Part shown: in pieces, positions 1-64,000 of the stretch
Numbering within the stretch: position 1 is the first letter of the stretch
Layout of the letters: each line of letters opens with the position of its first letter
Assembly (NCBI GenBank): GCA_025517465.1
Contig: JAOPKE010000005.1
Span: 1 to 64,000 of the forward strand
Reading direction: 5' to 3'
Source of the DNA: Halobacteria archaeon HArc-gm2
GTDB taxonomy: Archaea; Halobacteriota; Halobacteria; Halobacteriales; Haloarculaceae
Length of the DNA: 64,000 bases
The notes under the pieces: model-generated
What the model was told of the DNA's origin: nothing
The model's database searches: none
What the model saw: the letters and a program-made list of their open reading frames with translations, nothing else
Program-made: the position numbers and the translations under genes

Positions 1-229
1 AGGAGTAGTAGTAGCCGCCGTGGTTCCCCGTCTGGTTCGAGGTGATGGCGGCGGCCGGGCTCGCTACGGCGCCGGCGCCGAGGCCGACCGCTGCAGTGGC
101 GACGGCCGACTTCATGTAGTCGCGCCGTCCCATCGAGTCGAGCACGCCGTCGTCTGCGTCCGCGGTCGCTTCGATGTCGCTCGGTTCGTCCGTCGATACT
201 CCCGTGTCGCTTGTATCGTCGTTCGTCAT
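1..229 (-). CDS. Tat-exported GH11 endo-1,4-beta-xylanase, N-terminal part
   Basis: The gene runs off the left edge; 76 N-terminal residues are visible from an ATG at 229. An acidic leader is followed by a twin-arginine signal (GRRDYMK around residues 34-40), a hydrophobic Ala/Gly/Val stretch and an ASPAAA cleavage region near residue 61. The mature part begins ITSNQTGNHGGYYYS, which closely matches the first strand of family 11 xylanases, where a NxxGxxxGYYYSFW pattern is usual. GH11 enzymes cut beta-1,4-xylan outside the cell with two catalytic Glu residues, which lie beyond the window. The nearby aldehyde dehydrogenase and IclR regulator fit a xylan/xylose locus. Export by Tat is well supported; the GH11 assignment rests on about 15 residues. 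Confidence 0.72.
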   Translation of the reverse strand, partial: MTNDDTSDTGVSTDEPSDIEATADADDGVLDSMGRRDYMKSAVATAAVGLGAGAVASPAAAITSNQTGNHGGYYYS

Positions 230-781
230 TGTCGTGTTCGTTGGATAGCCGCATCGCTGTTCGGACCGGGGTTCGTCGACCACCGGTGGGCTGGCACCGT
301 CTCGCCAGACGTTTCGACGGGGCGAAACCGCTACCGTGGGGCGTCTGTCGCGTAGCTACCGCTCATCGTCCGCGAACCTGGCCTTCGCCGTCCCCGCTCT
401 CGGCGGGAACGTGGTCTGCCCGGCGCACCGCGAAGGACACTCCCCCGCTGCTCGTACGCTCTCATACCCGTCGAACCGGCCGTACCGGCCCGTGTAGTAC
501 GTCGTCTACCGTCTCGTCAGTTGCGTTGTTTTACCAACGAATTGGCCATTGAGCCGTATGTAGTTAAAAATTACCTAGAAAGATTGTTGTAATAACGAGT
601 AAATCGGTGGCACGTAGTCGTCAGATTCCGCTCTGTGGGCGTGCTCACGCGTCGCTCGAGGCGACAGGCGCCCGAGAGCCGAGACACTGCTCACGAAACG
701 ACGCCGCTGTACTGCCGCTATCGACATCGCAACCGCTATCGACGTGGAACTGACGAAAAATTGGCTGCGTCGCGAAACCGA
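230..781. other. Intergenic gap without a credible gene
   Basis: No frame here has haloarchaeal-like coding character. The segment is GC-rich up to about 520 and then turns AT-rich (about 525-605), containing short A/T runs. The AT-rich part lies downstream of the aldehyde dehydrogenase and far upstream of the xylanase, so it may hold a terminator or a distal regulatory site. I see no clear TATA box directly in front of the xylanase ATG. Confidence 0.5.
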
Positions 782-2233
782 CTAGTGGTTCATGTAGACC
801 GTCTTGATCTGGGTGAAGAAGTCGATGGCCGCGTCGCCCTGCTCGCGGAACGTGTTCGTCGAGGACTGCTTGAAGCCGCCGAAGGGGACGTGCAGTTCGA
901 GACCGGTGGTCTTCTCGTTGACCTTGACGACGCCGGACTCGGAGCGGTCGACGAACTCGTGGGCCTCGGCGAGGTCGTCGGTGACCACGCTGGCCGAGAG
1001 TCCGTACTCGGTGTCGTTGGCCACCTCGATGGCCTCGTCGAAGTCCTCGACCTCGGTCACGGCGAGCACCGGACCGAAGACCTCCTCCTGGAAGATTCGC
1101 ATGTCTGGGGTGACGTCGGAGAAGACGGCCGGCGTGACGAAGTAGCCGTCCGAGAGGTCGCCCTCGTCGGCGCGGTCGCCGCCGAACTCGTGGGTCGCGC
1201 CCTCGGTCTTGGCGATGTCGACGTAGTCGAGGGTCGACTCGAACTCGCCCTCGTTGACGTGCGGGCCCATGCCCGGGTCGTCGAGGCCGGGGCCGATGTC
1301 CAGGCTCTCGGCGTATTCGGTGATGCCCGCGACGAACTCGTCGTAGACGTCGGTGTGGACGATGGCGCGCGAGGTGGCGGTACAGGCCTGACCGGTGACG
1401 CCGAAGGCGCCGGCGCCGACGATGTCGACGGCCTGGTCGACGTCAGCGCTGTCGGTGACGATGGTCGGGTTCTTCCCGCCCATCTCGGCCTGGGCGCGCT
1501 TGGTGTCGTCGGTCGCCGCGTCGTAGACCTGGAGGCCGACCTGCGTGCTCCCGGTGAAGGAGACGGCGTCGACGTCCTCGCTGTCGGTCAGCGTGGTGCC
1601 GACGCTGCTGCCGGACCCGACGACGACGTTGACGATGCCGTCCGGGGCGCCGGCCTCGTCGAGCGCCTTGGCGAGTTCGAGGGCCGGGCCGGGCGCCTGC
1701 GTGGCGGGCTTGAGGACGACGGCGTTCCCCGTGGCGAGCGCCGGCGCCATCTTCCAGGCCGGGATGGCGATGGGGTAGTTCCACGGCGTGATCATGCCGG
1801 CGACGCCGACGGGCTCCTTCCGCGTGGAGACGGAGGTGCGGCCGCCACTGGCGCCCTTGACGGTCCCGCCGAAGTCGAAGGCCTTCTCTGCGTAGTAGTA
1901 GAAGATGTCGATGGCGCGCTGGACTTCCCCGCTGGCCGAGGACAGCGGTTTGCCCTCTTCGCGCGTGAGCAGCTCGGTCAGTTCCTCTTTACGCTCTTCC
2001 AGGATAGCGCCGGTCTCGCGGAGGATCGTGCCGCGGTCCGGTGCCGGCATGTTGGCCCACTCGCCCTGGGCAGCCGAGGCGGCCTCGACTGCCGCTTCGG
2101 CGTCTTCTTCGTTCCCGTAGTGATACGTGTTTACCACTTCCGTCGTGTCGGCGGGGTTGGTCACGTCGACCGTGTCGCCGGACTCTGCGGCGACCCACTC
2201 CCCGTTGACGTAGTTCTGCTTTGGCTCTGGCAT
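782..2233 (-). CDS. NAD(P)-dependent aldehyde dehydrogenase, likely 2,5-dioxopentanoate (alpha-ketoglutarate semialdehyde) dehydrogenase type
   Basis: This 483-residue protein has the full length of the ALDH superfamily. Visible motifs are the oxyanion Asn in TPWNYP (Asn152), the general base Glu in AEMGGKNP (Glu250) and the catalytic Cys in GQACTATSR (Cys284), plus FTGST of the cofactor site. ALDHs oxidise an aldehyde to a carboxylate in the cytoplasm. The divergent IclR gene next door and the xylanase on the other side resemble the Haloferax oxidative pentose pathway, where XacF makes 2-oxoglutarate and XacR (IclR family) activates the genes. The exact substrate is therefore an inference; succinate-semialdehyde or betaine-aldehyde dehydrogenase are alternatives. 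All catalytic residues are intact. Confidence 0.85.
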   Translation of the reverse strand: MPEPKQNYVNGEWVAAESGDTVDVTNPADTTEVVNTYHYGNEEDAEAAVEAASAAQGEWANMPAPDRGTILRETGAILEERKEELTELLTREEGKPLSSASGEVQRAIDIFYYYAEKAFDFGGTVKGASGGRTSVSTRKEPVGVAGMITPWNYPIAIPAWKMAPALATGNAVVLKPATQAPGPALELAKALDEAGAPDGIVNVVVGSGSSVGTTLTDSEDVDAVSFTGSTQVGLQVYDAATDDTKRAQAEMGGKNPTIVTDSADVDQAVDIVGAGAFGVTGQACTATSRAIVHTDVYDEFVAGITEYAESLDIGPGLDDPGMGPHVNEGEFESTLDYVDIAKTEGATHEFGGDRADEGDLSDGYFVTPAVFSDVTPDMRIFQEEVFGPVLAVTEVEDFDEAIEVANDTEYGLSASVVTDDLAEAHEFVDRSESGVVKVNEKTTGLELHVPFGGFKQSSTNTFREQGDAAIDFFTQIKTVYMNH

Positions 2234-2419
2234 ACACTGAAAAGATCGACGCCCGGTTACTTACTATTTCCCTTCCGGGAGACAGAGCGGCGAGTCCCGG
2301 AGTGGTCGCCGGCCCTCTCCACGTGCACCTTCGGACGCCGTATATCGGCCGCTCGACCGCACTGCTGGTGATCTGGCGGTCGCCCGCTGGCGAACTCACG
2401 TTCGTAAATACTGAACAGA

Positions 2420-2427
2420 TTTTTATA
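2420..2427 (+). promoter_or_regulatory. TATA box of the IclR gene
   Basis: TTTTTATA lies about 25 bp before the ATG at 2449, the spacing expected when transcription starts at or within a base or two of the start codon. This indicates a leaderless mRNA and supports that ATG over the in-frame upstream codons. Confidence 0.6.
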
Positions 2428-2448
2428 GGTGGCACCGCCAGAGGAACC

Positions 2449-3210
2449 ATGGGCCCGTCAGCAACGAACCCGGTGAAATCGATCGAGGCGATGTTCACTA
2501 TCGTCGAAGCTCTCAAGGAGCTCGACGGTGCGGGCGTCACCGAGCTCGCCGACCACCTCGAACTCCCCAAGAGCACCATCCACAACTACCTCGCCACGCT
2601 CGAACAGGAGGAGTACGTAGTCAAGGAGGGGACGACCTACCGCGTCGGCCTGCGATTTCTCGATCTGGGTGCGTACGCCCGCGACCAGGTCGAGATGTTC
2701 GAGGTGGCCAAACCAGAACTCGAACACCTGGCCAGCGAGACGGGCGAACTCGCCAACCTCCTCGTCGAGGAACACGGAAAGGGATCCTACCTCTACCGGA
2801 CGCGCGGCGAGATGGCCGTCCAGGTCAAGGGCCACGTCGGCACGCGCGCACCCCTCCACAGCACCGGCCTCGGCAAGGCCATCCTCGCGCACCTCCCCGA
2901 GGAGCGCGTCGAGGCCATCGTCGACCACCACGGCATGCCGGCCTCCACCCCCGAGACCATCACCGACCGCGACGAACTGTTCGACGAACTCGAACGGATA
3001 CGCGACCGGGGATTCGCCTTCGACGACGAGGAGCGACTGCGCGGGCTTCGCTGCGTCGCGGCGCCCATCCTAGCCAACGACGACGTCGTCGGGGCCATCA
3101 GCGTCTCGGGGCCCACGAACCGGCTCCGGGACACCCGGTACAGGGAGGAACTCCCCCAGAAACTCCTCGAAGTCCAGAACGTCATCGAACTGAACGTCAC
3201 CTACTCCTGA
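2449..3210 (+). CDS. IclR-family transcriptional regulator, XacR-like
   Basis: The 253-residue product has an N-terminal winged helix (roughly residues 8-65, with VTELADHLELPKSTIHNYLATL) and the IclR effector-binding domain (about 75-250, with HSTGLGKAILAHLPEE and RGLRCVAAPI). IclR proteins bind DNA as dimers or tetramers and respond to small metabolites. The start chosen is the ATG just after a TATA box; the frame is open further upstream but that would run through the promoter. It is divergent from the aldehyde dehydrogenase with a shared upstream region, a classic arrangement for a local regulator. By analogy with Haloferax XacR it may switch on pentose oxidation genes; this is inference from context. 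Confidence 0.85.
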   Translation: MGPSATNPVKSIEAMFTIVEALKELDGAGVTELADHLELPKSTIHNYLATLEQEEYVVKEGTTYRVGLRFLDLGAYARDQVEMFEVAKPELEHLASETGELANLLVEEHGKGSYLYRTRGEMAVQVKGHVGTRAPLHSTGLGKAILAHLPEERVEAIVDHHGMPASTPETITDRDELFDELERIRDRGFAFDDEERLRGLRCVAAPILANDDVVGAISVSGPTNRLRDTRYREELPQKLLEVQNVIELNVTYS

Positions 3211-3674
3211 CGGCCGACCGTATCGTTCACGATCGCTGAATACGCGGCCTGACCGACCGCATATTCGCAAGCCGGCGGGCCTATTCGGTCGAATTTCTCC
3301 GTCGTCGGCGCCTAACACCGGTACGTCTGTTATCTGACCTGCCGCCGCGTCGACTGCGATCCGCCACTGAAATACAGATCGATCGCTCGATCCGATGGGA
3401 CGGTCGGGATCTCGTCGGCGCCTCGGTGCCACTTCAGCGCCGGTCTCGGAAACTATCGCCCGGACCGACCCCGCGAGGCCAGCTAGCTGTCGACTATACT
3501 GAATGGCATCCAGGCGGTGGGGACTGGGACGTACGTCTCGGGTTCGTCGCAACCGTCGTCTTGCAGTTGCCGGGCCAACATTCTGATGGAAGCGGGCCCA
3601 ATCGACCGCTGGCGCGCTTCGTCGACCACTGTATCGCCCGCAGAACAGCCACGACTCCGACTCCGACGAACACA
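3211..3674. other. Intergenic gap, nothing recognised
   Basis: About 460 bp between the IclR gene and the Gln-rich frame. Open frames here have no start signals or recognisable domains on either strand. No repeat or RNA gene was seen. Confidence 0.4.
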
Positions 3675-4667
3675 ATGACTCACCACGACCACGACGATTC
3701 CCGACAGCAGCGAAGCCAGCATCGCACCAGACAGCCGGCCCAGCACCGCGGCGGCCAGCGCGACCAGCGGGGCGAACACGCGGAGAGCCAGCAGGGGCCG
3801 GGTCGGATGGGCGCACAGCAACACCAGCAGCCTCAGCAACACCAGCAGTCACAACAGCGCGGCCACCGGTCACAGCTTCCCCAGCAGTCACAGCAGCGCG
3901 GCCAGCAGTCACAGCCGCCCCGGCAGTCACAGCAGCACATTCAGCAGACAGGTGGCGGACAGCAGCGCCAGCCTACCGGCCAGGGACAGCGGGACCAGGC
4001 GGGTCACTGGGGCGGTCAGCAGCGGGCTGGTGGCCAGGGCTTCACCCCCCAGTCCAGTCCACAGCGCAGCCAGCAGCAACCTGGCCAGCAGGGAAGCCGC
4101 CAGCAACCCGGCCAGCAGCAGCCGGACCAGCGAGGCGGCGGACAGCAGGGCGCCTGGCAGGGTCAGATGACCCAGGGCCTGCAGTACGGCGGCGAGGCCC
4201 GTCACGGCCAGTCGCCCCACCACGTTGGCGCGCAGCAGCGCTTCGGCAAGCCCGGGCAGGGCGAACAGGGCGGGCAACTGACCCAGCCGCAGTCGTCGCC
4301 ACAGGACCAGCACTACTCCCAGGAGGCCTACCCACAGGTCGGTGGTGATCAGGACGGCCCACAGCAGCGTCGCTCCCAGGCCCAGCAGGGACAACAGCGC
4401 CAGCAGCGGCAGCAACAGGGCACTCACCCCCGTGGCCAGCAGCGAAGCGGTGGTCGGCAGGGTGGATACGGGCAGGCTGACCAGCAGTATGGCGGTGACC
4501 AGCAGGGAGGCTACGGCCAGAAGGGCCAGCAGGGCGGTTATGGCCAGAAGAGCCAGCAGCGGCTGCAGGGACAGCGCGCCCAGCAACAGCGCCAGCAGGG
4601 TGACCAGCAGCGCCAGGCCGGCGGACCAGACGAGCGAGAACAGCGGAACCTGCCGCGCCAGGAGTAA
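3675..4667 (+). CDS. Gln/Gly-rich low-complexity protein of unknown function
   Basis: The product would be 330 residues, starting MTHHDHDDSRQQ and ending DEREQRNLPRQE. Almost the whole length is Gln, Gly, Arg, Ser and Pro, with runs such as QQHQQPQQHQQ and GGYGQ-type repeats near residues 260-305 (GGYGQKGQQGGYGQK). Unusually for a haloarchaeon it is poor in Asp/Glu and net basic. No domain is recognised. The same codon register read on the other strand (3927-4586) gives an equally long, Leu/Ala-rich hydrophobic frame, because CAG reads as CTG; TCA serines on this strand are stops there. I prefer the plus strand because of the GGYGQ repeats, the polar ends and a clean start, but the choice is uncertain. 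Confidence 0.5.
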   Translation: MTHHDHDDSRQQRSQHRTRQPAQHRGGQRDQRGEHAESQQGPGRMGAQQHQQPQQHQQSQQRGHRSQLPQQSQQRGQQSQPPRQSQQHIQQTGGGQQRQPTGQGQRDQAGHWGGQQRAGGQGFTPQSSPQRSQQQPGQQGSRQQPGQQQPDQRGGGQQGAWQGQMTQGLQYGGEARHGQSPHHVGAQQRFGKPGQGEQGGQLTQPQSSPQDQHYSQEAYPQVGGDQDGPQQRRSQAQQGQQRQQRQQQGTHPRGQQRSGGRQGGYGQADQQYGGDQQGGYGQKGQQGGYGQKSQQRLQGQRAQQQRQQGDQQRQAGGPDEREQRNLPRQE

Positions 4668-4735
4668 CCCGTCTCGTGGTGTCGGTTGGGAGCCCTAACC
4701 GTCGTTCGACCTGACTGGTGCCGTCGAACGCCGGG

Positions 4736-4741
4736 AAAAAA
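4736..4741 (-). terminator. Oligo-T terminator after the MEDS/GAF regulator
   Basis: On the minus strand six T residues follow a GC-rich stretch about 40 bases after the stop codon of the large regulator gene. Archaeal transcription commonly ends at such T-tracts. Confidence 0.4.
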
Positions 4742-4782
4742 GTACAACCGACACTATCGGACCGCGTCGGCGTCGAAGACTA

Positions 4783-7728
4783 TCAGACCGAGTCGGCGTC
4801 GAAGAGGCGCCGACAGAGTTTCCGCTGGGCGCTCCGGAGGTGGCCGTTGAACGTCGGCTGACTGATGTCCATCGTCTCGGCGATCTCCTTCCCGGTCCGG
4901 GGACGAGGTCGTTCGAAGAAGCCGCTGAAGTAGGCCGTCTGTATCGCCTCTAGCTGGCGGGGCGTCAGGTCGTCGGTCATCGTCCCGTGGAACTCCGCCG
5001 TCGTTCGGCAGTCGCGTTCGTCACTGTAGCGGGCCAGCAGCTCCGACCCGGGGTACCTGGTCCGGAACATCTCGACGAACTCGCGGACGGCGGCGTCGGC
5101 GGCGAGTTCGACGACCACCGTCGCCTCTCCGTCCGCGGCGGTCCCCTCGCGGAGGCGGCCGCCGTGTTCGAGCACCGTCCCGGCCAGGCTCTCCGCCTCG
5201 AGCGTCGCCTCGAAGTGACAGCGTTGGTCGCCGTCGTCGGTCTGGGCCGAAACCAGGTCCAGGTCCGTCACGGGGAGGCGCGATTCGAGCGCGAGGACGT
5301 CGTCGGCCGGGGAACCCGTCGTGGTGAAGTACCCGCGCAGGCGGCCGTCGGGCCGGGGAACGACGGTGTCGAGAGACGCCGAACAGTCGGCCTCGTCGGC
5401 GATCGTCACGAGCGGGAGCGCGTCGTCGTCGACGGCGAACTCGAGGACCGCGGCCTCCTCGCTCACGAGCGCCTTCTTGCTCTCGACGGCGTTGATCGCG
5501 TGGGCGATGGTCTCGCTCAGTTCGCCGAGCACGGACCGTTCGAGTTCGTCGAACACGCCCGGGCTGTCCCCGTAGAGCGTGAGGACGCCGTAACAGGTGT
5601 CGTGGTACACCAGCGGGAGCGAGATGGCGGCGTGGTAGCCACGGTTCAGGGCCGCCTGGCGCCAGCACGCACAGCGCTCGTCGGAGAGCACGTCGTTGGC
5701 GAACTGGGGCTCCCGGCGTTCGACGGCGCGAGCGGCGGGGTGGTCGCTCTCCTCTCCTTCGTCGGCGTCGACCGTGAGGCCGTCGAGGGAGCCCTTCTCG
5801 GCGCCCGCGGACTCCCGCGGCCGTACCGCCCCGGTGACCCGGTCGACGTCGCCGACCCACGCGAGTTCGTAGGGGCCGCCGGTCGCCAGCCGCTCGCAGA
5901 CGACGGACTCGATCTCCGTCCGCGTCGACGCCTGGACGAGCGCCTGGTCGATGCTCCGGATGATGTCGTTGACCCGGTCCAGCCGTTCGAGCGCCTCGTT
6001 CTGTGTCTCCAGGGTCTGCTCGCGCTCCTGGAGCTGTCGTTCCCGTTCGACGCGGGCCGTCACCGTCTCGAGGGTGGCCGCCGTCGCCTCGACGAAGTCG
6101 CGCTCGGCGGATCCGAACCCGTCGCGGTCTATCGTCGCCGTCACGAACAGCCCGTGGGCGCCGAGGGGGATAGCGACGGCCTCGGTGAGGTCGTCGTTCG
6201 CGCCGGGCAGTTCACCCACGTCGTCCACCGTCCGCACCTCGTTCGCGACGAACGTCTCCCAGAACGGCCCCGTCTCGGGGTCACACAGCGACTCGGTCGG
6301 CATGCCGTCGGCGGCGTCGTCCGTCTCTGCGATGGCGCGCAGGCCGCCTTCGTCGTGGTCGTACCCGAGGACGGTCGAGACGGGCAGTTTCAGCGTGGAC
6401 TCGGCGTGGCCGACGGCGGCCTCGGCCACGTCCTCGTGGCTCTCCATGCGGAGCAGGTCCCGGGCCATCTCGTTGAGCGCCGCGAGCTGGGCCTCCCGGT
6501 GTTCGCGTTCGAGTTCGTAGCCGATCCACTGGCTCGTCAGCTCCACGACGGTCCGTTCGTGGGCCGTGAACGGTTCCGTCCGCGGCGACCCGGAGGCGAA
6601 ACAGACTGTCCCGTACAGTTCGCTCCCGAGCGTGACCGTGGTCCCGACGTAGCTCTCGTGGCCCCAGACGTCGTAGGCCGGGTCGTCGTCCCATCCCTGC
6701 CTGGCCGCGTGTTCGACGGTCAGGGGCGCTTCGCGGGAGAGGACCTTCCGGCAGTACGTCTCCTCGACCGGCGACGGCTCCCCGTCGTCGAACTGCTCGT
6801 GACCGCCGACGGCCGCGACGGTCGCCAGTTCGTCGCCGTCCCACCGGGTCAGCGCGGCACAGTCCAGGCCGAGGCGCTCCTGGCCCAGTTCCAGCAGTCG
6901 CTGCACTTTCCGTTCGAAGGGTCTGTCGGGGTCGGCGACGACTGCGTTCTGTTCGCGGAGGTAGCGTTCACGCTCCTGGAGCGCGACTTTCGCCTCGGCC
7001 CGCTCGGTGAGCGTCCGCAACATACGGTCGATCTCGCGGTCGGGCTGGTCCGGCCCGAAGAACTCCTCGGGCGGGGTGTAGTAGACGTTGTGGCAGACCG
7101 TGTTGTCGTAGACCAGGTGCGGATGGGTCTGGATGACGGTCCCGAGCACCTCCGGCGGGAACCGCGAGCGGTCGTACTGGCACAGCGCGATGCAGTCCTC
7201 GCCGTGGAACAGGTCGTTCACCTTCGATTCGTAGGCCATGAAGTCGGCCGTGGAGGTCGACTCCTCGAGCAACCAGCCGACGGTCGCCGCGATGCGGAGC
7301 GCCTCGTACTCGCGGGTCGCCTCGTCGATGACGTCCGCGTAGAACGCGACCATGTCGTCCGGGTCGAACTGCCCGTCTCGCAGGTAGGTCTCCTCGACCG
7401 TGTGGAACGTGAGCGCACCGGTGTCGAGCGCCGCGTCCACGTCGACGTCGGTGCGTCGAAGGCCCGCGAGGACGGCGTCCTTGCTCGCCGCTTCCAGGAG
7501 GCACATGCACCGTTCGCCCCGGCGGAGGCCCTGTACCAGGTACGGGACGGTCGCCGCGACCTGTTCGGCCCGGTCCTCGTAGATCAGGGCCATGTGTTCG
7601 TTCGCCTCGTGCCCGTCGAGCGACTCGACGGGGCCGCGGAACGACGGGCTCGACCGGAGCGCGTCGAGGCCGCTCTCCAGGGTGAGGACGTCGTCTTCCT
7701 CGCCCGATACCCGTTCGATCAGGCTCAT
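4783..7728 (-). CDS. MEDS-GAF-GAF-GAF-Bat-HTH_10 sensory transcription regulator
   Basis: A 981-residue soluble sensor-regulator. Residues about 35-225 form a MEDS (DcmR-type) sensory domain, containing HMALIYEDRAEQ and FMAYESKVNDLFHG. Three GAF domains follow (about 270-405, 420-560 and 590-755), separated by coiled-coil linkers rich in Arg/Glu. Next comes the bacterio-opsin activator (Bat) domain (about 760-910), and the C-terminus is an HTH_10 DNA-binding domain (about 920-975, TPRQLEAIQTAYFSGFFERPR). Family members act as one-component regulators sensing redox, light or small ligands; the ligand here cannot be read. Its start overlaps the stop of a 41-residue ORF by the ATGA arrangement, suggesting coupled translation. 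Confidence 0.88.
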   Translation of the reverse strand: MSLIERVSGEEDDVLTLESGLDALRSSPSFRGPVESLDGHEANEHMALIYEDRAEQVAATVPYLVQGLRRGERCMCLLEAASKDAVLAGLRRTDVDVDAALDTGALTFHTVEETYLRDGQFDPDDMVAFYADVIDEATREYEALRIAATVGWLLEESTSTADFMAYESKVNDLFHGEDCIALCQYDRSRFPPEVLGTVIQTHPHLVYDNTVCHNVYYTPPEEFFGPDQPDREIDRMLRTLTERAEAKVALQERERYLREQNAVVADPDRPFERKVQRLLELGQERLGLDCAALTRWDGDELATVAAVGGHEQFDDGEPSPVEETYCRKVLSREAPLTVEHAARQGWDDDPAYDVWGHESYVGTTVTLGSELYGTVCFASGSPRTEPFTAHERTVVELTSQWIGYELEREHREAQLAALNEMARDLLRMESHEDVAEAAVGHAESTLKLPVSTVLGYDHDEGGLRAIAETDDAADGMPTESLCDPETGPFWETFVANEVRTVDDVGELPGANDDLTEAVAIPLGAHGLFVTATIDRDGFGSAERDFVEATAATLETVTARVERERQLQEREQTLETQNEALERLDRVNDIIRSIDQALVQASTRTEIESVVCERLATGGPYELAWVGDVDRVTGAVRPRESAGAEKGSLDGLTVDADEGEESDHPAARAVERREPQFANDVLSDERCACWRQAALNRGYHAAISLPLVYHDTCYGVLTLYGDSPGVFDELERSVLGELSETIAHAINAVESKKALVSEEAAVLEFAVDDDALPLVTIADEADCSASLDTVVPRPDGRLRGYFTTTGSPADDVLALESRLPVTDLDLVSAQTDDGDQRCHFEATLEAESLAGTVLEHGGRLREGTAADGEATVVVELAADAAVREFVEMFRTRYPGSELLARYSDERDCRTTAEFHGTMTDDLTPRQLEAIQTAYFSGFFERPRPRTGKEIAETMDISQPTFNGHLRSAQRKLCRRLFDADSV

Positions 7729-7850
7729 GCGACCACCCGGACCGTCGATACTCGCCGTCCAGTGCGGGAGTCCGTGGCGAGTTCGAGTGCTGTCGACGCG
7801 GCGCCCGTGTCGATCTGTGACGATCGAGAGGATGGTTGCAGTTCAGACAT
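7725..7850 (-). CDS. 41-residue ORF translationally coupled to the MEDS/GAF regulator
   Basis: ATG at 7850 opens a frame of 41 codons (MSELQPSSRSSQIDTGAAS...STVRVVA) whose TGA overlaps the ATG of the large regulator in an ATGA. The product is hydrophilic, Ser/Thr-rich, without Cys, and matches no family I know. It may be a genuine microprotein, or an upstream ORF whose translation delivers ribosomes to the regulator gene. No Shine-Dalgarno motif is evident in front of it. Confidence 0.4.
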   Translation of the reverse strand: MSELQPSSRSSQIDTGAASTALELATDSRTGRRVSTVRVVA

Positions 7851-8135
7851 GATTGTCTCACTCAGGTCGTCCGAGGCCCACCGGATCCCGCGTGGAACTT
7901 CCCGGCGTCCCCGGGTTCGTAACCACTTGGCCGGATGATTCACTGGTGCATAAGAATTGTGCCTCGACAATCAGATCTGCAGATTGACATCGATGGCGAG
8001 CCGGTTCGTTACCAGTTTTGGATCGACGCCGGCGGCGTTCGGGGGCGAGAACGAGGGCCGCGAAAACGACAAATCTGCTGGAGGCGACCTGCAAGCGGGG
8101 CGTTCGCACCGGGCCGTGGCCCGGTCGTCAGGGGA

Positions 8136-8441
8136 TCACTGCCCGGCCGCGCTGGCCCGGGAGTCCTCCCCGACCCCGGCGGCCCGGAGCGGCCGGACGT
8201 CGACTTCGACGCCGTCGACGGTGACCCGGTCACCGGTGACCACGACCTCGTGACGCTCGTAGGTGAACGCCACCTGCCCCGCACAGCCGCCGTCGAAGAG
8301 CGCGTCCAGCGCCTCCGGGTCGATGGTTTCGTACAGCGGGGCCAGGTCGACCGGGTCGACGTCGTCGGCGTCCGCGACGGCGTAGATGACCGCTTCGTGC
8401 ACTGACGTCTCGTGAACAGTCGCGTCCGAACTGAAATTCAT
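8136..8441 (-). CDS. HalOD1 output-domain protein
   Basis: The 101-residue protein matches the haloarchaeal HalOD1 fold pattern: ETSVHEAVIYAVADADDVDPVDLAPLYETIDPEALDALF, then a strand with VAFTYERHEVVVTGDRVTVDG. Stand-alone HalOD1 proteins are thought to be output modules of haloarchaeal signalling, with no known biochemical activity. It sits between two large HTH_10 regulators on the same strand, 108 bases after one and 285 before the next coding start, so a shared signalling role is plausible. The ATG at 8441 was chosen because the conserved region begins soon after it; upstream in-frame codons give an unlikely Arg-rich extension. Confidence 0.8.
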   Translation of the reverse strand: MNFSSDATVHETSVHEAVIYAVADADDVDPVDLAPLYETIDPEALDALFDGGCAGQVAFTYERHEVVVTGDRVTVDGVEVDVRPLRAAGVGEDSRASAAGQ

Positions 8442-8549
8442 CGTCGTGACCAATGCCCGCCCGTGGCATATGCGTGCTCGCGATATCGATAGGGCCCGGA
8501 AACGTCGGGACCTATCCATATCGGGTCCGGGGGTCTGCGACCACCGCTA

Positions 8550-11500
8550 TCAGGTGAGGATCGAGTCGAGGAGCTTCTGCTGGGCCTTCCGGAGGTGCTG
8601 GTGGAACGTCGGGGCGGTCACGTCGAGCGACTCGGCCACCTCCTCACCGGAGCTTTCGCGGGGCCAGTCGAAGAAGCCGGCGTGGAAACTCGCCTCCAGC
8701 GACGCGCGCTGGCGGTCGGTGAGTTCCTCGATCAGGGTCCGTTCGATCCGCTGGCGGGAGTCGGTGCGACTCACCTGCTGACGGGTCACCAGCGTCGCGT
8801 CCGCGTAGGTGTCCCGGACGTCGTCGACCATCCGCCGGACGTCGATGGTCGGTGGCAGGTGGACCCGGACGTGCATGGTGTCGCCCTCGACCCGCGCCTC
8901 GTCGACGTACCCGCCGCTGTCCGCGACCGCGGAGACCACCGGCGGCTCCGACAGCTTGAGCTCGAACCGGCTCTCCTCGCCACCGTCCGAGTCGTCGCCG
9001 AGGACGGTGAGCGCCTCCCAGTGGGAGAGTTCGTCGACGAGCGACTCCATCGAGTCCAGGGCCTCGCCCTCCGCGGTCCCGTACTGGAGGAAGGTGTCGT
9101 CGCCCACCGAGATTGTCTGGGTGACGGTGATCGTCCCCGACACGGAGCGGTCCGCCTCCGCGAGGACGTCGTCGATCTGGACGTCGATCTCGACGACGTC
9201 GTCGCTCATCAGCGCCTGCTTGCGCTCGATGCTGGCGATGGCGTGGCCGATGATCTCTCCGAGCTGGGCGATCACTTCCTCCTCTTCGTCGGCGAACGCG
9301 CCGACCCGGTCGGTGTAGACGCCGAGGACGCCGTACAGCGTGTCCTGGTGGACGATGGGGATGGCCGCACAGCTCCGGTAGCCGTACGCCTCGGCGACGT
9401 CGCGCCAGGGCTCGAACGTCGGGTCCGAGAGCGCGTCGTGGACGACCTGGACCTCCTTCGAGCGCGCCGCGCGGCCGGCCGGCCCCTGTCCCGCGGGGCG
9501 GTCACCGTCGACGCTGATCTCGGCGTCCGCGACGTATCCCTCGACGCCCGCTTCGACGCGTGGCGTCAGCGAGTCGGTCCGGGGGTCGACCTCGGCCGTC
9601 CACGCGAACTGGTAGGTGTCTGAGTCGGCGAGCCGGTCACACACCGTCTGTTCGATCTCTTCGCGCGTGGACTGGGCGACGAGCGCCTCGTTGATGTCGC
9701 GGACGACGCCGTTGAGGTTGTCGAGCGCGGCGAGGTGTTCGCGTTGCTCCTCAAGTTCGCGCTCGTTGTCGCGCCGGTCGACGGCCGCCGCGAGGATGTT
9801 GGCGACCGACTGGACGAACAGCGCGTCGTCCTCGGAGAACTCCCGACGGTCGGTGTCGTGGGTCGCGAGGACGCCCCAGGGACTCGCGCGCGAGCCGACG
9901 ACGGCGCTGATCCCGCTTTCGATGTCGCCCGCCACGAGGTTGCCGGGTCGCTCGAACCGGTCCTCCGCGGCCATGTCTTCGACGACGATCGGTTCGTCGG
10001 CCAGCAGCGTGTACCCCGCCTGCGACTGGCGACCGACGTCGACCGCGGCCGAGCCGACGCGCTCGGGCGCCATCGCGGCGCTGGCGCGCACCACCAGGTC
10101 CTCGGCCCTCCGGTCGAGGTCGAACACCTTGCAGTAGTCGCTGTCGAGCGTCTCCGTCACCAGGTCGACGGCCTCGTCGAACAGCCCGTCCAGATCCTCG
10201 GAGCCGAGCGCGCGCTGGCCCAGGTCCGCCACTACTTCTTGCTGGCGGGCCCTGGCCTCGAGTTCGCGTTCGCGTTCGACGCGCGTGTAGGCCGCCTCCG
10301 CGTTGGACGCGAGGATCTCGATGAGCCGGCGGGTTCGCTCGTCACACGCGTCTTCGTCCTGCCAGCCCACGGCCAGTACCCCGTGGTCACCCAGCGGGAC
10401 GAACAGCCCGGCGGTCATGTCGACCTCGTCGGGACTGGCCATGAGGTGGTCCGACTCGCGCACGTCCGCGTAGTAGTTCGCCTCGCCGTCGCAGTAGGTG
10501 TGGCCGACGATGCTCGAGTGGTCGACGGGGAACTCCGGGAGCGCCTCCCGCATGAAGTCGGTGTCGACGGACAGCTCGTCCAGTGTCAGCACGCCCGCCT
10601 CGCCGTCGTAGCGATAGACGACGACGCCGGGAAGGTCGATCACGGAGGTGGCGGCGTCGACCACGGTCCGGCTGACGTCGCTCTCGTCCTGCGAGCGGAT
10701 GAGCTCGCGTGAGGACTCGTGGAGCGCCTGGAGCGTGTCCTCGAACAGTTTTCGCTCGGTCGCGTCGCGCGTGTAGGTGACGATTCCGTCGACGGTGGGG
10801 TCCTCCAGCAGGTTCCGACCCTTGGCTTCGAGGACGACCCAGGAGCCGTCCGCGTGTTCGAACCGGAACTCGACCAGCGGGTTGTGGTCCGGGTCCTCGA
10901 CCAGTCCCGCGTACTCGTTCTGGATGGCCTCCCGGTCCTCGGGATGAATGTACTCGAAGACGTTCTCGCCAGCCAGATCCGCGGGGTCGTAGCCGAGGAC
11001 GTGCTTCGCCGACGGGGTGACGTACCCGAGGGTACCGTCGGGGTCGATGATCGCGTTGACGTCCTGTGACTCCTCGAACAGCGTCTCGTAGCGTTCGAGT
11101 TCCCGTTCGCGCTCCTTGCGCTCGGTGACGTCCTGGACGACGCCGTCGAAGTACACGTCGCCGTCCTCCTCGGTCCGCATCGCGGTCACCGAGATCCAGA
11201 TCGTCCGCCCCGCCAGGGTCTCCTGTTTCAGTTCGTAGTCCTCGACGACGCCCTCCGCCATCAGGCGCCGGCTGAACTCGGCGCGTCGCTCCGGGTCCGT
11301 ATAGAGGTCGCTGACCGGCGACCCGACGAGTTCGTCGACGGAGTCGGCGTCGAATATCGCCGCCAGTTCCGCGTTCCCCGCGACGAACTCCCCGTCCGGG
11401 CCGGGCGTGTTCCGGTAGACGCCGACGGGCACGTTCTCGACGATCCGTTCGTACCGTTCGAGTTCGTGCTCGCGCTCCTTGCGCTCGGTGACGTCGGTGA

Positions 11501-12497
11501 AGTACACCGAGAGGCCGGACTCGGACGGGTAGGCGTCGACCTCGAACCACGTCCCCAGGGGCGGGTAGTACTCCTCGAAGTGGATCTGTTCCTGGGTTTC
11601 CACGGCCTCGCGGAACGCCGCCTCGAACGCCGACCCGGCTGTCCCGTCGAACGCGTCCCAGATGCGCACGCCCAGCAGTTCGGATTCGGGCCGGCCGAGC
11701 ACGTCCGCCGCGTGGTCGGTGACGGCGGTGATGCGCCACTCGTCGTCCAGGCCGACGAACCCGTCCGACACCCGCTCGAAGACGTCGTTCAGTTCGCTCT
11801 CGAGTTCGTCGCGCCGGGTCTCCAGCCGCTCGTTTTTCTCCTCCAGTTGTCGCTCGTACTCGCGCCGGTCGGTCGTGTCGCGGGTGACCGTCGCGAACCC
11901 GCGGAGTTCGCCGTCGTCGTCCTGGATCGGGGTGATCGTGATCGACGCCCAGAACCGGGAGCCGTCGGCCCGGACGCGCCACCCCTCGTCCTCGGCCGAC
12001 CCCTCCTCGAGGGCGCGCGAGAGGTTCTCCGCCGGCACGCCTGCAGCCGCCTCCTCGTCCGTGTAGAACGTCGAGAAGTGCTCGCCGACGATCTCGGACT
12101 CCTCGTATCCCGTGATCCGTTCGGCGCCGGCGTTCCAGCTGATGACGTGACCGTCCGGGTCGAGCGTGACGATAGCGTACTCCTCGGTGGCCTCCACGAG
12201 GGACCGGAAGCGGCCGTTCTCGCTCTCCCCCTCGTCGTCCACCGCGTCCGTCACCCCGTCTACCGCGTCCGTTGCCCCGTCGCCGTCCGGTTCCCACCAG
12301 ACGCGTTCGGTCCCGCCGACGCGCTTTCGCGCCAGCGCTCCCTCCTCGACGAGTCCCTCCAGCCGCTCGCTGGCGGCCTGCTGCGAGCAGTCGAGGGCTT
12401 CTGCGACCTCGGCCGTCGTCAGCGGCTCGCCCCGTGCGTCGGTGGACCGAAAGACGGTCAGGGCCGATTCCCGCCCGTCCCGGTTCCTGCTGACCAT
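8550..12497 (-). CDS. wHTH-PAS(x4)-GAF(x3)-Bat-HTH_10 giant sensory regulator
   Basis: At 1315 residues this is among the largest proteins here. An N-terminal winged helix (about 1-75, LTTAEVAEALDCSQQAASERL) is followed by four PAS domains (about 92-215, 230-345, 350-470, 475-600), three GAF domains (about 605-745, 755-905, 920-1075), a Bat domain (about 1080-1245) and a C-terminal HTH_10 (about 1250-1312, LTDRQRASLEASFHAGFFDWPR). PAS repeats end in the usual DVTERKE-type linkers. Two DNA-binding domains at opposite ends are uncommon and could allow bridging of sites. No kinase domain is present, so it should act directly on transcription. A TATA box 25-33 bases before the ATG implies a leaderless mRNA. 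Confidence 0.88.
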   Translation of the reverse strand: MVSRNRDGRESALTVFRSTDARGEPLTTAEVAEALDCSQQAASERLEGLVEEGALARKRVGGTERVWWEPDGDGATDAVDGVTDAVDDEGESENGRFRSLVEATEEYAIVTLDPDGHVISWNAGAERITGYEESEIVGEHFSTFYTDEEAAAGVPAENLSRALEEGSAEDEGWRVRADGSRFWASITITPIQDDDGELRGFATVTRDTTDRREYERQLEEKNERLETRRDELESELNDVFERVSDGFVGLDDEWRITAVTDHAADVLGRPESELLGVRIWDAFDGTAGSAFEAAFREAVETQEQIHFEEYYPPLGTWFEVDAYPSESGLSVYFTDVTERKEREHELERYERIVENVPVGVYRNTPGPDGEFVAGNAELAAIFDADSVDELVGSPVSDLYTDPERRAEFSRRLMAEGVVEDYELKQETLAGRTIWISVTAMRTEEDGDVYFDGVVQDVTERKERERELERYETLFEESQDVNAIIDPDGTLGYVTPSAKHVLGYDPADLAGENVFEYIHPEDREAIQNEYAGLVEDPDHNPLVEFRFEHADGSWVVLEAKGRNLLEDPTVDGIVTYTRDATERKLFEDTLQALHESSRELIRSQDESDVSRTVVDAATSVIDLPGVVVYRYDGEAGVLTLDELSVDTDFMREALPEFPVDHSSIVGHTYCDGEANYYADVRESDHLMASPDEVDMTAGLFVPLGDHGVLAVGWQDEDACDERTRRLIEILASNAEAAYTRVERERELEARARQQEVVADLGQRALGSEDLDGLFDEAVDLVTETLDSDYCKVFDLDRRAEDLVVRASAAMAPERVGSAAVDVGRQSQAGYTLLADEPIVVEDMAAEDRFERPGNLVAGDIESGISAVVGSRASPWGVLATHDTDRREFSEDDALFVQSVANILAAAVDRRDNERELEEQREHLAALDNLNGVVRDINEALVAQSTREEIEQTVCDRLADSDTYQFAWTAEVDPRTDSLTPRVEAGVEGYVADAEISVDGDRPAGQGPAGRAARSKEVQVVHDALSDPTFEPWRDVAEAYGYRSCAAIPIVHQDTLYGVLGVYTDRVGAFADEEEEVIAQLGEIIGHAIASIERKQALMSDDVVEIDVQIDDVLAEADRSVSGTITVTQTISVGDDTFLQYGTAEGEALDSMESLVDELSHWEALTVLGDDSDGGEESRFELKLSEPPVVSAVADSGGYVDEARVEGDTMHVRVHLPPTIDVRRMVDDVRDTYADATLVTRQQVSRTDSRQRIERTLIEELTDRQRASLEASFHAGFFDWPRESSGEEVAESLDVTAPTFHQHLRKAQQKLLDSILT

Positions 12498-12521
12498 GTC
12501 CGAGTATGGGACAGGGCAGCC

Positions 12522-12530
12522 TTATTTAAA
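12522..12530 (-). promoter_or_regulatory. TATA box of the PAS/GAF/Bat regulator
   Basis: On the minus strand TTTAAATAA is centred about 29 bases before the ATG at 12497, in otherwise GC-rich DNA. The spacing predicts a transcript starting essentially at the start codon. Confidence 0.6.
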
Positions 12531-12531
12531 C

Positions 12532-13124
12532 TCTGTTAACGGTAACAAATCACTGCCATCACAGGTTGAGCGGTGTGTGGTCTGCTGTGACGTGGAGCAA
12601 CAATGGTGGCTCGTCTGGGGACAGACGGAACCGACTCGACGGCTGCCGTGGCCGTTTCCGGCGAGTACTTCCGAGGCGTTCGTAACAAAATCCGCGGTTT
12701 CGGTTCCCGTTTTCTGGCGATGCGGTCGGGGCCACGAGGGCCGTTCGAAATCGCCCCTCGATGGCACGGGTTGCCGTTCGATGTCTCGTGAACACGTCAG
12801 TCCGGATCGATGGAACACGACTGTGTCCTGACAACTGGGTCTGGCGGAACGTCGCGGCTGAAGACTGGTTCGTTGCCGTGTTCAAACTGACTCCTGGTCG
12901 TGAACGGCCACGACCGATGTCGTGCCCGTAGACGTCCACGAATACTGACTTGAAACTATTCAGACTCGCTAGTGTTCGGACAGGTCCGAGGTACTGGCCA
13001 CGCCTGGGCCGCGTTCTCGGCAAGTCGTCACGCCGGTCACCGGGGTGGGCAACGACCCCGGGACTGGCCGCGCCGCGTTTGCCGGTTCCGGTAGCATCAC
13101 CCCGGTTCTCACCCACCTACGGTC
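12532..13124. other. Divergent intergenic region without a credible gene
   Basis: Nearly 600 bp separate the divergent regulator and oxidoreductase genes. Frames present are Arg/Ser-rich and lack typical starts. GC content is lower than in the flanking genes, in keeping with regulatory or decayed DNA. No clear TATA box was found before 13125. Confidence 0.4.
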
Positions 13125-14222
13125 ATGACTGTACGGATCGTGCTCGTCGGCACGGGGAACCAGGGTGAGGCGTGGTGTCGGGACTTCTTGCCCCCGAACG
13201 GGGCCGACGACACCGTCGAAGTCGTCGCGGCGGTCGACGCGGACGAGGACGCCCTCGAACGGGGCAGAGCGTTGCTCGGCCTCTCGCCGGACCGGTGTTA
13301 CACGGACGCCCAGACCGCTGTGGCGGCTCACGAGGCCGACGCGCTAGCGCTGGTCGTCCCGCCCCACGTCCGCGAATCGCTGGTCGACCTGGCCGTCGAA
13401 CACGACCTCGACGTACTCTGCGAGAAACCCCTCGCCGACTCGCTGGAGACGGCGGCCCGCATCGTTCAGCGCGTCGAGGACGCCGGCCTGAAGCTGGGCG
13501 TCACGATGACCCAGCGCTACCGAGACGACGTGACCTCCCTTCGCCGACGGGTCCGCTCGGGCGAGTACGGCGACGTCGACGCCATCTACAGCCGCTACGC
13601 CGTCAACGCGCGCTCCTACGGCACCTGGAAGCCCGAGCGCCTCTACGACGTGGCGAACCACCCCATGCTCGTCGAGGGCGCCATCCACCACCTCGACCTG
13701 CTCGCCGACCTGGCCGGCGACCGCGTCGCGACCGTCTTCTGCAACGCCTGGAACCCGCCGTACTCGGAGTTCGCCGGCGACCCCAACGCCCACGTCCACC
13801 TGGTGATGGCGAACGGGACGAGCGTCAGCTACGAGGCGTCGAACACGAGCGCGGTGACGTTCAACGGCTGGGGCGACGAACACGTCCGCGTCGACTGCGC
13901 CGAGGCGACGCTGCTGCTGGACGGCCACGAACTGCGGTCGTTCCCCTACGACGCGGCCGAGGAGGACTTCCTCGGCAACACCCGCATCGAGGACGGCGAA
14001 CTGCTCGCGCTGGAGGAGGGCGAGAAGTGGGGCAACGCCTGGCTCGTCGAACGGTTCGCCGAGTGGTGCGAGGGGGGCGAGCCGATGGAGACCAACGCCC
14101 GCGACAACCTCCAGGCGATGGCCACCGTCTTCGCCGCCATCGAGAGCGACGACACCGGCGAGGCCGTCGACGTCCAGTCGATGCTCGCCGATGCCGAAGC
14201 GGCCGCGGCCGACGGTGAGTGA
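13125..14222 (+). CDS. Gfo/Idh/MocA-family NAD(P)-dependent oxidoreductase
   Basis: The 365-residue protein begins with a Rossmann fold (VRIVLVGTGNQGEAW, residues 3-17) and carries the family EKP motif (VLCEKPLADSLETA, near residue 102). The C-terminal half is the alpha/beta substrate domain, including a VEGAIHHLDLL segment with the catalytic-type His in the HHLD position. Such enzymes oxidise or reduce sugars, inositols or related polyols. The convergent neighbour is a ThuA-like protein, and these two families often occur together in carbohydrate loci, so a sugar-modifying role is likely, but the substrate is unknown. Confidence 0.85.
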   Translation: MTVRIVLVGTGNQGEAWCRDFLPPNGADDTVEVVAAVDADEDALERGRALLGLSPDRCYTDAQTAVAAHEADALALVVPPHVRESLVDLAVEHDLDVLCEKPLADSLETAARIVQRVEDAGLKLGVTMTQRYRDDVTSLRRRVRSGEYGDVDAIYSRYAVNARSYGTWKPERLYDVANHPMLVEGAIHHLDLLADLAGDRVATVFCNAWNPPYSEFAGDPNAHVHLVMANGTSVSYEASNTSAVTFNGWGDEHVRVDCAEATLLLDGHELRSFPYDAAEEDFLGNTRIEDGELLALEEGEKWGNAWLVERFAEWCEGGEPMETNARDNLQAMATVFAAIESDDTGEAVDVQSMLADAEAAAADGE

Positions 14223-14270
14223 GAGCGACCGTTCGGTCGCCCGTCGACGACGCGACTGCCAGCCCGCCCG

Positions 14271-15002
14271 TCAGTCGCCGTCGCCGATTCGCTCTCGCGG
14301 TTCCACGTTCTCCAGCGCCGGGAGTTCGCGCTCGCCGACGGGCGTCGCCCACTCGGCGGCGTTCGCGAGCACGCGCTGGACGTCGTCGTCGTGGTAGATC
14401 GGATGGGTCTCGTGGCCCGGCCGGAAGAAGAATATCTTGCCGCGCCCGCGCTGCCAGCAACAGCCCGAACGGAACACCTCGCCGCCCTCGAACCAGGAGG
14501 TGAACACGACCGAATCAGGCGTCGGGACGTCGAACGGTTCGCCGTACATCTCCGTCGGCTCCAGTTCGATGCACTCGTCGATGCCGTCGGCGATGGGATG
14601 GGTCGGTTCGGTCACCCACAGGCGCTCGCGTTCGTCGGCCTCGCGCCACTTCAGCGTCCCTGTCGTCCCCAGCAGCGAGCGGAACACCTTCGAGAGGACG
14701 GCCGAGTGGAGGGCGATCAGGCCCATCCCACCTCGCACGGCGTCGGCGACTCGCTCGGCAACGGCGTCCTCGACGTCGTCCTGTGCGACGTGGCTCCACC
14801 AGACGAGGACGTCGGTCCCCTCGAGGACGTCCTCGGTCAGGCCGTGCTCGGGCTCCTGGAGCGTCGCCGTCTCCGTCTCGAACCCGCGGTCGGCGAGCGC
14901 GTCGGCGATGGTTCCGTGGATGCCGTCGGGGTAGACGTCGGCGACGGCGTCGTCCTCCCGCTCGTGGACGTACTCGTTCCAGACGGTGACTGTAGGTGCC
15001 AT
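14271..15002 (-). CDS. ThuA-like domain protein (class I glutamine amidotransferase-like fold)
   Basis: The 243-residue protein matches the ThuA family: [13 protein letters not shown] at the start, [36 protein letters not shown], and [26 protein letters not shown] near the end. ThuA proteins adopt a flavodoxin/amidotransferase-like fold and are tied to trehalose and other disaccharide use in bacteria, with 3-keto-sugar chemistry suggested for some. It is convergent with the Gfo/Idh/MocA gene, leaving 48 bases between stops. The nucleophilic Cys of true amidotransferases is not present at the HSA position, as is normal for the family. Confidence 0.82.
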
Positions 15003-15119
15003 ACCGGAGGGTGGACGCTCTCACCAAAACGGGTTCCCGTAGCGGCAACGGAGGACGGCGCGGTGCGAGCGGGGACCGCTGGCGACGGTGGTCGCTGGCA
15101 CCCGGCGCCGGCCGGACCG

Positions 15120-15476
15120 TTACTCCAGTTCGTAGCTCCCCTTGGAGTCCCAGATTTCGGCCATCAGGTCGGCGAAGGCGGCCGTCCGGACGGGGTAGCC
15201 GTCGGGGTTCTCCCGGTCGATGGGCTCGGCAGCCATCTTCTCGACGAACGTCTCGTTGTAGTCCAGGTCGTCGATGGTCTCGCGGACGTCGAACGTGATC
15301 GTCCCGTCGTCGTCGGTCTGGAGCCAGCCCGCTGCCTGGGCCTCCTCGTCGTACTCCAGGGTGTAGGTCGCCCCCAGCATCTCGCAGACGTCGTCCATCG
15401 ACCCGATCTCCAGGTCACCCTCACCGGCCTCGATGTAGAGGGTCCCGTCGTCGATGCGCGTGTCGTAGCGTTGCAT
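15120..15476 (-). CDS. Conserved-looking acidic hypothetical protein
   Basis: An ATG at 15476 gives a 118-residue, strongly acidic soluble protein (MQRYDTRIDDGTLYIEAGEG...). It has an alternating strand/helix pattern, no Cys clusters and no membrane segment. Third-position GC and acidity match the surrounding true genes, which is the main support. I do not recognise a family. It lies 77 bases downstream of the SMC-like ATPase gene on the same strand and could be its last operon member, or it could be read with the ThuA gene that follows at 118 bases. Confidence 0.65.
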   Translation of the reverse strand: MQRYDTRIDDGTLYIEAGEGDLEIGSMDDVCEMLGATYTLEYDEEAQAAGWLQTDDDGTITFDVRETIDDLDYNETFVEKMAAEPIDRENPDGYPVRTAAFADLMAEIWDSKGSYELE

Positions 15477-15553
15477 ACGTGGTGTGGGGGATCGATCGAG
15501 TAAGGGACTGTCGATTACGTTCGATGAGCGAATGCGAGGGACGACCGACTCTC

Positions 15554-17497
15554 TCAGATGTCCGTGATCCGGGTGTACTCGTCGTCGAGCGCCTGGGCGT
15601 CCTCGGGGAGGAGCGCGACGACGAGGTAGGAGGCGTACTCCGAGAGGTAGTCGACCAGCGCGGCGATGCGGTCGGAGTCGATGGCCTCCAGCGAGTCCAG
15701 CAGCATGAAGGGGACCTCCTCGTGGACGTCGTGGACCAGGTAGCCCGCGAGCGCGAAGACGAGGCCGGTCACCTCCCGTTCGGACTCCGAGAGGTGCGCG
15801 ACCGTGTCCTCGTAAGCCGCGCCGCTCTCGGTGCTCCGGACGACGTGGAGTTCGAACACCGTCGTCGTCACCTTCTCGCGGCCCTGGCGGACGGTCTGTT
15901 CGAGCCGTTCGATCCAGATGCGCTCGAGGTTGTCGTAGCCGAGCACGTCGAGGATCGCCTCCATGTGGGTGTTGAACTGCTCGACGGCGTCGGCCTCGAT
16001 CTGGTCGATCCGGGTGCGACACTCCTCGAGTTCGTCGAGCAGCCCTTCCCGCTCCTGACGCAACTCGTCCTCGCGGGCGATGGCCTCCTCGATGGACTCG
16101 ATCTCCCCGGAGACGTCCTCGAGGTCGGACTCCAGGCGGCCGAGTTCGAACTCGAGCTGGTTGGCCTCCTTGTGGAGGTCGAGCACCTCGCTGAAGTCGT
16201 CGGATTCGAGCTTCTCGACCTCGGTTTCGAGCGACTCGACGTCGTCTGTCAGCGCCGACTTCTCCGTCCGGAGTTCGTCGAGGCGGTCCCGACGGCTCTC
16301 GATCTCCGAGTCGACGTCGTCGAGCCGGCGTTCGAGGGTCGTCCGCTGCTCTTGCTGTCGTTCGGCCTCGCGCTGTTCTGACTGCAGTTCCTCGAGGCGG
16401 TCCTCGATGTCGCTCGTCTCGCCGAGTTTCGTCTCGCGCAGCGACCGCAGGGATTCGAGCGTCGAGTCGATCTGGTCGGCCGTCACCTCGGAGCCGCAGG
16501 TCCAGCAGACGACCTCGTCGTCCTCGACCAGCCTGGCGGTGACGTCGGAGTCCCCGTCCTCGACCAGTTCGTCGAGGACGCCCTCGCCCTCGTCGTCGAG
16601 CATCTCCTCGTTGAACTGGATCGCGCTCTGGAGGTCCTGTATCTCCCGCTCGACGGTCTGTTTTTGCTTCCGGAGGCGGTCGATCTCCGCGTCCAGGTCC
16701 GCGTGGTCGCCCATCGGCGCCTCGGGGAGGTCGGCCAGTTCCGCCTCCAGGTCGTTGCGCTCCTGTTTCAGCGACGTGATGCTGTCGTCGGTAGACTCGA
16801 TCTCGTAGCGGACCTGTTCGAGGTCGCTGCGGGTGTCCCGTAGCTCGTCGAGTTTCTCCTCGAACTGGGCCTTCTCGTTGCGGGTCTCCTCGATGCTGGC
16901 GCTGGAGGCTTCGATCTCTTCCTCCTTGGCCTCCAGTTCGTCGCGCTTCTGGGCGATGTCGTCTCGCAACGCGGTGCGGCGCTGTTCGAGCGTCGGCAGT
17001 TCCTGCTTGAGCGAGCCGATCTCCGCGAGGTCGTCGTTTATCGTCTCCTTTTCGTCCTCGAGGCGGCGGATCTCCTCGCGGATGGCGTCGATGTCCACCG
17101 GGCGCATGATGATCTCCCGGAGGTCCTCGGCCCTGGCGACGGCCCGGCGCGCCTCGTTCGCCTCGAGGAGGAAGGCGAACAGATCCGCGACGGTGGCGTC
17201 GTCGAGGTAGCCGTTCCCGGAGAAGGAGACGTGGCCGTTGGTCCGCTGCAGGCTGCGCTCGTACGTCTCTTCGCCGAGGTCGAGCTGCACGTCTCCGGTG
17301 TCGGCGTCGCCCTTGAGCGACGCTTCCGTACTGCCGAGCGCCGCCTGTATCGCCTGGAGAAACGACGTCCTGTTCGTGGCGTTCTTCCCCGCGAGCACCG
17401 TCACGCCTGGCGGAACGTCGACCGAGGTCTCGTCGATCCCCCCGATCTTCTCGACCTGGAACCGGGCGAGCTGGTCAGCGTGCTGTGTCGTCGTCAT
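15554..17497 (-). CDS. Archaea-specific SMC-related ATPase (Sph/Rad50-like)
   Basis: The 647-residue protein has an N-terminal ATPase half with the family's unusual P-loop (AGKNATNRTS, residues 36-45, instead of GxxGxGKS), a long coiled coil from about 140 to 300, a CWTC zinc-hook-like turn (Cys331, Cys334), a second coiled coil to about 510, and a C-terminal half with signature LSESE and a Walker B segment FMLLDSLEAID. The Walker B Glu is Ser here. Half-SMC proteins of this kind pair with RdfA; in Haloferax volcanii the sph3-rdfA pair affects rod/disk cell shape. The start at 17497 follows an AT-rich TATA-like stretch about 30 bases upstream. Its partner gene lies directly upstream. Confidence 0.85.
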   Translation of the reverse strand: MTTTQHADQLARFQVEKIGGIDETSVDVPPGVTVLAGKNATNRTSFLQAIQAALGSTEASLKGDADTGDVQLDLGEETYERSLQRTNGHVSFSGNGYLDDATVADLFAFLLEANEARRAVARAEDLREIIMRPVDIDAIREEIRRLEDEKETINDDLAEIGSLKQELPTLEQRRTALRDDIAQKRDELEAKEEEIEASSASIEETRNEKAQFEEKLDELRDTRSDLEQVRYEIESTDDSITSLKQERNDLEAELADLPEAPMGDHADLDAEIDRLRKQKQTVEREIQDLQSAIQFNEEMLDDEGEGVLDELVEDGDSDVTARLVEDDEVVCWTCGSEVTADQIDSTLESLRSLRETKLGETSDIEDRLEELQSEQREAERQQEQRTTLERRLDDVDSEIESRRDRLDELRTEKSALTDDVESLETEVEKLESDDFSEVLDLHKEANQLEFELGRLESDLEDVSGEIESIEEAIAREDELRQEREGLLDELEECRTRIDQIEADAVEQFNTHMEAILDVLGYDNLERIWIERLEQTVRQGREKVTTTVFELHVVRSTESGAAYEDTVAHLSESEREVTGLVFALAGYLVHDVHEEVPFMLLDSLEAIDSDRIAALVDYLSEYASYLVVALLPEDAQALDDEYTRITDI

Positions 17498-17624
17498 TGA
17501 TAGTCGGGTAGGTACGTCTATCTCTAATAAGTATTCATCTTTCTGTCCGTCTGGGACGCGCCCACCGACCCCGGTTCGAAGCCGTGACCGCCGGACGCAC
17601 GGACTCTCTTCCCGTCGAGAGCGC

Positions 17625-18278
17625 TCAGTCCTCGGCCTGCGCCGTCTCGACGTCGTCGTCGCAGTCACAGCCGCCGCGTTCGAGCAACTCGGCGACGGTG
17701 TACTGCGAGCCACACTTCTCACAGAGCACGTCGACGGTGACGAACAGTCGGAACTCGTCGAGCGTGATCCGGTCTGTCTCCCGTAGCTGGTTCAGATTCG
17801 TCTCGCAGACCGAGGAGAGGCGCGAACTCAGTCGCTCGATGCTGTCGGCGGTGCGCTCCAGTCGGTCCTCGTCGCTGGCCCCCTCGTACTCGGCCCCGCG
17901 CTCGTTCTGGAGGTACGACCGGATGGCCTGATAGGTGACGAAGTCGCGTTCGAGCTGCTCGACGTCGATGCCGTTGCGTTCGAGCCGGCTGCGGGCCTCC
18001 GTCCGGGTCCCCGACGTGACGTCCTCGGCGGTCAACAGCCGGAAGATGTTGTCGACTTCCCCGTCCAGCGTGGACATGCCGGCGTCGCTCATCGCCGCCG
18101 CCAGCAGCCGCCGGTTGAACTCTTCGGCGAGGTCGCGGAGACTCTTTCGCTCCGTGCCGTCGTCGGTCCAGGCCGCCTCCAGTTCCCCGCCGTACTCCGG
18201 TCCCAGGTCGTAGCCCTCGATCAGTCGGCCCACCTTCGTCTGCGTGGCCCCGCCGGTGCTTCCGTTACCCGATGCCAT
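17625..18278 (-). CDS. rdfA: RdfA-family (rod-determining factor) protein
   Basis: The 217-residue protein carries the RdfA pattern: TKVGRLIEGYDLGPEYGGELEAAW fragments near residues 14-37, then SLRDLAEEFNRRLLAAAM and a helical core. The C-terminus has a small Cys cluster, CEKC then CDC (about 187-207), likely a zinc ribbon. RdfA is a haloarchaeal protein linked to cell-shape control and is usually coded next to an SMC-like ATPase, as here (127 bases upstream of it on the same strand). It has no membrane segment. Whether this pair is the functional equivalent of the Haloferax one or a paralogue with another job cannot be told, since haloarchaea often carry several. Confidence 0.78.
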   Translation of the reverse strand: MASGNGSTGGATQTKVGRLIEGYDLGPEYGGELEAAWTDDGTERKSLRDLAEEFNRRLLAAAMSDAGMSTLDGEVDNIFRLLTAEDVTSGTRTEARSRLERNGIDVEQLERDFVTYQAIRSYLQNERGAEYEGASDEDRLERTADSIERLSSRLSSVCETNLNQLRETDRITLDEFRLFVTVDVLCEKCGSQYTVAELLERGGCDCDDDVETAQAED

Positions 18279-18705
18279 TTACTTGCCTTCGAGTACCGGA
18301 CCGGCGTACCTTAACTTTATGATGCCTCGCTCGCACCACGCCGACGCCGCGCCTTCCCGCGGATCGGATAACACGCATACGTCTGTTATCGACAGATAGG
18401 CTTCCCCGCTCGCGACCGAGAGCGGACTGCCGACTATCGTGATAGATTTATGTCTATTATGGAGTTACATTTGATTGCTGTCTGAATTAGCGTCCCGCCC
18501 GACGACGTCGATCACGATCGACGGTGATGTACTGGATCGGTCCGACTGTCGAAAATTCGGCCGGTACTTCCGCGATTCGGGCGACCCACACGTTCTCCGA
18601 GCCGTCGATACTGGGGGAGTCACCGACCACTCCCGCCATCTATACCAACTAGATCTAATACTACAAAATATTACGTTTACCGGATCTGCGCCGTCCGGAA
18701 CGGGG
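18279..18705. other. Intergenic region with AT-rich patches, no credible gene
   Basis: The part next to the rdfA-type gene holds its probable TATA element (CATAAAG on the minus strand near 18315). AT-rich patches at 18440-18475 and 18640-18690 stand out; the second lies just downstream of the hsp20 stop and may serve as its terminator. No convincing coding frame was found on either strand. Confidence 0.4.
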
Positions 18706-19140
18706 TCACTCGATGTCGATGGAGTGGCCCGTCGAGTCGGGAGCGACCTTCGGGATAGTCACCGAGAGGACGCCCTGTTCGAGCGTGGCCGTGACGTCGT
18801 CGGCGTCGACGGGTTCGGGCAGGCGGACGCGACGCGAGATGGACTCGCTGGTCCGCTCCTGGTGGACGAACTCCCCGTCCTCGGTCGATACTTCGTCGCT
18901 CCGGGTCGCGTCGAGGTGGAGGGTCTGGTCCACGACGCGGACGTCGACGTCGTCGGGTTCGAACCCCGGGAGGTCCGCCCGCACGTCGAACGCGTCGCCG
19001 CGGTCGACCACGTCGATGGAGGAGGCGCCGGAGAGTTGCTGGGGATTCAGCCCACCCCACTGCCGAGAGGCGTCCTCGAACTGCTCGCCCATCTGGTCAA
19101 TGAGTCGCTCGATCTCGTCGAACGGCGTGCGTCGAGACAT
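18706..19140 (-). CDS. Hsp20/alpha-crystallin family small heat-shock protein
   Basis: The 144-residue protein has a short variable N-terminus (FDEIERLIDQMGEQFED) and a full alpha-crystallin domain from about residue 42, with ADLPGFEPDDVDVRVVDQTLHLDATR and VRLPEPVDADDVTATLEQGVLSVTIPK. It ends SIDIE, resembling the I-x-I tail that docks between subunits. Small heat-shock proteins are ATP-independent holdases that form oligomers in the cytoplasm. It stands alone, with several hundred bases free on each side. I saw no clear heat-shock operator. Confidence 0.9.
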   Translation of the reverse strand: MSRRTPFDEIERLIDQMGEQFEDASRQWGGLNPQQLSGASSIDVVDRGDAFDVRADLPGFEPDDVDVRVVDQTLHLDATRSDEVSTEDGEFVHQERTSESISRRVRLPEPVDADDVTATLEQGVLSVTIPKVAPDSTGHSIDIE

Positions 19141-19470
19141 ACCCGTACTCGGACCCGGTCGACCTTTGTTACGTCGTCGTTACGCGATGTTCCGACCGTC
19201 CGTCCGCCCGTCTCTGTCACGAGCGAGCGTCCGCCGTGGAGAGCCGACGACCGCCCGAGAACGGACTCCACCGGGCCGGTCGCGACGGGCAAAGCACGTG
19301 TTACTCCCTGACAAGCAGGGCTGAACCTCGGCACGGCGACAGGGCGGGCACGGGTCTGGCCGTCCGGTCCCTCGCTGCTCCCACTGTCAGGTCGACCGCC
19401 CGCCGCGGACAGGTGACTTCGACGTCACTGGCCCGTTTTTCCGTCTCGGGAGCGTAGACGAGACCGACCA
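19141..19470. other. Intergenic region between divergent hsp20 and VOC genes
   Basis: About 330 bp with high GC. A TTTTT run near 19435 precedes the VOC gene by about 30 bases, but no good TATA box is visible. No coding frame with support. Confidence 0.35.
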
Positions 19471-20100
19471 ATGACAACAGACCCATCGACGGACGAGGCG
19501 CCGGTCACCGCGACGCCCCCCGAGTCGGCGTTCCGGACGACCGGACTCGACCACGTCACGCTCATCGGCAGCAACGAGGCGGAGACCATCGAGTTCTACC
19601 GCGACGTCCTCGGCATGCCGCTGGTGCTCCGCCAGCCGAATCTCGACCAGCCGGAGGTCACCCACCTCTTCTTCGACACCGGCGACGGTCGCATCCTCAC
19701 GTTCTTCGTGGAGGACGATCGGGACTCCAGCCGCCAGCCGCTCCGGACTCCCATCGGCGGCGTCCACCACGTCGCCTTCACGGTCGACCCCGAGCGCTTC
19801 GACGAGGTGAAATCGGGGCTCTCCGAGAACGGCTACCAGTTCAACGAGTTCGACCGCGGCATCTTCCACTCGCTGTACACCCGCGACCACAACGGCCTCA
19901 CTCTCGAGTTCGCCACCGACAAGTACGAGATCCCGGACGACCGCCGCGGGGAAGTGCTCGCGCTCGCCCAGGCAAAGCGGGTCGAAGACGGCGCGGAGTA
20001 CGCCGAGGCCGAGCACCTCGAAGCCGCGCTGGACGAACTCGGCCTGGATAGCGAGGCGGTCGACCTCGGCGATGCCGCGACGGGCGCGGGGGTGGAGTGA
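19471..20100 (+). CDS. VOC-superfamily (glyoxalase/extradiol dioxygenase-like) protein, MhqO type
   Basis: A 209-residue protein with paired beta-alpha-beta-beta-beta modules of the vicinal oxygen chelate fold: TGLDHVTLIGSNEAETIEFYRDVLGMPL (about 23-50) and GGVHHVAFTVD (about 93-103). Candidate metal ligands are His in GLDHV and GVHHV and Glu in GLTLEFATD. It is shorter than two-repeat MhqO dioxygenases and may be half-size. It is followed after one base by a carboxylesterase gene, the same order as mhqO-mhqD in Bacillus, where the pair detoxifies quinones and catechols. That role is inferred from gene order; the family alone does not give the substrate. Confidence 0.82.
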   Translation: MTTDPSTDEAPVTATPPESAFRTTGLDHVTLIGSNEAETIEFYRDVLGMPLVLRQPNLDQPEVTHLFFDTGDGRILTFFVEDDRDSSRQPLRTPIGGVHHVAFTVDPERFDEVKSGLSENGYQFNEFDRGIFHSLYTRDHNGLTLEFATDKYEIPDDRRGEVLALAQAKRVEDGAEYAEAEHLEAALDELGLDSEAVDLGDAATGAGVE

Positions 20101-20101
20101 G

Positions 20102-20749
20102 ATGAGCGACGCCATCCACGCCGACCAGCCGACCCGGACCGCCGGAGCCACGCTGGAGGACGCCGACGCCGCCGTGGTCATGTTCCACGGCCGCGGCGCG
20201 ACGGGCCAGAGCGTCCTCTCGTTCGCCGACGAGTTCGACCACGACGGCGTCGCCTACGTCGCCCCCCAGGCCGCCCGCAACACCTGGTACCCCCAGTCGT
20301 TCATGGCGCCGATGGAGCAGAACGAACCGTGGCTCTCCGCGGCGCTGGACCGGGCCGACCAGGCCGTCGCCGACGTGGAGGACGCGGGCATCCCGGCCGA
20401 GAACATCGTCCTGCTCGGGTTCTCCCAGGGCGCCTGTCTGGCCTCGGAGACGATGGCGCGTAACGCCCGTCGCTACGGCGGCCTGGCCGCCCTCTCCGGC
20501 GGCCTCATCGGCCCCGAGGGGACCCCCCGCGAGTACGAGGGCTCGCTCGACGAAACCCCGGTGTTCATCGGCTGCAGCGACCAGGACCCGCACATCCCGC
20601 TGGAGCGCGTCCACGAGACGGCCGAGGTGCTCGAGGACCTCGACGGCGACGTCGACGAGCGCATCTACGAGGGGATGGGTCACACCGTCAACGAGGACGA
20701 ACTGGCGGCCGTGGACGAGATGATCGGTCCGCTGGGAGAGTCAGTCTGA
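20102..20749 (+). CDS. Phospholipase/carboxylesterase family alpha/beta hydrolase, MhqD type
   Basis: The 215-residue hydrolase shows MFHGRGATGQS (oxyanion region, near residue 24), the nucleophile elbow GFSQGA (about residue 105), a catalytic Asp in IGCSDQDPHIP and the His in YEGMGHTVN near the end, so the triad is complete. The family hydrolyses short-chain esters in the cytoplasm. Its ATG lies one base after the stop of the VOC gene, so the two are translated together. The pairing recalls mhqO-mhqD quinone-detoxification operons; the true ester is not evident. Confidence 0.85.
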   Translation: MSDAIHADQPTRTAGATLEDADAAVVMFHGRGATGQSVLSFADEFDHDGVAYVAPQAARNTWYPQSFMAPMEQNEPWLSAALDRADQAVADVEDAGIPAENIVLLGFSQGACLASETMARNARRYGGLAALSGGLIGPEGTPREYEGSLDETPVFIGCSDQDPHIPLERVHETAEVLEDLDGDVDERIYEGMGHTVNEDELAAVDEMIGPLGESV

Positions 20750-20967
20750 ACCTCTCTTCGCTGCGCTTCTGCGAAACTCCGTGCCCGCTTCGAACCGCTC
20801 TCTCCCGTCTTTGATCCGGGAGGTGTCGGTCACGCAGGTACCGGAGACGCGGTCAATCGCTCTGACGACTATCGGATTCGACCCGCCGAATCCAGGGAAT
20901 CGTTCACAGCAACTGCCGTATCGTGCACTACACCTCCTGAACCGGGAATGGCCGGCGACCGACACGC

Positions 20968-21138
20968 TCAATCCTCGTTCGCATTCGAAACGTCCTGCCA
21001 CGACGACTCGCCGAAGAACGACTGAAGCGCCACGAGCACTCCCACGTACGTCCCGAAGGCGATGATCAAGACGGGGACCACGATCGCCAGCACTAAACTA
21101 CCTAGCGGGTTCATTCCGGCCAGCTGGAGGGGCGTCAT
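20968..21138 (-). CDS. Small single-span membrane protein
   Basis: An ATG at 21138 gives 56 residues: a short N-terminus, one strongly hydrophobic helix (about residues 12-36, LVLAIVVPVLIIAFGTYVGVL) and a polar acidic C-terminus ending SNANED. A TATA-like TATTAA about 30 bases upstream on the minus strand supports this start and a leaderless mRNA. No family is recognised. It may be a microprotein that modulates a membrane complex, but neighbours give no hint. Confidence 0.55.
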   Translation of the reverse strand: MTPLQLAGMNPLGSLVLAIVVPVLIIAFGTYVGVLVALQSFFGESSWQDVSNANED

Positions 21139-21552
21139 GCCAGACGGTAGATTCCTCTCCCTGGTTAATATTGTCGATACTGTGCACAAATGACGTGCGT
21201 CTGAGGCTTCCCAGGTCGCTCTCGGAAGCCGGTCTGCAACACGCGAAACGAACCCGTTCGGGCGGGATCAATAGTACTCCGGATCCCTCGTAGCAAACGA
21301 CTCTACCCAGGTTTCCGTCTCCTCACTTGCACGTCCCCGAGAGGTGAACTATCGCTGTCACCGCCACCGAGTCACCAAAGGCTGTCGCGATCCATCGGTC
21401 CCGTCCCGTCTCTTTTCGCAGCTGCTGGAAAACTGAAATGGACGGACACCGACTGACGGCGCCCGGGGATGTGGCAGCCGATGGTTGTAGCAGCCGATAG
21501 TTCGTGGGCCGGGAGCGACCCGTCCGATACTGCTCGATTCTCCACTCGCCGG
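21139..21552. other. Intergenic gap with no gene seen
   Basis: About 410 bp of lower GC than the flanking genes. It holds the promoter of the small membrane protein at its left end. Nothing else is supported. Confidence 0.35.
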
Positions 21553-22686
21553 CTACGAACTCTCCAGGGCGAGCGCGCCGACGTCGTCGGCGTTCCCGTC
21601 GGCCGACTCGCCGCGGTACAGCACGAGGTCGTACGTGGCGGGCGAGAGCGGCCCGTCGACGTCGGTTTCGCTGTTGATGGAGACCGTGTCACCGTCGTCG
21701 CGAACCGTCATCGTCGGGGTCGATTCGTTCCCTGCGGCAGCAGGGTCGAGCACGAAGACGACGCGGCCGTCGCCGTTCTCGTCGCGCGCGGTCGCGTTGA
21801 TCTGGTAGTTGACGTCGTCCTCGTCGCCGACGCTGAGCGTCGCGGCGTCGGCGTCGCCGACGGCGACCGGGATCTCGGCGGTCTCGTTCTGCGAGGCCAC
21901 GGGCACGTCTTCTTCCAGGCCGAACTCAGACGGCGGAGTCCCCTCTCCGGGGCCTGACGACTGTTCCTCGCAGTCGTCATCACAGGGCACGACCCGGGCG
22001 TCGACCTCGGTCAGTTCCTCCTCGTCGTGGATCACGGTCACGCTGGCGTTCAACGGCCCGGCGACCGAGTGCGTGTCCACCGTCGTGGCGAAGGTGCCGT
22101 TATCCGTAACGTTGCTGCTCTCTCGAATCAGGAACGGACGCGTTACGTTCGTCGACTCGACCAGCAGTTCCAGTTTCGTCCCCGGCTCCAGGTCGCTCTG
22201 GCCGGAAATCTTCGACGCTGTCCCCGAGACGAGGGTCAGCGTCTCGCCCTCGCGGTCCACGGTCGTTCCCGACTGTCGGTCGCCGGACTCGGTGTTCGCT
22301 TCGCAGTCGTCGTCGCAGGGGACGACCGCGACGCTCTCGCTGGCCAGAACGCTGTCGTTGTGGCGGACGGTGAGAGTAGCCGTCGCGCCCGGGGACACCG
22401 CGCCGAGATCCAGCCTGGTCGCGAACGAGCCGTTCTCGGCGACTGTCGCCTCCCTGGTCTGCAGGAAGGGGTTGCTCGCGTCGGTGGAGGTGAGGCGGAC
22501 GTCGAGGGTGGTTCCTGCGTCGAGGTCGGTCTGGCCGCTCACCGTCTGACCGGGGGCGGCCGCGAGCGTCACGTTCTCGCCGTCGTGGTCGATGGTGGTC
22601 CCGCCGCTCGAGGCGAAGGTAACGGCCGTCGCCGCGAGCGCGGCTGCGATCAGGACGGCGCCGACCACCAGCGCCAGGCGTTTCAT
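21553..22686 (-). CDS. Secreted BGTF-domain surface protein with PCxxxC modules
   Basis: The 377-residue precursor starts with a Sec-type signal peptide (MKRLALVVGAVLIAAALAA). Two similar extracellular modules follow, each opening with a DGE(N/T)(V/L)TL strand and a Q(T/S)DL(D/E)(A/P)GT segment and closing with VPCDDDCE (near residues 122 and 233). A third region ends in the haloarchaeal BGTF surface pattern. Thr-rich, acidic composition and NxT/NxS sequons fit a glycosylated cell-surface protein. There is no C-terminal membrane helix, so it may be released or held by other proteins. It is divergent from a subtilisin-like protease gene, and a longer relative lies at 24888-26531. Confidence 0.75.
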   Translation of the reverse strand: MKRLALVVGAVLIAAALAATAVTFASSGGTTIDHDGENVTLAAAPGQTVSGQTDLDAGTTLDVRLTSTDASNPFLQTREATVAENGSFATRLDLGAVSPGATATLTVRHNDSVLASESVAVVPCDDDCEANTESGDRQSGTTVDREGETLTLVSGTASKISGQSDLEPGTKLELLVESTNVTRPFLIRESSNVTDNGTFATTVDTHSVAGPLNASVTVIHDEEELTEVDARVVPCDDDCEEQSSGPGEGTPPSEFGLEEDVPVASQNETAEIPVAVGDADAATLSVGDEDDVNYQINATARDENGDGRVVFVLDPAAAGNESTPTMTVRDDGDTVSINSETDVDGPLSPATYDLVLYRGESADGNADDVGALALESS

Positions 22687-22892
22687 CCGCGCACCTCCGG
22701 GCGGCGGGTGTTCGTCGCGCGATGCGAGGCGTCAGGGCGGTCGACCGGGACGGTCCCGGCTGGAGGGGTGGCTCTCATGCCAGTCGAGGTATCGGGGCGG
22801 GAACTACTATCTTCGACGATAGGTTAAATCGAATTTTACGTGGCGTACCGCCTCCGTCAGCGTTTTTGTCCGGGTCCCCATTGGCGCGAACG

Positions 22893-24194
22893 ATGGACCC
22901 GGGAGTCGACCGGTCGCTGGCGGGCGTCGCCGTCGCCGTCCTGGCGCTCACCGCCGTCATCGGCGGTCTCGCACTCACCGCGCCGACGGCCGAGACGGAC
23001 GTGGTCGCCCGGCCCGCGGGACAGGCAGCGGATCCGGTGGCGGGCGTCGAGGCGATCCACGACGCGGGGGTGACCGGCGAGAACGTCACGGTCGGCGTCG
23101 TGGACGTGACCGGGTTCGACCCTGACCACCCGGCGCTCCGGAGCCAGGTCGCCGCCACGCGCGCCTTCGCGCCCCAGGAGACGGTCCGCAACGGTGGCCG
23201 TCACGGCCACGGCACCGCGGCGGCGTCGCTCGTGACGACGGTCGCCCCCGACGCCGACCTCTATCTGGCCTCCTTCGATACCGCCGCCCAGTACGAGTCG
23301 GCCCTCGCCTGGCTCCGGTCGGCCGACGTCGACGTCGTCGTCGCGCCGGTCTCCTTCTACGGGACTCCCGGTGACGGCTCCGCCCGGGTCGCGCAGGTCG
23401 CAGACCGGGTCGCCGCGGACGACACCGTCGTCGTCGCCCCCGCCGGGAACCTCGCGCAGGGACACTGGACCGGCCGGTACGACGCCGTCTCCGACGGCAA
23501 ACTCCGCTTCGAGGGTGGCACCCGGAACTACCTCCGGGGCAACGACTCCCGGGACCTGACCGTCTGGCTCTCCTGGGACCGATCGCGCGCGGACGAGGAC
23601 TACACCGCCGAGCTGTACCGGACGAACGGGTCGACGGCGAACCTCGTCGCGCGGTCCCGGCCCTACGAGGCCGACCACGTCCCCAACGAGCGCATCTCGG
23701 CCCGACTCGCCGGCGGGACGTACTTCCTCGTCGTCCGCGGGCCCGCGAACGCGACGGGGACGTCGCTGCGCCTCTCCTCGCCGACGCACGCGCTCCAGTA
23801 CCGGACCGAGGGGGGCAGTATCGTCGCTCCCGCGACGGCCGAGTCGGTCCTCGCCGTCGGCGCCTCGGAGTACGCGACCGGCCGGGTTGAGCCGTTCAGT
23901 TCGCGCGGACCGACCGCGGACGGCCGGCGGGGCGTCGACGTCGTCGCGCCGGACGGGTTCCGCGCCGCGAGCCGGCCGGACGGGTTCGTCGGCTCGTCGG
24001 CAGCGGCGCCGTACGTCGCGGGCATCGCAGCGCTCGTCCTGGACGCGAACCCCGACCTGGACCGCGAGGCGGTCGAACGGATCGTCGAAGCGAGTGCGAT
24101 CGACGTCGGCGAGCCGGGCCCCGATCCGGCGGCCGGCCACGGCCGCGTCGACGCCGCATCGGCCGTCGAACGGGCCCGAAACGAGACGGGTTAA
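22893..24194 (+). CDS. Secreted S8 (subtilisin-like) serine peptidase
   Basis: A 433-residue exported protease. An N-terminal hydrophobic segment (about residues 8-30) acts as signal peptide or anchor. The catalytic triad is readable: Asp71 in VGVVDVTGFDPDHP, His106 in GRHGHGTAAAS and Ser369 in GSSAAAPYVAG. The region between His and Ser (about 200-300) includes an inserted beta-rich segment. There is little room for a classic inhibitory propeptide (about residues 30-60). The start is the ATG at 22893; the frame is open further upstream but that would run through the divergent promoter. A membrane-bound winged-helix regulator follows after 68 bases. Confidence 0.88.
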   Translation: MDPGVDRSLAGVAVAVLALTAVIGGLALTAPTAETDVVARPAGQAADPVAGVEAIHDAGVTGENVTVGVVDVTGFDPDHPALRSQVAATRAFAPQETVRNGGRHGHGTAAASLVTTVAPDADLYLASFDTAAQYESALAWLRSADVDVVVAPVSFYGTPGDGSARVAQVADRVAADDTVVVAPAGNLAQGHWTGRYDAVSDGKLRFEGGTRNYLRGNDSRDLTVWLSWDRSRADEDYTAELYRTNGSTANLVARSRPYEADHVPNERISARLAGGTYFLVVRGPANATGTSLRLSSPTHALQYRTEGGSIVAPATAESVLAVGASEYATGRVEPFSSRGPTADGRRGVDVVAPDGFRAASRPDGFVGSSAAAPYVAGIAALVLDANPDLDREAVERIVEASAIDVGEPGPDPAAGHGRVDAASAVERARNETG

Positions 24195-24262
24195 AGCCAG
24201 TTTTAAGCCATGCACAGCGCTTAGTACGTCGGCCTTCGAGGAGCGAACAGACGCTGGCACGT

Positions 24263-24877
24263 ATGTCGGGACTCATCGACCGGATACAGGAGCGGACGGC
24301 GACGTCGAACGAACACGCGCGCGTCCTGGAGATGGCCGACGCGGACGCCGACGAGGTGCTGAACGCCCTCTCGTCAGACACCGCGCGGGCCACCTTCCGG
24401 ACGCTGTTCGACGACCCCGGGACCCCCTCCGAGATCGCCGACGCGGTCGACACGTCGGTCCAGAACGTCCACTACCATCTGACGAACCTGCAGGACGCCG
24501 ACCTCGTCGAACCCATCGACACCGTCTACTCCGAGAAGGGCAACGAGATGACGGTCTACGGGCCGGCCAGCGACCCGCTGGTCTTCGTCGGCGACGAGCG
24601 ACGGACGCCGGCGGTCCAGCAGTCCCTGACCGATGTCGTCGGTGGTCTCGGCGTGCTCGGCCTCGCCAGCCTGTTCGTCCAGTTCGGCGCCGAACGCCTG
24701 ATGCAACGGGCCAGCCGCGCGCCCGACGTCGTCGGCCCCGCGTCGCCGGACGCCACCGTCACGCCGCCGCGGGGCACCGTTGCCTGGGTCGTCTTCGAAG
24801 TCGTCGAACCGGGCGTCCTCTTCTTCCTCGGCTGTCTCGCCGTCGTCGGCGCGGTCGCGCTGCTACGCGCTCGCTAA
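24263..24877 (+). CDS. Winged-helix transcription regulator with C-terminal membrane helices
   Basis: The 204-residue protein has an ArsR-like winged helix (about residues 28-95: LSSDTARATFRTLFDDPGTPSEIADAVDTSVQNVHYHLTNL) and two hydrophobic segments in the C-terminal half (about 123-140 and 178-200). It would sit on the inner membrane face with the DNA-binding domain in the cytoplasm. Such regulators can couple envelope signals to transcription. It follows the S8 protease on the same strand and converges on a BGTF surface-protein gene with only 10 bases between stops. A role in controlling the neighbouring surface genes is a guess from position. Confidence 0.8.
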   Translation: MSGLIDRIQERTATSNEHARVLEMADADADEVLNALSSDTARATFRTLFDDPGTPSEIADAVDTSVQNVHYHLTNLQDADLVEPIDTVYSEKGNEMTVYGPASDPLVFVGDERRTPAVQQSLTDVVGGLGVLGLASLFVQFGAERLMQRASRAPDVVGPASPDATVTPPRGTVAWVVFEVVEPGVLFFLGCLAVVGAVALLRAR

Positions 24878-24887
24878 CGCGTCGCGA

Positions 24888-26531
24888 TTACGACCGGAAC
24901 AGGCCCAGCAGGAGGCCGACGCCGACGACGGCGAACACCGCGCCCGCGGCCAGTGCGCCGATTCCGCCGAGGTCGAGGTCCCGCCCGGTCGACCGCGAGT
25001 CTTGAAGCGTGGCGGTCCGGGTCCCGCCCGACTCGCCCTTACTGACGACGAATACGCCGACGTCTACCGCGTCGTCGGCCGAGTCGGCTCCGGCGTAGAG
25101 GTTGAGATGGTACTCCGTCTCGGGGAGCGGCCCAGACAGGGTCGGTTCGGGGTCCGTGACGGACACGTTGTCGGCCGCCGACGCGGCCTCGAGCGTCGGC
25201 CGGTCCGTCCCGGCGTTTCGCGTCCGGAAGTACAGGACGACGCGGTCGTCGCCGTCACCGTCACTGACGGTCGCGTTGATACCGTACTCGCCGTCGGGAT
25301 CCCACATCGCGATCATCGCGGAGTCGGCGTCGCCGAGTCCGATGGGGACGGTGGCCGCCTCTGTCGGACGGGTCACGACCACGTCCTTCTGGAGGGTCAG
25401 GTCGTCGGTCGGCGTCGGGGTCGGCTGCCGGAGGATGAGCGTCCCCGTGCTGTCGGGCTCACCGTCGGTCGAATCGCCGCCGTAGAGCTGCATGTCGTAG
25501 TCGGCCGGTTCGATGCTGAAGCCCAGGTCCGGTTCGGGGTCGACGACCGCCACGTCGTCGGCCTCGTCCGCGACCGAGATGGTCCGGTTGTCAGTCCCCG
25601 CAGCGGCGGCGTCGAACTCGACGACGACCCGGTTGTCACCGTTCCCGTCGCGGACCGTCGCGGCGACGACGTAGTTGACGTCAGCGCTGCCCACGACGAG
25701 CGTCGCCGCGTCGGCATCGCCGAGTCCCACGGGTATCCGTGCGGTCTCGGTCGCCGACGCCTCGACCACCGACTTGAATCCGAGTTCGTCGGCGTCGATC
25801 GTCGGTCGTGGCGACGCCGTCTCGGTGGTGGGGGCTTCACACCCGCCGTCGCAGGGGATCACCTCACCCGTGGTCTGGGTCAATTGCTCGCCCTCGTGGA
25901 GGACCGAGACTTTGAACCGGGTCCCGGGCCGGGCGTCGGTCAGGTCGAGGTGCGTCGAGAAGGTGCCGTCGTTCGAGACCAGCGTCTCCGTGGCCACGAG
26001 AAACGGCTGGTCGGCGTCCTCCGATTCAAGGCGGACGGTGACCGACGAGGCCGAGTCGAGCGACGTCGTGCCAGTGATCTCCTGGCCGGGGCCGGCCTGA
26101 AGCGTGAACTGGTCGCCGTCGCTGTCGATGGCAGCCATGGGCTTGCAACCGCCCGAGCACGGGACGGTCCGTGCGGTCGTCTCCGCCAGCACCTCGTCGT
26201 CGTGGCTGACCGCCACGGACAGGTTCGTTCCAGGACTGAGGTGGGACAGGTCGACGTAGACCGTGAACCGCCCGTTCTCGTCGACTTCTGCCGCCGGTCG
26301 CGTCAGAAACGGTGACTCCGGATCTTCTGACTGGACTAGGAGGTTGACCGTCGATCCCCGATCCAGATTCGTCTCGCCGCTAATAGCCTGTCCCTGGCCA
26401 GCTTGAAGCGTTATCTCCTCGCCGTCGTGGAAGAACGTCGCCGTCTGTGCAGCCCCAACGCCGGTCAGGACGACAGCGCCGACGATGAGAGTCGTCATCA
26501 GCAGCGCGCGTGGAGGGTATCTGCGTCGCAT
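24888..26531 (-). CDS. BGTF-domain surface protein with C-terminal membrane anchor
   Basis: The 547-residue precursor has a signal peptide (ALLMTTLIVGAVVLTGVGAAQ), two N-terminal modules closing with VPCSGGCK and IPCDGGCE, then two BGTF-type repeats (about 240-350 and 365-480, each with IPVGLGDADAATL-like and DGNGDNRVVVEF-like strands), a Thr/Pro linker and a C-terminal membrane helix (about 520-545, GGIGALAAGAVFAVVGVGLL) ending in Arg. It is plainly related to the shorter protein at 21553-22686 and keeps the same PCxxxC motifs, but adds the anchor. It should be exposed at the cell surface. Confidence 0.78.
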   Translation of the reverse strand: MRRRYPPRALLMTTLIVGAVVLTGVGAAQTATFFHDGEEITLQAGQGQAISGETNLDRGSTVNLLVQSEDPESPFLTRPAAEVDENGRFTVYVDLSHLSPGTNLSVAVSHDDEVLAETTARTVPCSGGCKPMAAIDSDGDQFTLQAGPGQEITGTTSLDSASSVTVRLESEDADQPFLVATETLVSNDGTFSTHLDLTDARPGTRFKVSVLHEGEQLTQTTGEVIPCDGGCEAPTTETASPRPTIDADELGFKSVVEASATETARIPVGLGDADAATLVVGSADVNYVVAATVRDGNGDNRVVVEFDAAAAGTDNRTISVADEADDVAVVDPEPDLGFSIEPADYDMQLYGGDSTDGEPDSTGTLILRQPTPTPTDDLTLQKDVVVTRPTEAATVPIGLGDADSAMIAMWDPDGEYGINATVSDGDGDDRVVLYFRTRNAGTDRPTLEAASAADNVSVTDPEPTLSGPLPETEYHLNLYAGADSADDAVDVGVFVVSKGESGGTRTATLQDSRSTGRDLDLGGIGALAAGAVFAVVGVGLLLGLFRS

Positions 26532-26650
26532 TTGGTCGACGTTTCCCGGCCTGTACTAAAGCCTCCCCGGTAGCTTCAATCGCGATTGAACGGATCGCTA
26601 TTGCTGCCACCACCGCAACCGATTAGCGGCGCGGGCCGCCACTGACGTCC

Positions 26651-28651
26651 ATGAACGACGGTGCGGCGCTGGGCGTCGACGTCGGCGGCACGTTCACCGA
26701 CGTCGCGTTGCTCGCCGACGGGGACCTGACGACGGCGAAGGTGCCGACGACGGAGGACCAGCACGTCGGCGTCCTCCGCGGTATCGAGGCCGCCTGCGAA
26801 CTCGCCGGCGTGGACCCGACCGACGTCGGTCGCTTCCGACACGCGACGACCGCCGCCGTCAACGCCCTGCTGGAGGGGACCGGCGCGGAGACCTACCTGG
26901 TCACGACCGCTGGCTTCGGCGACGTCCTCGAAGTCGGGCGGCAAGACCGCCCCGCGCTCTACGACCTGGAGGCGCGCAAACCCGACCCGCTCGTCCCGGC
27001 CGAGCGCCGCTTCGAGGTGGACGAACGCGCGACGGTCGACGGGATCGAACGGCCCGTCGACGAAGCGGAGATTCGGACCGTCGCCGACGAAATTCGCGAG
27101 CATGGCGACGTCGACGCGGTCGCCATCTCCTTTCTCCACGCGTACGCCCACCCCGAGAACGAGCGTCGCGCGGCTGACATCCTCCGCGAGGAACTTGGCG
27201 CCGCCGTCTCGGCGAGTCACGAGGTGCTCGCCGAGTTCCGCGAGTACGAGCGGACCGCGACGACCGTCGCCGACGCCGCCGTCACGCCCGTCGTCGACGA
27301 CTACCTCGCCAGGCTCGACGATGGGGCGACCGAGCGGGGCCTGCCGAGTCCGCGCGTCATGCAGGCCAACGGCGGCATCGCCGACGCCGGGACGGTCCGC
27401 CAGGACGCCGTCACCACGGTCCTCTCCGGGCCGGCGGCCGGCGTCGTCGGCGCGTCGGCGTTCGAACCTCCCGACGCCGACGGCCTGGTCACCTTCGACA
27501 TGGGCGGCACTTCCTGTGACGTCTCGCTGGTCCGCGACGGCGAGGTCGAGCGAACGACGGAGGGCGCTGTGGGCGGCCACCCCATTCGAATCCCGATGGT
27601 CGCCGTCGAGACGGTCGGCGCAGGCGGTGGTTCCATCGCCTGGGTCGACGCTGGCGGCGCCCTCCGCGTCGGGCCGCAGTCGACGGATGCCGACCCGGGT
27701 CCGGCCTGCTACGGGACGGGCGGGACCGACCCGACCGTCACCGACGCGGCGCTCGCGCTTGGCTTCCTCGGCGCCGACACCACCCTCGGCGAGGGCCTGG
27801 AACTCGACGCCGACGCCGCCGAGTCCGTGCTGGACGACCTGGCGACGGACGCGGATCTGGACGACTCGACCGCGGCTGCCCGCGGCGTGGTTCGCGTCGC
27901 CAGCGCGACGATGGCCCGGGCCGTCCGCCGGGTGACCGTCGACCAGGGCCACGACCCGCGCGGGTTCGCGCTCGGGGCCTTCGGCGGCGCGGGGCCGATG
28001 TTCGCAGCGTCGTTGGCCGACCGCCTGGGCGTGGGCCACGTCGTCGTCCCGCGCGCCAGCGGCGTTCTCTCGGCGTTCGGCCTTCTGGCCGCCGACGAGA
28101 GTCACGACGCCGTCCGGACCTACCGCGTCGCCCTCGGCGAAGCGGATCCGGCCACCGTGGACGACCGCTTCGACGACCTCGCGGCGACGGTGCTCGACGA
28201 CACCGCCGAGCCTGACCGGGCGACCGTCCGGCGGCAGGCCGACCTCCGGTACGCCGGCCAGAGCCACGAACTGACCGTCGACGTTTCCGACCCGTTCGAC
28301 CCGGCTGCCGTCCGCGACCGGTTCCATGCCGCCCACGAAAGTGCGCGCGGCTATCGTCTCGACGACGAACCCGTCGAACTGGTGAGCCTCCGTGCCACCG
28401 CGACGGTCCCCGGCGAGACGCCGGCACTCACCCACGATGCCGGCGGCAACGCTTTGATCGGCCAGCGCGACGTCGTCTTCGACGAGAACCGGCTCGAGAC
28501 GCCGGTCTACGACCGCCGTCGCCTCCCCACAGGAACCGACCTCGACGGCCCCGCCGTCTTCGAGGGCGGCGAGAGCACCGTCGTCTGCCCGCCTGACTGG
28601 ACGGCCAGGGTGGACGGCCGAGGGACCCTGCACCTTGAGGTGAGCGAGTGA
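26651..28651 (+). CDS. hyuA: Hydantoinase/oxoprolinase family protein, subunit A
   Basis: The 666-residue protein has the actin-like ATPase start ALGVDVGGTFTDVALL, a HATTAAVNALLEG segment, FDMGGTSCDVSLVRDGE (about residue 285), and a C-terminal region typical of HyuA. With subunit B it hydrolyses five-membered cyclic amides such as N-methylhydantoin or 5-oxoproline using ATP; related pairs are acetone or acetophenone carboxylase subunits. Subunit B follows on the same strand, but 220 bases away, with a repeat half-unit between. The substrate cannot be chosen from sequence. The start follows directly after the short divergent promoter region. Confidence 0.88.
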   Translation: MNDGAALGVDVGGTFTDVALLADGDLTTAKVPTTEDQHVGVLRGIEAACELAGVDPTDVGRFRHATTAAVNALLEGTGAETYLVTTAGFGDVLEVGRQDRPALYDLEARKPDPLVPAERRFEVDERATVDGIERPVDEAEIRTVADEIREHGDVDAVAISFLHAYAHPENERRAADILREELGAAVSASHEVLAEFREYERTATTVADAAVTPVVDDYLARLDDGATERGLPSPRVMQANGGIADAGTVRQDAVTTVLSGPAAGVVGASAFEPPDADGLVTFDMGGTSCDVSLVRDGEVERTTEGAVGGHPIRIPMVAVETVGAGGGSIAWVDAGGALRVGPQSTDADPGPACYGTGGTDPTVTDAALALGFLGADTTLGEGLELDADAAESVLDDLATDADLDDSTAAARGVVRVASATMARAVRRVTVDQGHDPRGFALGAFGGAGPMFAASLADRLGVGHVVVPRASGVLSAFGLLAADESHDAVRTYRVALGEADPATVDDRFDDLAATVLDDTAEPDRATVRRQADLRYAGQSHELTVDVSDPFDPAAVRDRFHAAHESARGYRLDDEPVELVSLRATATVPGETPALTHDAGGNALIGQRDVVFDENRLETPVYDRRRLPTGTDLDGPAVFEGGESTVVCPPDWTARVDGRGTLHLEVSE

Positions 28652-28692
28652 TGGCGACTACCGGTTTCGGCCGATGGATCGAACGGAAGGGT

Positions 28693-28818
28693 GGGACTGA
28701 AAGGGGCCGCCGTCTCGGGGAAGGCGGACCCGACAAGCACCGAAGCGAACGCAGTGAGCGAGGAGCGCAGTCGCGGGCCCCCGACCCGAGACGGCGGGGG
28801 CTTTCCTCTGTTTGCGGA
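28693..28818. repeat. Single half-unit of the GGACTGAAAGGG/GAGGGCTTTC repeat family
   Basis: This stretch begins GGACTGAAAGGGG and ends GGGGGCTTTC followed by a TTTGCGG tail, the same frame as the ends of the larger elements at 34190, 44112 and 63268. It carries the shared inner motif AAGCACCGAAGCGAACG with GTGAGCGAGGAGCGCAG. Here the unit folds on itself: CGCCGTCTCGGG near the left pairs with CCCGAGACGGCG near the right. It separates hyuA from hyuB, which otherwise would be close. It is best read as a non-coding repeat, despite open frames through it. Confidence 0.7.
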
Positions 28819-28871
28819 GTTCCCGTCGGTGACTGCGGTCTGTCAGGCGATGCGAAAGGAGGCGATTCGAG

Positions 28872-30416
28872 ATGACTGGCGATCGCAAATTCCTAGACGC
28901 CGTCGAACTCGAAATACTCAGAAATCAACTCGAGAGCGTCGCCGAGGAGATGGGGCAGGTCCTCATCCGGGGCGCCTACTCCCCCAACATCACCGAACGC
29001 CGCGACTGTTCCACAGCGCTGTTCGACGCCGACGGACGACTCGTCGCCCAGGCAGAGCACGTCCCGGTCCACCTGGGCGCGATGCCGCGTGCAGTCGACG
29101 CCGTCCTCGACCGGGACCCGCAACCGGGCGACGTCTTCGTCCTCAACGACCCCTTCGCCGGGGGGACGCACCTCCCGGACGTCACGCTTGTGTCTCCGAT
29201 CAGTCCCACTGAAGAAATCGTCGCCTACGCCGTCTCCCGGGCCCATCACGCCGACGTCGGGGGGATGGCACCCGGGAGCATGCCCGCGGGCGCGCGAGAG
29301 ATTCAGCAAGAGGGGGTCCGCATTCCGCCGGTTCGACTCGTCCGGGACGGCGAGGTGGTCGAGGACGTGCTGGACCTCTTCCTCGCGAACGTGCGTAATC
29401 CGGCCGAGCGCCGACCCGACGTCCGCGCCCAGCTGGCGGCCAACGAACGCGGGGCCGAACGAGTGGGTGACCTCCTGTCGACCCACGGCGACCGCCTCCT
29501 CACCGCCTTCGACGCGGTGATGGAGTACTCCCGCGAGCGCGTGGAGGCCGAAATCAGGGACCTGCCGGACGGCACCTACCAGGCCAGCGACGTGCTGGAG
29601 GGCGACGGGGTGACCGGGGACGACGTCCCCATCGCGGTGACGGTCACTGTCGACGGCGCCACCCTCGACGTCGACTTCGCGGGAACGGCCTCACAGGTCG
29701 CGGGTAACGTCAACGCGCCGCTGGCGGTCGCCGAGAGCGCAGTGTACTACGCGGTCCGCTGCGTCACCGACCCGGACGTACCGCCGAACGCGGGCTGTTA
29801 CGAGCCCATCTCAGTCAGCGCGCCGAAGGGTTCCCTGTTGAATCCCGAACCCCCGGCGGCGGTCGTCGGCGGCAACGTCGAGACGAGCCAGCGGGTCACC
29901 GACGTCGTCTTCGACGCGCTCGCCGACGCGGCGCCCGACCGCGTCCCCGCCGCGGGCCAGGGGACGATGAACAACCTGATCGTCGGCGGGCCGGGCTTCA
30001 CCTACTACGAGACCATCGGCGGCGGCGCGGGGGCGAACCCCGCCAGCGACGGCCTCTCCGGCGTCCAGGTCGGGATGACGAACACGGAGAACACGCCCGT
30101 CGAGGCCCTCGAAGCCGAGTACCCGCTCAGGGTGACGACGTACGCCCTCCGCGACGGCAGCGGCGGGGCGGGTCGCTATCTTGGCGGCGACGGTCTGGTC
30201 CGGGAACTCCGGCTCGAAACCGATGCGACCGTTTCGCTGTTGACCGAGCGTCGTCGCGTCGCGCCGCCGGGACGGGCCGGCGGCGAGGACGGGCAGGCGG
30301 GCCTGAACCTGGTCGACGACGAGGCCGTCCCCGCGAAGACGACGCTGCAACTCGACGCGGGGACGACCGTCCGCGTCGAGACGCCGGGCGGTGGCGGCTA
30401 CGGGGCGCGCGACTGA
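28872..30416 (+). CDS. hyuB: Hydantoinase/oxoprolinase family protein, subunit B
   Basis: The 514-residue protein matches HyuB over its full length: [42 protein letters not shown]-type start (read in parts), [50 protein letters not shown] and a Gly-rich C-terminal GGGGYGARD. Together with subunit A it forms an ATP-dependent cyclic-amide hydrolase or a related carboxylase. The His/Asp-rich HHADVGG region is a probable metal site. A repeat half-unit separates it from hyuA, yet strand, order and completeness argue that both remain functional. Confidence 0.88.
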
Positions 30417-30457
30417 CGACACTACGGATAAATATCCGCGGCCGACATGTACAGACG

Positions 30458-31399
30458 ATGGACCGGACCCGGCTGTTCCGCGGCGTGGCCGTCGCCGTCG
30501 CAGTCCTGGCCGTGGCGACCGTCGCCGGCGGGTTCACGTCTGCCGGCGGCGGCGACGGGGAGGGAGCGCGGTCTCCGGGTCTCGGAATCGGCGAGGGTGA
30601 CGGCGCGGGCCTGGGCGACGGCGACGACGTGGGCCTCGTCGCCGACGAAGAGCCGGGCGGAATCCAGCTTCCCGCCTGGCTGGTGACCGTCCCCCTCGCC
30701 GTCGTCGTCTGGTCGTCGCTCGCGTTCTTTCTCGCCTTCGTCGTCCACACCGCCTGGACCGGTCGGCTCGACGAACTCGTCGCGGTGGTCCGCGAGGCGC
30801 TGGTGGACGTCCTCGCCGCGGCGGTTCTCCTCCTCGGACTGATAGCGCTACTGAGCGTTCTCAGTCTGCTACTGGGCGCTGGCGGCGGCGGGCTGCTCGG
30901 CGGTGGGGCGCCGGCCGGGCCCGCGACCGGGGGTGGCGAGCGCTCGGTCGCGGTTCCCTCACCGTCGCTGGTCACCGGCGTCGCGGTGGTCCTCGGCCTC
31001 CTGGGCGCGGTCGGCGCGGCGGTCGCGCTGGGCCGCGAGGTGGCGACCGATGAGTCGGAGTCGACGTCGTCGTCCGGCGGTTCCCGTGGGAGACGTCACG
31101 CCGTCGGCGGGTTCACCGACCTCCCCGAAGAGGAGGCCGTCTCGGACGTCCACGCCTCGAATCCCGTCTACCGCGCCTGGCGCGAGATGGCCGACCGGGC
31201 CGAGAGTGCGACCGACGACACGCTGACGGCCAACGAGGTCGCCGCGACCGCAGTCGGGCACGGGTTCGACCCCGACGCGGTCCGGGAGCTGACCGCGCTG
31301 TTCGAAGCGGTTCGCTACGGCGACCAGCCGGTGACCGATACCCGCCGCCGTCGTGCGGAGTCGGCGCTCGAATCGATCGACGAACCCGAGGTTTCATAG
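30458..31399 (+). CDS. DUF4129-domain membrane protein, cassette 1
   Basis: The 313-residue protein starts with a hydrophobic signal/anchor (about 8-28), has an acidic Gly-rich extracellular loop, two or three more membrane helices (about 70-95, 112-140, 165-190), and ends with the cytoplasmic DUF4129 helical domain (VYRAWREMADRAES... TANEVAATAVGHGFDPDAVRELTALFEAVRYG). DUF4129 proteins sit in MoxR/DUF58 systems of unknown envelope function. It opens the first of two copies of a four-gene cassette. Its stop codon lies inside the left arm of an 82-bp palindrome, so its last residues may have been set by that insertion; the paralogue at 34962 ends instead in a 4-bp overlap with the next gene. 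Confidence 0.8.
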   Translation: MDRTRLFRGVAVAVAVLAVATVAGGFTSAGGGDGEGARSPGLGIGEGDGAGLGDGDDVGLVADEEPGGIQLPAWLVTVPLAVVVWSSLAFFLAFVVHTAWTGRLDELVAVVREALVDVLAAAVLLLGLIALLSVLSLLLGAGGGGLLGGGAPAGPATGGGERSVAVPSPSLVTGVAVVLGLLGAVGAAVALGREVATDESESTSSSGGSRGRRHAVGGFTDLPEEEAVSDVHASNPVYRAWREMADRAESATDDTLTANEVAATAVGHGFDPDAVRELTALFEAVRYGDQPVTDTRRRRAESALESIDEPEVS

Positions 31400-31477
31400 T
31401 GGTGGTTGTAACTTTTCACCGGCGTTCGCCGGCACCGGCGACGTCGAACGCGGGTAAGGGCTTACAACCACCACTAT
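31396..31477. repeat. 82-bp palindrome with 16-bp perfect inverted arms
   Basis: ATAGTGGTGGTTGTAA (31396-31411) and its exact reverse complement (31462-31477) enclose 50 bp that contain a further hairpin, CCGGCG-TT-CGCCGG. It lies between the DUF4129 and DUF7269 genes of cassette 1 and supplies the stop codon of the former. The second cassette has no such sequence: there the two genes overlap. This makes an inserted MITE-like element or a hairpin regulatory element more likely than an ancestral feature. Confidence 0.75.
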
Positions 31478-31493
31478 CAGGAGGGAGCCAGCC

Positions 31494-32075
31494 GTGAACA
31501 GTCGCGACGCGTTACTGACCATCGGCGTCGCCACGGCCGTTGTCGGTATCGCGATGGCGTACCTGCCGGCCGTGACGGTCGTCGACGTCCCCGCCTCGGT
31601 GCCGCTGCTGATCGGCGTGGTCGCGCTGGTCGCCGCACTGGTCCGGGGCCGGGCCTGGCTCACCCACGAGAGCCGTGACGTCCGACCCGCCGAGCGCGAG
31701 CGGCCGAGTGCGGTCGGCGTCCCGGGCGACGACGTCGACGTGACGCTCGCCCGGGCGCCGCCGGTCGGATCGACCGGGGGTCGCGGTGGGGCGGACAACC
31801 GGCGGATCCAGTTCCGCCAGTCGCTCCGTGAACTCGCCGTCGAGACGCTCGTCACGTTCCAGGGGTACACGACCGAGGATGCCAGGCGGGCGGTCGACCG
31901 GGGGACCTGGACCGACGACCCGCTGGCAGCGGCCTTCTTCACGTCGCCGACCGGGGAAGCCAGGTCGGTGACCGGGTCAGTGCGCGGGACGCTCTCCGGC
32001 GAGCGCCCGTTCCACCGTCGCGCCGAACGCGCGGCCAGCGAGATCGAGCGACTCGGGCGAGGTGCGGAGCCGTGA
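31494..32075 (+). CDS. DUF7269-like small membrane protein, cassette 1
   Basis: A GTG at 31494, preceded by the Shine-Dalgarno-like CAGGAGGG eight bases upstream, opens 193 codons. Two hydrophobic helices lie in the first 55 residues; the rest is a cytoplasmic helical domain with FRQSLRELAVETLVTFQGYTTEDARRAVDRGTWTDDPLAAAFF (read in parts) and a PFHRRAERAASEIERL tail. The paralogue at 35897 keeps the same helix pair and the GxWTDD and PFHRR motifs. Function is unknown; the constant position between DUF4129 and DUF58 suggests a structural partner of the membrane complex. Confidence 0.75.
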   Translation: MNSRDALLTIGVATAVVGIAMAYLPAVTVVDVPASVPLLIGVVALVAALVRGRAWLTHESRDVRPAERERPSAVGVPGDDVDVTLARAPPVGSTGGRGGADNRRIQFRQSLRELAVETLVTFQGYTTEDARRAVDRGTWTDDPLAAAFFTSPTGEARSVTGSVRGTLSGERPFHRRAERAASEIERLGRGAEP

Positions 32076-33502
32076 CGACGAACGAACGCAGTACCGACGA
32101 CGAGCACGGTCGGCCCGGGGCGGCCGACTCGACCGAAACCCGGGAGTCGAGCGCCCCGGACGAGCAGGGAGACGTGCGCGACGCGGCGGACGCGGACGCC
32201 ACACCCGTGGAGTCGGGCGACACCGTGACCGTCGAGGAGCACCCCACGGAGCGCTGGTACGGGGTCGGGATGCTCGCGTTGCTGGGGCTGGGCGTCGGCG
32301 TGCTGACCGACACCGCGGCGCCGCTGCTGGCGAGCGGGTTCGGACTGGCCTTCGCCGGCTACGGAGCCCTGAAGTCGCCGCCGCCGCTCGATCTGACCGT
32401 CGAGCGGACGATCGGAGATCCCACCCCGGAACCCGGTGACTACGTCGAGGTGACTGTGACGGTGACCAACGACGGCGAGCGCTCCGTGCCAGACCTGCGG
32501 CTGATCGACGGCGTCCCCGACCGGCTCGGCGTCGTCGAGGAAACGCCGCGTCACGGCGCGGTGCTGGGGCCGGGCGACTCGACGACGTTTGCCTACGCCG
32601 TCCGGGCCGAACGGGGCGCGTTCGAGTTCGATGGCCTGACCGCCGTCGCCCGGGACGTCAGTGGTGCGACCGAGCGGGTCGCCGTCGTCGGCGAGCGCTC
32701 GTCGCTCCGGTGCGTTGCGCGGTTCCCGACTGACCCGCCACCGTTTCCACTGCGTGCCCAGACGGTCCAGCACACCGGCCGTTATCCGGGCGACGCCGGC
32801 GGCGCGGGGCTGGAGTTCTACGCGACCCGGGAGTACCGCCGGGGCGACCCGCTGAGCCGCGTCGACTGGAACCGGACCGCGCGGACCGGGGACCTGACGA
32901 CGGTCGACTTCCGCGTCGAACAGACTGTCCGTGTCGCGCTGGTGTTCGATACGCGCCGGTCCGCCCACCTCGCGCCGTCGCCCCACGAGCCGTCGGCGGT
33001 CGAGCGGGCCGTCGCCGGCGGGACGACGGCCTACGCCTCGCTGACGCGGGCCGGCCACGACGTCGGCCTCGGCGCCGTCGCACCGGTCGACTGCTGGCTC
33101 GCGCCGGGCCAGGGCGACACCCACCGTGAGGAGGCCCGGCACTTCCTGGCGACCCACCCGGTCCTCTCACCGACGCCACCGGCGGACGACACCAACGTCT
33201 ACCGGGCTACCCAGCGGCTGAAGCGCCGACTCACCGCCGAGACGCAGGTCGTTCTGTTCAGCCCGCTGCACGACGACCTGCTGGCGGACACGGTCGTTCG
33301 CCTGGACGCCCACGGCTACGCCGTCGTCGTCGTCAGCCCGGACCCGACGGCGATCGACACCACCGGCCACCTGGTCGCCCGTGGTGAGCGCCGCATGCGC
33401 ATCGCCGACCTGCGCTCTCGTGGCATCCCCGTAATCGACTGGCACCCGGACGAAGACCTCGGGCACGCCCTCGTCCGCACACGCCGGCGGTGGTCGCCGT
33501 GA
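32072..33502 (+). CDS. DUF58 (vWA-like) protein, cassette 1
   Basis: GTG at 32072 overlaps the TGA of the preceding gene. The 476-residue protein has an acidic, disordered first 50 residues, two membrane helices (about 62-95), a beta-sandwich domain (about 105-215, VTVTVTNDGERSVPDLRLIDGVPDRL) and the DUF58 block around FYATREYRRGDPLSRVDWNRTARTGDL, followed by a vWA-like domain beginning VALVFDTRRSAHL. The MIDAS-like motif is degenerate (DTRRS). DUF58 proteins act with MoxR AAA+ ATPases, probably in assembly or maturation of envelope complexes. A MoxR gene lies at the far end of the duplicated region. Confidence 0.85.
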   Translation: MTTNERSTDDEHGRPGAADSTETRESSAPDEQGDVRDAADADATPVESGDTVTVEEHPTERWYGVGMLALLGLGVGVLTDTAAPLLASGFGLAFAGYGALKSPPPLDLTVERTIGDPTPEPGDYVEVTVTVTNDGERSVPDLRLIDGVPDRLGVVEETPRHGAVLGPGDSTTFAYAVRAERGAFEFDGLTAVARDVSGATERVAVVGERSSLRCVARFPTDPPPFPLRAQTVQHTGRYPGDAGGAGLEFYATREYRRGDPLSRVDWNRTARTGDLTTVDFRVEQTVRVALVFDTRRSAHLAPSPHEPSAVERAVAGGTTAYASLTRAGHDVGLGAVAPVDCWLAPGQGDTHREEARHFLATHPVLSPTPPADDTNVYRATQRLKRRLTAETQVVLFSPLHDDLLADTVVRLDAHGYAVVVVSPDPTAIDTTGHLVARGERRMRIADLRSRGIPVIDWHPDEDLGHALVRTRRRWSP

Positions 33503-34005
33503 ACGTCGACTACGAGACGTTCGACGACTCGCCCTCGCCCACGGGCCTCGTGCTGACGGTGGTGCCCGCCGCCGTCGCGGCGCTCGCCAGTGCATCCTTC
33601 CTCCCCGCAGTCGCCGTCGCCCTCCTGGCCGTCCTGGTACTGACGGTCGGCGTGCGGAACGCGTCCCGGTCGCTCGTCACCCTGGGCGCCGTCGTCCTCT
33701 TCGGCGCGGTGCTCGTCGCCGGCGCGTCCGACGCCCCGCTCCCGTTCGTCCTCGTCGGCGCGGGCGCGACCGTCGTCGCCTGGGACGCCGGCACCAACGC
33801 CATCACCGTCGGCCGACAGCTCGGTGCCGTGGCGGAGACGCGCCGGCTGCAACTGGTCCACTCGCTCGCGACGACCGGCGTCGCGGCAGTGGTGGGGACC
33901 GTCGGTTACGGCGCCTTTCGGCTGGCCACCGGCGGCCAGCCGACGGCGGGCGTGGCGCTGTTGCTGCTGGCTGTGCTCCTGTTCAGCTATCTGCTCGACG
34001 GGTAG
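33499..34005 (+). CDS. DUF7519-like membrane protein, cassette 1
   Basis: The 168-residue protein begins at a GTG whose GTGA overlaps the DUF58 stop, a coupled arrangement repeated in cassette 2; a GTG nine bases earlier is possible. It has four or five membrane helices and a conserved VVAWDAGTNAITVGRQLG segment in the middle, preceding a helix ending SYLLDG. Its paralogue at 37824 shows VVAWDAGENAISLGHQLG at the same place. Function unknown. It ends just before a large palindromic repeat element. Confidence 0.75.
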   Translation: MNVDYETFDDSPSPTGLVLTVVPAAVAALASASFLPAVAVALLAVLVLTVGVRNASRSLVTLGAVVLFGAVLVAGASDAPLPFVLVGAGATVVAWDAGTNAITVGRQLGAVAETRRLQLVHSLATTGVAAVVGTVGYGAFRLATGGQPTAGVALLLLAVLLFSYLLDG

Positions 34006-34080
34006 GGATGGTGTTAGGGGTTCGCGCGCTGGAAATACGTTCTCGGGCCTTTCTGCCGAATGGTGTGATTAGTTCTGTGA

Positions 34081-34899
34081 GTGTTGTGAGTGATCTGTCG
34101 GGTTTGGGTTGTCAACGTGATCGAGGAAGGCAACACGTCGAAAGACCTCTGTGCGCTCTCTGCAGTCAGAATCGGGACCGACACCAAAGGAAAGCCCTCG
34201 GCCCGCTGAACTCGCGCGGACCGCACTGCGCTCCTCGTTGCACTGCGGTGCTTGTGGGTCCGTGCTTCGTTCACCGAGCCTCGCCCTTCCAATCCACCAG
34301 GAGAGCAAGCTCTCCTGAGCCCTGGCTCGCTTCGCTCGCCAGGACACCAGGATCAGCCTCGCTCGCGCGATGGAACGCGCTCGCGATTAGCTCCGCCAAA
34401 CCTCCCCGGATTCGGCGCGGACGCGCCGAATCACGCTTCCTGCCCGCTCCGCAACCGCACGGCCGGGAGCGCGTTTCATCGCGCGACCAGGGGGAGGGCA
34501 GGGCTACGGTGCTGTGCTGGCCTGGGGTCCTGCCGAGCGTAGCGAGGCAGGGCTCGTCAGAGCTTGCTGTGCTGGCCTGGGGTCCTGCCGAGCGTAGCGA
34601 GGCAGGGCTCGTCAGAGCTTGCTCTGACGGTGGACTGAAAGGGCGAGGTGCGGTCCGGGAACCCGGGCGCAGCAAGCACCGGACGGAGTGAGGTCGTTCG
34701 AGAGAGCGAAGCTCTCTCGTGATGACGAAAGGCGCTTCGCGCCTTTCGAACCACGCGCAGCAAGCCCCGGGACCGGAGCGCTCCGAGGGCTTTCTGGTTG
34801 TTCGCGGACTTGTATCCTCCAGCACCAGTCCAGAAGAATCACCCACTCACAACACAAACTACTCGATCACGTAGATAACGCAGATCCCACCCAAACCCG
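34081..34899. repeat. Large palindromic repeat element B, between two DUF58 cassettes
   Basis: The core (34190-34794) starts GAAAGCCCTC and ends GAGGGCTTTC. Its left unit (34190-34300) and right unit (34630-34794) are inverted versions of one another, each carrying the GCACCG/GAGGAGCGCAG-type inner motif and a CGCCCTT/AAGGGCG box. Weaker inverted matches reach outward (CGGGTTTGGG at 34099 with CCCAAACCCG at 34890; CGTGATCGAG at 34116 with its complement at 34862). The centre holds a 10-bp-stem hairpin with GGAC loop at 34409-34432. Compared with the elements at 44112 and 63268 the centre is in reverse orientation. It is full of open frames, but these are Pro/Arg/Ser-rich and I regard them as spurious. 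Confidence 0.8.
34511..34620. repeat. Two exact tandem copies of a 55-bp sequence
   Basis: Positions 34511-34565 and 34566-34620 are identical, each beginning GCTGTGCTGGCCTGGGG and containing the small palindrome CCTGCC-GAGCGTAGCGA-GGCAGG. They lie in the centre of repeat element B and are absent from the other two elements, so the duplication is recent and local. Confidence 0.85.
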
Positions 34900-34961
34900 T
34901 CGCACTCGCGCGTCCAGTTCCACGAACGATTAAATACGGTGACGGCTGATGCTAGCTCACA

Positions 34962-35900
34962 ATGGACGAGCGAGCGATCCTCGTCGTGGTGGTGGTGCTG
35001 GGCGTCGTGGGGCTCTCCGCGTCCGCTGCCTCGATCGGCGATTCGCGCGACACTCGCTCGGTGGGAACGGGCACGACCGCCTCCGAGGGCGTCGGTGAGG
35101 GGGCTGGCGAGGGGATGGGGGGCGGAGAGGCGTCGACGCTGGGGAACGCCAGCGGAACGGGGCTGACCGACGTCGGGATAGTCGGGCAACTACTGGGGAT
35201 TATCGCCCTCTCGCTCGTCGCCGTTCCGCTCCTGATCTCGCTGGTCCTGTACGGTCGCGAGACCGTCGTCGCGTTCGTGAAGTCGGTGCTCCAGACGACG
35301 ACGGGGGTCTTCGCGGCGGTCCTCTACCTGGGCGTGGTCATCTATCTCCTGTCGTTTCTCGACGGCGAGAAAGCCGGTAACTACGTCTCGGGGGTGCTAC
35401 GGGGCGGCGGCAGCGGGTCGTCGTTCGGCCCGGCGCTGTCGGTCCCGTCGGGGAACGTCCCGCTGATCGTCGTCGCACTGGGTGGCGTCGTCCTGCTGGT
35501 GGTGGTGGCCGCGTTTGCCCTGCGCTCCGTTTCGAGCCCGTCGCTGGACTCGCCCGATTCCGAACCAGTGGCCGACGACAAGGTGATAGACCTGGACTCG
35601 GCCCGAGAAGCGCCCGACGGCAGAACTGCTGAGGCGGCCTTCGCAGACGTCGACGCGTCGAACCCGGTGTACTGGGCCTGGCGCGAGATGGCCGAGGCCG
35701 CCGACGGCGCCAGCCTCCGGACGCACACGCCCGGCGAGGTGGCGCGACGGGCCGTCGACGCCGGGATGGACCGGGACGCCGTCCGGACCCTGACGGAGCT
35801 GTTCGACCGGGCGCGGTACGGGAGCGTCGGCGTCGACGAGGAGTCCGAGCGGCGCGCCCGGGCGGCCCTCGACGCGATAACGGAGGGCGAGGAGACGTGA
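34962..35900 (+). CDS. DUF4129-domain membrane protein, cassette 2
   Basis: The 312-residue protein has a signal/anchor (about 4-24), a Gly/Glu-rich outside loop, helices near 68-92, 102-130 and 158-182, and the cytoplasmic DUF4129 domain (DASNPVYWAWREMAEAADGASL, then EVARRAVDAGMDRDAVRTLTELFDRARYG). It is a paralogue of the protein at 30458, with the same layout and the ASNPVYxAWREMA signature. A TATA-like ATTAAATAC about 30 bases upstream (near 34930) implies a leaderless start. It is coupled to the next gene by a GTGA overlap. Confidence 0.82.
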   Translation: MDERAILVVVVVLGVVGLSASAASIGDSRDTRSVGTGTTASEGVGEGAGEGMGGGEASTLGNASGTGLTDVGIVGQLLGIIALSLVAVPLLISLVLYGRETVVAFVKSVLQTTTGVFAAVLYLGVVIYLLSFLDGEKAGNYVSGVLRGGGSGSSFGPALSVPSGNVPLIVVALGGVVLLVVVAAFALRSVSSPSLDSPDSEPVADDKVIDLDSAREAPDGRTAEAAFADVDASNPVYWAWREMAEAADGASLRTHTPGEVARRAVDAGMDRDAVRTLTELFDRARYGSVGVDEESERRARAALDAITEGEET

Positions 35901-36466
35901 ACTGGCGACTGCTGGCGGTCGCCGTCGGCCTGGCCGGCGCCGGCTTCGGACTGGCAATCGCCTTCGTTCCGTCGCTGAACGCCGGCCTGTCCGTCCCGGA
36001 CGACACCCCGACGCTGCTGGCCATCCTCGCGGGACTCGTGGGATTGCGGCGCCTCCGGTCGTTCCTTGGCCACGACGCCAGCGACTACCGGCCGCCGGTC
36101 CGCGAGCCCGGTCCGCGACTCGACGCGCCTGGCGACGAGTTCGACGACCTGCTCGCCCGCGTCTCGGGGGCCTCGGTCGCCGGGAACCCGACCGCGCTGA
36201 AGGCCAAACAGGATCTGCGCGACGTGGTCGTCGAGTTTCTCGTCATGTACCACGGCTGCTCCGAAGCGGCGGCGGAGGGCCTCGTCGACCGGGGGGAGTG
36301 GACCGACGACGAACTCGCCGCGCGGTTCCTGGCCACCAGCGCCGGCTTCGGATCGGGTTTCACGGAGACCATCGGGATGACACTCGGTCGCCGTCAGCCG
36401 TTCCACCGCCGGGTGCGCCACGTCACGCGAGAACTGTACGAGCTATCGGGGGGTGACCGCGAATGA
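35897..36466 (+). CDS. DUF7269-like small membrane protein, cassette 2
   Basis: GTG at 35897 overlaps the stop of the DUF4129 gene. The 189-residue protein has two N-terminal helices (about 5-25 and 37-50) and a helical cytoplasmic domain, with LKAKQDLRDVVVEFLVMYHGCSEAAAEGLVDRGEWTDDELAARFL (in parts) and PFHRRVRHVTRELYEL at the end. It parallels the protein at 31494 but lacks the intervening palindrome upstream, so it probably shows the ancestral gene junction. Function unknown. Confidence 0.75.
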   Translation: MNWRLLAVAVGLAGAGFGLAIAFVPSLNAGLSVPDDTPTLLAILAGLVGLRRLRSFLGHDASDYRPPVREPGPRLDAPGDEFDDLLARVSGASVAGNPTALKAKQDLRDVVVEFLVMYHGCSEAAAEGLVDRGEWTDDELAARFLATSAGFGSGFTETIGMTLGRRQPFHRRVRHVTRELYELSGGDRE

Positions 36467-37827
36467 GCGGGGAACAGATGGCGTTCCACGAGATGGGCGC
36501 GGAGTTCCCCGAGTTCGACGAGACGCCGACGGAGCTGGTCGTCGGGCCGGGCGACGCCGCCGACCACCAGACGAAGCGGTGGTTCGGCGTGTCGGCGTTC
36601 GCGCTCCTCGCGCTGGCCGTCGGCGTGTTCACCGCCCAGGGCGGCCTCCTGCTCGCCAGCGCGCTGGGGATGGCCTTCTCTGGGTACGGCCGGCTCACCT
36701 CACCGCCGCCGGTCAACCTCGCCATCGAACGGACCATCAGCGACGCCCGCCCGAACCCCGCCGACGAGGTGACCGTCTCGCTCACCGTCACCAACGACGG
36801 CGACCGGCCGCTGCCGGACCTTCGTCTCGTCGACGGCGTCCCCGACCGTGCGGCCGTCACCGGCGGGTCGCCTCGAATCGCGACGGCGCTACGCTCCGGG
36901 GAATCGACCACCATCCAGTACACCATCGCGGCGACGCGCGGCGTTCACGAGTTCGAACCGCTCACGGCCATCGTCCGCGACGTCAGCGGTGCGACCGAAC
37001 GCATCGCATCAGTCGAACAGGGCGACGCCTTCGCCTGCGAACCGGACCTGCCCAGTCCCACGCTCGACGTCCCGCTGCGGCCCCAGACCACCCAGTACAC
37101 GGGCCGGACACCCGCCGACGCTGGCGGGGACGGCGTCGAGTTCTACGCGACCCGGGAGTACCGCATGGGCGACCCGATGAGCCGAATCGACTGGAACCAG
37201 ACCGCCAAGACGGGGGACATGCGGACCGTCGAACACCGCGTCGAGCGGTCGGTCACCGTCGCCCTCTTGATCGACGCGCGGCCGAGCGCGGACGTCAGTC
37301 CGGGTGCTGGGGCCGGGTCGACGCTCGAACGCAACCTGGAGGCGGCCCGCGAGGTCGCCGCGTCGCTGCTGGCCGAGGGGCACGCGGTCGGGCTGGCGGC
37401 CTTCTCCGAACACGACTGCTGGCTACCGCCGGCCGCCAGCGACAACCACCGCATCGAACTCCGGGAGACGCTCGCGACGCACCCGGCGTTCTCCCCCGGC
37501 GACGAGGACGCCGACGTCAGCGTCTTCTCTGTCGCCCAGCGACTCCGCCAGCGGCTCCCCTCGGACGCCCAGGTGATCCTGTTCTCGCCGCTGGTCGACG
37601 ACTTCGTCTTCCGGACGACCGTGCGGCTGGACGCCCACGGTCACCGGACGACGGTGGTCTCGCCCGACCCGACGGCGGCGGACACGTCGGGCCACCGGCT
37701 CGCCAGCGTCGAACGGCGGATGCGCATCACGCGCCTGCGCCGCCGGGGGCTCCCCGTCGCCGACTGGGCCTTCGACGAGTCGCTCGCCCACGCCATGGCT
37801 CGCATCCGCGGGGGGCGGTCGGTGTGA
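36463..37827 (+). CDS. DUF58 (vWA-like) protein, cassette 2
   Basis: The 454-residue protein begins with an ATG overlapping the previous stop. Two membrane helices (about 43-80) precede a beta-sandwich domain with VSLTVTNDGDRPLPDLRLVDGVPDRA, the DUF58 core FYATREYRMGDPMSRIDWNQTAKTGDM, and a vWA-like fold starting VALLIDARPSADV. It differs from cassette 1 in a shorter acidic N-terminus but is colinear throughout. As in cassette 1, the MIDAS-type residues are partly replaced. It probably works with the convergent MoxR ATPase. Confidence 0.86.
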   Translation: MSGEQMAFHEMGAEFPEFDETPTELVVGPGDAADHQTKRWFGVSAFALLALAVGVFTAQGGLLLASALGMAFSGYGRLTSPPPVNLAIERTISDARPNPADEVTVSLTVTNDGDRPLPDLRLVDGVPDRAAVTGGSPRIATALRSGESTTIQYTIAATRGVHEFEPLTAIVRDVSGATERIASVEQGDAFACEPDLPSPTLDVPLRPQTTQYTGRTPADAGGDGVEFYATREYRMGDPMSRIDWNQTAKTGDMRTVEHRVERSVTVALLIDARPSADVSPGAGAGSTLERNLEAAREVAASLLAEGHAVGLAAFSEHDCWLPPAASDNHRIELRETLATHPAFSPGDEDADVSVFSVAQRLRQRLPSDAQVILFSPLVDDFVFRTTVRLDAHGHRTTVVSPDPTAADTSGHRLASVERRMRITRLRRRGLPVADWAFDESLAHAMARIRGGRSV

Positions 37828-38425
37828 GCGACGCGACGCTGGAGTCGACGGCCGATTCAACCGCGAACGACCCGGTGGCCGACGACCACCGGACTGCCGA
37901 CTCGGCGGCTACCGACGATCCGACGGGGGCCGACCACTGGTCGTTCGACCAGTCTCCCTCGACGCTGGGCGTCGCCACCACCATCGTGGCGGGACTGGTC
38001 GCCGTCGCCGCGACGACCGTCTCCGCGGCGGCCGCGGTTCTCTCGCTGGCCGGCCTGCTCATCCTCGCCGTCGGGGTGCGCCGCGGCTCGAACCGTGCCC
38101 ACAAGTTCGGGACGGCGGGGCTGTTCGCCGGCGTCTTGCTCGCCGGTGCGGCGGGCGCCTCGCCGGCCGCGATGCTCGTCGCCTTCGGCGGCGCCGTCGT
38201 CGCGTGGGACGCGGGGGAGAACGCGATCAGTCTCGGGCACCAGCTGGGTGCGGGCGCGCCGACGCGACGGGCCACGGTCGTCCACGTCGCGGCGACGGCC
38301 GTCGTGGCGAGCGTCGTCGGCGTCCTCGCGCTCGTCGTCTACGACCTCAGCCGGACCGGGCAGCCGACGACCGCCGTCGCGCTGTTGCTGGTCGCGGCGC
38401 TGCTGTTCATCTGGCTGCTCGACGA

Positions 38426-38429
<4 letters not shown>
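37824..38429 (+). CDS. DUF7519-like membrane protein, cassette 2
   Basis: GTG at 37824 sits in a GTGA overlap with the DUF58 stop. The 201-residue protein has an acidic, Thr/Ala-rich N-terminal tail of about 45 residues absent from the cassette 1 copy, then four or five helices with VVAWDAGENAISLGHQLG between them, and ends FIWLLDD. Its TAG overlaps the stop of the convergent MoxR gene on the opposite strand in a shared CTAG, so the two transcripts must overlap tail to tail. Confidence 0.75.
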
Positions 38430-39379
<950 letters not shown>

Positions 39380-39470
39380 ACCCGGCTATGTCACTCGCGT
39401 TTAATATGCATGTCGGGCCTACCAGCCGAACCGAAACCCATAAAGACCAGATAGCAGTACAGTCGAGTGA

Positions 39471-39555
39471 GCCGAGGTAGCCTAGCCCGGCCAAGGCGGT
39501 TGCCTCGAAAGCAACTGTCCTCACGGACACAGGCGTTCGAATCGCCTCCTCGGCG
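39471..39555 (+). tRNA. tRNA-Ser (anticodon CGA)
   Basis: The acceptor arms GCCGAGG and CCTCGGC pair perfectly. The anticodon stem GTTGC/GCAAC holds the loop CTCGAAA, giving anticodon CGA for UCG codons. A long variable arm (TGTCC-TCAC-GGACA) marks a class II serine tRNA, and the T arm is AGGCG-TTCGAAT-CGCCT. Discriminator is G at 39555; CCA is not encoded. There is no intron. A CATAAAG element about 30 bases upstream may be the TATA box. An accessory patch begins immediately downstream. Confidence 0.95.
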
Positions 39556-39592
39556 CTACTCTTTATATACTAACACGGTACCAAGCATAGCT

Positions 39593-39688
39593 GTGCCCAC
39601 CGAGGAGTATCGGACGGCTGTAACTCGATTGGAACTCTCTCAAAGTAGTCGGCAGCTACTGGACCAGACTATGCAGGTGGGCTACTAG
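39593..39688 (+). pseudogene. N-terminal remnant resembling a TnpB-type (IS1341/IS605 OrfB) protein
   Basis: A GTG at 39593 opens 31 codons, MPTEEYRTAVTRLELSQSS...TMQVGY, then a stop. The pattern R-T-A-x-T-R-L-x-(L/V)-(S/T) followed by a short helix is how many haloarchaeal TnpB-like proteins begin. A clear TTTATATA box lies 28 bases upstream, so the leader of the old gene is intact while the body is lost. Full TnpB proteins are about 400 residues, so this is a stump. It abuts a tRNA gene and overlaps the 3' end of a small gene on the other strand by 20 bases. The assignment rests on few residues. Confidence 0.4.
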
Positions 39689-39866
39689 GCATAGGTCCCA
39701 TGCCGTACAGGAGGTACCAGAGTACGAGCAGAAGCAGCGCCCCCACTACCAGTACCGCCAGGAGGTCCGACCAGCCGAAGTCGGACCCCGGCGTGTTGTC
39801 GCCAGACTGCGCCATCGCGTCGGATACCTGCGTGTTGGAACGCCGACCACGAGACCTGTCGCCCAT
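39669..39866 (-). CDS. Tail-anchored microprotein, copy 1 of 3
   Basis: The 65-residue protein has a polar N-terminus (MGDRSRGRRSNTQVSD...PGSDFGWSD) and one C-terminal membrane helix (LLAVLVVGALLLLVLWYLLY), then an 11-residue tail GMGPMPSSPPA. The two following copies end right after the helix in YFL, so this tail looks like read-through into the neighbouring transposase remnant. Upstream of its ATG lies an AAAGCTTATCTGTCGA...ACGGT stretch shared with copy 2. Function unknown. Confidence 0.6.
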   Translation of the reverse strand: MGDRSRGRRSNTQVSDAMAQSGDNTPGSDFGWSDLLAVLVVGALLLLVLWYLLYGMGPMPSSPPA

Positions 39867-39969
39867 ACCGTGGTGTTTATTGTTCGACAGATAAGCTTTC
39901 TCCCGGGCGCACTATCGTCTCGTTTTCGAGGGAACTCGCCCTATCCGGTCGAGCTCCGTGACCAGTGTG

Positions 39970-40122
39970 CTACAGGAAATACTTCACCACGAACAACAGC
40001 AGTATAGCCACCGCCATCGCCACCAGCAGGGAGGCCGGGCCCCACTTGGGCCACGCGGTCGTCCCGTCGGATTGAACCGTCGAGTCGGCGGCCATAGAGT
40101 TGGATATAGCGTCCTGATCCAT
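39970..40122 (-). CDS. Tail-anchored microprotein, copy 2 of 3
   Basis: An ATG at 40122 gives 50 residues: a polar N-terminus (MDQDAISNSMAADSTVQSDG), a WPKWGP turn and a C-terminal membrane helix (SLLVAMAVAILLLFVVKYFL) that ends at the stop. The upstream region (AAAGGTTTTGTGTCGAC...CCACGGT before the ATG) is clearly homologous to that of copy 1. Too small for most gene callers, but the conserved layout and promoter among three neighbours support it as real. Such proteins insert post-translationally and could regulate a membrane enzyme or act as a toxin. Confidence 0.6.
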   Translation of the reverse strand: MDQDAISNSMAADSTVQSDGTTAWPKWGPASLLVAMAVAILLLFVVKYFL

Positions 40123-40207
40123 ACCGTGGCGTCACCTGGTCGACACAAAACCTTTCCCCGCTCGTGCTCCCCTCGGTCCGAGACGGAAACTCGACGGACT
40201 CGACCCG

Positions 40208-40348
40208 CTACAGGAAATACACTATCGCGAGTACCAGCACGGCCACTACCGTCGCGACGATCAGAAGGGCGGACCGGTCGTTCTCGTAGGGCGACTTTGC
40301 ACCGTCGGGCCGGTTCTGGCTGTCCGAGATTGGTCCGTGTGGTGCCAT
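40208..40348 (-). CDS. Tail-anchored microprotein, copy 3 of 3
   Basis: An ATG at 40348 gives 46 residues, MAPHGPISDSQNRPDG then SPYEND and a C-terminal helix (RSALLIVATVVAVLVLAIVYFL) ending at the stop. It shares the polar head, single terminal helix and YFL end with copy 2. Its upstream sequence keeps the GGGGAAAG box and an ATTAAATGT TATA-like element, but is otherwise diverged. It is transcribed away from the Tat lipoprotein gene at 40478, with which it shares a 129-bp promoter region. Confidence 0.58.
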   Translation of the reverse strand: MAPHGPISDSQNRPDGAKSPYENDRSALLIVATVVAVLVLAIVYFL

Positions 40349-40477
40349 ACCTGGAGTTCTTTCCCCATCTGATTAAATGTGCACCCAACGCGGAATGGGT
40401 CGTTGACGGTCTTCTTTCGGGCACTTCGAAGAGACAGTGCCCACAAAACTTATCATCAGAACTAAAAATGCCCACTC

Positions 40478-40909
40478 GTGACCGGACGAACGTCGCGACG
40501 ACGATTCCTCGCTACAGTTGGAGGGGTAGGTGTATTCTTTCTCGCCGGGTGCGTCGACGCAGTGTCCGACGACGATGGTACGGTCGTGGTGGTAAACGAA
40601 GACGATGAGGCACATCAGGTCACGGTCACGCTCGACCGAGGTTCCGGGTACGACACCCCAACCGGGTCGCTTTCCCTCGACGCGGGTGAACGCGGGCAGA
40701 TTCGGAGCTTCATTTCCGAATCTGATTGGAATTATCCGCTATTGCTCCACGTCGAGATAGATGGCGAGTACGTCGAGTCGACGCGGCACCTGGGGTTCGA
40801 CGACGTAACGCTACGGATTACTTCTACCGTCGGGGTCGAGAACGTAGACCCGGACGACGGACCAACGGTAACGCCGTCCGATCCGCACGGACCCCCCACC
40901 GACGCCTGA
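40478..40909 (+). CDS. Tat-exported lipoprotein of unknown function
   Basis: A GTG at 40478 starts a 143-residue precursor with a twin-arginine signal (TSRRRFLATVGGVGVFF) and lipobox LAGC (Cys25). The mature part is an acidic beta-sandwich-like domain (GTVVVVNEDDEAHQVTVTLDRG...) resembling small extracellular Ig-like folds, with an acidic Pro-rich tail. The ATG ten bases earlier is out of frame. An AAAACTTATCATC element about 25 bases upstream predicts a leaderless mRNA starting at the GTG. Codon use is more AT-rich than in neighbouring core genes, in line with an accessory patch beside the tRNA. Confidence 0.72.
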   Translation: MTGRTSRRRFLATVGGVGVFFLAGCVDAVSDDDGTVVVVNEDDEAHQVTVTLDRGSGYDTPTGSLSLDAGERGQIRSFISESDWNYPLLLHVEIDGEYVESTRHLGFDDVTLRITSTVGVENVDPDDGPTVTPSDPHGPPTDA

Positions 40910-40935
40910 ATCGAGGCCTTCCGTCTCTTTACTAC

Positions 40936-42798
40936 CTAGGCACCGGCGAGGAAGAAGATGAGGACGCTCACGGCGAGTACGCCGAGGATGAACGCGGCGG
41001 CGAGCGCGCCGCCCAGGGAGACGACGGCGTTGGCCGTCGACGCGAGCATCTCGGTGCGGTCGTTGCCGAACACGGTTACCTCGGCCTTCTCGCTGGCCAT
41101 ACCGGCCTCGACGGGTTCCAGGTCGTCGATGGCGGCGTCGACGAGTTCGTCGATGAGGGCGACGAGTTCGTCGTCGGGGATGGCGCCGCCGACCTGGTTC
41201 ACCGCCTCGATGGTGTTGACGATGTGGGTGTCGGTGGTCATCACCTCGACCATATCGACCGAGTCGATGGCGTCGACGATGGACTCGCGGAGGCCGGGCT
41301 CCATGTTGTTGCCGTCGACGAGCACGTAGGCGGTGGTCTGGTCACCGGTTTCGAACACCGCGACGCGGATGCCCAGCGGACCGATGCCGTCCTGGGGGTC
41401 CCAGGGGGTCTGGTCCCAGGCGACGCCGCAGCGCAGGTCGTCCTGGTGGGCGCTGGCGAGGCGGTCGCCGAGGCGGCCGGCGCCGTAGATCATGTCGAAG
41501 GAGCGCTGGCTGCCGGGGACGACGTGGCCCAGGTCCTCGCCCTCCAGGCCGTCGTTGCAGTTGTGGGCGTCGGCCAGCAGGATCTCGTCGACGTCGTCCG
41601 AGCGGGCCTCCGCGGCCGCAGACAGGCCGACGGCGTAGTCGACGTCGTCGGCGAACCCTGGCGAGTACGTGGCCGCGAGGAAGGCGCCGTCGCCGAAGGC
41701 CTGGCCGGTGAGCGTCGCCTCGCCCTCCTCGACGCGGATGCTCTGGGTGGCCTGGTCGGTGTAGTCCAGGCGCTGGTAGGCGGTCTCGGCCGCCGAGAGG
41801 ATGGGGTCGACCTCGCGCTCGGTGACGAGGTTGAAGTCGTGGCCGGCGGTGGCGTGGGGCGGGAACGCGAGGCCGTCGGCCTCCCAGGCGACGCGCTGGG
41901 GGAGGTTGCCGCCGCCGATTTCGCCCATCGGCCCTGGGTGGATCATCGGGAGGACGAAGCGGGCCTTCTCCTCGCCGTCGGGTCGGCGGACCGAGAGCAC
42001 CGTCACTGGCACGATGGCGTCCTCGCCGAGCTCCTCGAAAAAGTCCTCCAGTTCCCGGGACCCCTCGGCGACGTGGCCGATGAACCCCTGGAGGAAGTCC
42101 AGCACCGAGACGCCGAGGCTGGAGCGCCACGGGCGGTCGAGGACGACGAGGAAGAGCCAGACTGCGCCCGCGTAGATGACGCACATGATGGCGAGCAACC
42201 CGAGTTCCGTGGCGCCGACGGAGAGCAGTTCGGGGGGTGCTTCTTCGGGCCGAGAGAGCAGATCGCGGAGCAGCGGGTTGTCGAGCAGGAGCCCCGTCGT
42301 CCCGCTGTAGATGGAGAGGAGGACGGCCGCGGCGGCGGTCTGGATGCTGGCCGGAATGGCCGCGACAGGCAGCGAGTGCCGGGAGACGGCCATGACGATC
42401 AGGAGACGGAAGGCGAAGATGGAGGCCAGCGACATCAGGAGCGCGTCGATGACGAACCGCTGACCAAGACTCGCACTCAGGAACGTGATCAGGCCCGCGA
42501 GCGTGAGGATGACGATGACCACGAGTTCGCAGAACAGTGCGAGCAGGGAGGCTCGGTTCGGTGTCAGGTGGCCACCCAGCGCGCGGTCCACCGTCGGCGT
42601 GAGCGCGCTGGCGACGACGGTCGGGATGCCGACGTAGAAGATGCCCTGCCAGGCGTCCTCGTAGACGAACTGGGATTCGAAGGCGGCGACGCCCATCACT
42701 GCGGCGAGCAGGAGGGAGAAGGCGACGCTCGCGTGCCAGCTCGGGGCCTTGAAGATAAATCGGGAGAGGCCGGCGAGGTTCCCCTGTGTCGCCGTCAT
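40936..42798 (-). CDS. DUF2070-family membrane protein
   Basis: The 620-residue protein has about seven membrane helices in its first 230 residues, a large soluble domain (about 240-590) with MIHPGPMGEIGGGNLP, ADAHNCNDG and VDGNNMEPGLRE, and a final helix (about 595-618). This is the pattern of the archaeal DUF2070 family, found widely but without assigned function. The His/Asp/Asn-rich motifs in the soluble part look like a metal or phosphate site. It lies 39 bases after the GMP synthase glutaminase gene on the same strand. Confidence 0.85.
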   Translation of the reverse strand: MTATQGNLAGLSRFIFKAPSWHASVAFSLLLAAVMGVAAFESQFVYEDAWQGIFYVGIPTVVASALTPTVDRALGGHLTPNRASLLALFCELVVIVILTLAGLITFLSASLGQRFVIDALLMSLASIFAFRLLIVMAVSRHSLPVAAIPASIQTAAAAVLLSIYSGTTGLLLDNPLLRDLLSRPEEAPPELLSVGATELGLLAIMCVIYAGAVWLFLVVLDRPWRSSLGVSVLDFLQGFIGHVAEGSRELEDFFEELGEDAIVPVTVLSVRRPDGEEKARFVLPMIHPGPMGEIGGGNLPQRVAWEADGLAFPPHATAGHDFNLVTEREVDPILSAAETAYQRLDYTDQATQSIRVEEGEATLTGQAFGDGAFLAATYSPGFADDVDYAVGLSAAAEARSDDVDEILLADAHNCNDGLEGEDLGHVVPGSQRSFDMIYGAGRLGDRLASAHQDDLRCGVAWDQTPWDPQDGIGPLGIRVAVFETGDQTTAYVLVDGNNMEPGLRESIVDAIDSVDMVEVMTTDTHIVNTIEAVNQVGGAIPDDELVALIDELVDAAIDDLEPVEAGMASEKAEVTVFGNDRTEMLASTANAVVSLGGALAAAFILGVLAVSVLIFFLAGA

Positions 42799-42837
42799 TT
42801 GTCTATGCCATCCGCTGGACCTGTTTAAATCTACTCG

Positions 42838-43389
42838 TCAGCTCGAATCGCAAACCGCGAGGAAGTTCTCGAACACTTCCTCTCCTTCCTCGGTGTGGGC
42901 GACCTCGGGGTGCCACTGGACGCCGAAGCGGTCCGCGCCGTTGCTCATCGCCTCGACGCCGCAGACGTCGGAGTCGGCGGTGACCGAATACCCTTCGGGA
43001 ACCTCCTTGACCTCGTCTGCGTGACTGGCCCAGACGCGCGTCTCGGGCGCGAGCGAACCCACCAGCGGGTCCTCGTCGTCGAGGATGTCGACGGTCACGT
43101 CGGCGTAGCCGCCGTAGTCGCCCGAGCCGACGGTGCCGCCCAGCTCGTTCGCCATGAGCTGCATCCCCAGGCAGATGCCCAGTATCGGAACGTCGAGTTC
43201 GAGGTAGTCGGGGCAGTTGCCGATGCGGTCCATGTCGGGGCCGCCGGAGAAGACGAGGCCGTCGGCGTCGACCTCCTCTGGCGGCGTCTCGTTGTCGATG
43301 GTCTCGACGTCCACGCCCATGTCCCGGAGCGCACGCTGCTCCAGGTGGGTGAACTGGCCGTGGTTGTCGACGACAGCGATGCGGGTCAT
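42838..43389 (-). CDS. guaAA: GMP synthase glutaminase subunit (subunit A)
   Basis: The 183-residue protein is a class I glutamine amidotransferase with the triad Cys73 (GICLGMQ), His160 and Glu162 (QWHPEVAHTE). In archaea the GMP synthase is split into this glutaminase and a separate ATP-pyrophosphatase subunit, not seen in this window. It supplies ammonia for converting XMP to GMP. Length is typical for the split subunit. Downstream on the same strand follows DUF2070. Confidence 0.93.
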   Translation of the reverse strand: MTRIAVVDNHGQFTHLEQRALRDMGVDVETIDNETPPEEVDADGLVFSGGPDMDRIGNCPDYLELDVPILGICLGMQLMANELGGTVGSGDYGGYADVTVDILDDEDPLVGSLAPETRVWASHADEVKEVPEGYSVTADSDVCGVEAMSNGADRFGVQWHPEVAHTEEGEEVFENFLAVCDSS

Positions 43390-43461
43390 TAGTGGCCAGA
43401 AGACCGCGGGTGCGTATATATCCCGTGAAAATCGGTGGGGCCCCGATCCTACGCGCCGTCT

Positions 43462-44016
43462 TTACTCGTCGTCGTACCGCTCCGCAGCGGACTGGAACCC
43501 CAGTTCGTCGAGTTCCCGGGTCTTCCGGCCCTCCTGCTCGGCGACGGCCTCCGGGTCGGGATTGACGTCGTCGGTGACTCTGGCCCAGGAGTTGTGGACC
43601 TTCGCGTGACACCACCGGCAGAGAAAGACCGTTATCTCGTGGGTCGGGTCGCCCTCCCCCTCGTCGCTGCCCTCGCTGTAGGAGAGGTGGTGCTCTTCGA
43701 GGAGCGGGCGCTCGTCGGTGTGGGCCATCCGCTTGGCTTCGAGGCCGCAGCGTTCGCACTCGCGTTCGCGGTTCTGACACCGGAAGTGCGGACAGTCCTG
43801 CCACTCCCAGGGGCCAGTTAGTCCCTCGTCGTCCGTGTCGCCGGCGACGGGACACTGAAAGTCGTCCTGGCTGCGCTCGTTGGCGAACTCCGGGTCGTGG
43901 TGGCCGTGCTCGACGGCCCACCGGCACTTCCCCTCGTCGGTGAGGTGGTCACACCGGCCCACGTGCTCGTACGGGTCGTCGACGCCCACGGGCGACCCTC
44001 CCGGTGCCTTCTCCAT
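43462..44016 (-). CDS. Cys/His-rich protein with an HNH-nuclease-like zinc module
   Basis: The 184-residue protein is rich in Cys and His. The N-terminal half has CDHLTDEGKCRWAVEHGHHD and CPHFRC pairs; the C-terminal half has CERCGLEAKR, LLEEHHLSY and CRWCHAKVHN, the spacing of a beta-beta-metal HNH fold with C-x2-C ... H-H ... C-x2-C-H. HNH proteins cut DNA, though many archaeal relatives have no shown activity. It is followed after 72 bases by guaAA on the same strand and may be cotranscribed. No phage or restriction context is visible. Confidence 0.7.
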   Translation of the reverse strand: MEKAPGGSPVGVDDPYEHVGRCDHLTDEGKCRWAVEHGHHDPEFANERSQDDFQCPVAGDTDDEGLTGPWEWQDCPHFRCQNRERECERCGLEAKRMAHTDERPLLEEHHLSYSEGSDEGEGDPTHEITVFLCRWCHAKVHNSWARVTDDVNPDPEAVAEQEGRKTRELDELGFQSAAERYDDE

Positions 44017-44111
44017 ACTGGCCCACGGTGACGATGGCTTTTGAATTGCTCGCTAGGAAATGGGTTGGCTGGTTCTATCAGTACGACTGAGACTAACTCA
44101 ACTAACGCCTT

Positions 44112-44511
44112 GAAAGCCCTCGGCGCGCTCCGGTCCCGGGACTCGTTGCGCTCCTCACTCCGTTGCGGTGCTTACGTCGTCCGGGTTCCCGGACCGGCCC
44201 TCGCCCTTTCAGTCCTCCAGGACCGCAGCCCTGCCCTTCCCCTGGTCGCGCGCCCCTCGCTTCTGCTCGGGGACGCGCTCCTGGCCGACCGCTGTGCGGT
44301 TGCCGTGCTGTGAGGACGCGTGATTCGGCGCGGACGCGCCGAATCCGGGGAGGAGTGGTGGTTCTAATCGCGAGCGCGTTTCATCGCGCGAGCAACGCTG
44401 AACCTGGTGGACTGAAAGGGCGAGGCGCGGTCGACGAAGCACGGCGACGCAAGCACCGACCGCAGGGAGGCGCGCAGCGAGCCGCGCGAGTCGAGCGGGT
44501 CGAGGGCTTTC
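44112..44511. repeat. Palindromic repeat element C
   Basis: It begins GAAAGCCCTC and ends GAGGGCTTTC. The left unit (about 44112-44220) and right unit (about 44405-44511) are inverted copies with boxes CGCCCTTTCAGTCC and GGACTGAAAGGGCG. The centre contains a 10-bp-stem hairpin with GGAC loop (44322-44345), a GCGCG-TTTCAT-CGCGC hairpin (44374-44389) and an ACCGC-TGT-GCGGT hairpin (44288-44300). It has no tandem duplication. It lies between the HNH-like gene start and the DUF192 gene. Frames crossing it are not credible proteins. Confidence 0.8.
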
Positions 44512-44621
44512 TGGTTGTTTGCGGTTCTATCGTCAGCCACACCTCGGCTTATTCGCACCCTTGAGCTTCCACGTCATAGTCGACGGAACGCTTTTCACGG
44601 GAGATACGCATCTCAGTCCCA

Positions 44622-44996
44622 ATGCGCGTCGTCCACGACCCGGACGGAGAAGCCACGAGTCTCGCCACCAACGTCGAGACGGCGGACACCTCCGGCGAAC
44701 AGCTGAAAGGCCTCATGTTCAGGTCCTCGATTGCGGACGACTACGCGATGGTCTTCCGGTTCGATGAACCCCCGTTCTGGACGCCCGACGCCCTCGCCAA
44801 CTGGCGGTCGATCCACATGCTGTTCGTCCGGTTCCCACTGGACGTGATCTGGATCCTCGACGGCGAGGTTCGGCAGGTGAAGACCCTCGCCCCCTGGCGC
44901 GGCGTCGGAATGGCGAAGGCCGACACGATTCTGGAACTCCCCGCTGGCGCGGCCGACGGCGTCGAACGCGGGGACGAAGTCGTCGTCGAGGACTGA
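44622..44996 (+). CDS. DUF192-family protein
   Basis: The 124-residue protein has the DUF192 pattern: LKGLMFRSSIADDYAMVFRFDEP, then SIHMLFVRFPLDVIWILDGEV, VKTLAPWRGVGMAKADTILELPAGAADG. DUF192 proteins form a small beta-barrel-like fold; their role is unknown, although several are exported. This one has no signal peptide and should be cytoplasmic. It stands alone after repeat element C. Confidence 0.88.
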   Translation: MRVVHDPDGEATSLATNVETADTSGEQLKGLMFRSSIADDYAMVFRFDEPPFWTPDALANWRSIHMLFVRFPLDVIWILDGEVRQVKTLAPWRGVGMAKADTILELPAGAADGVERGDEVVVED

Positions 44997-45032
44997 CGAC
45001 TCGCTGGCCCGGCGTTCCTGCGGTCTGTTCAC

Positions 45033-46007
45033 TTACTCCCGCAGGGGAGACGTCACTGACTCCAGGAGCTCCGCGGCGCCGAACGCAGCGACGCAGGAGA
45101 GGAAGGCGATGGTACCCAGTTTCCCGCCGGCGCCGGCGAAGGCGGGCGAGGCGGCGACGAACACCAGCCCGGAGAGCGCGCCAGCGAGGGCGACGTGGCC
45201 CTCGTGACCGAGTCGCTCCGTCGTCGACATGCCGACGAACGAGGCGCAGAAGGCGACCGCGGCCAGCGTCGACCCCAGGTCGGGGACCAGTGGTGGCAAG
45301 GCCAATCCGGCGACGAGGCCGACGGACGCGGAGCCGACGACCGCGCCGAGGTCGAAGCGAATGCTCAGGGCGACGGTCGCGACGGCGCCGGCGACGGCGA
45401 CGGGGACGACGACGGTCGCGCTGGTCCACGAGAGCCCGCTCGCGGTCGCGTACTCGACGCCGGGGAGCGCGAGCGTCGTCGCACAGCCGAAGAAGGCGAT
45501 GGTGCCGAGCTTGCCGCCGAAGCCGCCGAAGCACTCCGTCGTCGCGACGAACGCCGCAGCCGCGAGGAGGCCGGCCACGAGGACGTAGCCGGTGGTGGGG
45601 AACAGGGAGGGGGAGGCCATGCCGACGAACGTCCCGCAGTACGCCGGGACCGCCACTCTGGGAGCACCGAGGCCGGCGACGAGTCCGACCGCCGCGGCGG
45701 CGACCACTGGCCCGAGGCCGCCAGCGGTGCTCAATAGGTAGGTGACGACCGCTGCGACGACGACAGCGAGCGCATCGACCGTGTCCTCACGGTCGAAGCC
45801 TGTGGCCTCCGCGTGGAACATCAGCGCTTCGCGTTCCTGGACGGCGGCGACGCCGCCGGCGAGGGCGACGCCGACGCCGAGTCCGAGGGTCCCGAACCGG
45901 ACGGTCGCCGGTCGAACGGTCGAGGGCCGGACCATCGTCGCCGCGAGGAGCGCGACGGGGGTCACCAGCAGGGCGAGAAAGCCCGCGAGCCTCGTGTACC
46001 GGTACAC
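45033..46007 (-). CDS. Multi-span membrane protein with internal duplication
   Basis: The 324-residue protein has about ten hydrophobic helices, rich in Ala, Val and Gly. Two halves resemble each other: VGLVAGL, a Cys-containing FVGM segment, then GGFGGKLGTIAFFGC (about residues 105-195) and VGLVAGL, FCASFVGM, then GAGGKLGTIAFLSC (about 220-315). The GGKLGTIAF signature inside a membrane region is distinctive. Inverted or direct repeats of this kind are usual in transporters and channels, but I recognise no family. Its stop faces the DUF192 gene (convergent). Confidence 0.7.
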   Translation of the reverse strand: MYRYTRLAGFLALLVTPVALLAATMVRPSTVRPATVRFGTLGLGVGVALAGGVAAVQEREALMFHAEATGFDREDTVDALAVVVAAVVTYLLSTAGGLGPVVAAAAVGLVAGLGAPRVAVPAYCGTFVGMASPSLFPTTGYVLVAGLLAAAAFVATTECFGGFGGKLGTIAFFGCATTLALPGVEYATASGLSWTSATVVVPVAVAGAVATVALSIRFDLGAVVGSASVGLVAGLALPPLVPDLGSTLAAVAFCASFVGMSTTERLGHEGHVALAGALSGLVFVAASPAFAGAGGKLGTIAFLSCVAAFGAAELLESVTSPLRE

Positions 46008-46201
46008 ACGCTCACTCGCCGATACCGGGGGGAGAAGATTTCGATCCGGTTCCTGTATGGGCGTTCCGCTCGCGTGATCCGGGCCACGGCGTGCACCCGG
46101 CGCGAACCCAACAGATTGATGAGCGCGGACGGCAACAACTCATTCAACTATGTCGGACAACGACAACGGGGATAGAGGAAGTCGCCTCACGGCGGCTGGC
46201 C

Positions 46202-47785
46202 GTGAAATTCTCCGGCAAGCGTGATTCAGAGGACGGGACTGTGAGCGGGTCCGCGCTGTTCGGGCAGCACCCGCTGACGGAACCCCTCTCCGACGTCGGC
46301 GACGTACAGTTCTTCGACACGACGCTGCGTGACGGCGAGCAAGCGCCGGGTGTGTCGCTCTCGCCGGACGAGAAGGCACACATCGCGGGGCTGCTCGACG
46401 ACGCCACCGTCGACGTCATCGAGGCCGGCAGCGCCTGTACCGGCCCGGGCGAGCGCAAGACCATCTCCCGGGTCGCCGACCTGGACCTCGACGCCACGGT
46501 GACGAGTTTCTGTCGCGGCATCCAGAACGACGTGGACCTGGCGCTGGAGTGTGGCGTCGACGGCGTGGACATCGTCGTCCCCGCCAGTGACCGCCACGTC
46601 GTGGACAAGGTCGGCACCTCGCGCGAGGAGAACGTTCAGGACACCGTCGAACTCGTCGAGTACGCCAAGGACCACGGCCTCTGGGTCGAGGTCATCGGCG
46701 AGGACGGTTCGCGCGCGGACCTGGACTACCTCGAAGAGTTGCTGGGTGCAGCCATGGACGCCGGCGCGGACCGCATCTGCTGGGCCGACACCGTCGGCCA
46801 CGCGACGCCCGACGGTGCCGTCGAGGCAGTCTCGCGGCTCTCCGAACTCGGACCCGTGAGCACCCACACCCACGACGACCTGGGGCTGGCCGTGATGAAC
46901 GCGCTCGTCTCCGTCGCCGCGGGCGCGGACATGGTCCACGGGACGATCAACGGCATCGGCGAGCGGGCCGGCAACGTCGCGCTGGAGGAGGTCGCCATCG
47001 CCCTCGACCACGGCTACGGCGTGGAGACGATGGACCTGACGAAGGCCTACGAACTGGGCGAACTCGTCGCCAACGCCACCGGGATGCCGCTGCCGCCGAA
47101 CAAGGCCGTCGTGGGCGCCAACGCCTTCACCCACGAGTCGGGCATCCACACCGACGGGACGCTCAAGGACGACGCGATGTACGAGCCCTACCCGCCGGAG
47201 AAGGTCGGCCGGGAACGACGGCTCGCGCTGGGCAAGCACGCCGGTCGCGCGGGCGTCGAGGCCGCACTGGAGGAGCGCAACTTCGACGTCACCGACGACG
47301 AACTGGGCGAGGTCGTCCAGCGCGTCAAGGAGATCGGCGACCGCGGCCGGCGCGTGACGGACGCCGACCTCATCACCATCGCCGAGGAGGTCCAGGGCGC
47401 GGAACACGACCGCCGGGTCGAACTGCTCGACCTCACCACCGTCGCCGGCGGCGGCACGCCCACCGCGAGCGTCCGCCTCTCGGTCGACGGCGAGGAGCGC
47501 AAGGAAGCAGAAGTGGGCTCGGGTCCGGTCGACGCCGCGCTCAACGCCGTCCAGTCGGCGCTGGGCCACGCCGCGGACACCCACCTCGAATCCTACCACG
47601 TCGACGCCATCACCGGCGGCACCGACGCCGTCGTCACGGTCGAGGTGGAGATGTCCCGGGGCGACAGGACGGTGGCCGTCACCGCCAGCGACTCGGACAT
47701 CACCCGCGCGTCGGTCCACGCGATGGTCGACGCCATCGACCGCCTCATCGCCGAGGACTCCGAGCACGTCATCGCCGACGACTGA
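46202..47785 (+). CDS. leuA: 2-isopropylmalate synthase / (R)-citramalate synthase family (LeuA/CimA)
   Basis: The catalytic TIM barrel carries FFDTTLRDGEQAPGVSL, HTHDDLGLAVMN with the metal-binding His pair, and TINGIGERAGN; the C-terminal part (about 395-520) is the LeuA regulatory domain for feedback control. It condenses acetyl-CoA with 2-oxoisovalerate (leucine) or pyruvate (isoleucine by citramalate). The start is uncertain: the frame is open back to 46091, but similarity begins only at about 46270. GTG at 46202 and GTG at 46241 are both possible; I list the first. An out-of-frame ATG at 46150 opens a 24-codon ORF overlapping this start. Confidence 0.85.
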   Translation: MKFSGKRDSEDGTVSGSALFGQHPLTEPLSDVGDVQFFDTTLRDGEQAPGVSLSPDEKAHIAGLLDDATVDVIEAGSACTGPGERKTISRVADLDLDATVTSFCRGIQNDVDLALECGVDGVDIVVPASDRHVVDKVGTSREENVQDTVELVEYAKDHGLWVEVIGEDGSRADLDYLEELLGAAMDAGADRICWADTVGHATPDGAVEAVSRLSELGPVSTHTHDDLGLAVMNALVSVAAGADMVHGTINGIGERAGNVALEEVAIALDHGYGVETMDLTKAYELGELVANATGMPLPPNKAVVGANAFTHESGIHTDGTLKDDAMYEPYPPEKVGRERRLALGKHAGRAGVEAALEERNFDVTDDELGEVVQRVKEIGDRGRRVTDADLITIAEEVQGAEHDRRVELLDLTTVAGGGTPTASVRLSVDGEERKEAEVGSGPVDAALNAVQSALGHAADTHLESYHVDAITGGTDAVVTVEVEMSRGDRTVAVTASDSDITRASVHAMVDAIDRLIAEDSEHVIADD

Positions 47786-47834
47786 CCGGCTCGTCGGCCC
47801 GCGTAGACGAGCCGTTCTGTTTTCACCGCGCGCG

Positions 47835-48542
47835 TCACGCAGCGTCGACGACCAGCATCGCCGTCGCGCCGGGCTGGAACTCGTAGGGGACCTCGCGAAA
47901 CTCGACGCCGTGCCCGTCCGCGCGTAGTCGCTCGACGACGGGGTCGACGTACTCGGAGCGCGTTCGGTCCAGCGACGCCAGCGTGAACACCCGAACGTCG
48001 CCGTCGGTGACCCGCACCAACTCCGCCATCGCGTCGTGGTGGAACCCCTCGTCCAGCCGGTCGTCGTAGAGAAAGAGGAGGTTCGCCGACAGCGTCAGGT
48101 CGAAGGCGTCGTCGGCGAACGGCAGGTCCGGCAGCGCCGACTCGACGTAGCGCTCGGGGTGGGTCGCGTAGTCGGCGAGGAATCGCCCGGCGGCCGCTCG
48201 CTGGTATCGCCCGCGCGTCTCGACGTCGCCGTAGTAGTTCCAGACGAACAGGTCCCGTTTCTCGCGGAGCTGGTCGACGTTCTCCCGGACCGAGCGCCGA
48301 CACAGCGGTTCGAGGTCGCTCGCCGGCGGGCCGTACTCCGGGTCGGCGGCGGTCACCGAGTCCGCTATCTCTGCGGCCACGGCCGTAAACGACCCCGGTC
48401 CGCCGGGACAGTCCAGGACATCTCTCCCCCGGAGCGATTCCACGTCGAGGTCGAACATTCGCCGGTACTCGGCGAACGTCCGGCCGAGGAAGGCGAACCC
48501 CTCGTCCACCTCGAATGCCTCGCTCGCTGACTCGTCTGCCAT
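47835..48542 (-). CDS. Class I SAM-dependent methyltransferase
   Basis: The 235-residue protein has motif I as VLDCPGGPGSFTAVAAEI (near residue 44), an acidic post-I region (VTAADPEYG), and motif IV-V strands ALPDLPFADDAFDLTLSANLLFLY. The CPGGPG loop is an unusual Cys/Pro variant of the GxGxG loop. The substrate is unknown. The ATG at 48542 is preferred to the GTG nine bases upstream. It is on the same strand as the HEAT-repeat gene 70 bases upstream. Confidence 0.82.
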   Translation of the reverse strand: MADESASEAFEVDEGFAFLGRTFAEYRRMFDLDVESLRGRDVLDCPGGPGSFTAVAAEIADSVTAADPEYGPPASDLEPLCRRSVRENVDQLREKRDLFVWNYYGDVETRGRYQRAAAGRFLADYATHPERYVESALPDLPFADDAFDLTLSANLLFLYDDRLDEGFHHDAMAELVRVTDGDVRVFTLASLDRTRSEYVDPVVERLRADGHGVEFREVPYEFQPGATAMLVVDAA

Positions 48543-48612
48543 GAACGACACTTCTGGACATCGATGTATAAATCTGCCCGATACTGGTTCTGGCGGGCGG
48601 GCTGCGGACGGA

Positions 48613-49350
48613 CTACAGCAGCGAGCGGAACTCGTCCCGGTCGTCCCATCCCTCCACCCGGTCGAGCACTTCGCGATCTTCGTCGAACCGCTTCTTCAGC
48701 GACGAGGCGGTTGCCCGGCGCACTCGGTACGCCTCGTCGCCCGAGAGCCGGTAGGCCAGTTCGACGGCGTGGTCGGTCGCCCGCCCGTACCCACCGCCGA
48801 TGGCCTTGGCGACGTTCCACCGCGTCCGGAGGTCGTCGGCCCGGCTCCACCGGTCCAGATACTCCCGACTGACCGCCGGGTCCGTCGCCGCGACGTTGCT
48901 CAGCGCGAAGGCGCCGCAGCTCTTCTTGACGTAGTCGTCGGAGTCGGCGGCGAGGTGGTCGAACAGGTCGAGCGCCGGCCCGACGTGTTCGGGCGGCGTC
49001 CGCATCAGTCCGACCTCGCAGGCCCGCCGGACGTAGTTGTCGTCGTGGACGACCCACTCCTTCCAAGTGGGCTCGACCTGCGCGAACGCGTGCTCGTTGA
49101 CGTACTTCAGCGCCATCGCGACGGCCTCCCGCACCTGCCAGTTCTCGTCCCCCGAGAGGTCCCGGAGGTAGTCGAGTCGCGACGGCAGGTCGCCCTCGGC
49201 GACGGCCTTCCGGGCCCACGCCTCGGCCTTGAACGCCTTGTGGTCCCGGTCACTCTCGTCCAGTGCCTCGATTTTGTCCCACACGTGGTCGCGGGCGTAC
49301 TCGTCTGCCAGGTCGCGTATCTCCGGGAGACTGTGGTCGCTCAGATCCAT
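48613..49350 (-). CDS. HEAT-repeat / DNA-alkylation-repeat-like protein
   Basis: The 245-residue protein is almost wholly helical, with repeated pairs such as WQVREAVAMALKYV, YVRRACEVGLM, YVKKSCGAFALSNVA and YRVRRATASSLKKRF. This is the HEAT/ALK repeat solenoid. Such folds bind proteins or DNA; the AlkD-like variety flips damaged bases, but the needed catalytic residues cannot be confirmed. The ATG at 49350 gives MDLSDHSLPEI. It is divergent from the gene at 49447 with under 100 bases between. Confidence 0.75.
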   Translation of the reverse strand: MDLSDHSLPEIRDLADEYARDHVWDKIEALDESDRDHKAFKAEAWARKAVAEGDLPSRLDYLRDLSGDENWQVREAVAMALKYVNEHAFAQVEPTWKEWVVHDDNYVRRACEVGLMRTPPEHVGPALDLFDHLAADSDDYVKKSCGAFALSNVAATDPAVSREYLDRWSRADDLRTRWNVAKAIGGGYGRATDHAVELAYRLSGDEAYRVRRATASSLKKRFDEDREVLDRVEGWDDRDEFRSLL

Positions 49351-49446
49351 ACGTTCCTCCTCATCGTTCCACACTCGACCGGCTATCAATAATCTGTGGC
49401 CCGTCCCAACGAAAGCAGTTTTGGGGCGTCCGTTCGGCGTTCCGAC

Positions 49447-50211
49447 ATGGTCGAGACGGTCACGCTGTACCGCGCGCCGACGACGGAGGCCGACGCCGAC
49501 GCGGTCGCCGACTGGCTCGACGCGCGCGTCGACGCCGTCGTCGAGGTTCGCGACCGGTTCCTCTCGCTGTACGCTGACGATGGTCTGGCCGAGGACTTTG
49601 CAGCGGCCAGGGTGCTCTCGCCCCGCGAACGCGACACCGGTAACACCATGCTCGGCATCGTCCGGTACGAGGAGCGGGCGCTCGAACACCCGGAACGCGC
49701 CGGCGGGGTTATCTACGACGGCCGGCAGGTCCAGGACGCCCTCCGCCGGCGCATCACGGACGACGAGCGCGGGCTGGACCACCTGCACGTCCCGCTGCTG
49801 GACCGCGTCGTCGGCACCTGGGGCGACCACGACGGCCGCTGGCACAAGCGCGTCAACGTCCTCGGCCAGCCCGCGCTCGTCTCGGTGCCGGGGCTGTACG
49901 AGGCGCCCGCCAAGCCCGAGCAGTATTACCAGGAACAACAGAAGCACGCACTCCTCTCCGGCGATTCACCCCCGCGCGAGGTGCTGGAGAACGAGGTGGA
50001 AGGCCAGTTCCTCGTCGAGGACGACCCCCGGACGACCGACGCGCTGAAGGGGTACGTCCTGCAGGCCTACCACTACCTGGCGACGGGCGAAGGCTTCTGC
50101 GAGCACGAGGGCTGTCGGCTGGCCAATCCACACCGCCAGCCAGGCGTCGTCGAGGCCCAGCTGGACGAGCCGACGTTCTGCGAAGCCCACGCGGACCTGT
50201 ACGGGTCGTAG
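49447..50211 (+). CDS. Conserved haloarchaeal protein, possibly DUF6775 (putative metallopeptidase-related)
   Basis: The 254-residue acidic protein starts MVETVTLYRAPTTEADADAVADWL, contains an RDRFLSLYADDGLAEDFAAARV segment and RITDDERGLDHLHVPLLDRVVGTWGDHDGRWHKRV, and ends with a Cys/His set: FCEHEGCRL ... TFCEAHADLY. I recall this layout from haloarchaeal proteins labelled DUF6775, but no HExxH zinc-protease motif is present, so enzymatic activity is doubtful. The terminal C-x4-C ... C-x2-H may bind zinc. The role is unknown. Confidence 0.65.
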   Translation: MVETVTLYRAPTTEADADAVADWLDARVDAVVEVRDRFLSLYADDGLAEDFAAARVLSPRERDTGNTMLGIVRYEERALEHPERAGGVIYDGRQVQDALRRRITDDERGLDHLHVPLLDRVVGTWGDHDGRWHKRVNVLGQPALVSVPGLYEAPAKPEQYYQEQQKHALLSGDSPPREVLENEVEGQFLVEDDPRTTDALKGYVLQAYHYLATGEGFCEHEGCRLANPHRQPGVVEAQLDEPTFCEAHADLYGS

Positions 50212-50393
50212 GGTCCCGATGCACGATGCCCGAGCGAGGACCGTCCTATCGGAACTTCATTCACGAATCGAAACCGGGTATTGTCCACAGGATGTGATAC
50301 GGGCAGGGAGTTCCACGGCGTAACTGGGATCGCAAGGATCATCGGTGCGTTCGACGTCGATAGTTCCAGGTCCTGCTGATCGCTGCTGCGCAG

Positions 50394-51668
50394 TCAGTCG
50401 GATACCGCGATCAGTGTTCCTCCCGCATCCCGAGTACTCCAGTAGACTGGGACGTAGAGTCGCCCGCCGGCGGCGACAGCGTCGAATCCGACGTTGCCCG
50501 GTTGGTCGAGGGTCCACCGCGTTTCACCGGTCCGCCGGTCGACGGCGTACGTCGTCACGCGCTCGTCCATCTGGGGTTTTTCGGTCGTAACGATGACTGA
50601 CTGGGCCGTCACGAGGGGGCGCGTCCGGAGATACACGCCGTCCCGGGGTGCGAGGTCGGTTCTCCACTGTTCGCTTCCGTCCGCAGTGGCGTGAGCGGCG
50701 AGGTTTCCCGAACCGGTGGTGAAGAATAGTCGTTCGCCATCCGTCGCGACGCCGGCGGACACGCGCACCTCCGCTGTCCAGATGCCATCGCCGGTCGCGA
50801 GGTCGATGGCGTGGAGCCGGTCGTCGCCAGGGATGTATATTGTCCCGTCAGCCACCGTAGCCGTTCCGAACCCCGGATCGCCTTGGTACCGCCATTCGGA
50901 GATATCGCCACTGCCACCCGCGGGCGGTATCGCGACGACACTTCCGATAACGGACGTGCTGTAGAGGACGTAGTCCCCACCGGCTGCCGGCGGATAAAAA
51001 CTCGATCGGTCGTCACCGGTACGGTACGTCCACTGGTTGCGGCCGCGGTCGTCGAACGCCAGTAGTTCGTCCCCGGTTGACACGAAGATCAGGCCCTGGT
51101 AGCCCACGGCGGCCTCGTTGACTGAGTTGCCCGTGTCGAATCGCCATCGCCGACTACTGTCACGGGCGTCGATCGCGTACACCCCGTTCTCTCCGGCGTG
51201 CCCAACGTATACCGAACCGCCAGAGACGATCGGTGGACAACCGGAGAACCCCCCGAAACCGATTCTCGGCAGTTCGCGACGCCACTGTTGACTCCCGTCG
51301 TCAGCCTGTAAGGAGAATATCACGCCGTTGTAGTCATCTTCCGCCGACTCGGAATCGCCACCGCCGTGGACAAAGACCCGGTCGCCGACGATTGCCGGCG
51401 GGGCCAGGCTGCCGGAGAGTTCGAACGTCCAGTCTTCGCTCGGGTCATCGACCTCGATATCGGGGGTGAAGCCCGTATGGCCCGGGTTCCGGCCGTACTG
51501 CGGCCAGTCCGTCGATCCCCCAGGCAATGGGTCCGTCGTCCCGTCAGCGGTCTTCGGCCAATCGTTCCCGAAACCGTTCCCGGAGCGAATGAACGAGCAA
51601 CCAGAAAACAACGTTGTACCGGTTATACCGGCGGTCGCGAGGAACCGTCTGCGCGAGTGGAGGGCCAT
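50394..51668 (-). CDS. Tat-exported lipoprotein with PQQ-type beta-propeller
   Basis: The 424-residue precursor has a twin-arginine signal and lipobox (HSRRRFLATAGITGTTLFSGC, Cys24). The mature part is a string of PQQ-like blade repeats with the AxDxxxGxxxW pattern, such as YAIDARDSSRRWRFDTG, LLAFDDRGRNQWTYRTG, HAIDLATGDGIWTAEV and YAVDRRTGETRWTLDQPG. The fold often serves as an outer-surface scaffold or enzyme without binding PQQ. GC content and codon use are lower than in its neighbours, suggesting later acquisition. A TTTTATC box about 30 bases upstream supports the ATG at 51668. Confidence 0.82.
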   Translation of the reverse strand: MALHSRRRFLATAGITGTTLFSGCSFIRSGNGFGNDWPKTADGTTDPLPGGSTDWPQYGRNPGHTGFTPDIEVDDPSEDWTFELSGSLAPPAIVGDRVFVHGGGDSESAEDDYNGVIFSLQADDGSQQWRRELPRIGFGGFSGCPPIVSGGSVYVGHAGENGVYAIDARDSSRRWRFDTGNSVNEAAVGYQGLIFVSTGDELLAFDDRGRNQWTYRTGDDRSSFYPPAAGGDYVLYSTSVIGSVVAIPPAGGSGDISEWRYQGDPGFGTATVADGTIYIPGDDRLHAIDLATGDGIWTAEVRVSAGVATDGERLFFTTGSGNLAAHATADGSEQWRTDLAPRDGVYLRTRPLVTAQSVIVTTEKPQMDERVTTYAVDRRTGETRWTLDQPGNVGFDAVAAGGRLYVPVYWSTRDAGGTLIAVSD

Positions 51669-51781
51669 ACTATACGCACTTTCATACCGTTGATAAAAGT
51701 ACGTCCTTTCCGCGAACATCGAAGAATATCAGGGCCTCGCAACGTACGGGCTCCACTGGGGCGACCCAGAGTTTTCTCCCC

Positions 51782-52420
51782 CTACTCCACGCGCCCGCTC
51801 GCAAGTCGCAGGTACCCGCCGGCCAGCGTCCGCTCGCGGTAGTCGGTCGTCCGCGCGGCCAGCGCTTCCAGGCCGGCGTCGACCCGGCGGTCGTGGCCGC
51901 TCGCGACGTCACGAACCCGGGACTTGTCCGTCGAGGACAGCCAGACGAACGCCCGGTAGGCGGCGTTGACGGGGCGGGCCCACGCCCGCTCGCTGCGGGT
52001 GAAGTGCAACAGCGCGACGCGGCCGCCGGGGCGGACCAGGTCGCACCAGCCGTCGACGACCGCGCCGGGGTCTGTGAACATCGCGACGACGAAGGTGCCG
52101 AGCAGGCCGTCGACGGGCTCCGAAATCGGCGGTCGCGCGGCGTCGGCCTGCAGCAGGTCGGCGTTGCCGCGCCCGCGTGCGCGTTCGAGCATCTCCCTGG
52201 TCACGTCGAGGCCGACGACGCGGCCGTCCGGACCGACGCGCTCGTGGAGGTGGGGGAGGTTCGCGCCGGTCCCACAGCCCATCTCGACGGCGAGGGCTCC
52301 CTCGTCGAGTGCGAGTTCGTCGGCGGCGCTCGCTCGCCACGAACTCACGCCCGGAAGAGTCGCCAGAACGTCGTATAGTCGGGCCCAGCGACCGTAGAAG
52401 GACCGCGTCGCGTCGCTCAT
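51782..52420 (-). CDS. Class I SAM-dependent methyltransferase
   Basis: The 212-residue protein has a clear motif I, VEMGCGTGANLPHLHERVG (near residue 44), motif post-I VVGLDVTREML, and LVRPGGRVALLHF in motif VI position. It resembles ubiquinone/menaquinone-type (UbiE-like) and small-molecule methyltransferases; the substrate is unknown. Its ATG directly abuts the stop of the ThiR gene upstream, so the two are cotranscribed. Confidence 0.82.
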   Translation of the reverse strand: MSDATRSFYGRWARLYDVLATLPGVSSWRASAADELALDEGALAVEMGCGTGANLPHLHERVGPDGRVVGLDVTREMLERARGRGNADLLQADAARPPISEPVDGLLGTFVVAMFTDPGAVVDGWCDLVRPGGRVALLHFTRSERAWARPVNAAYRAFVWLSSTDKSRVRDVASGHDRRVDAGLEALAARTTDYRERTLAGGYLRLASGRVE

Positions 52421-53320
52421 TCACACGAGGTCGCGGACCGTCTCGGCGACGGCCCGGGCGTCGGCGCCGAGCACGTAGACGATGGGTTCGACGCCGAACC
52501 CGCCGGTCTGGTAGAGAACGTCGGCGTCGGGGTCGTCGGCCAGGGCGTCGCCGACGGCCGCCTCCAGGTCGGCGGCCTCACCGTCGAACTCGACGGCGGT
52601 GTGGCCCGCCGATTCGAGGTCGGTGATCAGGTCCTCCTCGTAGTGGACGTTGACCGTCGCGCGCGCATCGCTGCCGGCCTCGCGCGCGGCGAGCAGCACG
52701 CTCGCGACGTGGGCGCTGACGCCGAACTCGGGTTCGGCCGGGATGGTCGCTCGCCCCTTCACGTCGACGATGCGGCCTGGGACCCCCGCCACGTCGTCGA
52801 CGCCGTCGGCGTCGGGCAGCGCCTGCACCAGGTTCGACCCGACGGCGGGGATCAGTCCGGTGAAGCCGCTGGTGTTCTCGACGACGCGGAGGCCCTGCCG
52901 GACGTCGGAGAGCGTTCGCTCGGCCTGGCGCATGCGGCTGTCGGCGTCGTGGACGGCGAACTCGCCCTCGTAGTCGGCGAGTTCGGGCACCGCCTCCTCG
53001 TGCAACTGGGCGAGCAGGCCGCCGCGTTCGAGTTCCCGGACGAAGACTTCGGTCTCGACCAGTGCCTGGACCGGCGTCACGTCGCCGCTGGCCAGCCCCT
53101 CGGCGAGTCGCTCGACCAGGTCCTGGAGGGGCTTGTCCTCGAGCAGTCGCTGGTTCCGCTCGACGTCGCCGTGGACGTACTTCGAGACGGCGCTCTGGCT
53201 GATGCCCAGCAGGTCGGCAACCTCGGACTGGGTGAGGCTACGCTCTCGCAACTTCTCGGCGAGCATCGACCGGAACGTCGGGAGGAACTCGTCGACGACG
53301 ACCTCTTCGATGAAGTGCAT
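52421..53320 (-). CDS. thiR: ThiR-type transcription regulator (HTH plus ThiN domain)
   Basis: The 299-residue protein starts with a helix-turn-helix (about residues 15-60, LRERSLTQSEVADLLGISQSAVSKYVHGD) and has a C-terminal ThiN/ThiDN thiamine-phosphate synthase domain (about 125-299, with FTGLIPAVGSNLVQALPDA and GRATIPAEPEFGVSAHVAS). In archaea such fusions act as thiamine-phosphate-sensing repressors of thiamine genes. A methyltransferase gene follows with no gap, and dCTP deaminase precedes it by five bases, so all three form an operon. No thiamine synthesis genes lie in this window. Confidence 0.85.
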   Translation of the reverse strand: MHFIEEVVVDEFLPTFRSMLAEKLRERSLTQSEVADLLGISQSAVSKYVHGDVERNQRLLEDKPLQDLVERLAEGLASGDVTPVQALVETEVFVRELERGGLLAQLHEEAVPELADYEGEFAVHDADSRMRQAERTLSDVRQGLRVVENTSGFTGLIPAVGSNLVQALPDADGVDDVAGVPGRIVDVKGRATIPAEPEFGVSAHVASVLLAAREAGSDARATVNVHYEEDLITDLESAGHTAVEFDGEAADLEAAVGDALADDPDADVLYQTGGFGVEPIVYVLGADARAVAETVRDLV

Positions 53321-53325
53321 CGTCG

Positions 53326-53913
53326 CTACTGATCCCCGCCGAACTCCCTATCACCCTGTATCTTCGACGCCTGCGGCCCCCGCTGGTCCTGATACTTCGA
53401 CCCGCGTTCGCTCCCGTAGGGGCGGTCGGCGGGGGTCTTGAGTTCGGTGAAGGTGAGCTGCGAGATGCGCATGCCGGGCGTGAGCGCGACCGGCGCAGTG
53501 CCGAGGTTCGACAGTTCGAGGGTGATCTGGCCCTTGTAGCCGGGATCGCACAGACCTGCCGTAGCGTGGACCACGATCGCGAGACGGCCGAGCGAGGAAC
53601 GCCCCTCGACGTGGGCGATGAGGTCGTCGGGAATCTCGACGCGCTCGTGGGTCGTTCCGAGCACGAAGTCGCCCGGGTGGAGGATGAACTCGCCGTCCTC
53701 GTCGACGACGGTCTCTTCGGTGTACTCCCCGGTCTCCTGTTCGGAGTTGGGGTGGATACACGGAATGTTGGCGTGCTGGAACTCCAGGAACTCCCGCCCC
53801 AGCCTGAGGTCGACGCTCGCGGGCTGGACCTGGATGTCGGGGTCAGAGAGAGGCTCGACGACGAGGTCGCCCTCCTCGAGCCGGCGGAGAATGTCCGCGT
53901 CCGAGAGTATCAT
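53326..53913 (-). CDS. dcd: dCTP deaminase
   Basis: The 195-residue enzyme has [48 protein letters not shown] (in parts) with the catalytic Glu/Arg region, and [22 protein letters not shown]. It converts dCTP to dUTP for dTTP synthesis and limits uracil misincorporation. Some archaeal relatives are bifunctional (dCTP deaminase/dUTPase); the sequence does not settle this. The start at 53913 ([17 protein letters not shown]) is the canonical one. It is the first gene of the dcd-thiR-methyltransferase operon. Confidence 0.92.
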
Positions 53914-54153
53914 ACGCCAATCACGGACGGGGGGCAGTGAAAGGTTTCCGTTCTCCGGGCTCCGGCGGGTTCGGCGCCGCCGACCGTCCACTCGACGGAG
54001 GGAGAAGGAGCCCCAGCGGTCGAACTGACCGGTGATTTCGGGGGCCCCGGGTGCCGTCGGTCGTGTCTCGTGCTCGCCGGCCGACGTCGGGAGAACCCGG
54101 CGAAAAGCGGGGGAGAGGCCAGCCCTTTATCCGTGGGACTCGCACCCGAACGT

Positions 54154-54492
54154 ATGAAGCAGGCCATCGTCGCCAGGTCCGACCTCGGAATGGGGGCGGG
54201 GAAGCTGGCGGCACAGGTGGCTCACGCCTCGCTGATGGCCTTCGAGGACGCCGACCGGCAGACCCGCTCCGACTGGAAGGGGCAGGGCCAGAAGAAGGTC
54301 GTCCTGAAGGCCAGCGGGGAGAGCGAACTGTTCCGACTCGCGGACGTGGCGGAGTCGGAAGGCCTGCCACACGCTATCGTCAGGGACGCCGGCCACACCC
54401 AGCTCGAGCCGGGCACCGTCAGCGCGCTGGCCGTCGGGCCGGCGGCGGACGACCTGGTCGACGCCGTGACCGGCGACCTGTCCCTGTACTGA
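54154..54492 (+). CDS. pth2: Peptidyl-tRNA hydrolase, archaeal type (Pth2)
   Basis: The 112-residue protein matches Pth2 over its full length: [42 protein letters not shown] and [24 protein letters not shown]. It frees tRNA from stalled peptidyl-tRNA in the cytoplasm. A CTTTATC element about 30 bases upstream supports a leaderless start. The proteasome operon follows on the same strand. Confidence 0.94.
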
Positions 54493-54538
54493 TAGCGGGT
54501 CGCGCGACCCGCCGTCTCACGTGCCACGAGCACACAAG

Positions 54539-54548
54539 GGATATAAAC
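54539..54548 (+). promoter_or_regulatory. TATA box of the proteasome operon
   Basis: GGATATAAAC is a strong archaeal TATA element. Its distance places transcription start near 54567-54570, where an in-frame GTG lies, about 18 bases before the ATG used for psmA. Confidence 0.6.
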
Positions 54549-54584
54549 ACCCATCCCTAACCCAGGGTGAACACCAACGAATCT

Positions 54585-55328
54585 ATGCAAGGACAGAACC
54601 AACAGCAGGCGTACGACCGCGGGATCACTATCTTCTCGCCGGACGGACGTCTCTACCAGGTCGAGTACGCGCGGGAAGCCGTCAAGCGCGGGACCGCCAG
54701 CGTCGGCGTCCGCACCGCGGACGGCGTCGTGTTGGCTGCGGACCGTCACGCCCGATCGCCGCTGCTCGAACGCGACAGCATCGAGAAGATCCACAAGGCC
54801 GACGACCACGTCGGCATCGCCAGCGCCGGCCACGTCGCCGACGCTCGCAAGCTGATCGATCTGGCCCGCCGCCAGGCCCAGGTCGAACAGCTCCGGTACG
54901 GCCAGCAGATCGGCGTCGAGTCGCTGACCAAGGAGGTCACCGACTACATCCAGGAGTACACCCAGACCGGCGGCGCGCGCCCCTTCGGCGTCGCGCTGCT
55001 GCTCGGCGGCATCGAGGACGGCGAACCGCGCCTCTTCGAGACCGACCCCTCCGGGACGCCCTACGAGTGGCAGGCTGTCGCCATCGGCGGCGACCGCGAG
55101 GAGATCCAGTCGTTCCTCGAGGAGGAGTACACCGAGGAGATGGACCTCGAATCCGGTATCGAGCTCGCGCTCGAGGCGCTCGGATCGGTCAGCGACGAAG
55201 GCCTCGACGCCTCCGGCGTCGACATCGCGACCGTCGACGTCGAGTCCGAACAGTTCACGTCGCTCACGGAGGACGACGTCGCCGAACGCGTCGACGAGTT
55301 CGGCCTCGAGGGTGAGGACGATGAGTGA
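54585..55328 (+). CDS. psmA: 20S proteasome alpha subunit
   Basis: The 247-residue protein begins MQGQNQQQAYDRGITIFSPDGRLYQVEYAREAVKRG (in parts), the alpha signature, and is colinear with haloarchaeal PsmA. Seven copies form each outer ring of the 20S core and gate substrate entry. A GTG at 54567, at the predicted transcription start, would add six residues (MNTNES); the ATG gives the N-terminus usual in relatives. It overlaps the beta gene by eight bases, so the subunits are coupled. Confidence 0.95.
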   Translation: MQGQNQQQAYDRGITIFSPDGRLYQVEYAREAVKRGTASVGVRTADGVVLAADRHARSPLLERDSIEKIHKADDHVGIASAGHVADARKLIDLARRQAQVEQLRYGQQIGVESLTKEVTDYIQEYTQTGGARPFGVALLLGGIEDGEPRLFETDPSGTPYEWQAVAIGGDREEIQSFLEEEYTEEMDLESGIELALEALGSVSDEGLDASGVDIATVDVESEQFTSLTEDDVAERVDEFGLEGEDDE

Positions 55329-56016
55329 GTTCACTGAGGACCCGTACGCGCCGGAACTCGGCTCGTTCGAGGACCTCCCCCAGAACCCGCAGGCCGGCAA
55401 CGACGAGGACACCGTCAACAAGACGGGGACGACCACCGTCGGCATCGCCGTCGAGGACGGCGTCGTCATCGCGACGGACATGCGCGCCTCGCTTGGCGGC
55501 CGGTTCGTCTCGAACAAGAACGTCCAGAAGGTCGAGCAGATTCACCCCACCGGCGCGCTGACTCTCGTCGGTAGCGTCGGCGGCGCCCAGTCGTTCATCC
55601 GGACGCTCCGCTCGGAGGTCGACCTCTACGAGGCCCGCCGCGGGGAGGACATCAGCATCGACGCACTGGCCACGCTCGCGGGCAACTTCGCCCGCGGCGG
55701 GCCGTTCATGGCTATCCACCCCATCCTCGGCGGCGTCGACGACGAGGGCAGCCACGTCTACAGCATCGACCCCGCCGGCGGCGTCATGAAGGACGACTAC
55801 ACCGTCACCGGCTCCGGGATGCAACTCGCCTACGGTGTCCTCGAGGGCTCCTACGAGGAGGGGCTCTCGATGGACGAGGCGTCGACGCTGGCGGCCCGGG
55901 CCGTCTACGCGGCGACCGAACGCGACACTGGCTCCGGCAACGGCGTCTACCTCGCGCTCGTCACCGACGAAGGCGTCGACATCACCGGCTACGACGACTT
56001 CGACGACGTCCTGTAG
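55321..56016 (+). CDS. psmB: 20S proteasome beta subunit
   Basis: The 231-residue precursor has a propeptide of about 36 residues ending KTG, cut before TTTVGI to expose the catalytic Thr37. Lys/Asp partners are in VIATDMRASLGG and the Ser/Asp region GGVDDEGSHVYSIDPAGG is present. Beta subunits form the two inner, proteolytic rings. The start ATG lies inside the last codons of psmA. Haloferax carries psmA and psmB at separate loci; here they share an operon. Confidence 0.95.
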   Translation: MSEFTEDPYAPELGSFEDLPQNPQAGNDEDTVNKTGTTTVGIAVEDGVVIATDMRASLGGRFVSNKNVQKVEQIHPTGALTLVGSVGGAQSFIRTLRSEVDLYEARRGEDISIDALATLAGNFARGGPFMAIHPILGGVDDEGSHVYSIDPAGGVMKDDYTVTGSGMQLAYGVLEGSYEEGLSMDEASTLAARAVYAATERDTGSGNGVYLALVTDEGVDITGYDDFDDVL

Positions 56017-56124
56017 GCGCCGCTCGGCCTCGTATTCTTTACGGCCGTTTTCCGCCCGATTGACGTCACGAGAACAATCTATCGCGAACGACACCGACGA
56101 GTCCCGACTGGGACTCGCGTCACC

Positions 56125-57447
56125 TCACATTCCCTGGACGATGCCGGCGACGGCGAGGACGCCGTTGTAGAGGACGTAGGCCAGGACGAGGACGACGGGC
56201 ACGCGCAGCACCCAGATCCAGACCGTCGTGAACGTCTCGCCGCCCGGCATCCCCTTCTGGAGCTCTTCGCTGGCGCCGCTGGCGTAGAACCAGCCGCCGA
56301 AGATGGCCAGCAGCAGGCCGCCGCCGATCAGGAGGATCTGGTTCGCGATGGCGTCGTACAGCGTGAGGTAGTCGAGGCTCATCGCCGTCGGGATACCGAC
56401 GAGGAAGATGACCGCCGCGATGGCGAGCGTCGCCGGCTTCCGGTCGACGCCGAACGTGTCGATGGCGTAGGAGACGATCACTTCGAGGATGCTGAAGGCG
56501 CTCGTCAGCGACGCCAGCAGGAGCATCGAGAAGAACACGAAGCCGACGACCTGTCCGGCTGGGAGGCTGGCGAACGCGGTCGCCAGGCCGACGAAGGTCG
56601 TCCCGATGCCGCCGGTGCCCGGGTCGACGCCCTGCGCGAAGAGGAACGGGAACACGGCCAGTCCGGCCAGGATCGCGATGGAGGTGTCGACCACGACGAT
56701 CAACAGGCTGTCCCGGAGCATGTTGCGGTCCTCGCCGAGGTAGGAGGCGTAGGTTATCATCACGCCCATCCCGAGCGAGAGCGTGAAGAAGGCCTGCCCG
56801 GCGGCGTCCGGTAGTAGACCGATCGCGTCGGTGACGATCGTGCTCATGTCGGGTGAGAGGTAGTAGGCGTACCCCTCGCTCGCGCCCGACAGCGTCGCGC
56901 CGTAGGCGGCGAGGAGGACGAGGAGACCGACGACGCTCGGGATCATGACCTTCGCGGCGCGTTCGAGGCCGTCACGGACGCCGAAGGAGACGATCCCAGC
57001 GACGATGGCCATGAACAGTAGGTCGTAGGCGACGGCGTTCGTCCCCTCCGCCGCGCTCCCGAAGAAGGCCTCGGCGTTGCCGGCGTACCCGCCGGTGAGA
57101 CTGCCGACCATGTACTGGATGACCCAGCCGCCGACGACGCTGTAGTACGAGAGGATGACGAATCCGGCGAGGGCGCCGATAGCGCCGATGAACTGCCAGT
57201 TCGGGGCCCCAATCTCCGGGAACGCGTCCACGACGTTCTGTTTGGACTCCCGACCGATCACGAACTCCACCAGGATGACCGGGAGTCCGATCACCGCGAC
57301 CAGGAAGAGGTACGCGACGAGGAACGCCGCGCCGCCTGATTCGGCGGTCAGGAACGGGAACCGCCAGATGTTGCCGAGCCCGACCGCGCTCCCCACCGCG
57401 GCCAGGATGAAGCCGATGCGTGTCGCCCACGTCTCTCGAATCGCCAT
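56125..57447 (-). CDS. Sodium-dependent transporter, SNF/NSS family (LeuT fold)
   Basis: The 440-residue protein has 11-12 membrane helices and opens with the family motif [33 protein letters not shown] (in parts), where the unwound first helix binds Na+ and substrate. Bacterial and archaeal relatives import amino acids or other small amines with Na+. The substrate cannot be chosen from sequence. The ATG at 57447 is the natural start; the frame is open upstream but without similarity. An AT-rich TTATTT element lies about 27 bases upstream. Confidence 0.9.
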
Positions 57448-57699
57448 AGCACCCTGTGGCACACAGACGCACAAATAATTTTCGAGACATATGGGCGAAA
57501 AATGTTCGCTCGGCACCCACTTGATGACGGTGACGGGCCTTCTACCCCGTCTACCGATGGTGTAACATCCACTACCTGTTTCGGCATTGCCTGGTCGTTC
57601 ACCGGTTTCGTGGTCCCGGACAGAGTCGTTCACCGGTGCTGGCGCGTCGCTGGCATCGCTACGTCTTTACGCGTTCCGGGGCGACCAACGGACGACAGG

Positions 57700-59076
57700 A
57701 TGCGCGAGGCACACCCCATCGAGCAGGCGGTCGGGATGGACTACTACGTCAGCGACGCTGAGGGCACGGGTGGCCGCCTGCGCGCCTCGCCCGAGGACTT
57801 CCGCGTCACCGAACTGGAGGCTTTCGACGTGCAGCCGATCGACGCGGACACGGGTGGCTACCAGCACCTCGTTCTCCGCGCGACCCTGCGCGGCTGGGAC
57901 ACCAACGACTTCGCCGGCAGACTTTCGGACGGTCTCGGCATCTCCCGGGAGCGCGTCTCCTGGGCCGGGACGAAGGACAAGCGCGCCGTGACGACGCAGC
58001 TGTTCTCTGTCGACGGCGTCGACCCCGACGACCTCCCCGAGATCAACGACGCCGACGTCGAGGTGGTCGGCCGCGCCGGCCGTCCGGTCCTCTTCGGCGA
58101 CCTGGCGGGCAACGAGTTCGAAATCACCGTGCGCGACGTCGAGCATCCGGAGTCGGTCGACGCCATCACCGAGGACCTTCGCGAGTTCGCGGGCGTCGCG
58201 ACCGGGGACTACGATGACGACGGAGCCGCCAGCGAGTGGACCACTGTCGCCGTCCCGAACTACTTCGGTCAGCAGCGCTTCGGCAGCCGCCGGCCGGTCA
58301 CTCACGAGGTTGGCCTCGCCATCGTCCGCGAGGACTGGGAGGGCGCCGTGCTGGCCTACGTTGGCCGACCCCACGAGCGCGAACCCGAGGCGACGCAGGA
58401 GGCGCGCCAGTATATCGAAGAGACCCGGGACTGGCAGGGCGCCATCGATCGCTTCCCGCGCGCGCTCGGGTACGAACGGTCGATGTGCCATCGCCTCGTC
58501 GAGAACGGCGGCGAATCGCCCAAGGACTTCCGGGAGGCGCTGGAAGCCGTCCCGACGAACCTCCAGACGATGTTCGTCAACGCCGCCCAGTCGTACGTCT
58601 TCAACCGGATCCTCTCGGAGCGCCTGGAACGGGGGCTCCCCTTCGACCGGCCGGTCGCGGGCGACGTGGTGTGCTTTGCAGACGCCGATGCGCCGAACGG
58701 CCTGGCGCTGCCCGACACCGACCGTCTCCAGCGCGTCGACGAGAACCGCGTCCGGACCGTCGAGCGCCACTGTGAGCGCGGCCGGGCGTTCGTCACCGCA
58801 CCGCTCGTCGGCACCGAGACGGAACTCGCCGACGGCGAACCAGGTGAAATCGAGCGCGAGGTCCTGCGGGACGTCGGCGTCGAGCCCGGCGACTTCGCCC
58901 TCCCCGGCGAGTTCGAGTCGACGGGGACGCACCGGGCGATCCAGGTCCGGACCGATCTGGGCGTCGAGCACGAGGGGTCGGACGTGGTCCGCTTCTCGTT
59001 CGCGCTGCCGAAGGGAAGCTACGCGACCGTCGTGCTCCGGGAGTACCTCAAGCGCGACCCCGAACACCTCGGCTGA
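57700..59076 (+). CDS. truD: tRNA pseudouridine(13) synthase TruD
   Basis: The 458-residue protein has the TruD catalytic motif [14 protein letters not shown] (Asp93), the NYFGQQRFG motif (near residue 188) and [14 protein letters not shown] in the inserted domain. It isomerises U13 in tRNAs. Length is normal for the archaeal family. It is divergent from the SNF transporter. Confidence 0.94.
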
Positions 59077-59228
59077 ACCGGTACGCTGGGATGAACCGGA
59101 ACGCGCCCGTCCCTCGCAGACACGCTCGCACGACCGGGTCGGTGTGATTTGGCGCGAGGCGGAGCGTCCCTATCACGTTTGAGACTGAGGGGCAACGCTT
59201 AGCAGGCCCTCGGTCGTGGATCCGACGA

Positions 59229-60266
59229 ATGGGAGCAGTCCGATCGCAGGTTCGGAGGGCTGTCGACGCTGCGGACACGACCAGTGCCGCAGCGACGAGC
59301 GGCGCCCTCGCGGCGGTCCTGACCGCGTTCGGAATCGTCCAGTGGGTCTCGTTTCCACCGCGCGAGACGCTCTACCTCGTCGGGCCGGCGTTCGAACTGG
59401 TCGGCGTCCTCGCGTCCGTCGCCGGTCCGTTCGTCTTCGATTTCGTCCGGTCCGACCGGCGGCTCTACCGCGCGCTGCTCGCCGGCTGTACGCTGTTCGG
59501 CGTCTCGATGACGACGGCGATGCTGTTCGACCTCGTCGCCCAGCCCTTCGCCTTCAGATTCGTCTTCCAGGGCGCCACCCTGGGCCTTGCGGGCGTCAGC
59601 TTCCTCTACGCGCTGGGCCGATGGATCGAACGGGTCGAGGAGCGCAAGGCGGAACTCGAGCGCCAGAACGAGCGCCTCGACGAGTTCGCCGCGGTCGCCA
59701 GCCACGACCTGCGGAGCCCGCTCCAGGTCGCCCACGGGAGCCTCCTCGCGGTCCGGGAGGACGGCGACGAGGCGGCGCTGGACCGCCTCGAACGCTCGAT
59801 AACCCGGATGGACACCATCGTCGACGACGTGTTGCAGTTCTCCCGGATCGCCAACGAGTCGATCGAACGGGAGTCGGTCCAGCTGTCCGCGGTGGCGACC
59901 GAGGCCTGGGAGTCGGTGCAGGCCGACGAAGCGGCGCTCCGGATCGAATCCGACGGCCGCGTGCCGGCCGACCCGCGCCTGCTCCAGCAGGCCCTGGAGA
60001 ACCTTTTCCGCAACGCCATGGACCACGGCGGCGACGACGTGACGATCTGGATCGGCGCCACGACCGACGGGTTCTACGTGATGGACGACGGGCCGGGCAT
60101 CGACTCCGACCAGCGCGACCAGGTGTTCGACTCGGGCTACTCTGGGGGCGCCAGCACCGGCCTCGGACTCGCCATCGTCAGTCGCATCGTCGAGGCCCAC
60201 GGCTGGTCGATCAGGACCGTGACCGGGCACGACGGTGGCGCGCGCTTCGAAGTCCGGACGGAGTGA
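59229..60266 (+). CDS. Membrane-bound sensor histidine kinase
   Basis: The 345-residue kinase has four N-terminal membrane helices (about 25-130), a short coiled coil (ERVEERKAELERQNERL), a HisKA domain with the phosphoacceptor His159 (FAAVASHDLRSPLQ), and an HATPase_c domain with N box ENLFRNAMDH, G1 box VMDDGPGID and G2 box GLGLAIVSRIVEAHG. It lacks a separate extracellular sensing domain, so the helices may sense directly. A HalX response regulator lies 1.1 kb away on the other strand, but pairing is not proven. Confidence 0.9.
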   Translation: MGAVRSQVRRAVDAADTTSAAATSGALAAVLTAFGIVQWVSFPPRETLYLVGPAFELVGVLASVAGPFVFDFVRSDRRLYRALLAGCTLFGVSMTTAMLFDLVAQPFAFRFVFQGATLGLAGVSFLYALGRWIERVEERKAELERQNERLDEFAAVASHDLRSPLQVAHGSLLAVREDGDEAALDRLERSITRMDTIVDDVLQFSRIANESIERESVQLSAVATEAWESVQADEAALRIESDGRVPADPRLLQQALENLFRNAMDHGGDDVTIWIGATTDGFYVMDDGPGIDSDQRDQVFDSGYSGGASTGLGLAIVSRIVEAHGWSIRTVTGHDGGARFEVRTE

Positions 60267-60398
60267 GTCCGGTGGTGGTCGCCCACGCGACCAGGGCGTT
60301 CGACGACGCGCTGACGGCTGTCAGAAACCGATTTCCGCGACTTCTTCTCACGTAATTTGGAGAAATGCTTGCTCGCCACGTCGATACGGGGATGAGTA

Positions 60399-61331
60399 TC
60401 AGTCGTCGCCGTTGACCTCTGCTTCCAGCATCTCGAACTTGGCGACGCGTTCGGCGTGGGCGTTGTGCTGGTGGATCGACTCGTCGTTGGACTGTTCCAT
60501 CCGGACGATGGCGTCCTCGGGGAGCTGGGGGAACTGGTCGACGACGCCCTCGGCCATCGCGCGGACGCAGTCCTCGACGAACTTCGCGTTCTTGTGGGAC
60601 TCGTAGGTCATGTGGTCCTCGTCGGGGCGCTTGGCGAGGTTGTAGATGCGTGCGCTCATGGAGTCCCGGGCCACCTCGATGACGTCGTCGAGGTCCACCG
60701 GTGGCGCCCCCTCGCTCTCGATGGTCAGCGTGGCGTGGCCGCGCTGGGAGTGGCCCGGCTGGGGGACCTCTTCGAGGAACGAGTCGATGGTCTCGTCGTC
60801 GACGTCCAGCCCGCGCAGCGTCTCGCGGGCGCGGGCGGCGGACATCCCCTGCGAGCAGGGACAGACCGTCATCCCGGTGACGCGGGCACCGATCTCCTCG
60901 CTGGTGCCGTCGTCGTCCGCCGTCGCCGAGGCGATGATGTCGGCGGTCGACTGTGTCTGCATGCCGGATTCGGGGGTCTGATCGCGGGTGACGTACTCCG
61001 CCTCCATGCTCACCTCCGCGCGGGTGGTGTAGTCGTGTTTCTCGAGGAGACGCTCGGCGGCCTCGCCGCAGACGTCCTCGACGCCGGAGACTTCCTCCTG
61101 GACGGCGGCCTCCAGCGTCTCGTCGATGACCTCCATGTTACGGCTCATGTCGGCGCCCTTGCGCCAGGACGGCAGGTCGACGAAGACCGAGAACTCCGCC
61201 ATCAGGACGATGGGACGCTGGTCCTCGCGACCGATCTTGACCAGCTTCTCGACGCCGGTGACGCCGACGCGGTTGAGGCCCACGGTCACGTCGGGACTCG
61301 AGGCCTGGACGTCCGGCAGTTGCTGACTCAT
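60399..61331 (-). CDS. mptA: GTP cyclohydrolase MptA
   Basis: The 310-residue protein is the archaeal FolE2-type, Fe(II)-dependent enzyme that turns GTP into 7,8-dihydroneopterin 2',3'-cyclic phosphate, the first step of methanopterin-like and folate pterin synthesis in haloarchaea. Motifs include [53 protein letters not shown] with the metal-binding Cys, and [10 protein letters not shown]. Length is typical. It stands on the same strand as the HalX gene but with 77 bases between. Confidence 0.93.
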
Positions 61332-61408
61332 TGGGTAGCCCTAGAGCGGATCGGTGGTTAGTGCTTTCGAAAGCACATGCGACGGGGACCGAGCGGGCGT
61401 CGACGCGG

Positions 61409-62005
61409 TCACTCGCGGCCCGACGGCGGCGGGTCCTGCGGGTCGAAGTCGCGCAGCAGTACCTCGTAGTCGTCCTCGTCGAACCCCGCGACGATGCGGT
61501 CGAGTTCCGCCCGGTGGGCCTCGAGTTCGGCCCGGAGCTCCCGGAACTCCTCGCTGTTCTCGAGTTCGGCCTCCGTCTTGGTCGCCTGCAGGGCGGCGTG
61601 TTTCGAGGACAGTGCGTAGAACGTCCGGACGTGGGACTCGTAGGCGGCACAGGTGAGCAGCCGTTCGACGGTATCGAACAGGTCCTCGCTGGTCGCCGGC
61701 TTCACCAGGTAGTCGTCGAACGGCATGTCGATGATGTCGAAGTCGGGGTCGATGGCGGTCACCATCGCGACCCGGGCGTCCAGCCCGCGCTCGCGAATCT
61801 CGCGCAACACGTCCCCACCGGCGAGTTCTGGCATCCGCCGGTCGAGGAGCACCACGTCGACGTCAGGCGTCAGCGCGTCGAGGGCTTCGTGGCCGCTGTA
61901 GGCCGTCGCCACCTCGTACCGGTCGGAGAGCTGCGCGGCGTAGGCGTCTGCCACCTCCCGCTCGTCGTCCACGACGAGGACCCGCGCGCGGTTCGTGCCC
62001 GTCAT
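61409..62005 (-). CDS. Response regulator with HalX domain
   Basis: The 198-residue protein has a receiver domain (DDEREVADAY, phosphoacceptor Asp55 in VVLLDRRMPE, Lys102 in DYLVKPA) and a C-terminal helical HalX domain (about 120-185, with ALSSKHAALQATKTEAEL). HalX is a haloarchaeal domain of unknown output found after receivers. A strong TTTTAAAA box about 25 bases before the ATG points to a leaderless mRNA. The nearest kinase is at 59229-60266. Confidence 0.9.
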   Translation of the reverse strand: MTGTNRARVLVVDDEREVADAYAAQLSDRYEVATAYSGHEALDALTPDVDVVLLDRRMPELAGGDVLREIRERGLDARVAMVTAIDPDFDIIDMPFDDYLVKPATSEDLFDTVERLLTCAAYESHVRTFYALSSKHAALQATKTEAELENSEEFRELRAELEAHRAELDRIVAGFDEDDYEVLLRDFDPQDPPPSGRE

Positions 62006-62111
62006 TGGACTACCTATGCGAAAAGAGTTTTAAAAGTATTGCGGGGGTTGGTAACACGTGACGTCACTCGGCCCGGCTGCCGTCCGCCGCCCGACCGGCT
62101 GTCACTGCCGA

Positions 62112-63149
62112 TCACGTTCCGACGAGGTCGTCGTACCGGGCGCCGGTCTGTTTCAGCGTCGCGGTCGAGTACAGGCGCTCGTGGTCGAACGGCAGGTGTT
62201 CGCCCGCGAGTTCGTCTATCTTCTCGTTTACGGCGGCCGTCTCCCGGCCGTGGATCATCGTGAACAGGTTGTACGACCACTCCTGCTCGGGCCGTCGCGG
62301 CCGGTGATAGCAGAGGGTCACGTAGGGGAGCCGGCCGACGGCCTCGCCGCGCTCGTCGAGTTCGTCGTCCGGGACGTCCCAGACGACCATACAGTTGCTG
62401 TCGAAGCCGGTCGCGACGTGGTTGACGACGCAGCCGATGCGCTTGATACAGCCGCCATCGAGCAGTTTCTCGACGGATTCGAGGACGGACTCCACCGGGG
62501 CGTCGATCCACTCGGCGACGTCTGCGTACGGCGTCGTCGAGAGCGGGAACCCCTCCTGGACGGCGAGCAACACTCGCCGGTCGAGCGCGGAGAGGTCGGC
62601 GACCGACGCCTCGCTGATCCGGGTTGCCTCCACGTCCGTCGCCTGGAGCGATTCGCGTGCGAACCGGTCCCCGTTGACGACGGGGAACTCGAGATCGATG
62701 TAGTAGTCCGTCAGCATCGGGAGGTTCAGCACCTCACAGCCCGTCTCGGCCGCGATTTCGTCGAGGATCCGGTCGCGCGTGGCCCGGTCGGCCGCGGTCA
62801 CGACGAACCACATGTTCCACTCGTGGTCGCGGGCGTAGTTGTGGTTGACCTGCGGGTGGGCGTTGATCGTTTCGGCTATCTCGTCGAACCGGTCGGCGGG
62901 CGCCTGCACGGCCGCGAGCGTCGACGACCCGATAACGGGCGGGTTGAGGACCGGCCCGAACCGGCGGACGATGCCGGCGTCGAGCAGCCCCTCGATCCGG
63001 CGAACCACGTCGTCGCCGTCGATGCCCAGTTCGGCACCGACGGCGTCTAACGGCCGCCGTTCGACGGGGAGGCCGCTCTGGTAGCCGTCGACGAGCGCGG
63101 CGTCCACCTCGCCGATCTCTGCTCGCCAGTCGCCCGACTGGAGACTCAT
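62112..63149 (-). CDS. Fused siroheme decarboxylase (AhbA-AhbB type, Lrp/AsnC fold)
   Basis: The 345-residue protein is two similar Lrp/AsnC-like halves. The first has a winged helix with GIVRRFGPVLNPPVIG and HEWNMWFVVTAADR; the second has GGCIKRIGCVVNHVATGF and EWSYNLFTMIHGR. The RRFG/KRIG and NYARDHEWNMWF/CYHRP...WSYNLF pairs are typical of AhbA/AhbB, which remove two carboxyl groups from siroheme to give didecarboxysiroheme on the alternative archaeal heme route. In many organisms the halves are separate subunits; here they are one chain. An Lrp-type regulator is the less likely alternative. Confidence 0.82.
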   Translation of the reverse strand: MSLQSGDWRAEIGEVDAALVDGYQSGLPVERRPLDAVGAELGIDGDDVVRRIEGLLDAGIVRRFGPVLNPPVIGSSTLAAVQAPADRFDEIAETINAHPQVNHNYARDHEWNMWFVVTAADRATRDRILDEIAAETGCEVLNLPMLTDYYIDLEFPVVNGDRFARESLQATDVEATRISEASVADLSALDRRVLLAVQEGFPLSTTPYADVAEWIDAPVESVLESVEKLLDGGCIKRIGCVVNHVATGFDSNCMVVWDVPDDELDERGEAVGRLPYVTLCYHRPRRPEQEWSYNLFTMIHGRETAAVNEKIDELAGEHLPFDHERLYSTATLKQTGARYDDLVGT

Positions 63150-63267
63150 TCGACCGTAGTTTGGGGCGGACGATTGTACGGGTTTCGCTTTTCGCGAGAG
63201 ATAGGGAGCTTCTGTAACGATGGGATGGATCTGTGAGTGCTGCTGTGCGTGAGGGCACAAACACCCA

Positions 63268-63720
63268 GAAAGCCCTCAGCGCGCTGGAGTCGCGCGGACC
63301 CCCTGCGCGCGCTCGTCCCTCGCGTGCTTGCGGGTCCGTGCTTCCTCCAGCCCGCCTCGCCCTTTCATCCACCAGGCCCGCAGCGCAGCCCTGCCCTTCC
63401 CCTGGTCGCGGCATGAACGCCGCTCCCGGCCGACCGCCGCGCGGTTGCGGGGCGGTTGGGAAGCGTGATTCGCGCCGGACGGCGCGAATCCAGGGAGGTT
63501 TGGCGGAGTCAATCGCGAGCGCCTCCGTGGCGCGAGCGAGGTTGTGCCTGGAGGACTGAAAGGGCGAGGTGCGGTCGACGAAGTCCGACGAAGTAAGCAC
63601 CGCAACGGAGTGAGGAGCGCAGCGAGTCGCACGAGTCGAGCGCGCCGAGGGCTTTCGAGATGGTTGCGGTATCGTTGTCGACTCCAGAGAGCGCGTCGAG
63701 GGCTTTCGAGGTGTTGCGGT
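63268..63720. repeat. Palindromic repeat element D with duplicated right end
   Basis: The core (63268-63656) starts GAAAGCCCTC and ends GAGGGCTTTC, with left and right inverted units as in elements B and C. Its central hairpin (63467-63490) has the same outer stem and GGAC loop but a different inner stem, GATTCGCGCC paired with GGCGCGAATC. A second hairpin reads GCGCC-TCCGT-GGCGC (63519-63533). After the core the right terminus is repeated once (GAGGGCTTTCGAGGTGTTGCGG from 63698, given here in part). It separates the siroheme decarboxylase from the trpD-like gene. Confidence 0.8.
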
Positions 63721-63881
63721 CGTCAATAGCACACCCATGCGCTCAGAATCACACCAGATCGTTACAGACACGCCCTTTACGGATCGCCCGACGCCGTACC
63801 GAGTTGCGACTAGCCACACCGTCCGGAACCTCCTTCGCGGGAAACGGGAGCCTTTAGACGCGCGCAGTCGAACCCACCGAT

Positions 63882-64000
63882 ATGACACAAGCGACTCGCG
63901 AGTACGGCGACTGGCCCCTCAAGCGGCTCATGACGGAGGTCGTCGGCTCGGGGCACAAGTCCGCCGACGACATGAACAGGGAACAGGCCCGCGACGCGTT
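63882..64000 (+). CDS. Anthranilate phosphoribosyltransferase-like protein, N-terminal part
   Basis: The gene is cut by the right edge; 39 codons are visible from the ATG at 63882, beginning MTQATREYGDWPLKRLMTEV and continuing through GSGHKSADDMNREQARDA. This is the helical N-terminal domain of the TrpD family, in which a GSGH/KSADDM stretch leads into AREAF-type helices. TrpD joins anthranilate to PRPP in tryptophan synthesis; haloarchaea also carry TrpD-like paralogues of other function, and too little is seen to decide. Confidence 0.65.
   Translation, partial: MTQATREYGDWPLKRLMTEVVGSGHKSADDMNREQARDA

Follow-up and report, generated by a model that had tools for sequence, protein, structure and literature searches.

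A Palindrome at the Junction of Two Genes

The window (the whole stretch of DNA analyzed here, 64,000 nucleotides long) contains two cassettes in which a DUF4129 gene precedes a DUF7269 gene (Table 1). In cassette 2 the two genes have the sequence GTGA in common, whereas in cassette 1 they are spaced by 94 bases, and this gap holds a palindrome of 41+41 nt, 78% complementary as a whole, whose outermost 16 nt on either side (ATAGTGGTGGTTGTAA, 31396-31411 and 31462-31477) form perfect inverted arms, both of them exact. A preliminary description of this DNA had reported an 82-bp palindrome that interrupts cassette 1 and is missing from cassette 2, with 16-bp perfect inverted arms around an inner hairpin and the DUF4129 stop codon inside an arm. 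All of this was confirmed in the sequence except the extent of the unit: the mobile core, TAGTGG...CCACTA, is 80 bp long and is flanked on both sides by TCA, and it is to this duplicated TCA, not to the core, that the outermost A and T of the 82 bp belong.

The palindrome is beyond chance, as judged by the exactness of its arms, by the excess of arm matches in the window (four matches to the 15-nt arm TAGTGGTGGTTGTAA with up to three mismatches, as compared with 0.13 expected), and by the predicted fold of the 131-nt stretch around it (z = -3.9). A second, decayed copy of the family lies elsewhere in the window, and the TCG on both of its sides is perhaps a duplicated triplet other than TGA or TCA.

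The spacer between the two cassettes (34000-34960) is itself a long structured repeat, with a perfect 55-bp tandem pair at 34510-34619 and inverted repeats of up to 106 nt; one stretch of it, GATTCGGCGCGGACGCGCCGAATC, is found again near 44322.

Table 1. Features of the junction in cassette 1 and of related places in the window
Feature	Position	Strand	Remark
Decayed 80-bp copy of the family	4677..4756	.	TCG on both sides
DUF4129 gene (PF13559)	30458..31399	+	ends at TAG 31397-31399, within the left arm of the element
Left TCA of the 3-bp target duplication	31394..31396	+	
Palindromic mobile element (80-bp core)	31397..31476	.	
Left arm (outer stem)	31397..31411	+	arm sequence and covariation
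Mispaired box CTTT between both stems	31412..31415	+	partner GGGC at 31458-31461
Inner stem, left side	31416..31430	+	columns 20-34 of alignments A1/A2
Inner stem, right side	31443..31457	-	columns 47-61 of alignments A1/A2
Right arm (outer stem)	31462..31476	-	arm sequence and covariation
Right TCA of the 3-bp target duplication	31477..31479	+	
GGAGGG, Shine-Dalgarno-like	31480..31485	+	host flank; probably coding earlier, from the reading frame of the empty site
DUF7269 gene (PF23933)	31494..32075	+	start codon GTG at 31494
Paralogous empty junction of cassette 2 (GTGA overlap of the DUF4129 and DUF7269 genes)	35897..35900	+	

Copies of the Element and Their Target Site

A search with the palindrome of the genome to which the window belongs (G000, 4.25 Mb) yielded at least 87 match pieces on both strands, the best 40 of 181 candidates being scored. 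The 16-nt arm, with up to three mismatches allowed, occurred at 125 places as compared with 10 for a reversed control; about 25 of the 125, with two or three mismatches, were not among the matches listed by place. When arms with up to four mismatches were paired over distances of up to 420 bp in the fetched loci, G000 yielded 56 candidate elements and a congener (G006) 23, the latter figure covering fetched loci rather than all arms. Among the 56 pairs, one locus (L065) is counted in two readings that overlap, and two further pairs (L005, 184 bp, and L012, 380 bp) arose by chance. The copy number of G000 is about 50-60. Exact arms 30-60 bp apart were present in two of the 59 genomes searched, namely G000 and G006.

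The copies are flanked by a direct repeat. TCA stood on both sides of 26 of the 56 candidate pairs in G000 and 9 of the 23 in G006, and TGA on both sides of 18 and 8, respectively, so that 44/56 and 17/23 have exactly one of these two arrangements, the remaining pairs deviating on one or both sides. With the repeat oriented as TGA, it was preceded by C in 62 of 71 copies from the two genomes, as compared with 49 of the 110 TGA stop codons of the Halomicrobium mukohataei plasmid pHmuk01, and it was followed by G in 39 of 66 copies and by T in only two, as compared with 12 and 19, respectively, of the 49 CTGA stops of the plasmid. The target, C-TSA-G, has two-fold symmetry, and its TSA is duplicated, as would be expected of a dimeric enzyme that makes cuts 3 bp apart. 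The asymmetric core, meanwhile, lay in one orientation in 31 copies and in the other in 32 (63 copies in all), on which ground we rejected a terminator of fixed orientation.

Most elements are 78-81 bp long, and there are also a subfamily of 106-108 bp, shortened forms, and a series of lengths that follows 80+57n (137, 194, 251, 308, and 365 bp), the increments being hairpin modules with similar loops. In three long copies (L080 3002-3366, L079 2502-2809, and L075 3002-3309) the 57-bp hairpin units have stems that are different from one another and yet self-complementary.

Several arrangements around individual copies were seen in passing. On contig C11 of G000 (L027 1502-2658), a UPF0175 gene and a neighboring open reading frame, PIN-like by eye and without a Pfam match, lie between two elements, and the stretch is missing at the same place in G006. 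On contig C1 of G006 (L122 1329-2947) there are two similar adjoining genes with remnants of the element behind each, the second gene matching signal peptidase models. On contig C2 of G001, three copies (L298 near 8129, L304 near 5145, and L309 near 2793) are followed directly by TGATACGG, which resembles the beginning of a further copy and gives the impression that the duplicated TGA had been targeted a second time.

Distribution among Haloarchaea

A covariance model built from 35 copies, applied with strict filters and with the best 11 candidates per genome scored, placed the family in 42 of the 391 haloarchaeal genomes (G000 included) and in 21 of 86 genera; among the matches listed, the alignments span the whole model. 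In 28 of the 40 other matching genomes one copy was inspected, and 22 of these 28 copies had TGA on both sides. With one mismatch allowed, the end motif TSATANNGNNNNNTGTANNNNNTTACCGG was found in 155 of the 391 genomes and in 49 of the 86 genera, as compared with two genomes for the reversed control, the highest count in a single genome being 277 ends. One copy from G001 matches pHmuk01 at 98.8%.

Ten stretches of viral contigs found with one pattern and two found with another had no partner arm with a matching flank and were judged to be chance matches; phage records contained nothing that matched the element of L266; and a wider scan of contigs, from which records near G000 were left out, returned 49 stretches, none from a record titled as a haloarchaeon, which we read as chance. 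A hairpin related to the 57-bp units lies inside a gene annotated as a transposase on a plasmid of Halovenus salina (L292 2001-2037).

Empty Sites

Relatives of DUF7269 were found in 27 of 35 genomes (G000 included). All 12 homologous junctions that were looked at (cassette 2, five from congeners, and six from other genomes) are without the palindrome, and in each the upstream gene and the DUF7269 gene overlap by 1-4 bases, with starts read from the sequence. When the element and one TCA are removed in silico from cassette 1, the DUF4129 product ends in ...EPEVSGGSQP* and its gene acquires the same GTGA overlap as in cassette 2. Because this restored frame runs through GGAGGG, that motif would be former coding DNA and not a part of the element; thus the Shine-Dalgarno motif that the preliminary description had called fresh is indeed present after the stop, as host sequence that would formerly have belonged to the 3' end of the DUF4129 gene. 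The copy in the window is atypical in that its TGA is on the strand opposite the genes and five codons before the old DUF4129 stop.

The end of a gene for a fumarylacetoacetate-hydrolase-like protein provided an empty site at a stop codon; it reads CCCTGAC in G000, G002, and G006, CCCTGA-22-bp remnant-TGAC in G001 and G003, and CCCTAG in G004, the filled counterpart being a remnant and not an intact copy. Some copies appear to be old, since one copy is common to G000 and G006 and has drifted in both (the stretch being 93% identical).

The palindrome is a mobile insertion. The proposals that cassette 2 is a natural empty site and that a small MITE-like element entered cassette 1 have held up well, the first in view of the 12 junctions and the second in view of the many copies, the 3-bp flanking duplication, and the empty homologous sites. 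An arm unique in the genome, and a palindrome conserved at the DUF4129-DUF7269 junction in distant species, had been named as evidence to the contrary, and neither was seen. As this junction illustrates, the element can shorten or alter the C-termini of proteins and change gene overlaps, which is of consequence for annotation.

Docking on Stop Codons

By a crude test, in which a copy was scored as lying on a coding-type stop if its TGA ended an open frame of 60 or more codons in which GC3-GC2 exceeded 0.2, 41 of 55 copies in G000 and 17 of 21 in G006 lay directly on a stop, as compared with 29 of the 310 CTGA sites of the window (9.4%); the test kept 55 copies of G000 (L012 being dropped for its flanks) and 21 of the 23 of G006. 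Another gene caller gave 37/56 and 16/23. In 400 kb of G001, 7 of 16 copies were on stops as compared with 146 of 2486 CTGA sites, and in pHmuk01, for which the deposited annotation was used, the figures were four of the five copies found, exactly on an annotated stop, and 49 of 1336 CTGA sites. Of five plasmid matches from named species, two were exactly on an annotated stop (Natrialba magadii and Natrinema thermotolerans) and three were elsewhere. The docking on stop codons is a solid observation.

We believe it likely, with a probability of about 0.78, that the palindrome is a non-autonomous, MITE-like DNA transposon of a family that is widespread in haloarchaea, moved in trans and kept mainly at the 3' ends of genes. 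According to this model, a putative recombinase supplied in trans would recognize two inverted ends, TANNGNNNNNTGTA-N5-TTACCGG, and would insert the unit of about 80 bp, in either orientation, into the symmetric site CTSAG, where cuts staggered by 3 bp would duplicate TGA (or TCA). Insertions would survive chiefly at gene 3' ends and most often exactly on a CTGA stop, where they would be kept because the duplication restores the stop, which is then followed by the element's own TA(G). In cassette 1 the element would have hit TCAGG, cut the DUF4129 protein short by its own TAG, and separated the former 4-bp overlap with DUF7269; the retuning of translation that the preliminary description had proposed would be no more than a possible consequence. 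The repeat would be a clear example of a mobile element that does little harm because it settles on stop codons, and its many natural insertions can be used to measure how targets are chosen, how selection acts at gene ends, and how the arms of a palindrome evolve in pairs.

Does the element aim at stop codons, or is it merely lost elsewhere? A variant of the model, rather than its opposite, holds that insertion takes place at any CTSAG and that the docking reflects survival only, and we give it an even chance. The strictest null that we applied tolerates only CTGA sites at stops or up to 100 nt downstream and, with the pHmuk01 background used for all genomes, expects 45% of the copies on stops. 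The counts for G001 and pHmuk01 were not significantly above this expectation (0.62 and 0.13, respectively), as survival alone would have it, whereas the excess was significant in G000 (6e-6) and G006 (7e-4), which suggests active aiming at stops beyond CTSAG plus selection. More tentatively, a putative and perhaps domesticated haloarchaeal recombinase could recognize an 80-bp unit that is folded or palindromic and actively insert it at stop codons within CTSAG, with arms that co-evolve at the DNA level (through arm-by-arm correction, or because the hairpin is the substrate) and with long copies that grow by 57-bp hairpin modules, a scheme that we regard as possible though doubtful. Were it true, a genome might hold a hundred or more copies without damage to its genes.

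Search for a Mobilizer and Comparison with Known Elements

The preliminary description had called for a full, transposase-bearing relative with the same ends. An autonomous element with such ends was looked for in the copies fetched from G000 and G006, at the places in these two genomes that match DDE_Tnp_1 (PF01609), the one transposase profile used, in 400 kb of G001, and in pHmuk01, and none came to light. There were two DDE_Tnp_1 places in G000 and three in G006; four of these five loci had no arm at up to three mismatches, and the fifth (L225) contained an ordinary short copy. Long pairs in 400 kb of G001 and in pHmuk01 furnished two candidates. One was in fact a pair of short copies, each complete. 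The second candidate, which is 1,116 bp long and encloses a DUF7509 gene and an ArsR-like gene (L298 1381-2502), was rejected as a cargo-bearing element because G004, which has no match to the end motif, has the same gene order; its ends are therefore remnants of two separate copies on two stop codons. The DUF7509 and ArsR-like pair lies between two remnants in G001 and G003, and in G002 (L330) 115 bp stand in its place, suggestive of a deletion. A cargo reading calls for similar caution in the case of the signal-peptidase-like gene that two remnants enclose in G006.

The most likely mobilizer would be a DDE transposase whose target is symmetric and 3 bp long, as in the IS5 family. IS5-family elements of the IS1031/ISL2 type duplicate a TNA triplet within a symmetric target; the haloarchaeal element resembles them in the symmetry and in the length of the duplication, although its triplet is TSA and not TNA. 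No IS1031/ISL2-type transposase with these ends was present at the DDE_Tnp_1 places of G000 and G006.

With MITEs, as they are presented in a review (PMC10969869), the family shares short, gene-less copies (mostly 58-365 bp, too short for a transposase) in high number, terminal inverted repeats, a target-site duplication, and empty sites in relatives, here the DUF7269 junctions and the fumarylacetoacetate-hydrolase-like stop. It differs from them in having no parent transposon in the parts searched, a nearly strict TGA/TCA target, a preference for stop codons, and a palindrome that takes up almost the entire length and in which both stems covary. The SMRs of Haloquadratum walsbyi are likewise haloarchaeal and tiny (one family is 80 bp), with inverted repeats and no known transposase, but in PMC3119063 they are described as lacking a target duplication, which is present here, and as hitting other mobile elements, and the PATEs as lacking terminal inverted repeats. 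The MITE-like kind of element is known; a haloarchaeal family that docks on stop codons seems undescribed in the literature searched, which comprised full texts judged by title and the start of the abstract and left most subscription literature outside.

Paired Change in the Stems

The arms differ among species and are complementary within each copy. In a set of 30 copies, each from a different genome, 91.8% of cells are paired and changes on both sides were seen at 20 of 30 base pairs, whereas sliding of the partners lowers pairing to 24-51%. The inner stem also covaries, and the 4-nt box between the two stems mostly stays mispaired, neither of which a plain MITE needs, and both of which therefore count against so simple a picture. 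For the transposon model we propose a DNA-level cause, in that the enzyme would need both ends alike; one arm may also be corrected from the other during replication.

Stems that change together while a mismatch box is kept are also what would be expected if the unit were a REPIN-like element, that is, folded single-stranded DNA moved by an HUH (Y1, RAYT-like) enzyme, with the left CTGA as the site and the right TGA as the element's own, and hence with no true duplication. REPINs are the nearest bacterial pattern: REPs retain a mismatch in the stem, as here, and, like the REPs and REPINs of bacteria with RAYT, the haloarchaeal unit is found at gene 3' ends, consists of two inverted, similar halves of about 34 nt that form one long hairpin, and reaches a high copy number without a transposase. 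REPINs, however, are not known to duplicate their target, and here TGA...TGA stands against a single TGA in empty sites, as a 3-bp direct repeat in a symmetric target, though it is conceivable that the right TGA belongs to the element itself. The C before and G after TSA and the 31:32 orientation are unexpected for a single-strand reaction, and the decayed copy with TCG on both sides looks as if another triplet had been duplicated, although two later changes could mimic this. We consider such an origin unlikely. The REPs of bacteria and archaea are treated in PMC12306157; in PMC3733652, GTAG REPs are described as providing the open reading frames beside them with TAG stops, and the GTAG/CGTC tags given there are absent from the ends of the haloarchaeal element.

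Highly improbable, finally, is a structured RNA at mRNA 3' ends (a stabilizer, terminator, or translational brake) selected as RNA, for all that the strong predicted fold, the covarying stems, and the place directly behind stop codons would suit it. RNA function was judged by G.T versus A.C mismatches: over both stems G.T made up 0.12 (A1) and 0.20 (A2) of the mismatches as compared with 0.17 expected by kind, and on the gene strand there were 33 G.T and 39 A.C, although one sub-count, the outer arms of A2 (the between-species set), points the other way with 11 of 38 (0.29). The core, moreover, is present in both orientations. Because the orientation is random and there is no clear G-U preference, we favor transposition at the DNA level over a function as RNA. 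In a comparison of five loci with Rfam, neither of the two matches listed overlaps the element. At L057 (2388-2456, minus strand) there is a match, above the gathering score, to the eL15-Euryarchaeota ribosomal protein leader.

Follow-up and report, generated by a model that had tools for sequence, protein, structure and literature searches.

The long palindromic elements lying between the genes of Halobacteria archaeon HArc-gm2 are, judging from comparison of their sequences, probably non-autonomous, MITE-like mobile elements built around a structured-RNA domain of ∼109 nt. The initial annotation, made from a 64,000-nt stretch of one contig (JAOPKE010000005.1, positions 1 to 64,000; hereafter, the window), had offered three readings: a mobile element, a nucleoid- or replication-associated site, or a gene encoding a large structured RNA. 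Support was found for the first and the last, as different layers of the same object. A nucleoid role finds no support, and a replication or transfer role is possible only for a single-copy relative carried by plasmids.

The three elements originally described (34190–34794, 44112–44511 and 63268–63656) were all found at these places with the boxes attributed to them. In the window, GGACTGAAAGGGCG (with up to two mismatches) occurs 8 times versus 0.67 expected, and GAAAGCCCTC occurs 7 times versus 0.16 expected. The decamers GAAAGCCCTC/GAGGGCTTTC, taken as the bounds of the elements, are indeed present, but the true element is ∼85 bp longer, continuing beyond the decamers. A search of the window with R1, a covariance model built from the unit, yielded six units in the three elements plus one solo unit, the latter an addition to the elements first reported. 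The features are as follows:

28689..28805, plus strand: solo unit, RNA-like, whose boxes are the variants AAAGGGGCCG...GGCGGGGGCTTTC (R1, 67.8 bits)
34063..34873, minus strand: element 1, whole, a-end left and b-end right (end profiles and centre orientation)
34190..34300, minus strand: RNA-like unit 1 of element 1 (R1, 110.2 bits)
34301..34626, minus strand: centre of element 1, holding a perfect 55-bp tandem duplication (34510–34619)
34627..34794, plus strand: RNA-like unit 2 of element 1, its apex extended by a long inserted hairpin (R1, 87.6 bits)
44112..44220, minus strand: RNA-like unit 1 of element 2 (R1, 115.7 bits)
44221..44403, plus strand: centre of element 2 (sequence and centre orientation)
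44404..44511, plus strand: RNA-like unit 2 of element 2 (R1, 108.2 bits)
63208..63267, plus strand: b-end of element 3, a weak match (end-b profile, E 0.061)
63268..63375, minus strand: RNA-like unit 1 of element 3 (R1, 79.5 bits)
63376..63547, plus strand: centre of element 3 (sequence and centre orientation)
63548..63656, plus strand: RNA-like unit 2 of element 3, the best match in the window (R1, 123.2 bits, E 2.2e-25)
63657..63707, plus strand: 51-bp tandem duplication of the end of element 3, closing with a second GAGGGCTTTC
63708..63788, plus strand: a-end of element 3 (end-a profile)

For element 1, the end profiles match at 34139–34063 (a) and 34795–34873 (b), with the centre in minus orientation. 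The centre of element 2 contains a hairpin, ATTCGGCGCG-GAC-GCGCCGAAT, whose complementarity is kept despite variation among the copies read. Downstream of element 2, and unrelated to it, lies a leuA-Halobacteria RNA (RF03001, 67 bits; 46161–46213, plus strand).

Over the whole genome, GGACTGAAAGGGCG (with at most one mismatch) has 157 matches, compared to 1 for the reversed pattern. We fetched 80 genome stretches around these matches for analysis and obtained 147 R1 matches in 79 fetched loci. The genome carries at least 147 units, mostly as ∼70 head-to-head pairs. In 67 cases the element has its two units and its two terminal decamers, and solo units exist too. Chance palindromes were rejected on the basis of box counts far above expectation and of shuffles. 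From the outside in, an element consists of an AT-richer outer end (∼85 bp), a terminal decamer, a unit (usually 101–111 nt), a centre (usually 170–250 bp, and ∼190 bp in this genus), an inverted second unit and the opposite outer end. These outer ends, a and b, differ in sequence. The a-end reads GAGGGCTTTC-GAGTGTTTG...GATCGCTCACTAC...CTGTACTGACCA, and the b-end reads GAGGGCTTTC-TGGTTGTTGGCGGT...CCACCCGTTCA...TACACAC...ACTGACCA, with conservation on the b-side reaching as far as the last of these motifs. Among elements with classifiable ends, centre orientation tracks the a- and b-ends, which indicates that the element has a fixed polarity. The centre of element 1 is reversed relative to the other two, as noted at the outset, but the reversal covers the entire element and not the centre alone. 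Terminal decamers are often tandemly duplicated at 50–55 bp, mostly 51. In the window's own genome the duplicated end consists of GAGGGCTTTC and ∼41 bp, with a 51-bp period in 27 of 44 cases; tandem end duplications in other genera have other periods. The elements (∼400–800 bp) lack a transposase gene, and all 74 that we checked are intergenic, both as originally claimed. Two places outside the elements, C4:84987 and C11:53439 (L273 and L274), share GCACGC(T/C)CTGTACTGACCGAT, possibly another small repeat of this genome.

The unit is more than a palindrome. From an alignment of 42 type-1 units, drawn from several genera and from plasmids, we predicted a consensus structure in which 96.6% of cells are paired, versus 24–48% in slid controls. 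Compensatory double changes are seen at 21 of the 31 pairs, and double-change cells number 194, compared to 59.5 in shuffles; these controls keep relatedness, and the structure tested derives from the same 42-unit alignment. By these numbers, compensatory covariation is strong across the 109-nt domain; quasipalindrome correction during replication could contribute to it in part. Wobble pairs point to one strand. For the mixed set, with helices predicted on both strands, G-T outnumbers A-C by 24:0 or 42:7, depending on scoring. Helices predicted in the same way give 117:9 in 91 type-1 units of the window's own genome and 38:19 in other genera, and when 147 own-genome units are aligned to the model the ratio is 174:21; strand-biased deamination could account for part of this excess, and the counted cells are not independent. 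An unrelated stem (type 2), which takes the same place between the same boxes, mainly in Halosimplex, gives 28:12. The G-T excess falls on the strand running from GGACTGAAAGGGCG to GAGGGCTTTC. Thus the unit bears out the structured-RNA reading in both covariation and wobble strand, and these sequence patterns make it look like something under selection as RNA, with the reading direction pointing away from the centre.

Strictly conserved bases of the unit form an internal loop, GAAAGGGCGAGG/CCGAGGGCUUUC, that in the predicted structure can hold a tandem sheared G-A motif. Unpaired AAGCA and GCGCAG are also conserved. Single-sequence folding energies are weakly below those of shuffles (z −0.6 to −2.7), and as such energies are uninformative at this GC content, we left them out of the evidence. 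No clear TATA is evident in the GC-rich centres. Open frames do run through the elements, with eight ORFs of at least 60 aa overlapping element 1, but strict pairing, conserved boxes and stems of variable length argue against codon selection, and on these sequence features we set a protein-coding reading aside. The suggestion that such frames are a source of annotated hypothetical proteins is nonetheless plausible, some plasmid copies being annotated as 'hypothetical protein'.

The unit is widespread. Counting genome matches to R1 at E ≤ 1e-4, we found the unit in at least 318 of 392 genomes of the order and at least 78 of 95 genera; up to nine candidates were scored per genome, so the counts are floors. 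About 81% of sampled genomes are positive, often with dozens of copies each. In 454 kb of the window's own genome, away from most fetched elements, five R1 matches exceed 45 bits, several of them at places already showing elements by box search; the rest fall below ∼31 bits, placing the threshold well clear of noise. The elements gave no match to covariance models of Rfam 15, a search of phages gave none either, and in the literature searched, which covered few subscription papers, neither the motif nor an RNA of this kind is described. The haloarchaeal box also occurs on a contig binned as the bacterium Roseibacillus sp. (L193, PAQU01000062.1), probably a mis-binned haloarchaeal contig.

A relative of ∼370 bp is found on 156 plasmid records and in 185 of the 392 genomes, with 82–97% identity over most of its length among many records from different families. 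Most plasmids carry one or a few copies, and several have the form at two or more places; in annotated copies the conserved core ends at GAGGGCTTTC. On many megaplasmids its place is conserved and syntenic, usually between a gene for an OB-fold or 'DNA-binding protein' and a small-gene cluster that often includes HalOD1 and DUF7558 members. The OB-fold matches of this neighbour are weak, with Pfam scores below curated cut-offs. In Halobacterium salinarum, the plasmid form lies on pNRC200 at 318424–318742; it is also on pNG600 of Haloarcula marismortui (95171–95541) and on pHME132 of Haloferax mediterranei. As regards a TnpB omega-RNA or IS605 right end, the genes flanking the annotated plasmid copies are not consistently tnpB, although one lies ∼1.5 kb from the matched copy on pNRC200. 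On the same plasmid (L387), the conserved upstream sequence GGTCGCGAGCGACG occurs twice within 8.3 kb. For a functional gene, the plasmid form is our leading candidate.

The mobile-element reading is upheld by IS6-type ends, 8-bp duplications and an IS6 partner in Halonotius, by presence or absence between sister species, and by cassette exchange. In Halonotius roseus, solo units sit within ∼200–260-bp elements with ends GGNNGTGTTCAGATA...TATCTGAACACNNCC, and these solo elements have ends in common (GTGTTCAGATA...TATCTGAACAC) with a 689-bp IS. Target duplications of 8 bp are GTGACGCC (L323) and AATCAACC (L326); that of L324, GATCCGTG, is offset by one base. The 689-bp IS (L322), with target duplication CTAGTACC, contains an intact 213-codon IS6-family frame that scores above the cut-off of PF13610, and a second IS6 copy is frameshifted. 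Similar ends surround solo units in Halorussus, and related ends are found on IS6 elements of Halosimplex and of a genome sister to the window's own. Unit pairs 1.6–2.4 kb apart in Halosimplex and Halonotius were considered as composite transposons and rejected: by eye, the frames between such pairs are ordinary genes (short-chain dehydrogenase-like, ArsA-type ATPase-like and methyltransferase-like), with no transposase seen. Halosimplex pelagicum (G059), a genome rich in type-2 units, has four IS6 copies (C1:2743684, 3207846, 3650254 and 5198409) with equal match scores and an identical 221-aa frame, and target duplications are visible at some of them; this IS6 was likely active recently.

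In the window's own genome, presence or absence between species is seen; target duplication above the control is not. Relative to the sister genome (∼92% identity over 400 kb), some element sites are common, others are absent, and the sister has extra sites of its own; at one site (343432), what is missing is the element together with its outer ends, and there is a short local replacement. The flanks have 8-mers in common in 2 of 67 elements, versus 4.8 in the control. No IS6 transposase gene was found in the 18-contig assembly, and the ends of the elements differ from those in Halonotius. Looking for an autonomous copy with own-genome ends, we found that CTGTACTGAYCR matches only elements and unrelated places, and that end profiles over 824 kb match in elements only. 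Among whole elements the best full-length identity is 87%, with no near-identical copies. These data suggest that mobility here is old or works differently.

Parts of the elements are nonetheless nearly identical. Blocks of 100–130 bp with 94–100% identity are common to otherwise diverged elements, in direct or inverted position (e.g. L082/L106, 106 bp, 100%), which shows that units move as modules. Many such blocks start within ∼6 bp of GGACTG and stop at the last base of GAGGGCTTTC. Because the boxes are common to all elements, alignments tend to stop there, and so the exactness of these boundaries hints at a site-specific mechanism but does not prove one. A second block of ∼106 bp, ∼97–99% identical, occurs in the centres of L045, L078, L082 and L106 and in an element of the sister genome (B44949). 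A site common to the sister genome can carry another unit type there.

The main rival explanation is that of a palindromic repeat acting at the DNA level (REP/BIME-, SMR-A- or PATE-like), in which a single-stranded DNA hairpin serves an HUH or other transposase and covariation comes from replication-linked palindrome correction. We consider this a genuine possibility, though not a probable one. It would accommodate units that are paired in inverted orientation and exchanged as modules, ends that are tandemly duplicated, and the fused, stemless ('empty') boxes seen in a few genomes, such as the exact GACTGAAAGGGCGAGGGCTTTC in G060; the SMR-A repeat of Haloquadratum is likewise ∼110 bp with terminal inverted repeats (PMC3119063). 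Such a repeat does not account well for wobble pairs that are asymmetric between strands, for the conservation of unpaired loops, or for the conserved syntenic locus of the plasmid form. Moreover, HUH/RAYT mobilisation in this genome was rejected, as its only Y1 (HUH) transposase gene (PF01797, C12:183850) adjoins no element.

The strand asymmetry also bears on a second explanation, that the plasmid form is a transfer or replication origin, a DNA site copied or mimicked by the dispersed chromosomal units. The low copy number and strong conservation of the plasmid form, its ssDNA-binding-like OB-fold neighbour and the MPF_T typing of several host plasmids would suit an origin, but the excess of G-T over A-C favours RNA, and MOB-suite predicts 156 of 156 plasmid records to be non-mobilizable, a typing that is poor for archaea. 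We judge this explanation unlikely. Slightly more doubtful still is a host regulatory element, in which the unit is a terminator, RNA-stability or 3′-UTR element kept for the sake of its neighbours. The 3′ end of the unit, a GC-rich stem followed by CTTTC, is of the right kind, and all elements are intergenic. With neighbour genes called by a simple codon-usage script, convergent gaps are overrepresented, holding 24 of the 74 elements with callable neighbours versus 27 of 188 gaps of at least 100 bp (p = 0.0016). This bias is also expected from the purging of promoter insertions, however, and elements occur in every gene context and show gain and loss when sister species of ∼92% identity are compared.

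A mobile element built around a structured RNA remains the reading we prefer. Its fold, strand and spread, and the partnership with IS6 in Halonotius, are read from sequence; from these we infer transcription, function, the direction of descent and a transposase for this genus. As the two units face each other across a centre in head-to-head order, reading of each would proceed outward, starting at box CCTGGTGGACTGAAAGGGCGAGG and reaching a 3′ end at CCGAGGGCTTTC. The predicted RNA strand is GGACT(CA)GAAAGGGCG...GAGGGCTTTC, with its predicted 3′ end at GAGGGCUUUC, and units are presumably transcribed. Movement would be driven in trans by DDE transposases, of the IS6 family in Halonotius. Cassette exchange may keep the boxes uniform while the rest diverges. 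The plasmid form would be a functional non-coding RNA gene, perhaps partnered with the neighbouring OB-fold protein, and chromosomal copies may descend from it, by analogy rather than from a tree, as SINEs do from host RNA genes. More tentatively, and with the odds against it, there may be an unrecognised class of large haloarchaeal RNA: a plasmid non-coding RNA gene that works with the OB-fold protein encoded next to it and has had its 3′ domain turned into a SINE-like, DNA-transposed repeat in dozens to more than 100 transcribed copies per chromosome, the RNA possibly guiding unit-for-unit replacement.

How do these elements compare with known systems? The Halonotius copies resemble archaeal IS6-type MITEs in their 15-bp-type ends (GGNNGTGTTCAGATA), 8-bp duplications, lack of coding capacity and intact ∼690-bp IS6 partner with the same ends. 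They differ in their cargo, an RNA-like domain, conserved and covarying, that is common to genera with differing outer ends, and in that the window's own genome has no detected target duplication or IS6 gene. The closest published haloarchaeal repeats we found are the PATE and SMR of Haloquadratum (PMC3119063). There, SMR-A is described as having no target duplication and as forming modules nested in other repeats; judged from that description, its likeness goes no further than size and anatomy, the solo units studied here have an element of their own around them, and no structured-RNA claim is seen in the description. PATEs, described there as a heterogeneous group of non-coding repeats, have palindromes close to their ends and conserved oligonucleotides at the termini, lack terminal inverted repeats and are related to IS605 (PMC3119063). 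We rejected membership on this description, given the inverted repeats and target duplications, both of IS6 type, in the Halonotius copies. Bacterial REP/BIME, served by RAYT transposases, are similarly high-copy intergenic palindromes, often in inverted pairs, but the elements here are far longer, and no elements flank the sole Y1 gene. SINEs derived from tRNA or 7SL RNA are non-autonomous, high-copy elements in which a structured-RNA domain has a conserved gene as its relative. The parallel is one of analogy only: the ends here indicate DNA transposition.

If the RNA reading is true, an RNA present in ∼81% of sampled genomes would have gone unregistered, even on the well-studied plasmids pNRC200, pNG600 and pHME132. 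Many of the unexplained intergenic palindromes would find an explanation, as would many spurious hypothetical proteins annotated over them. Prokaryotes would have a rare example of a structured RNA domain serving as cargo common to non-autonomous transposons with differing ends, and haloarchaeal genetics would gain a testable RNA together with a candidate protein partner.
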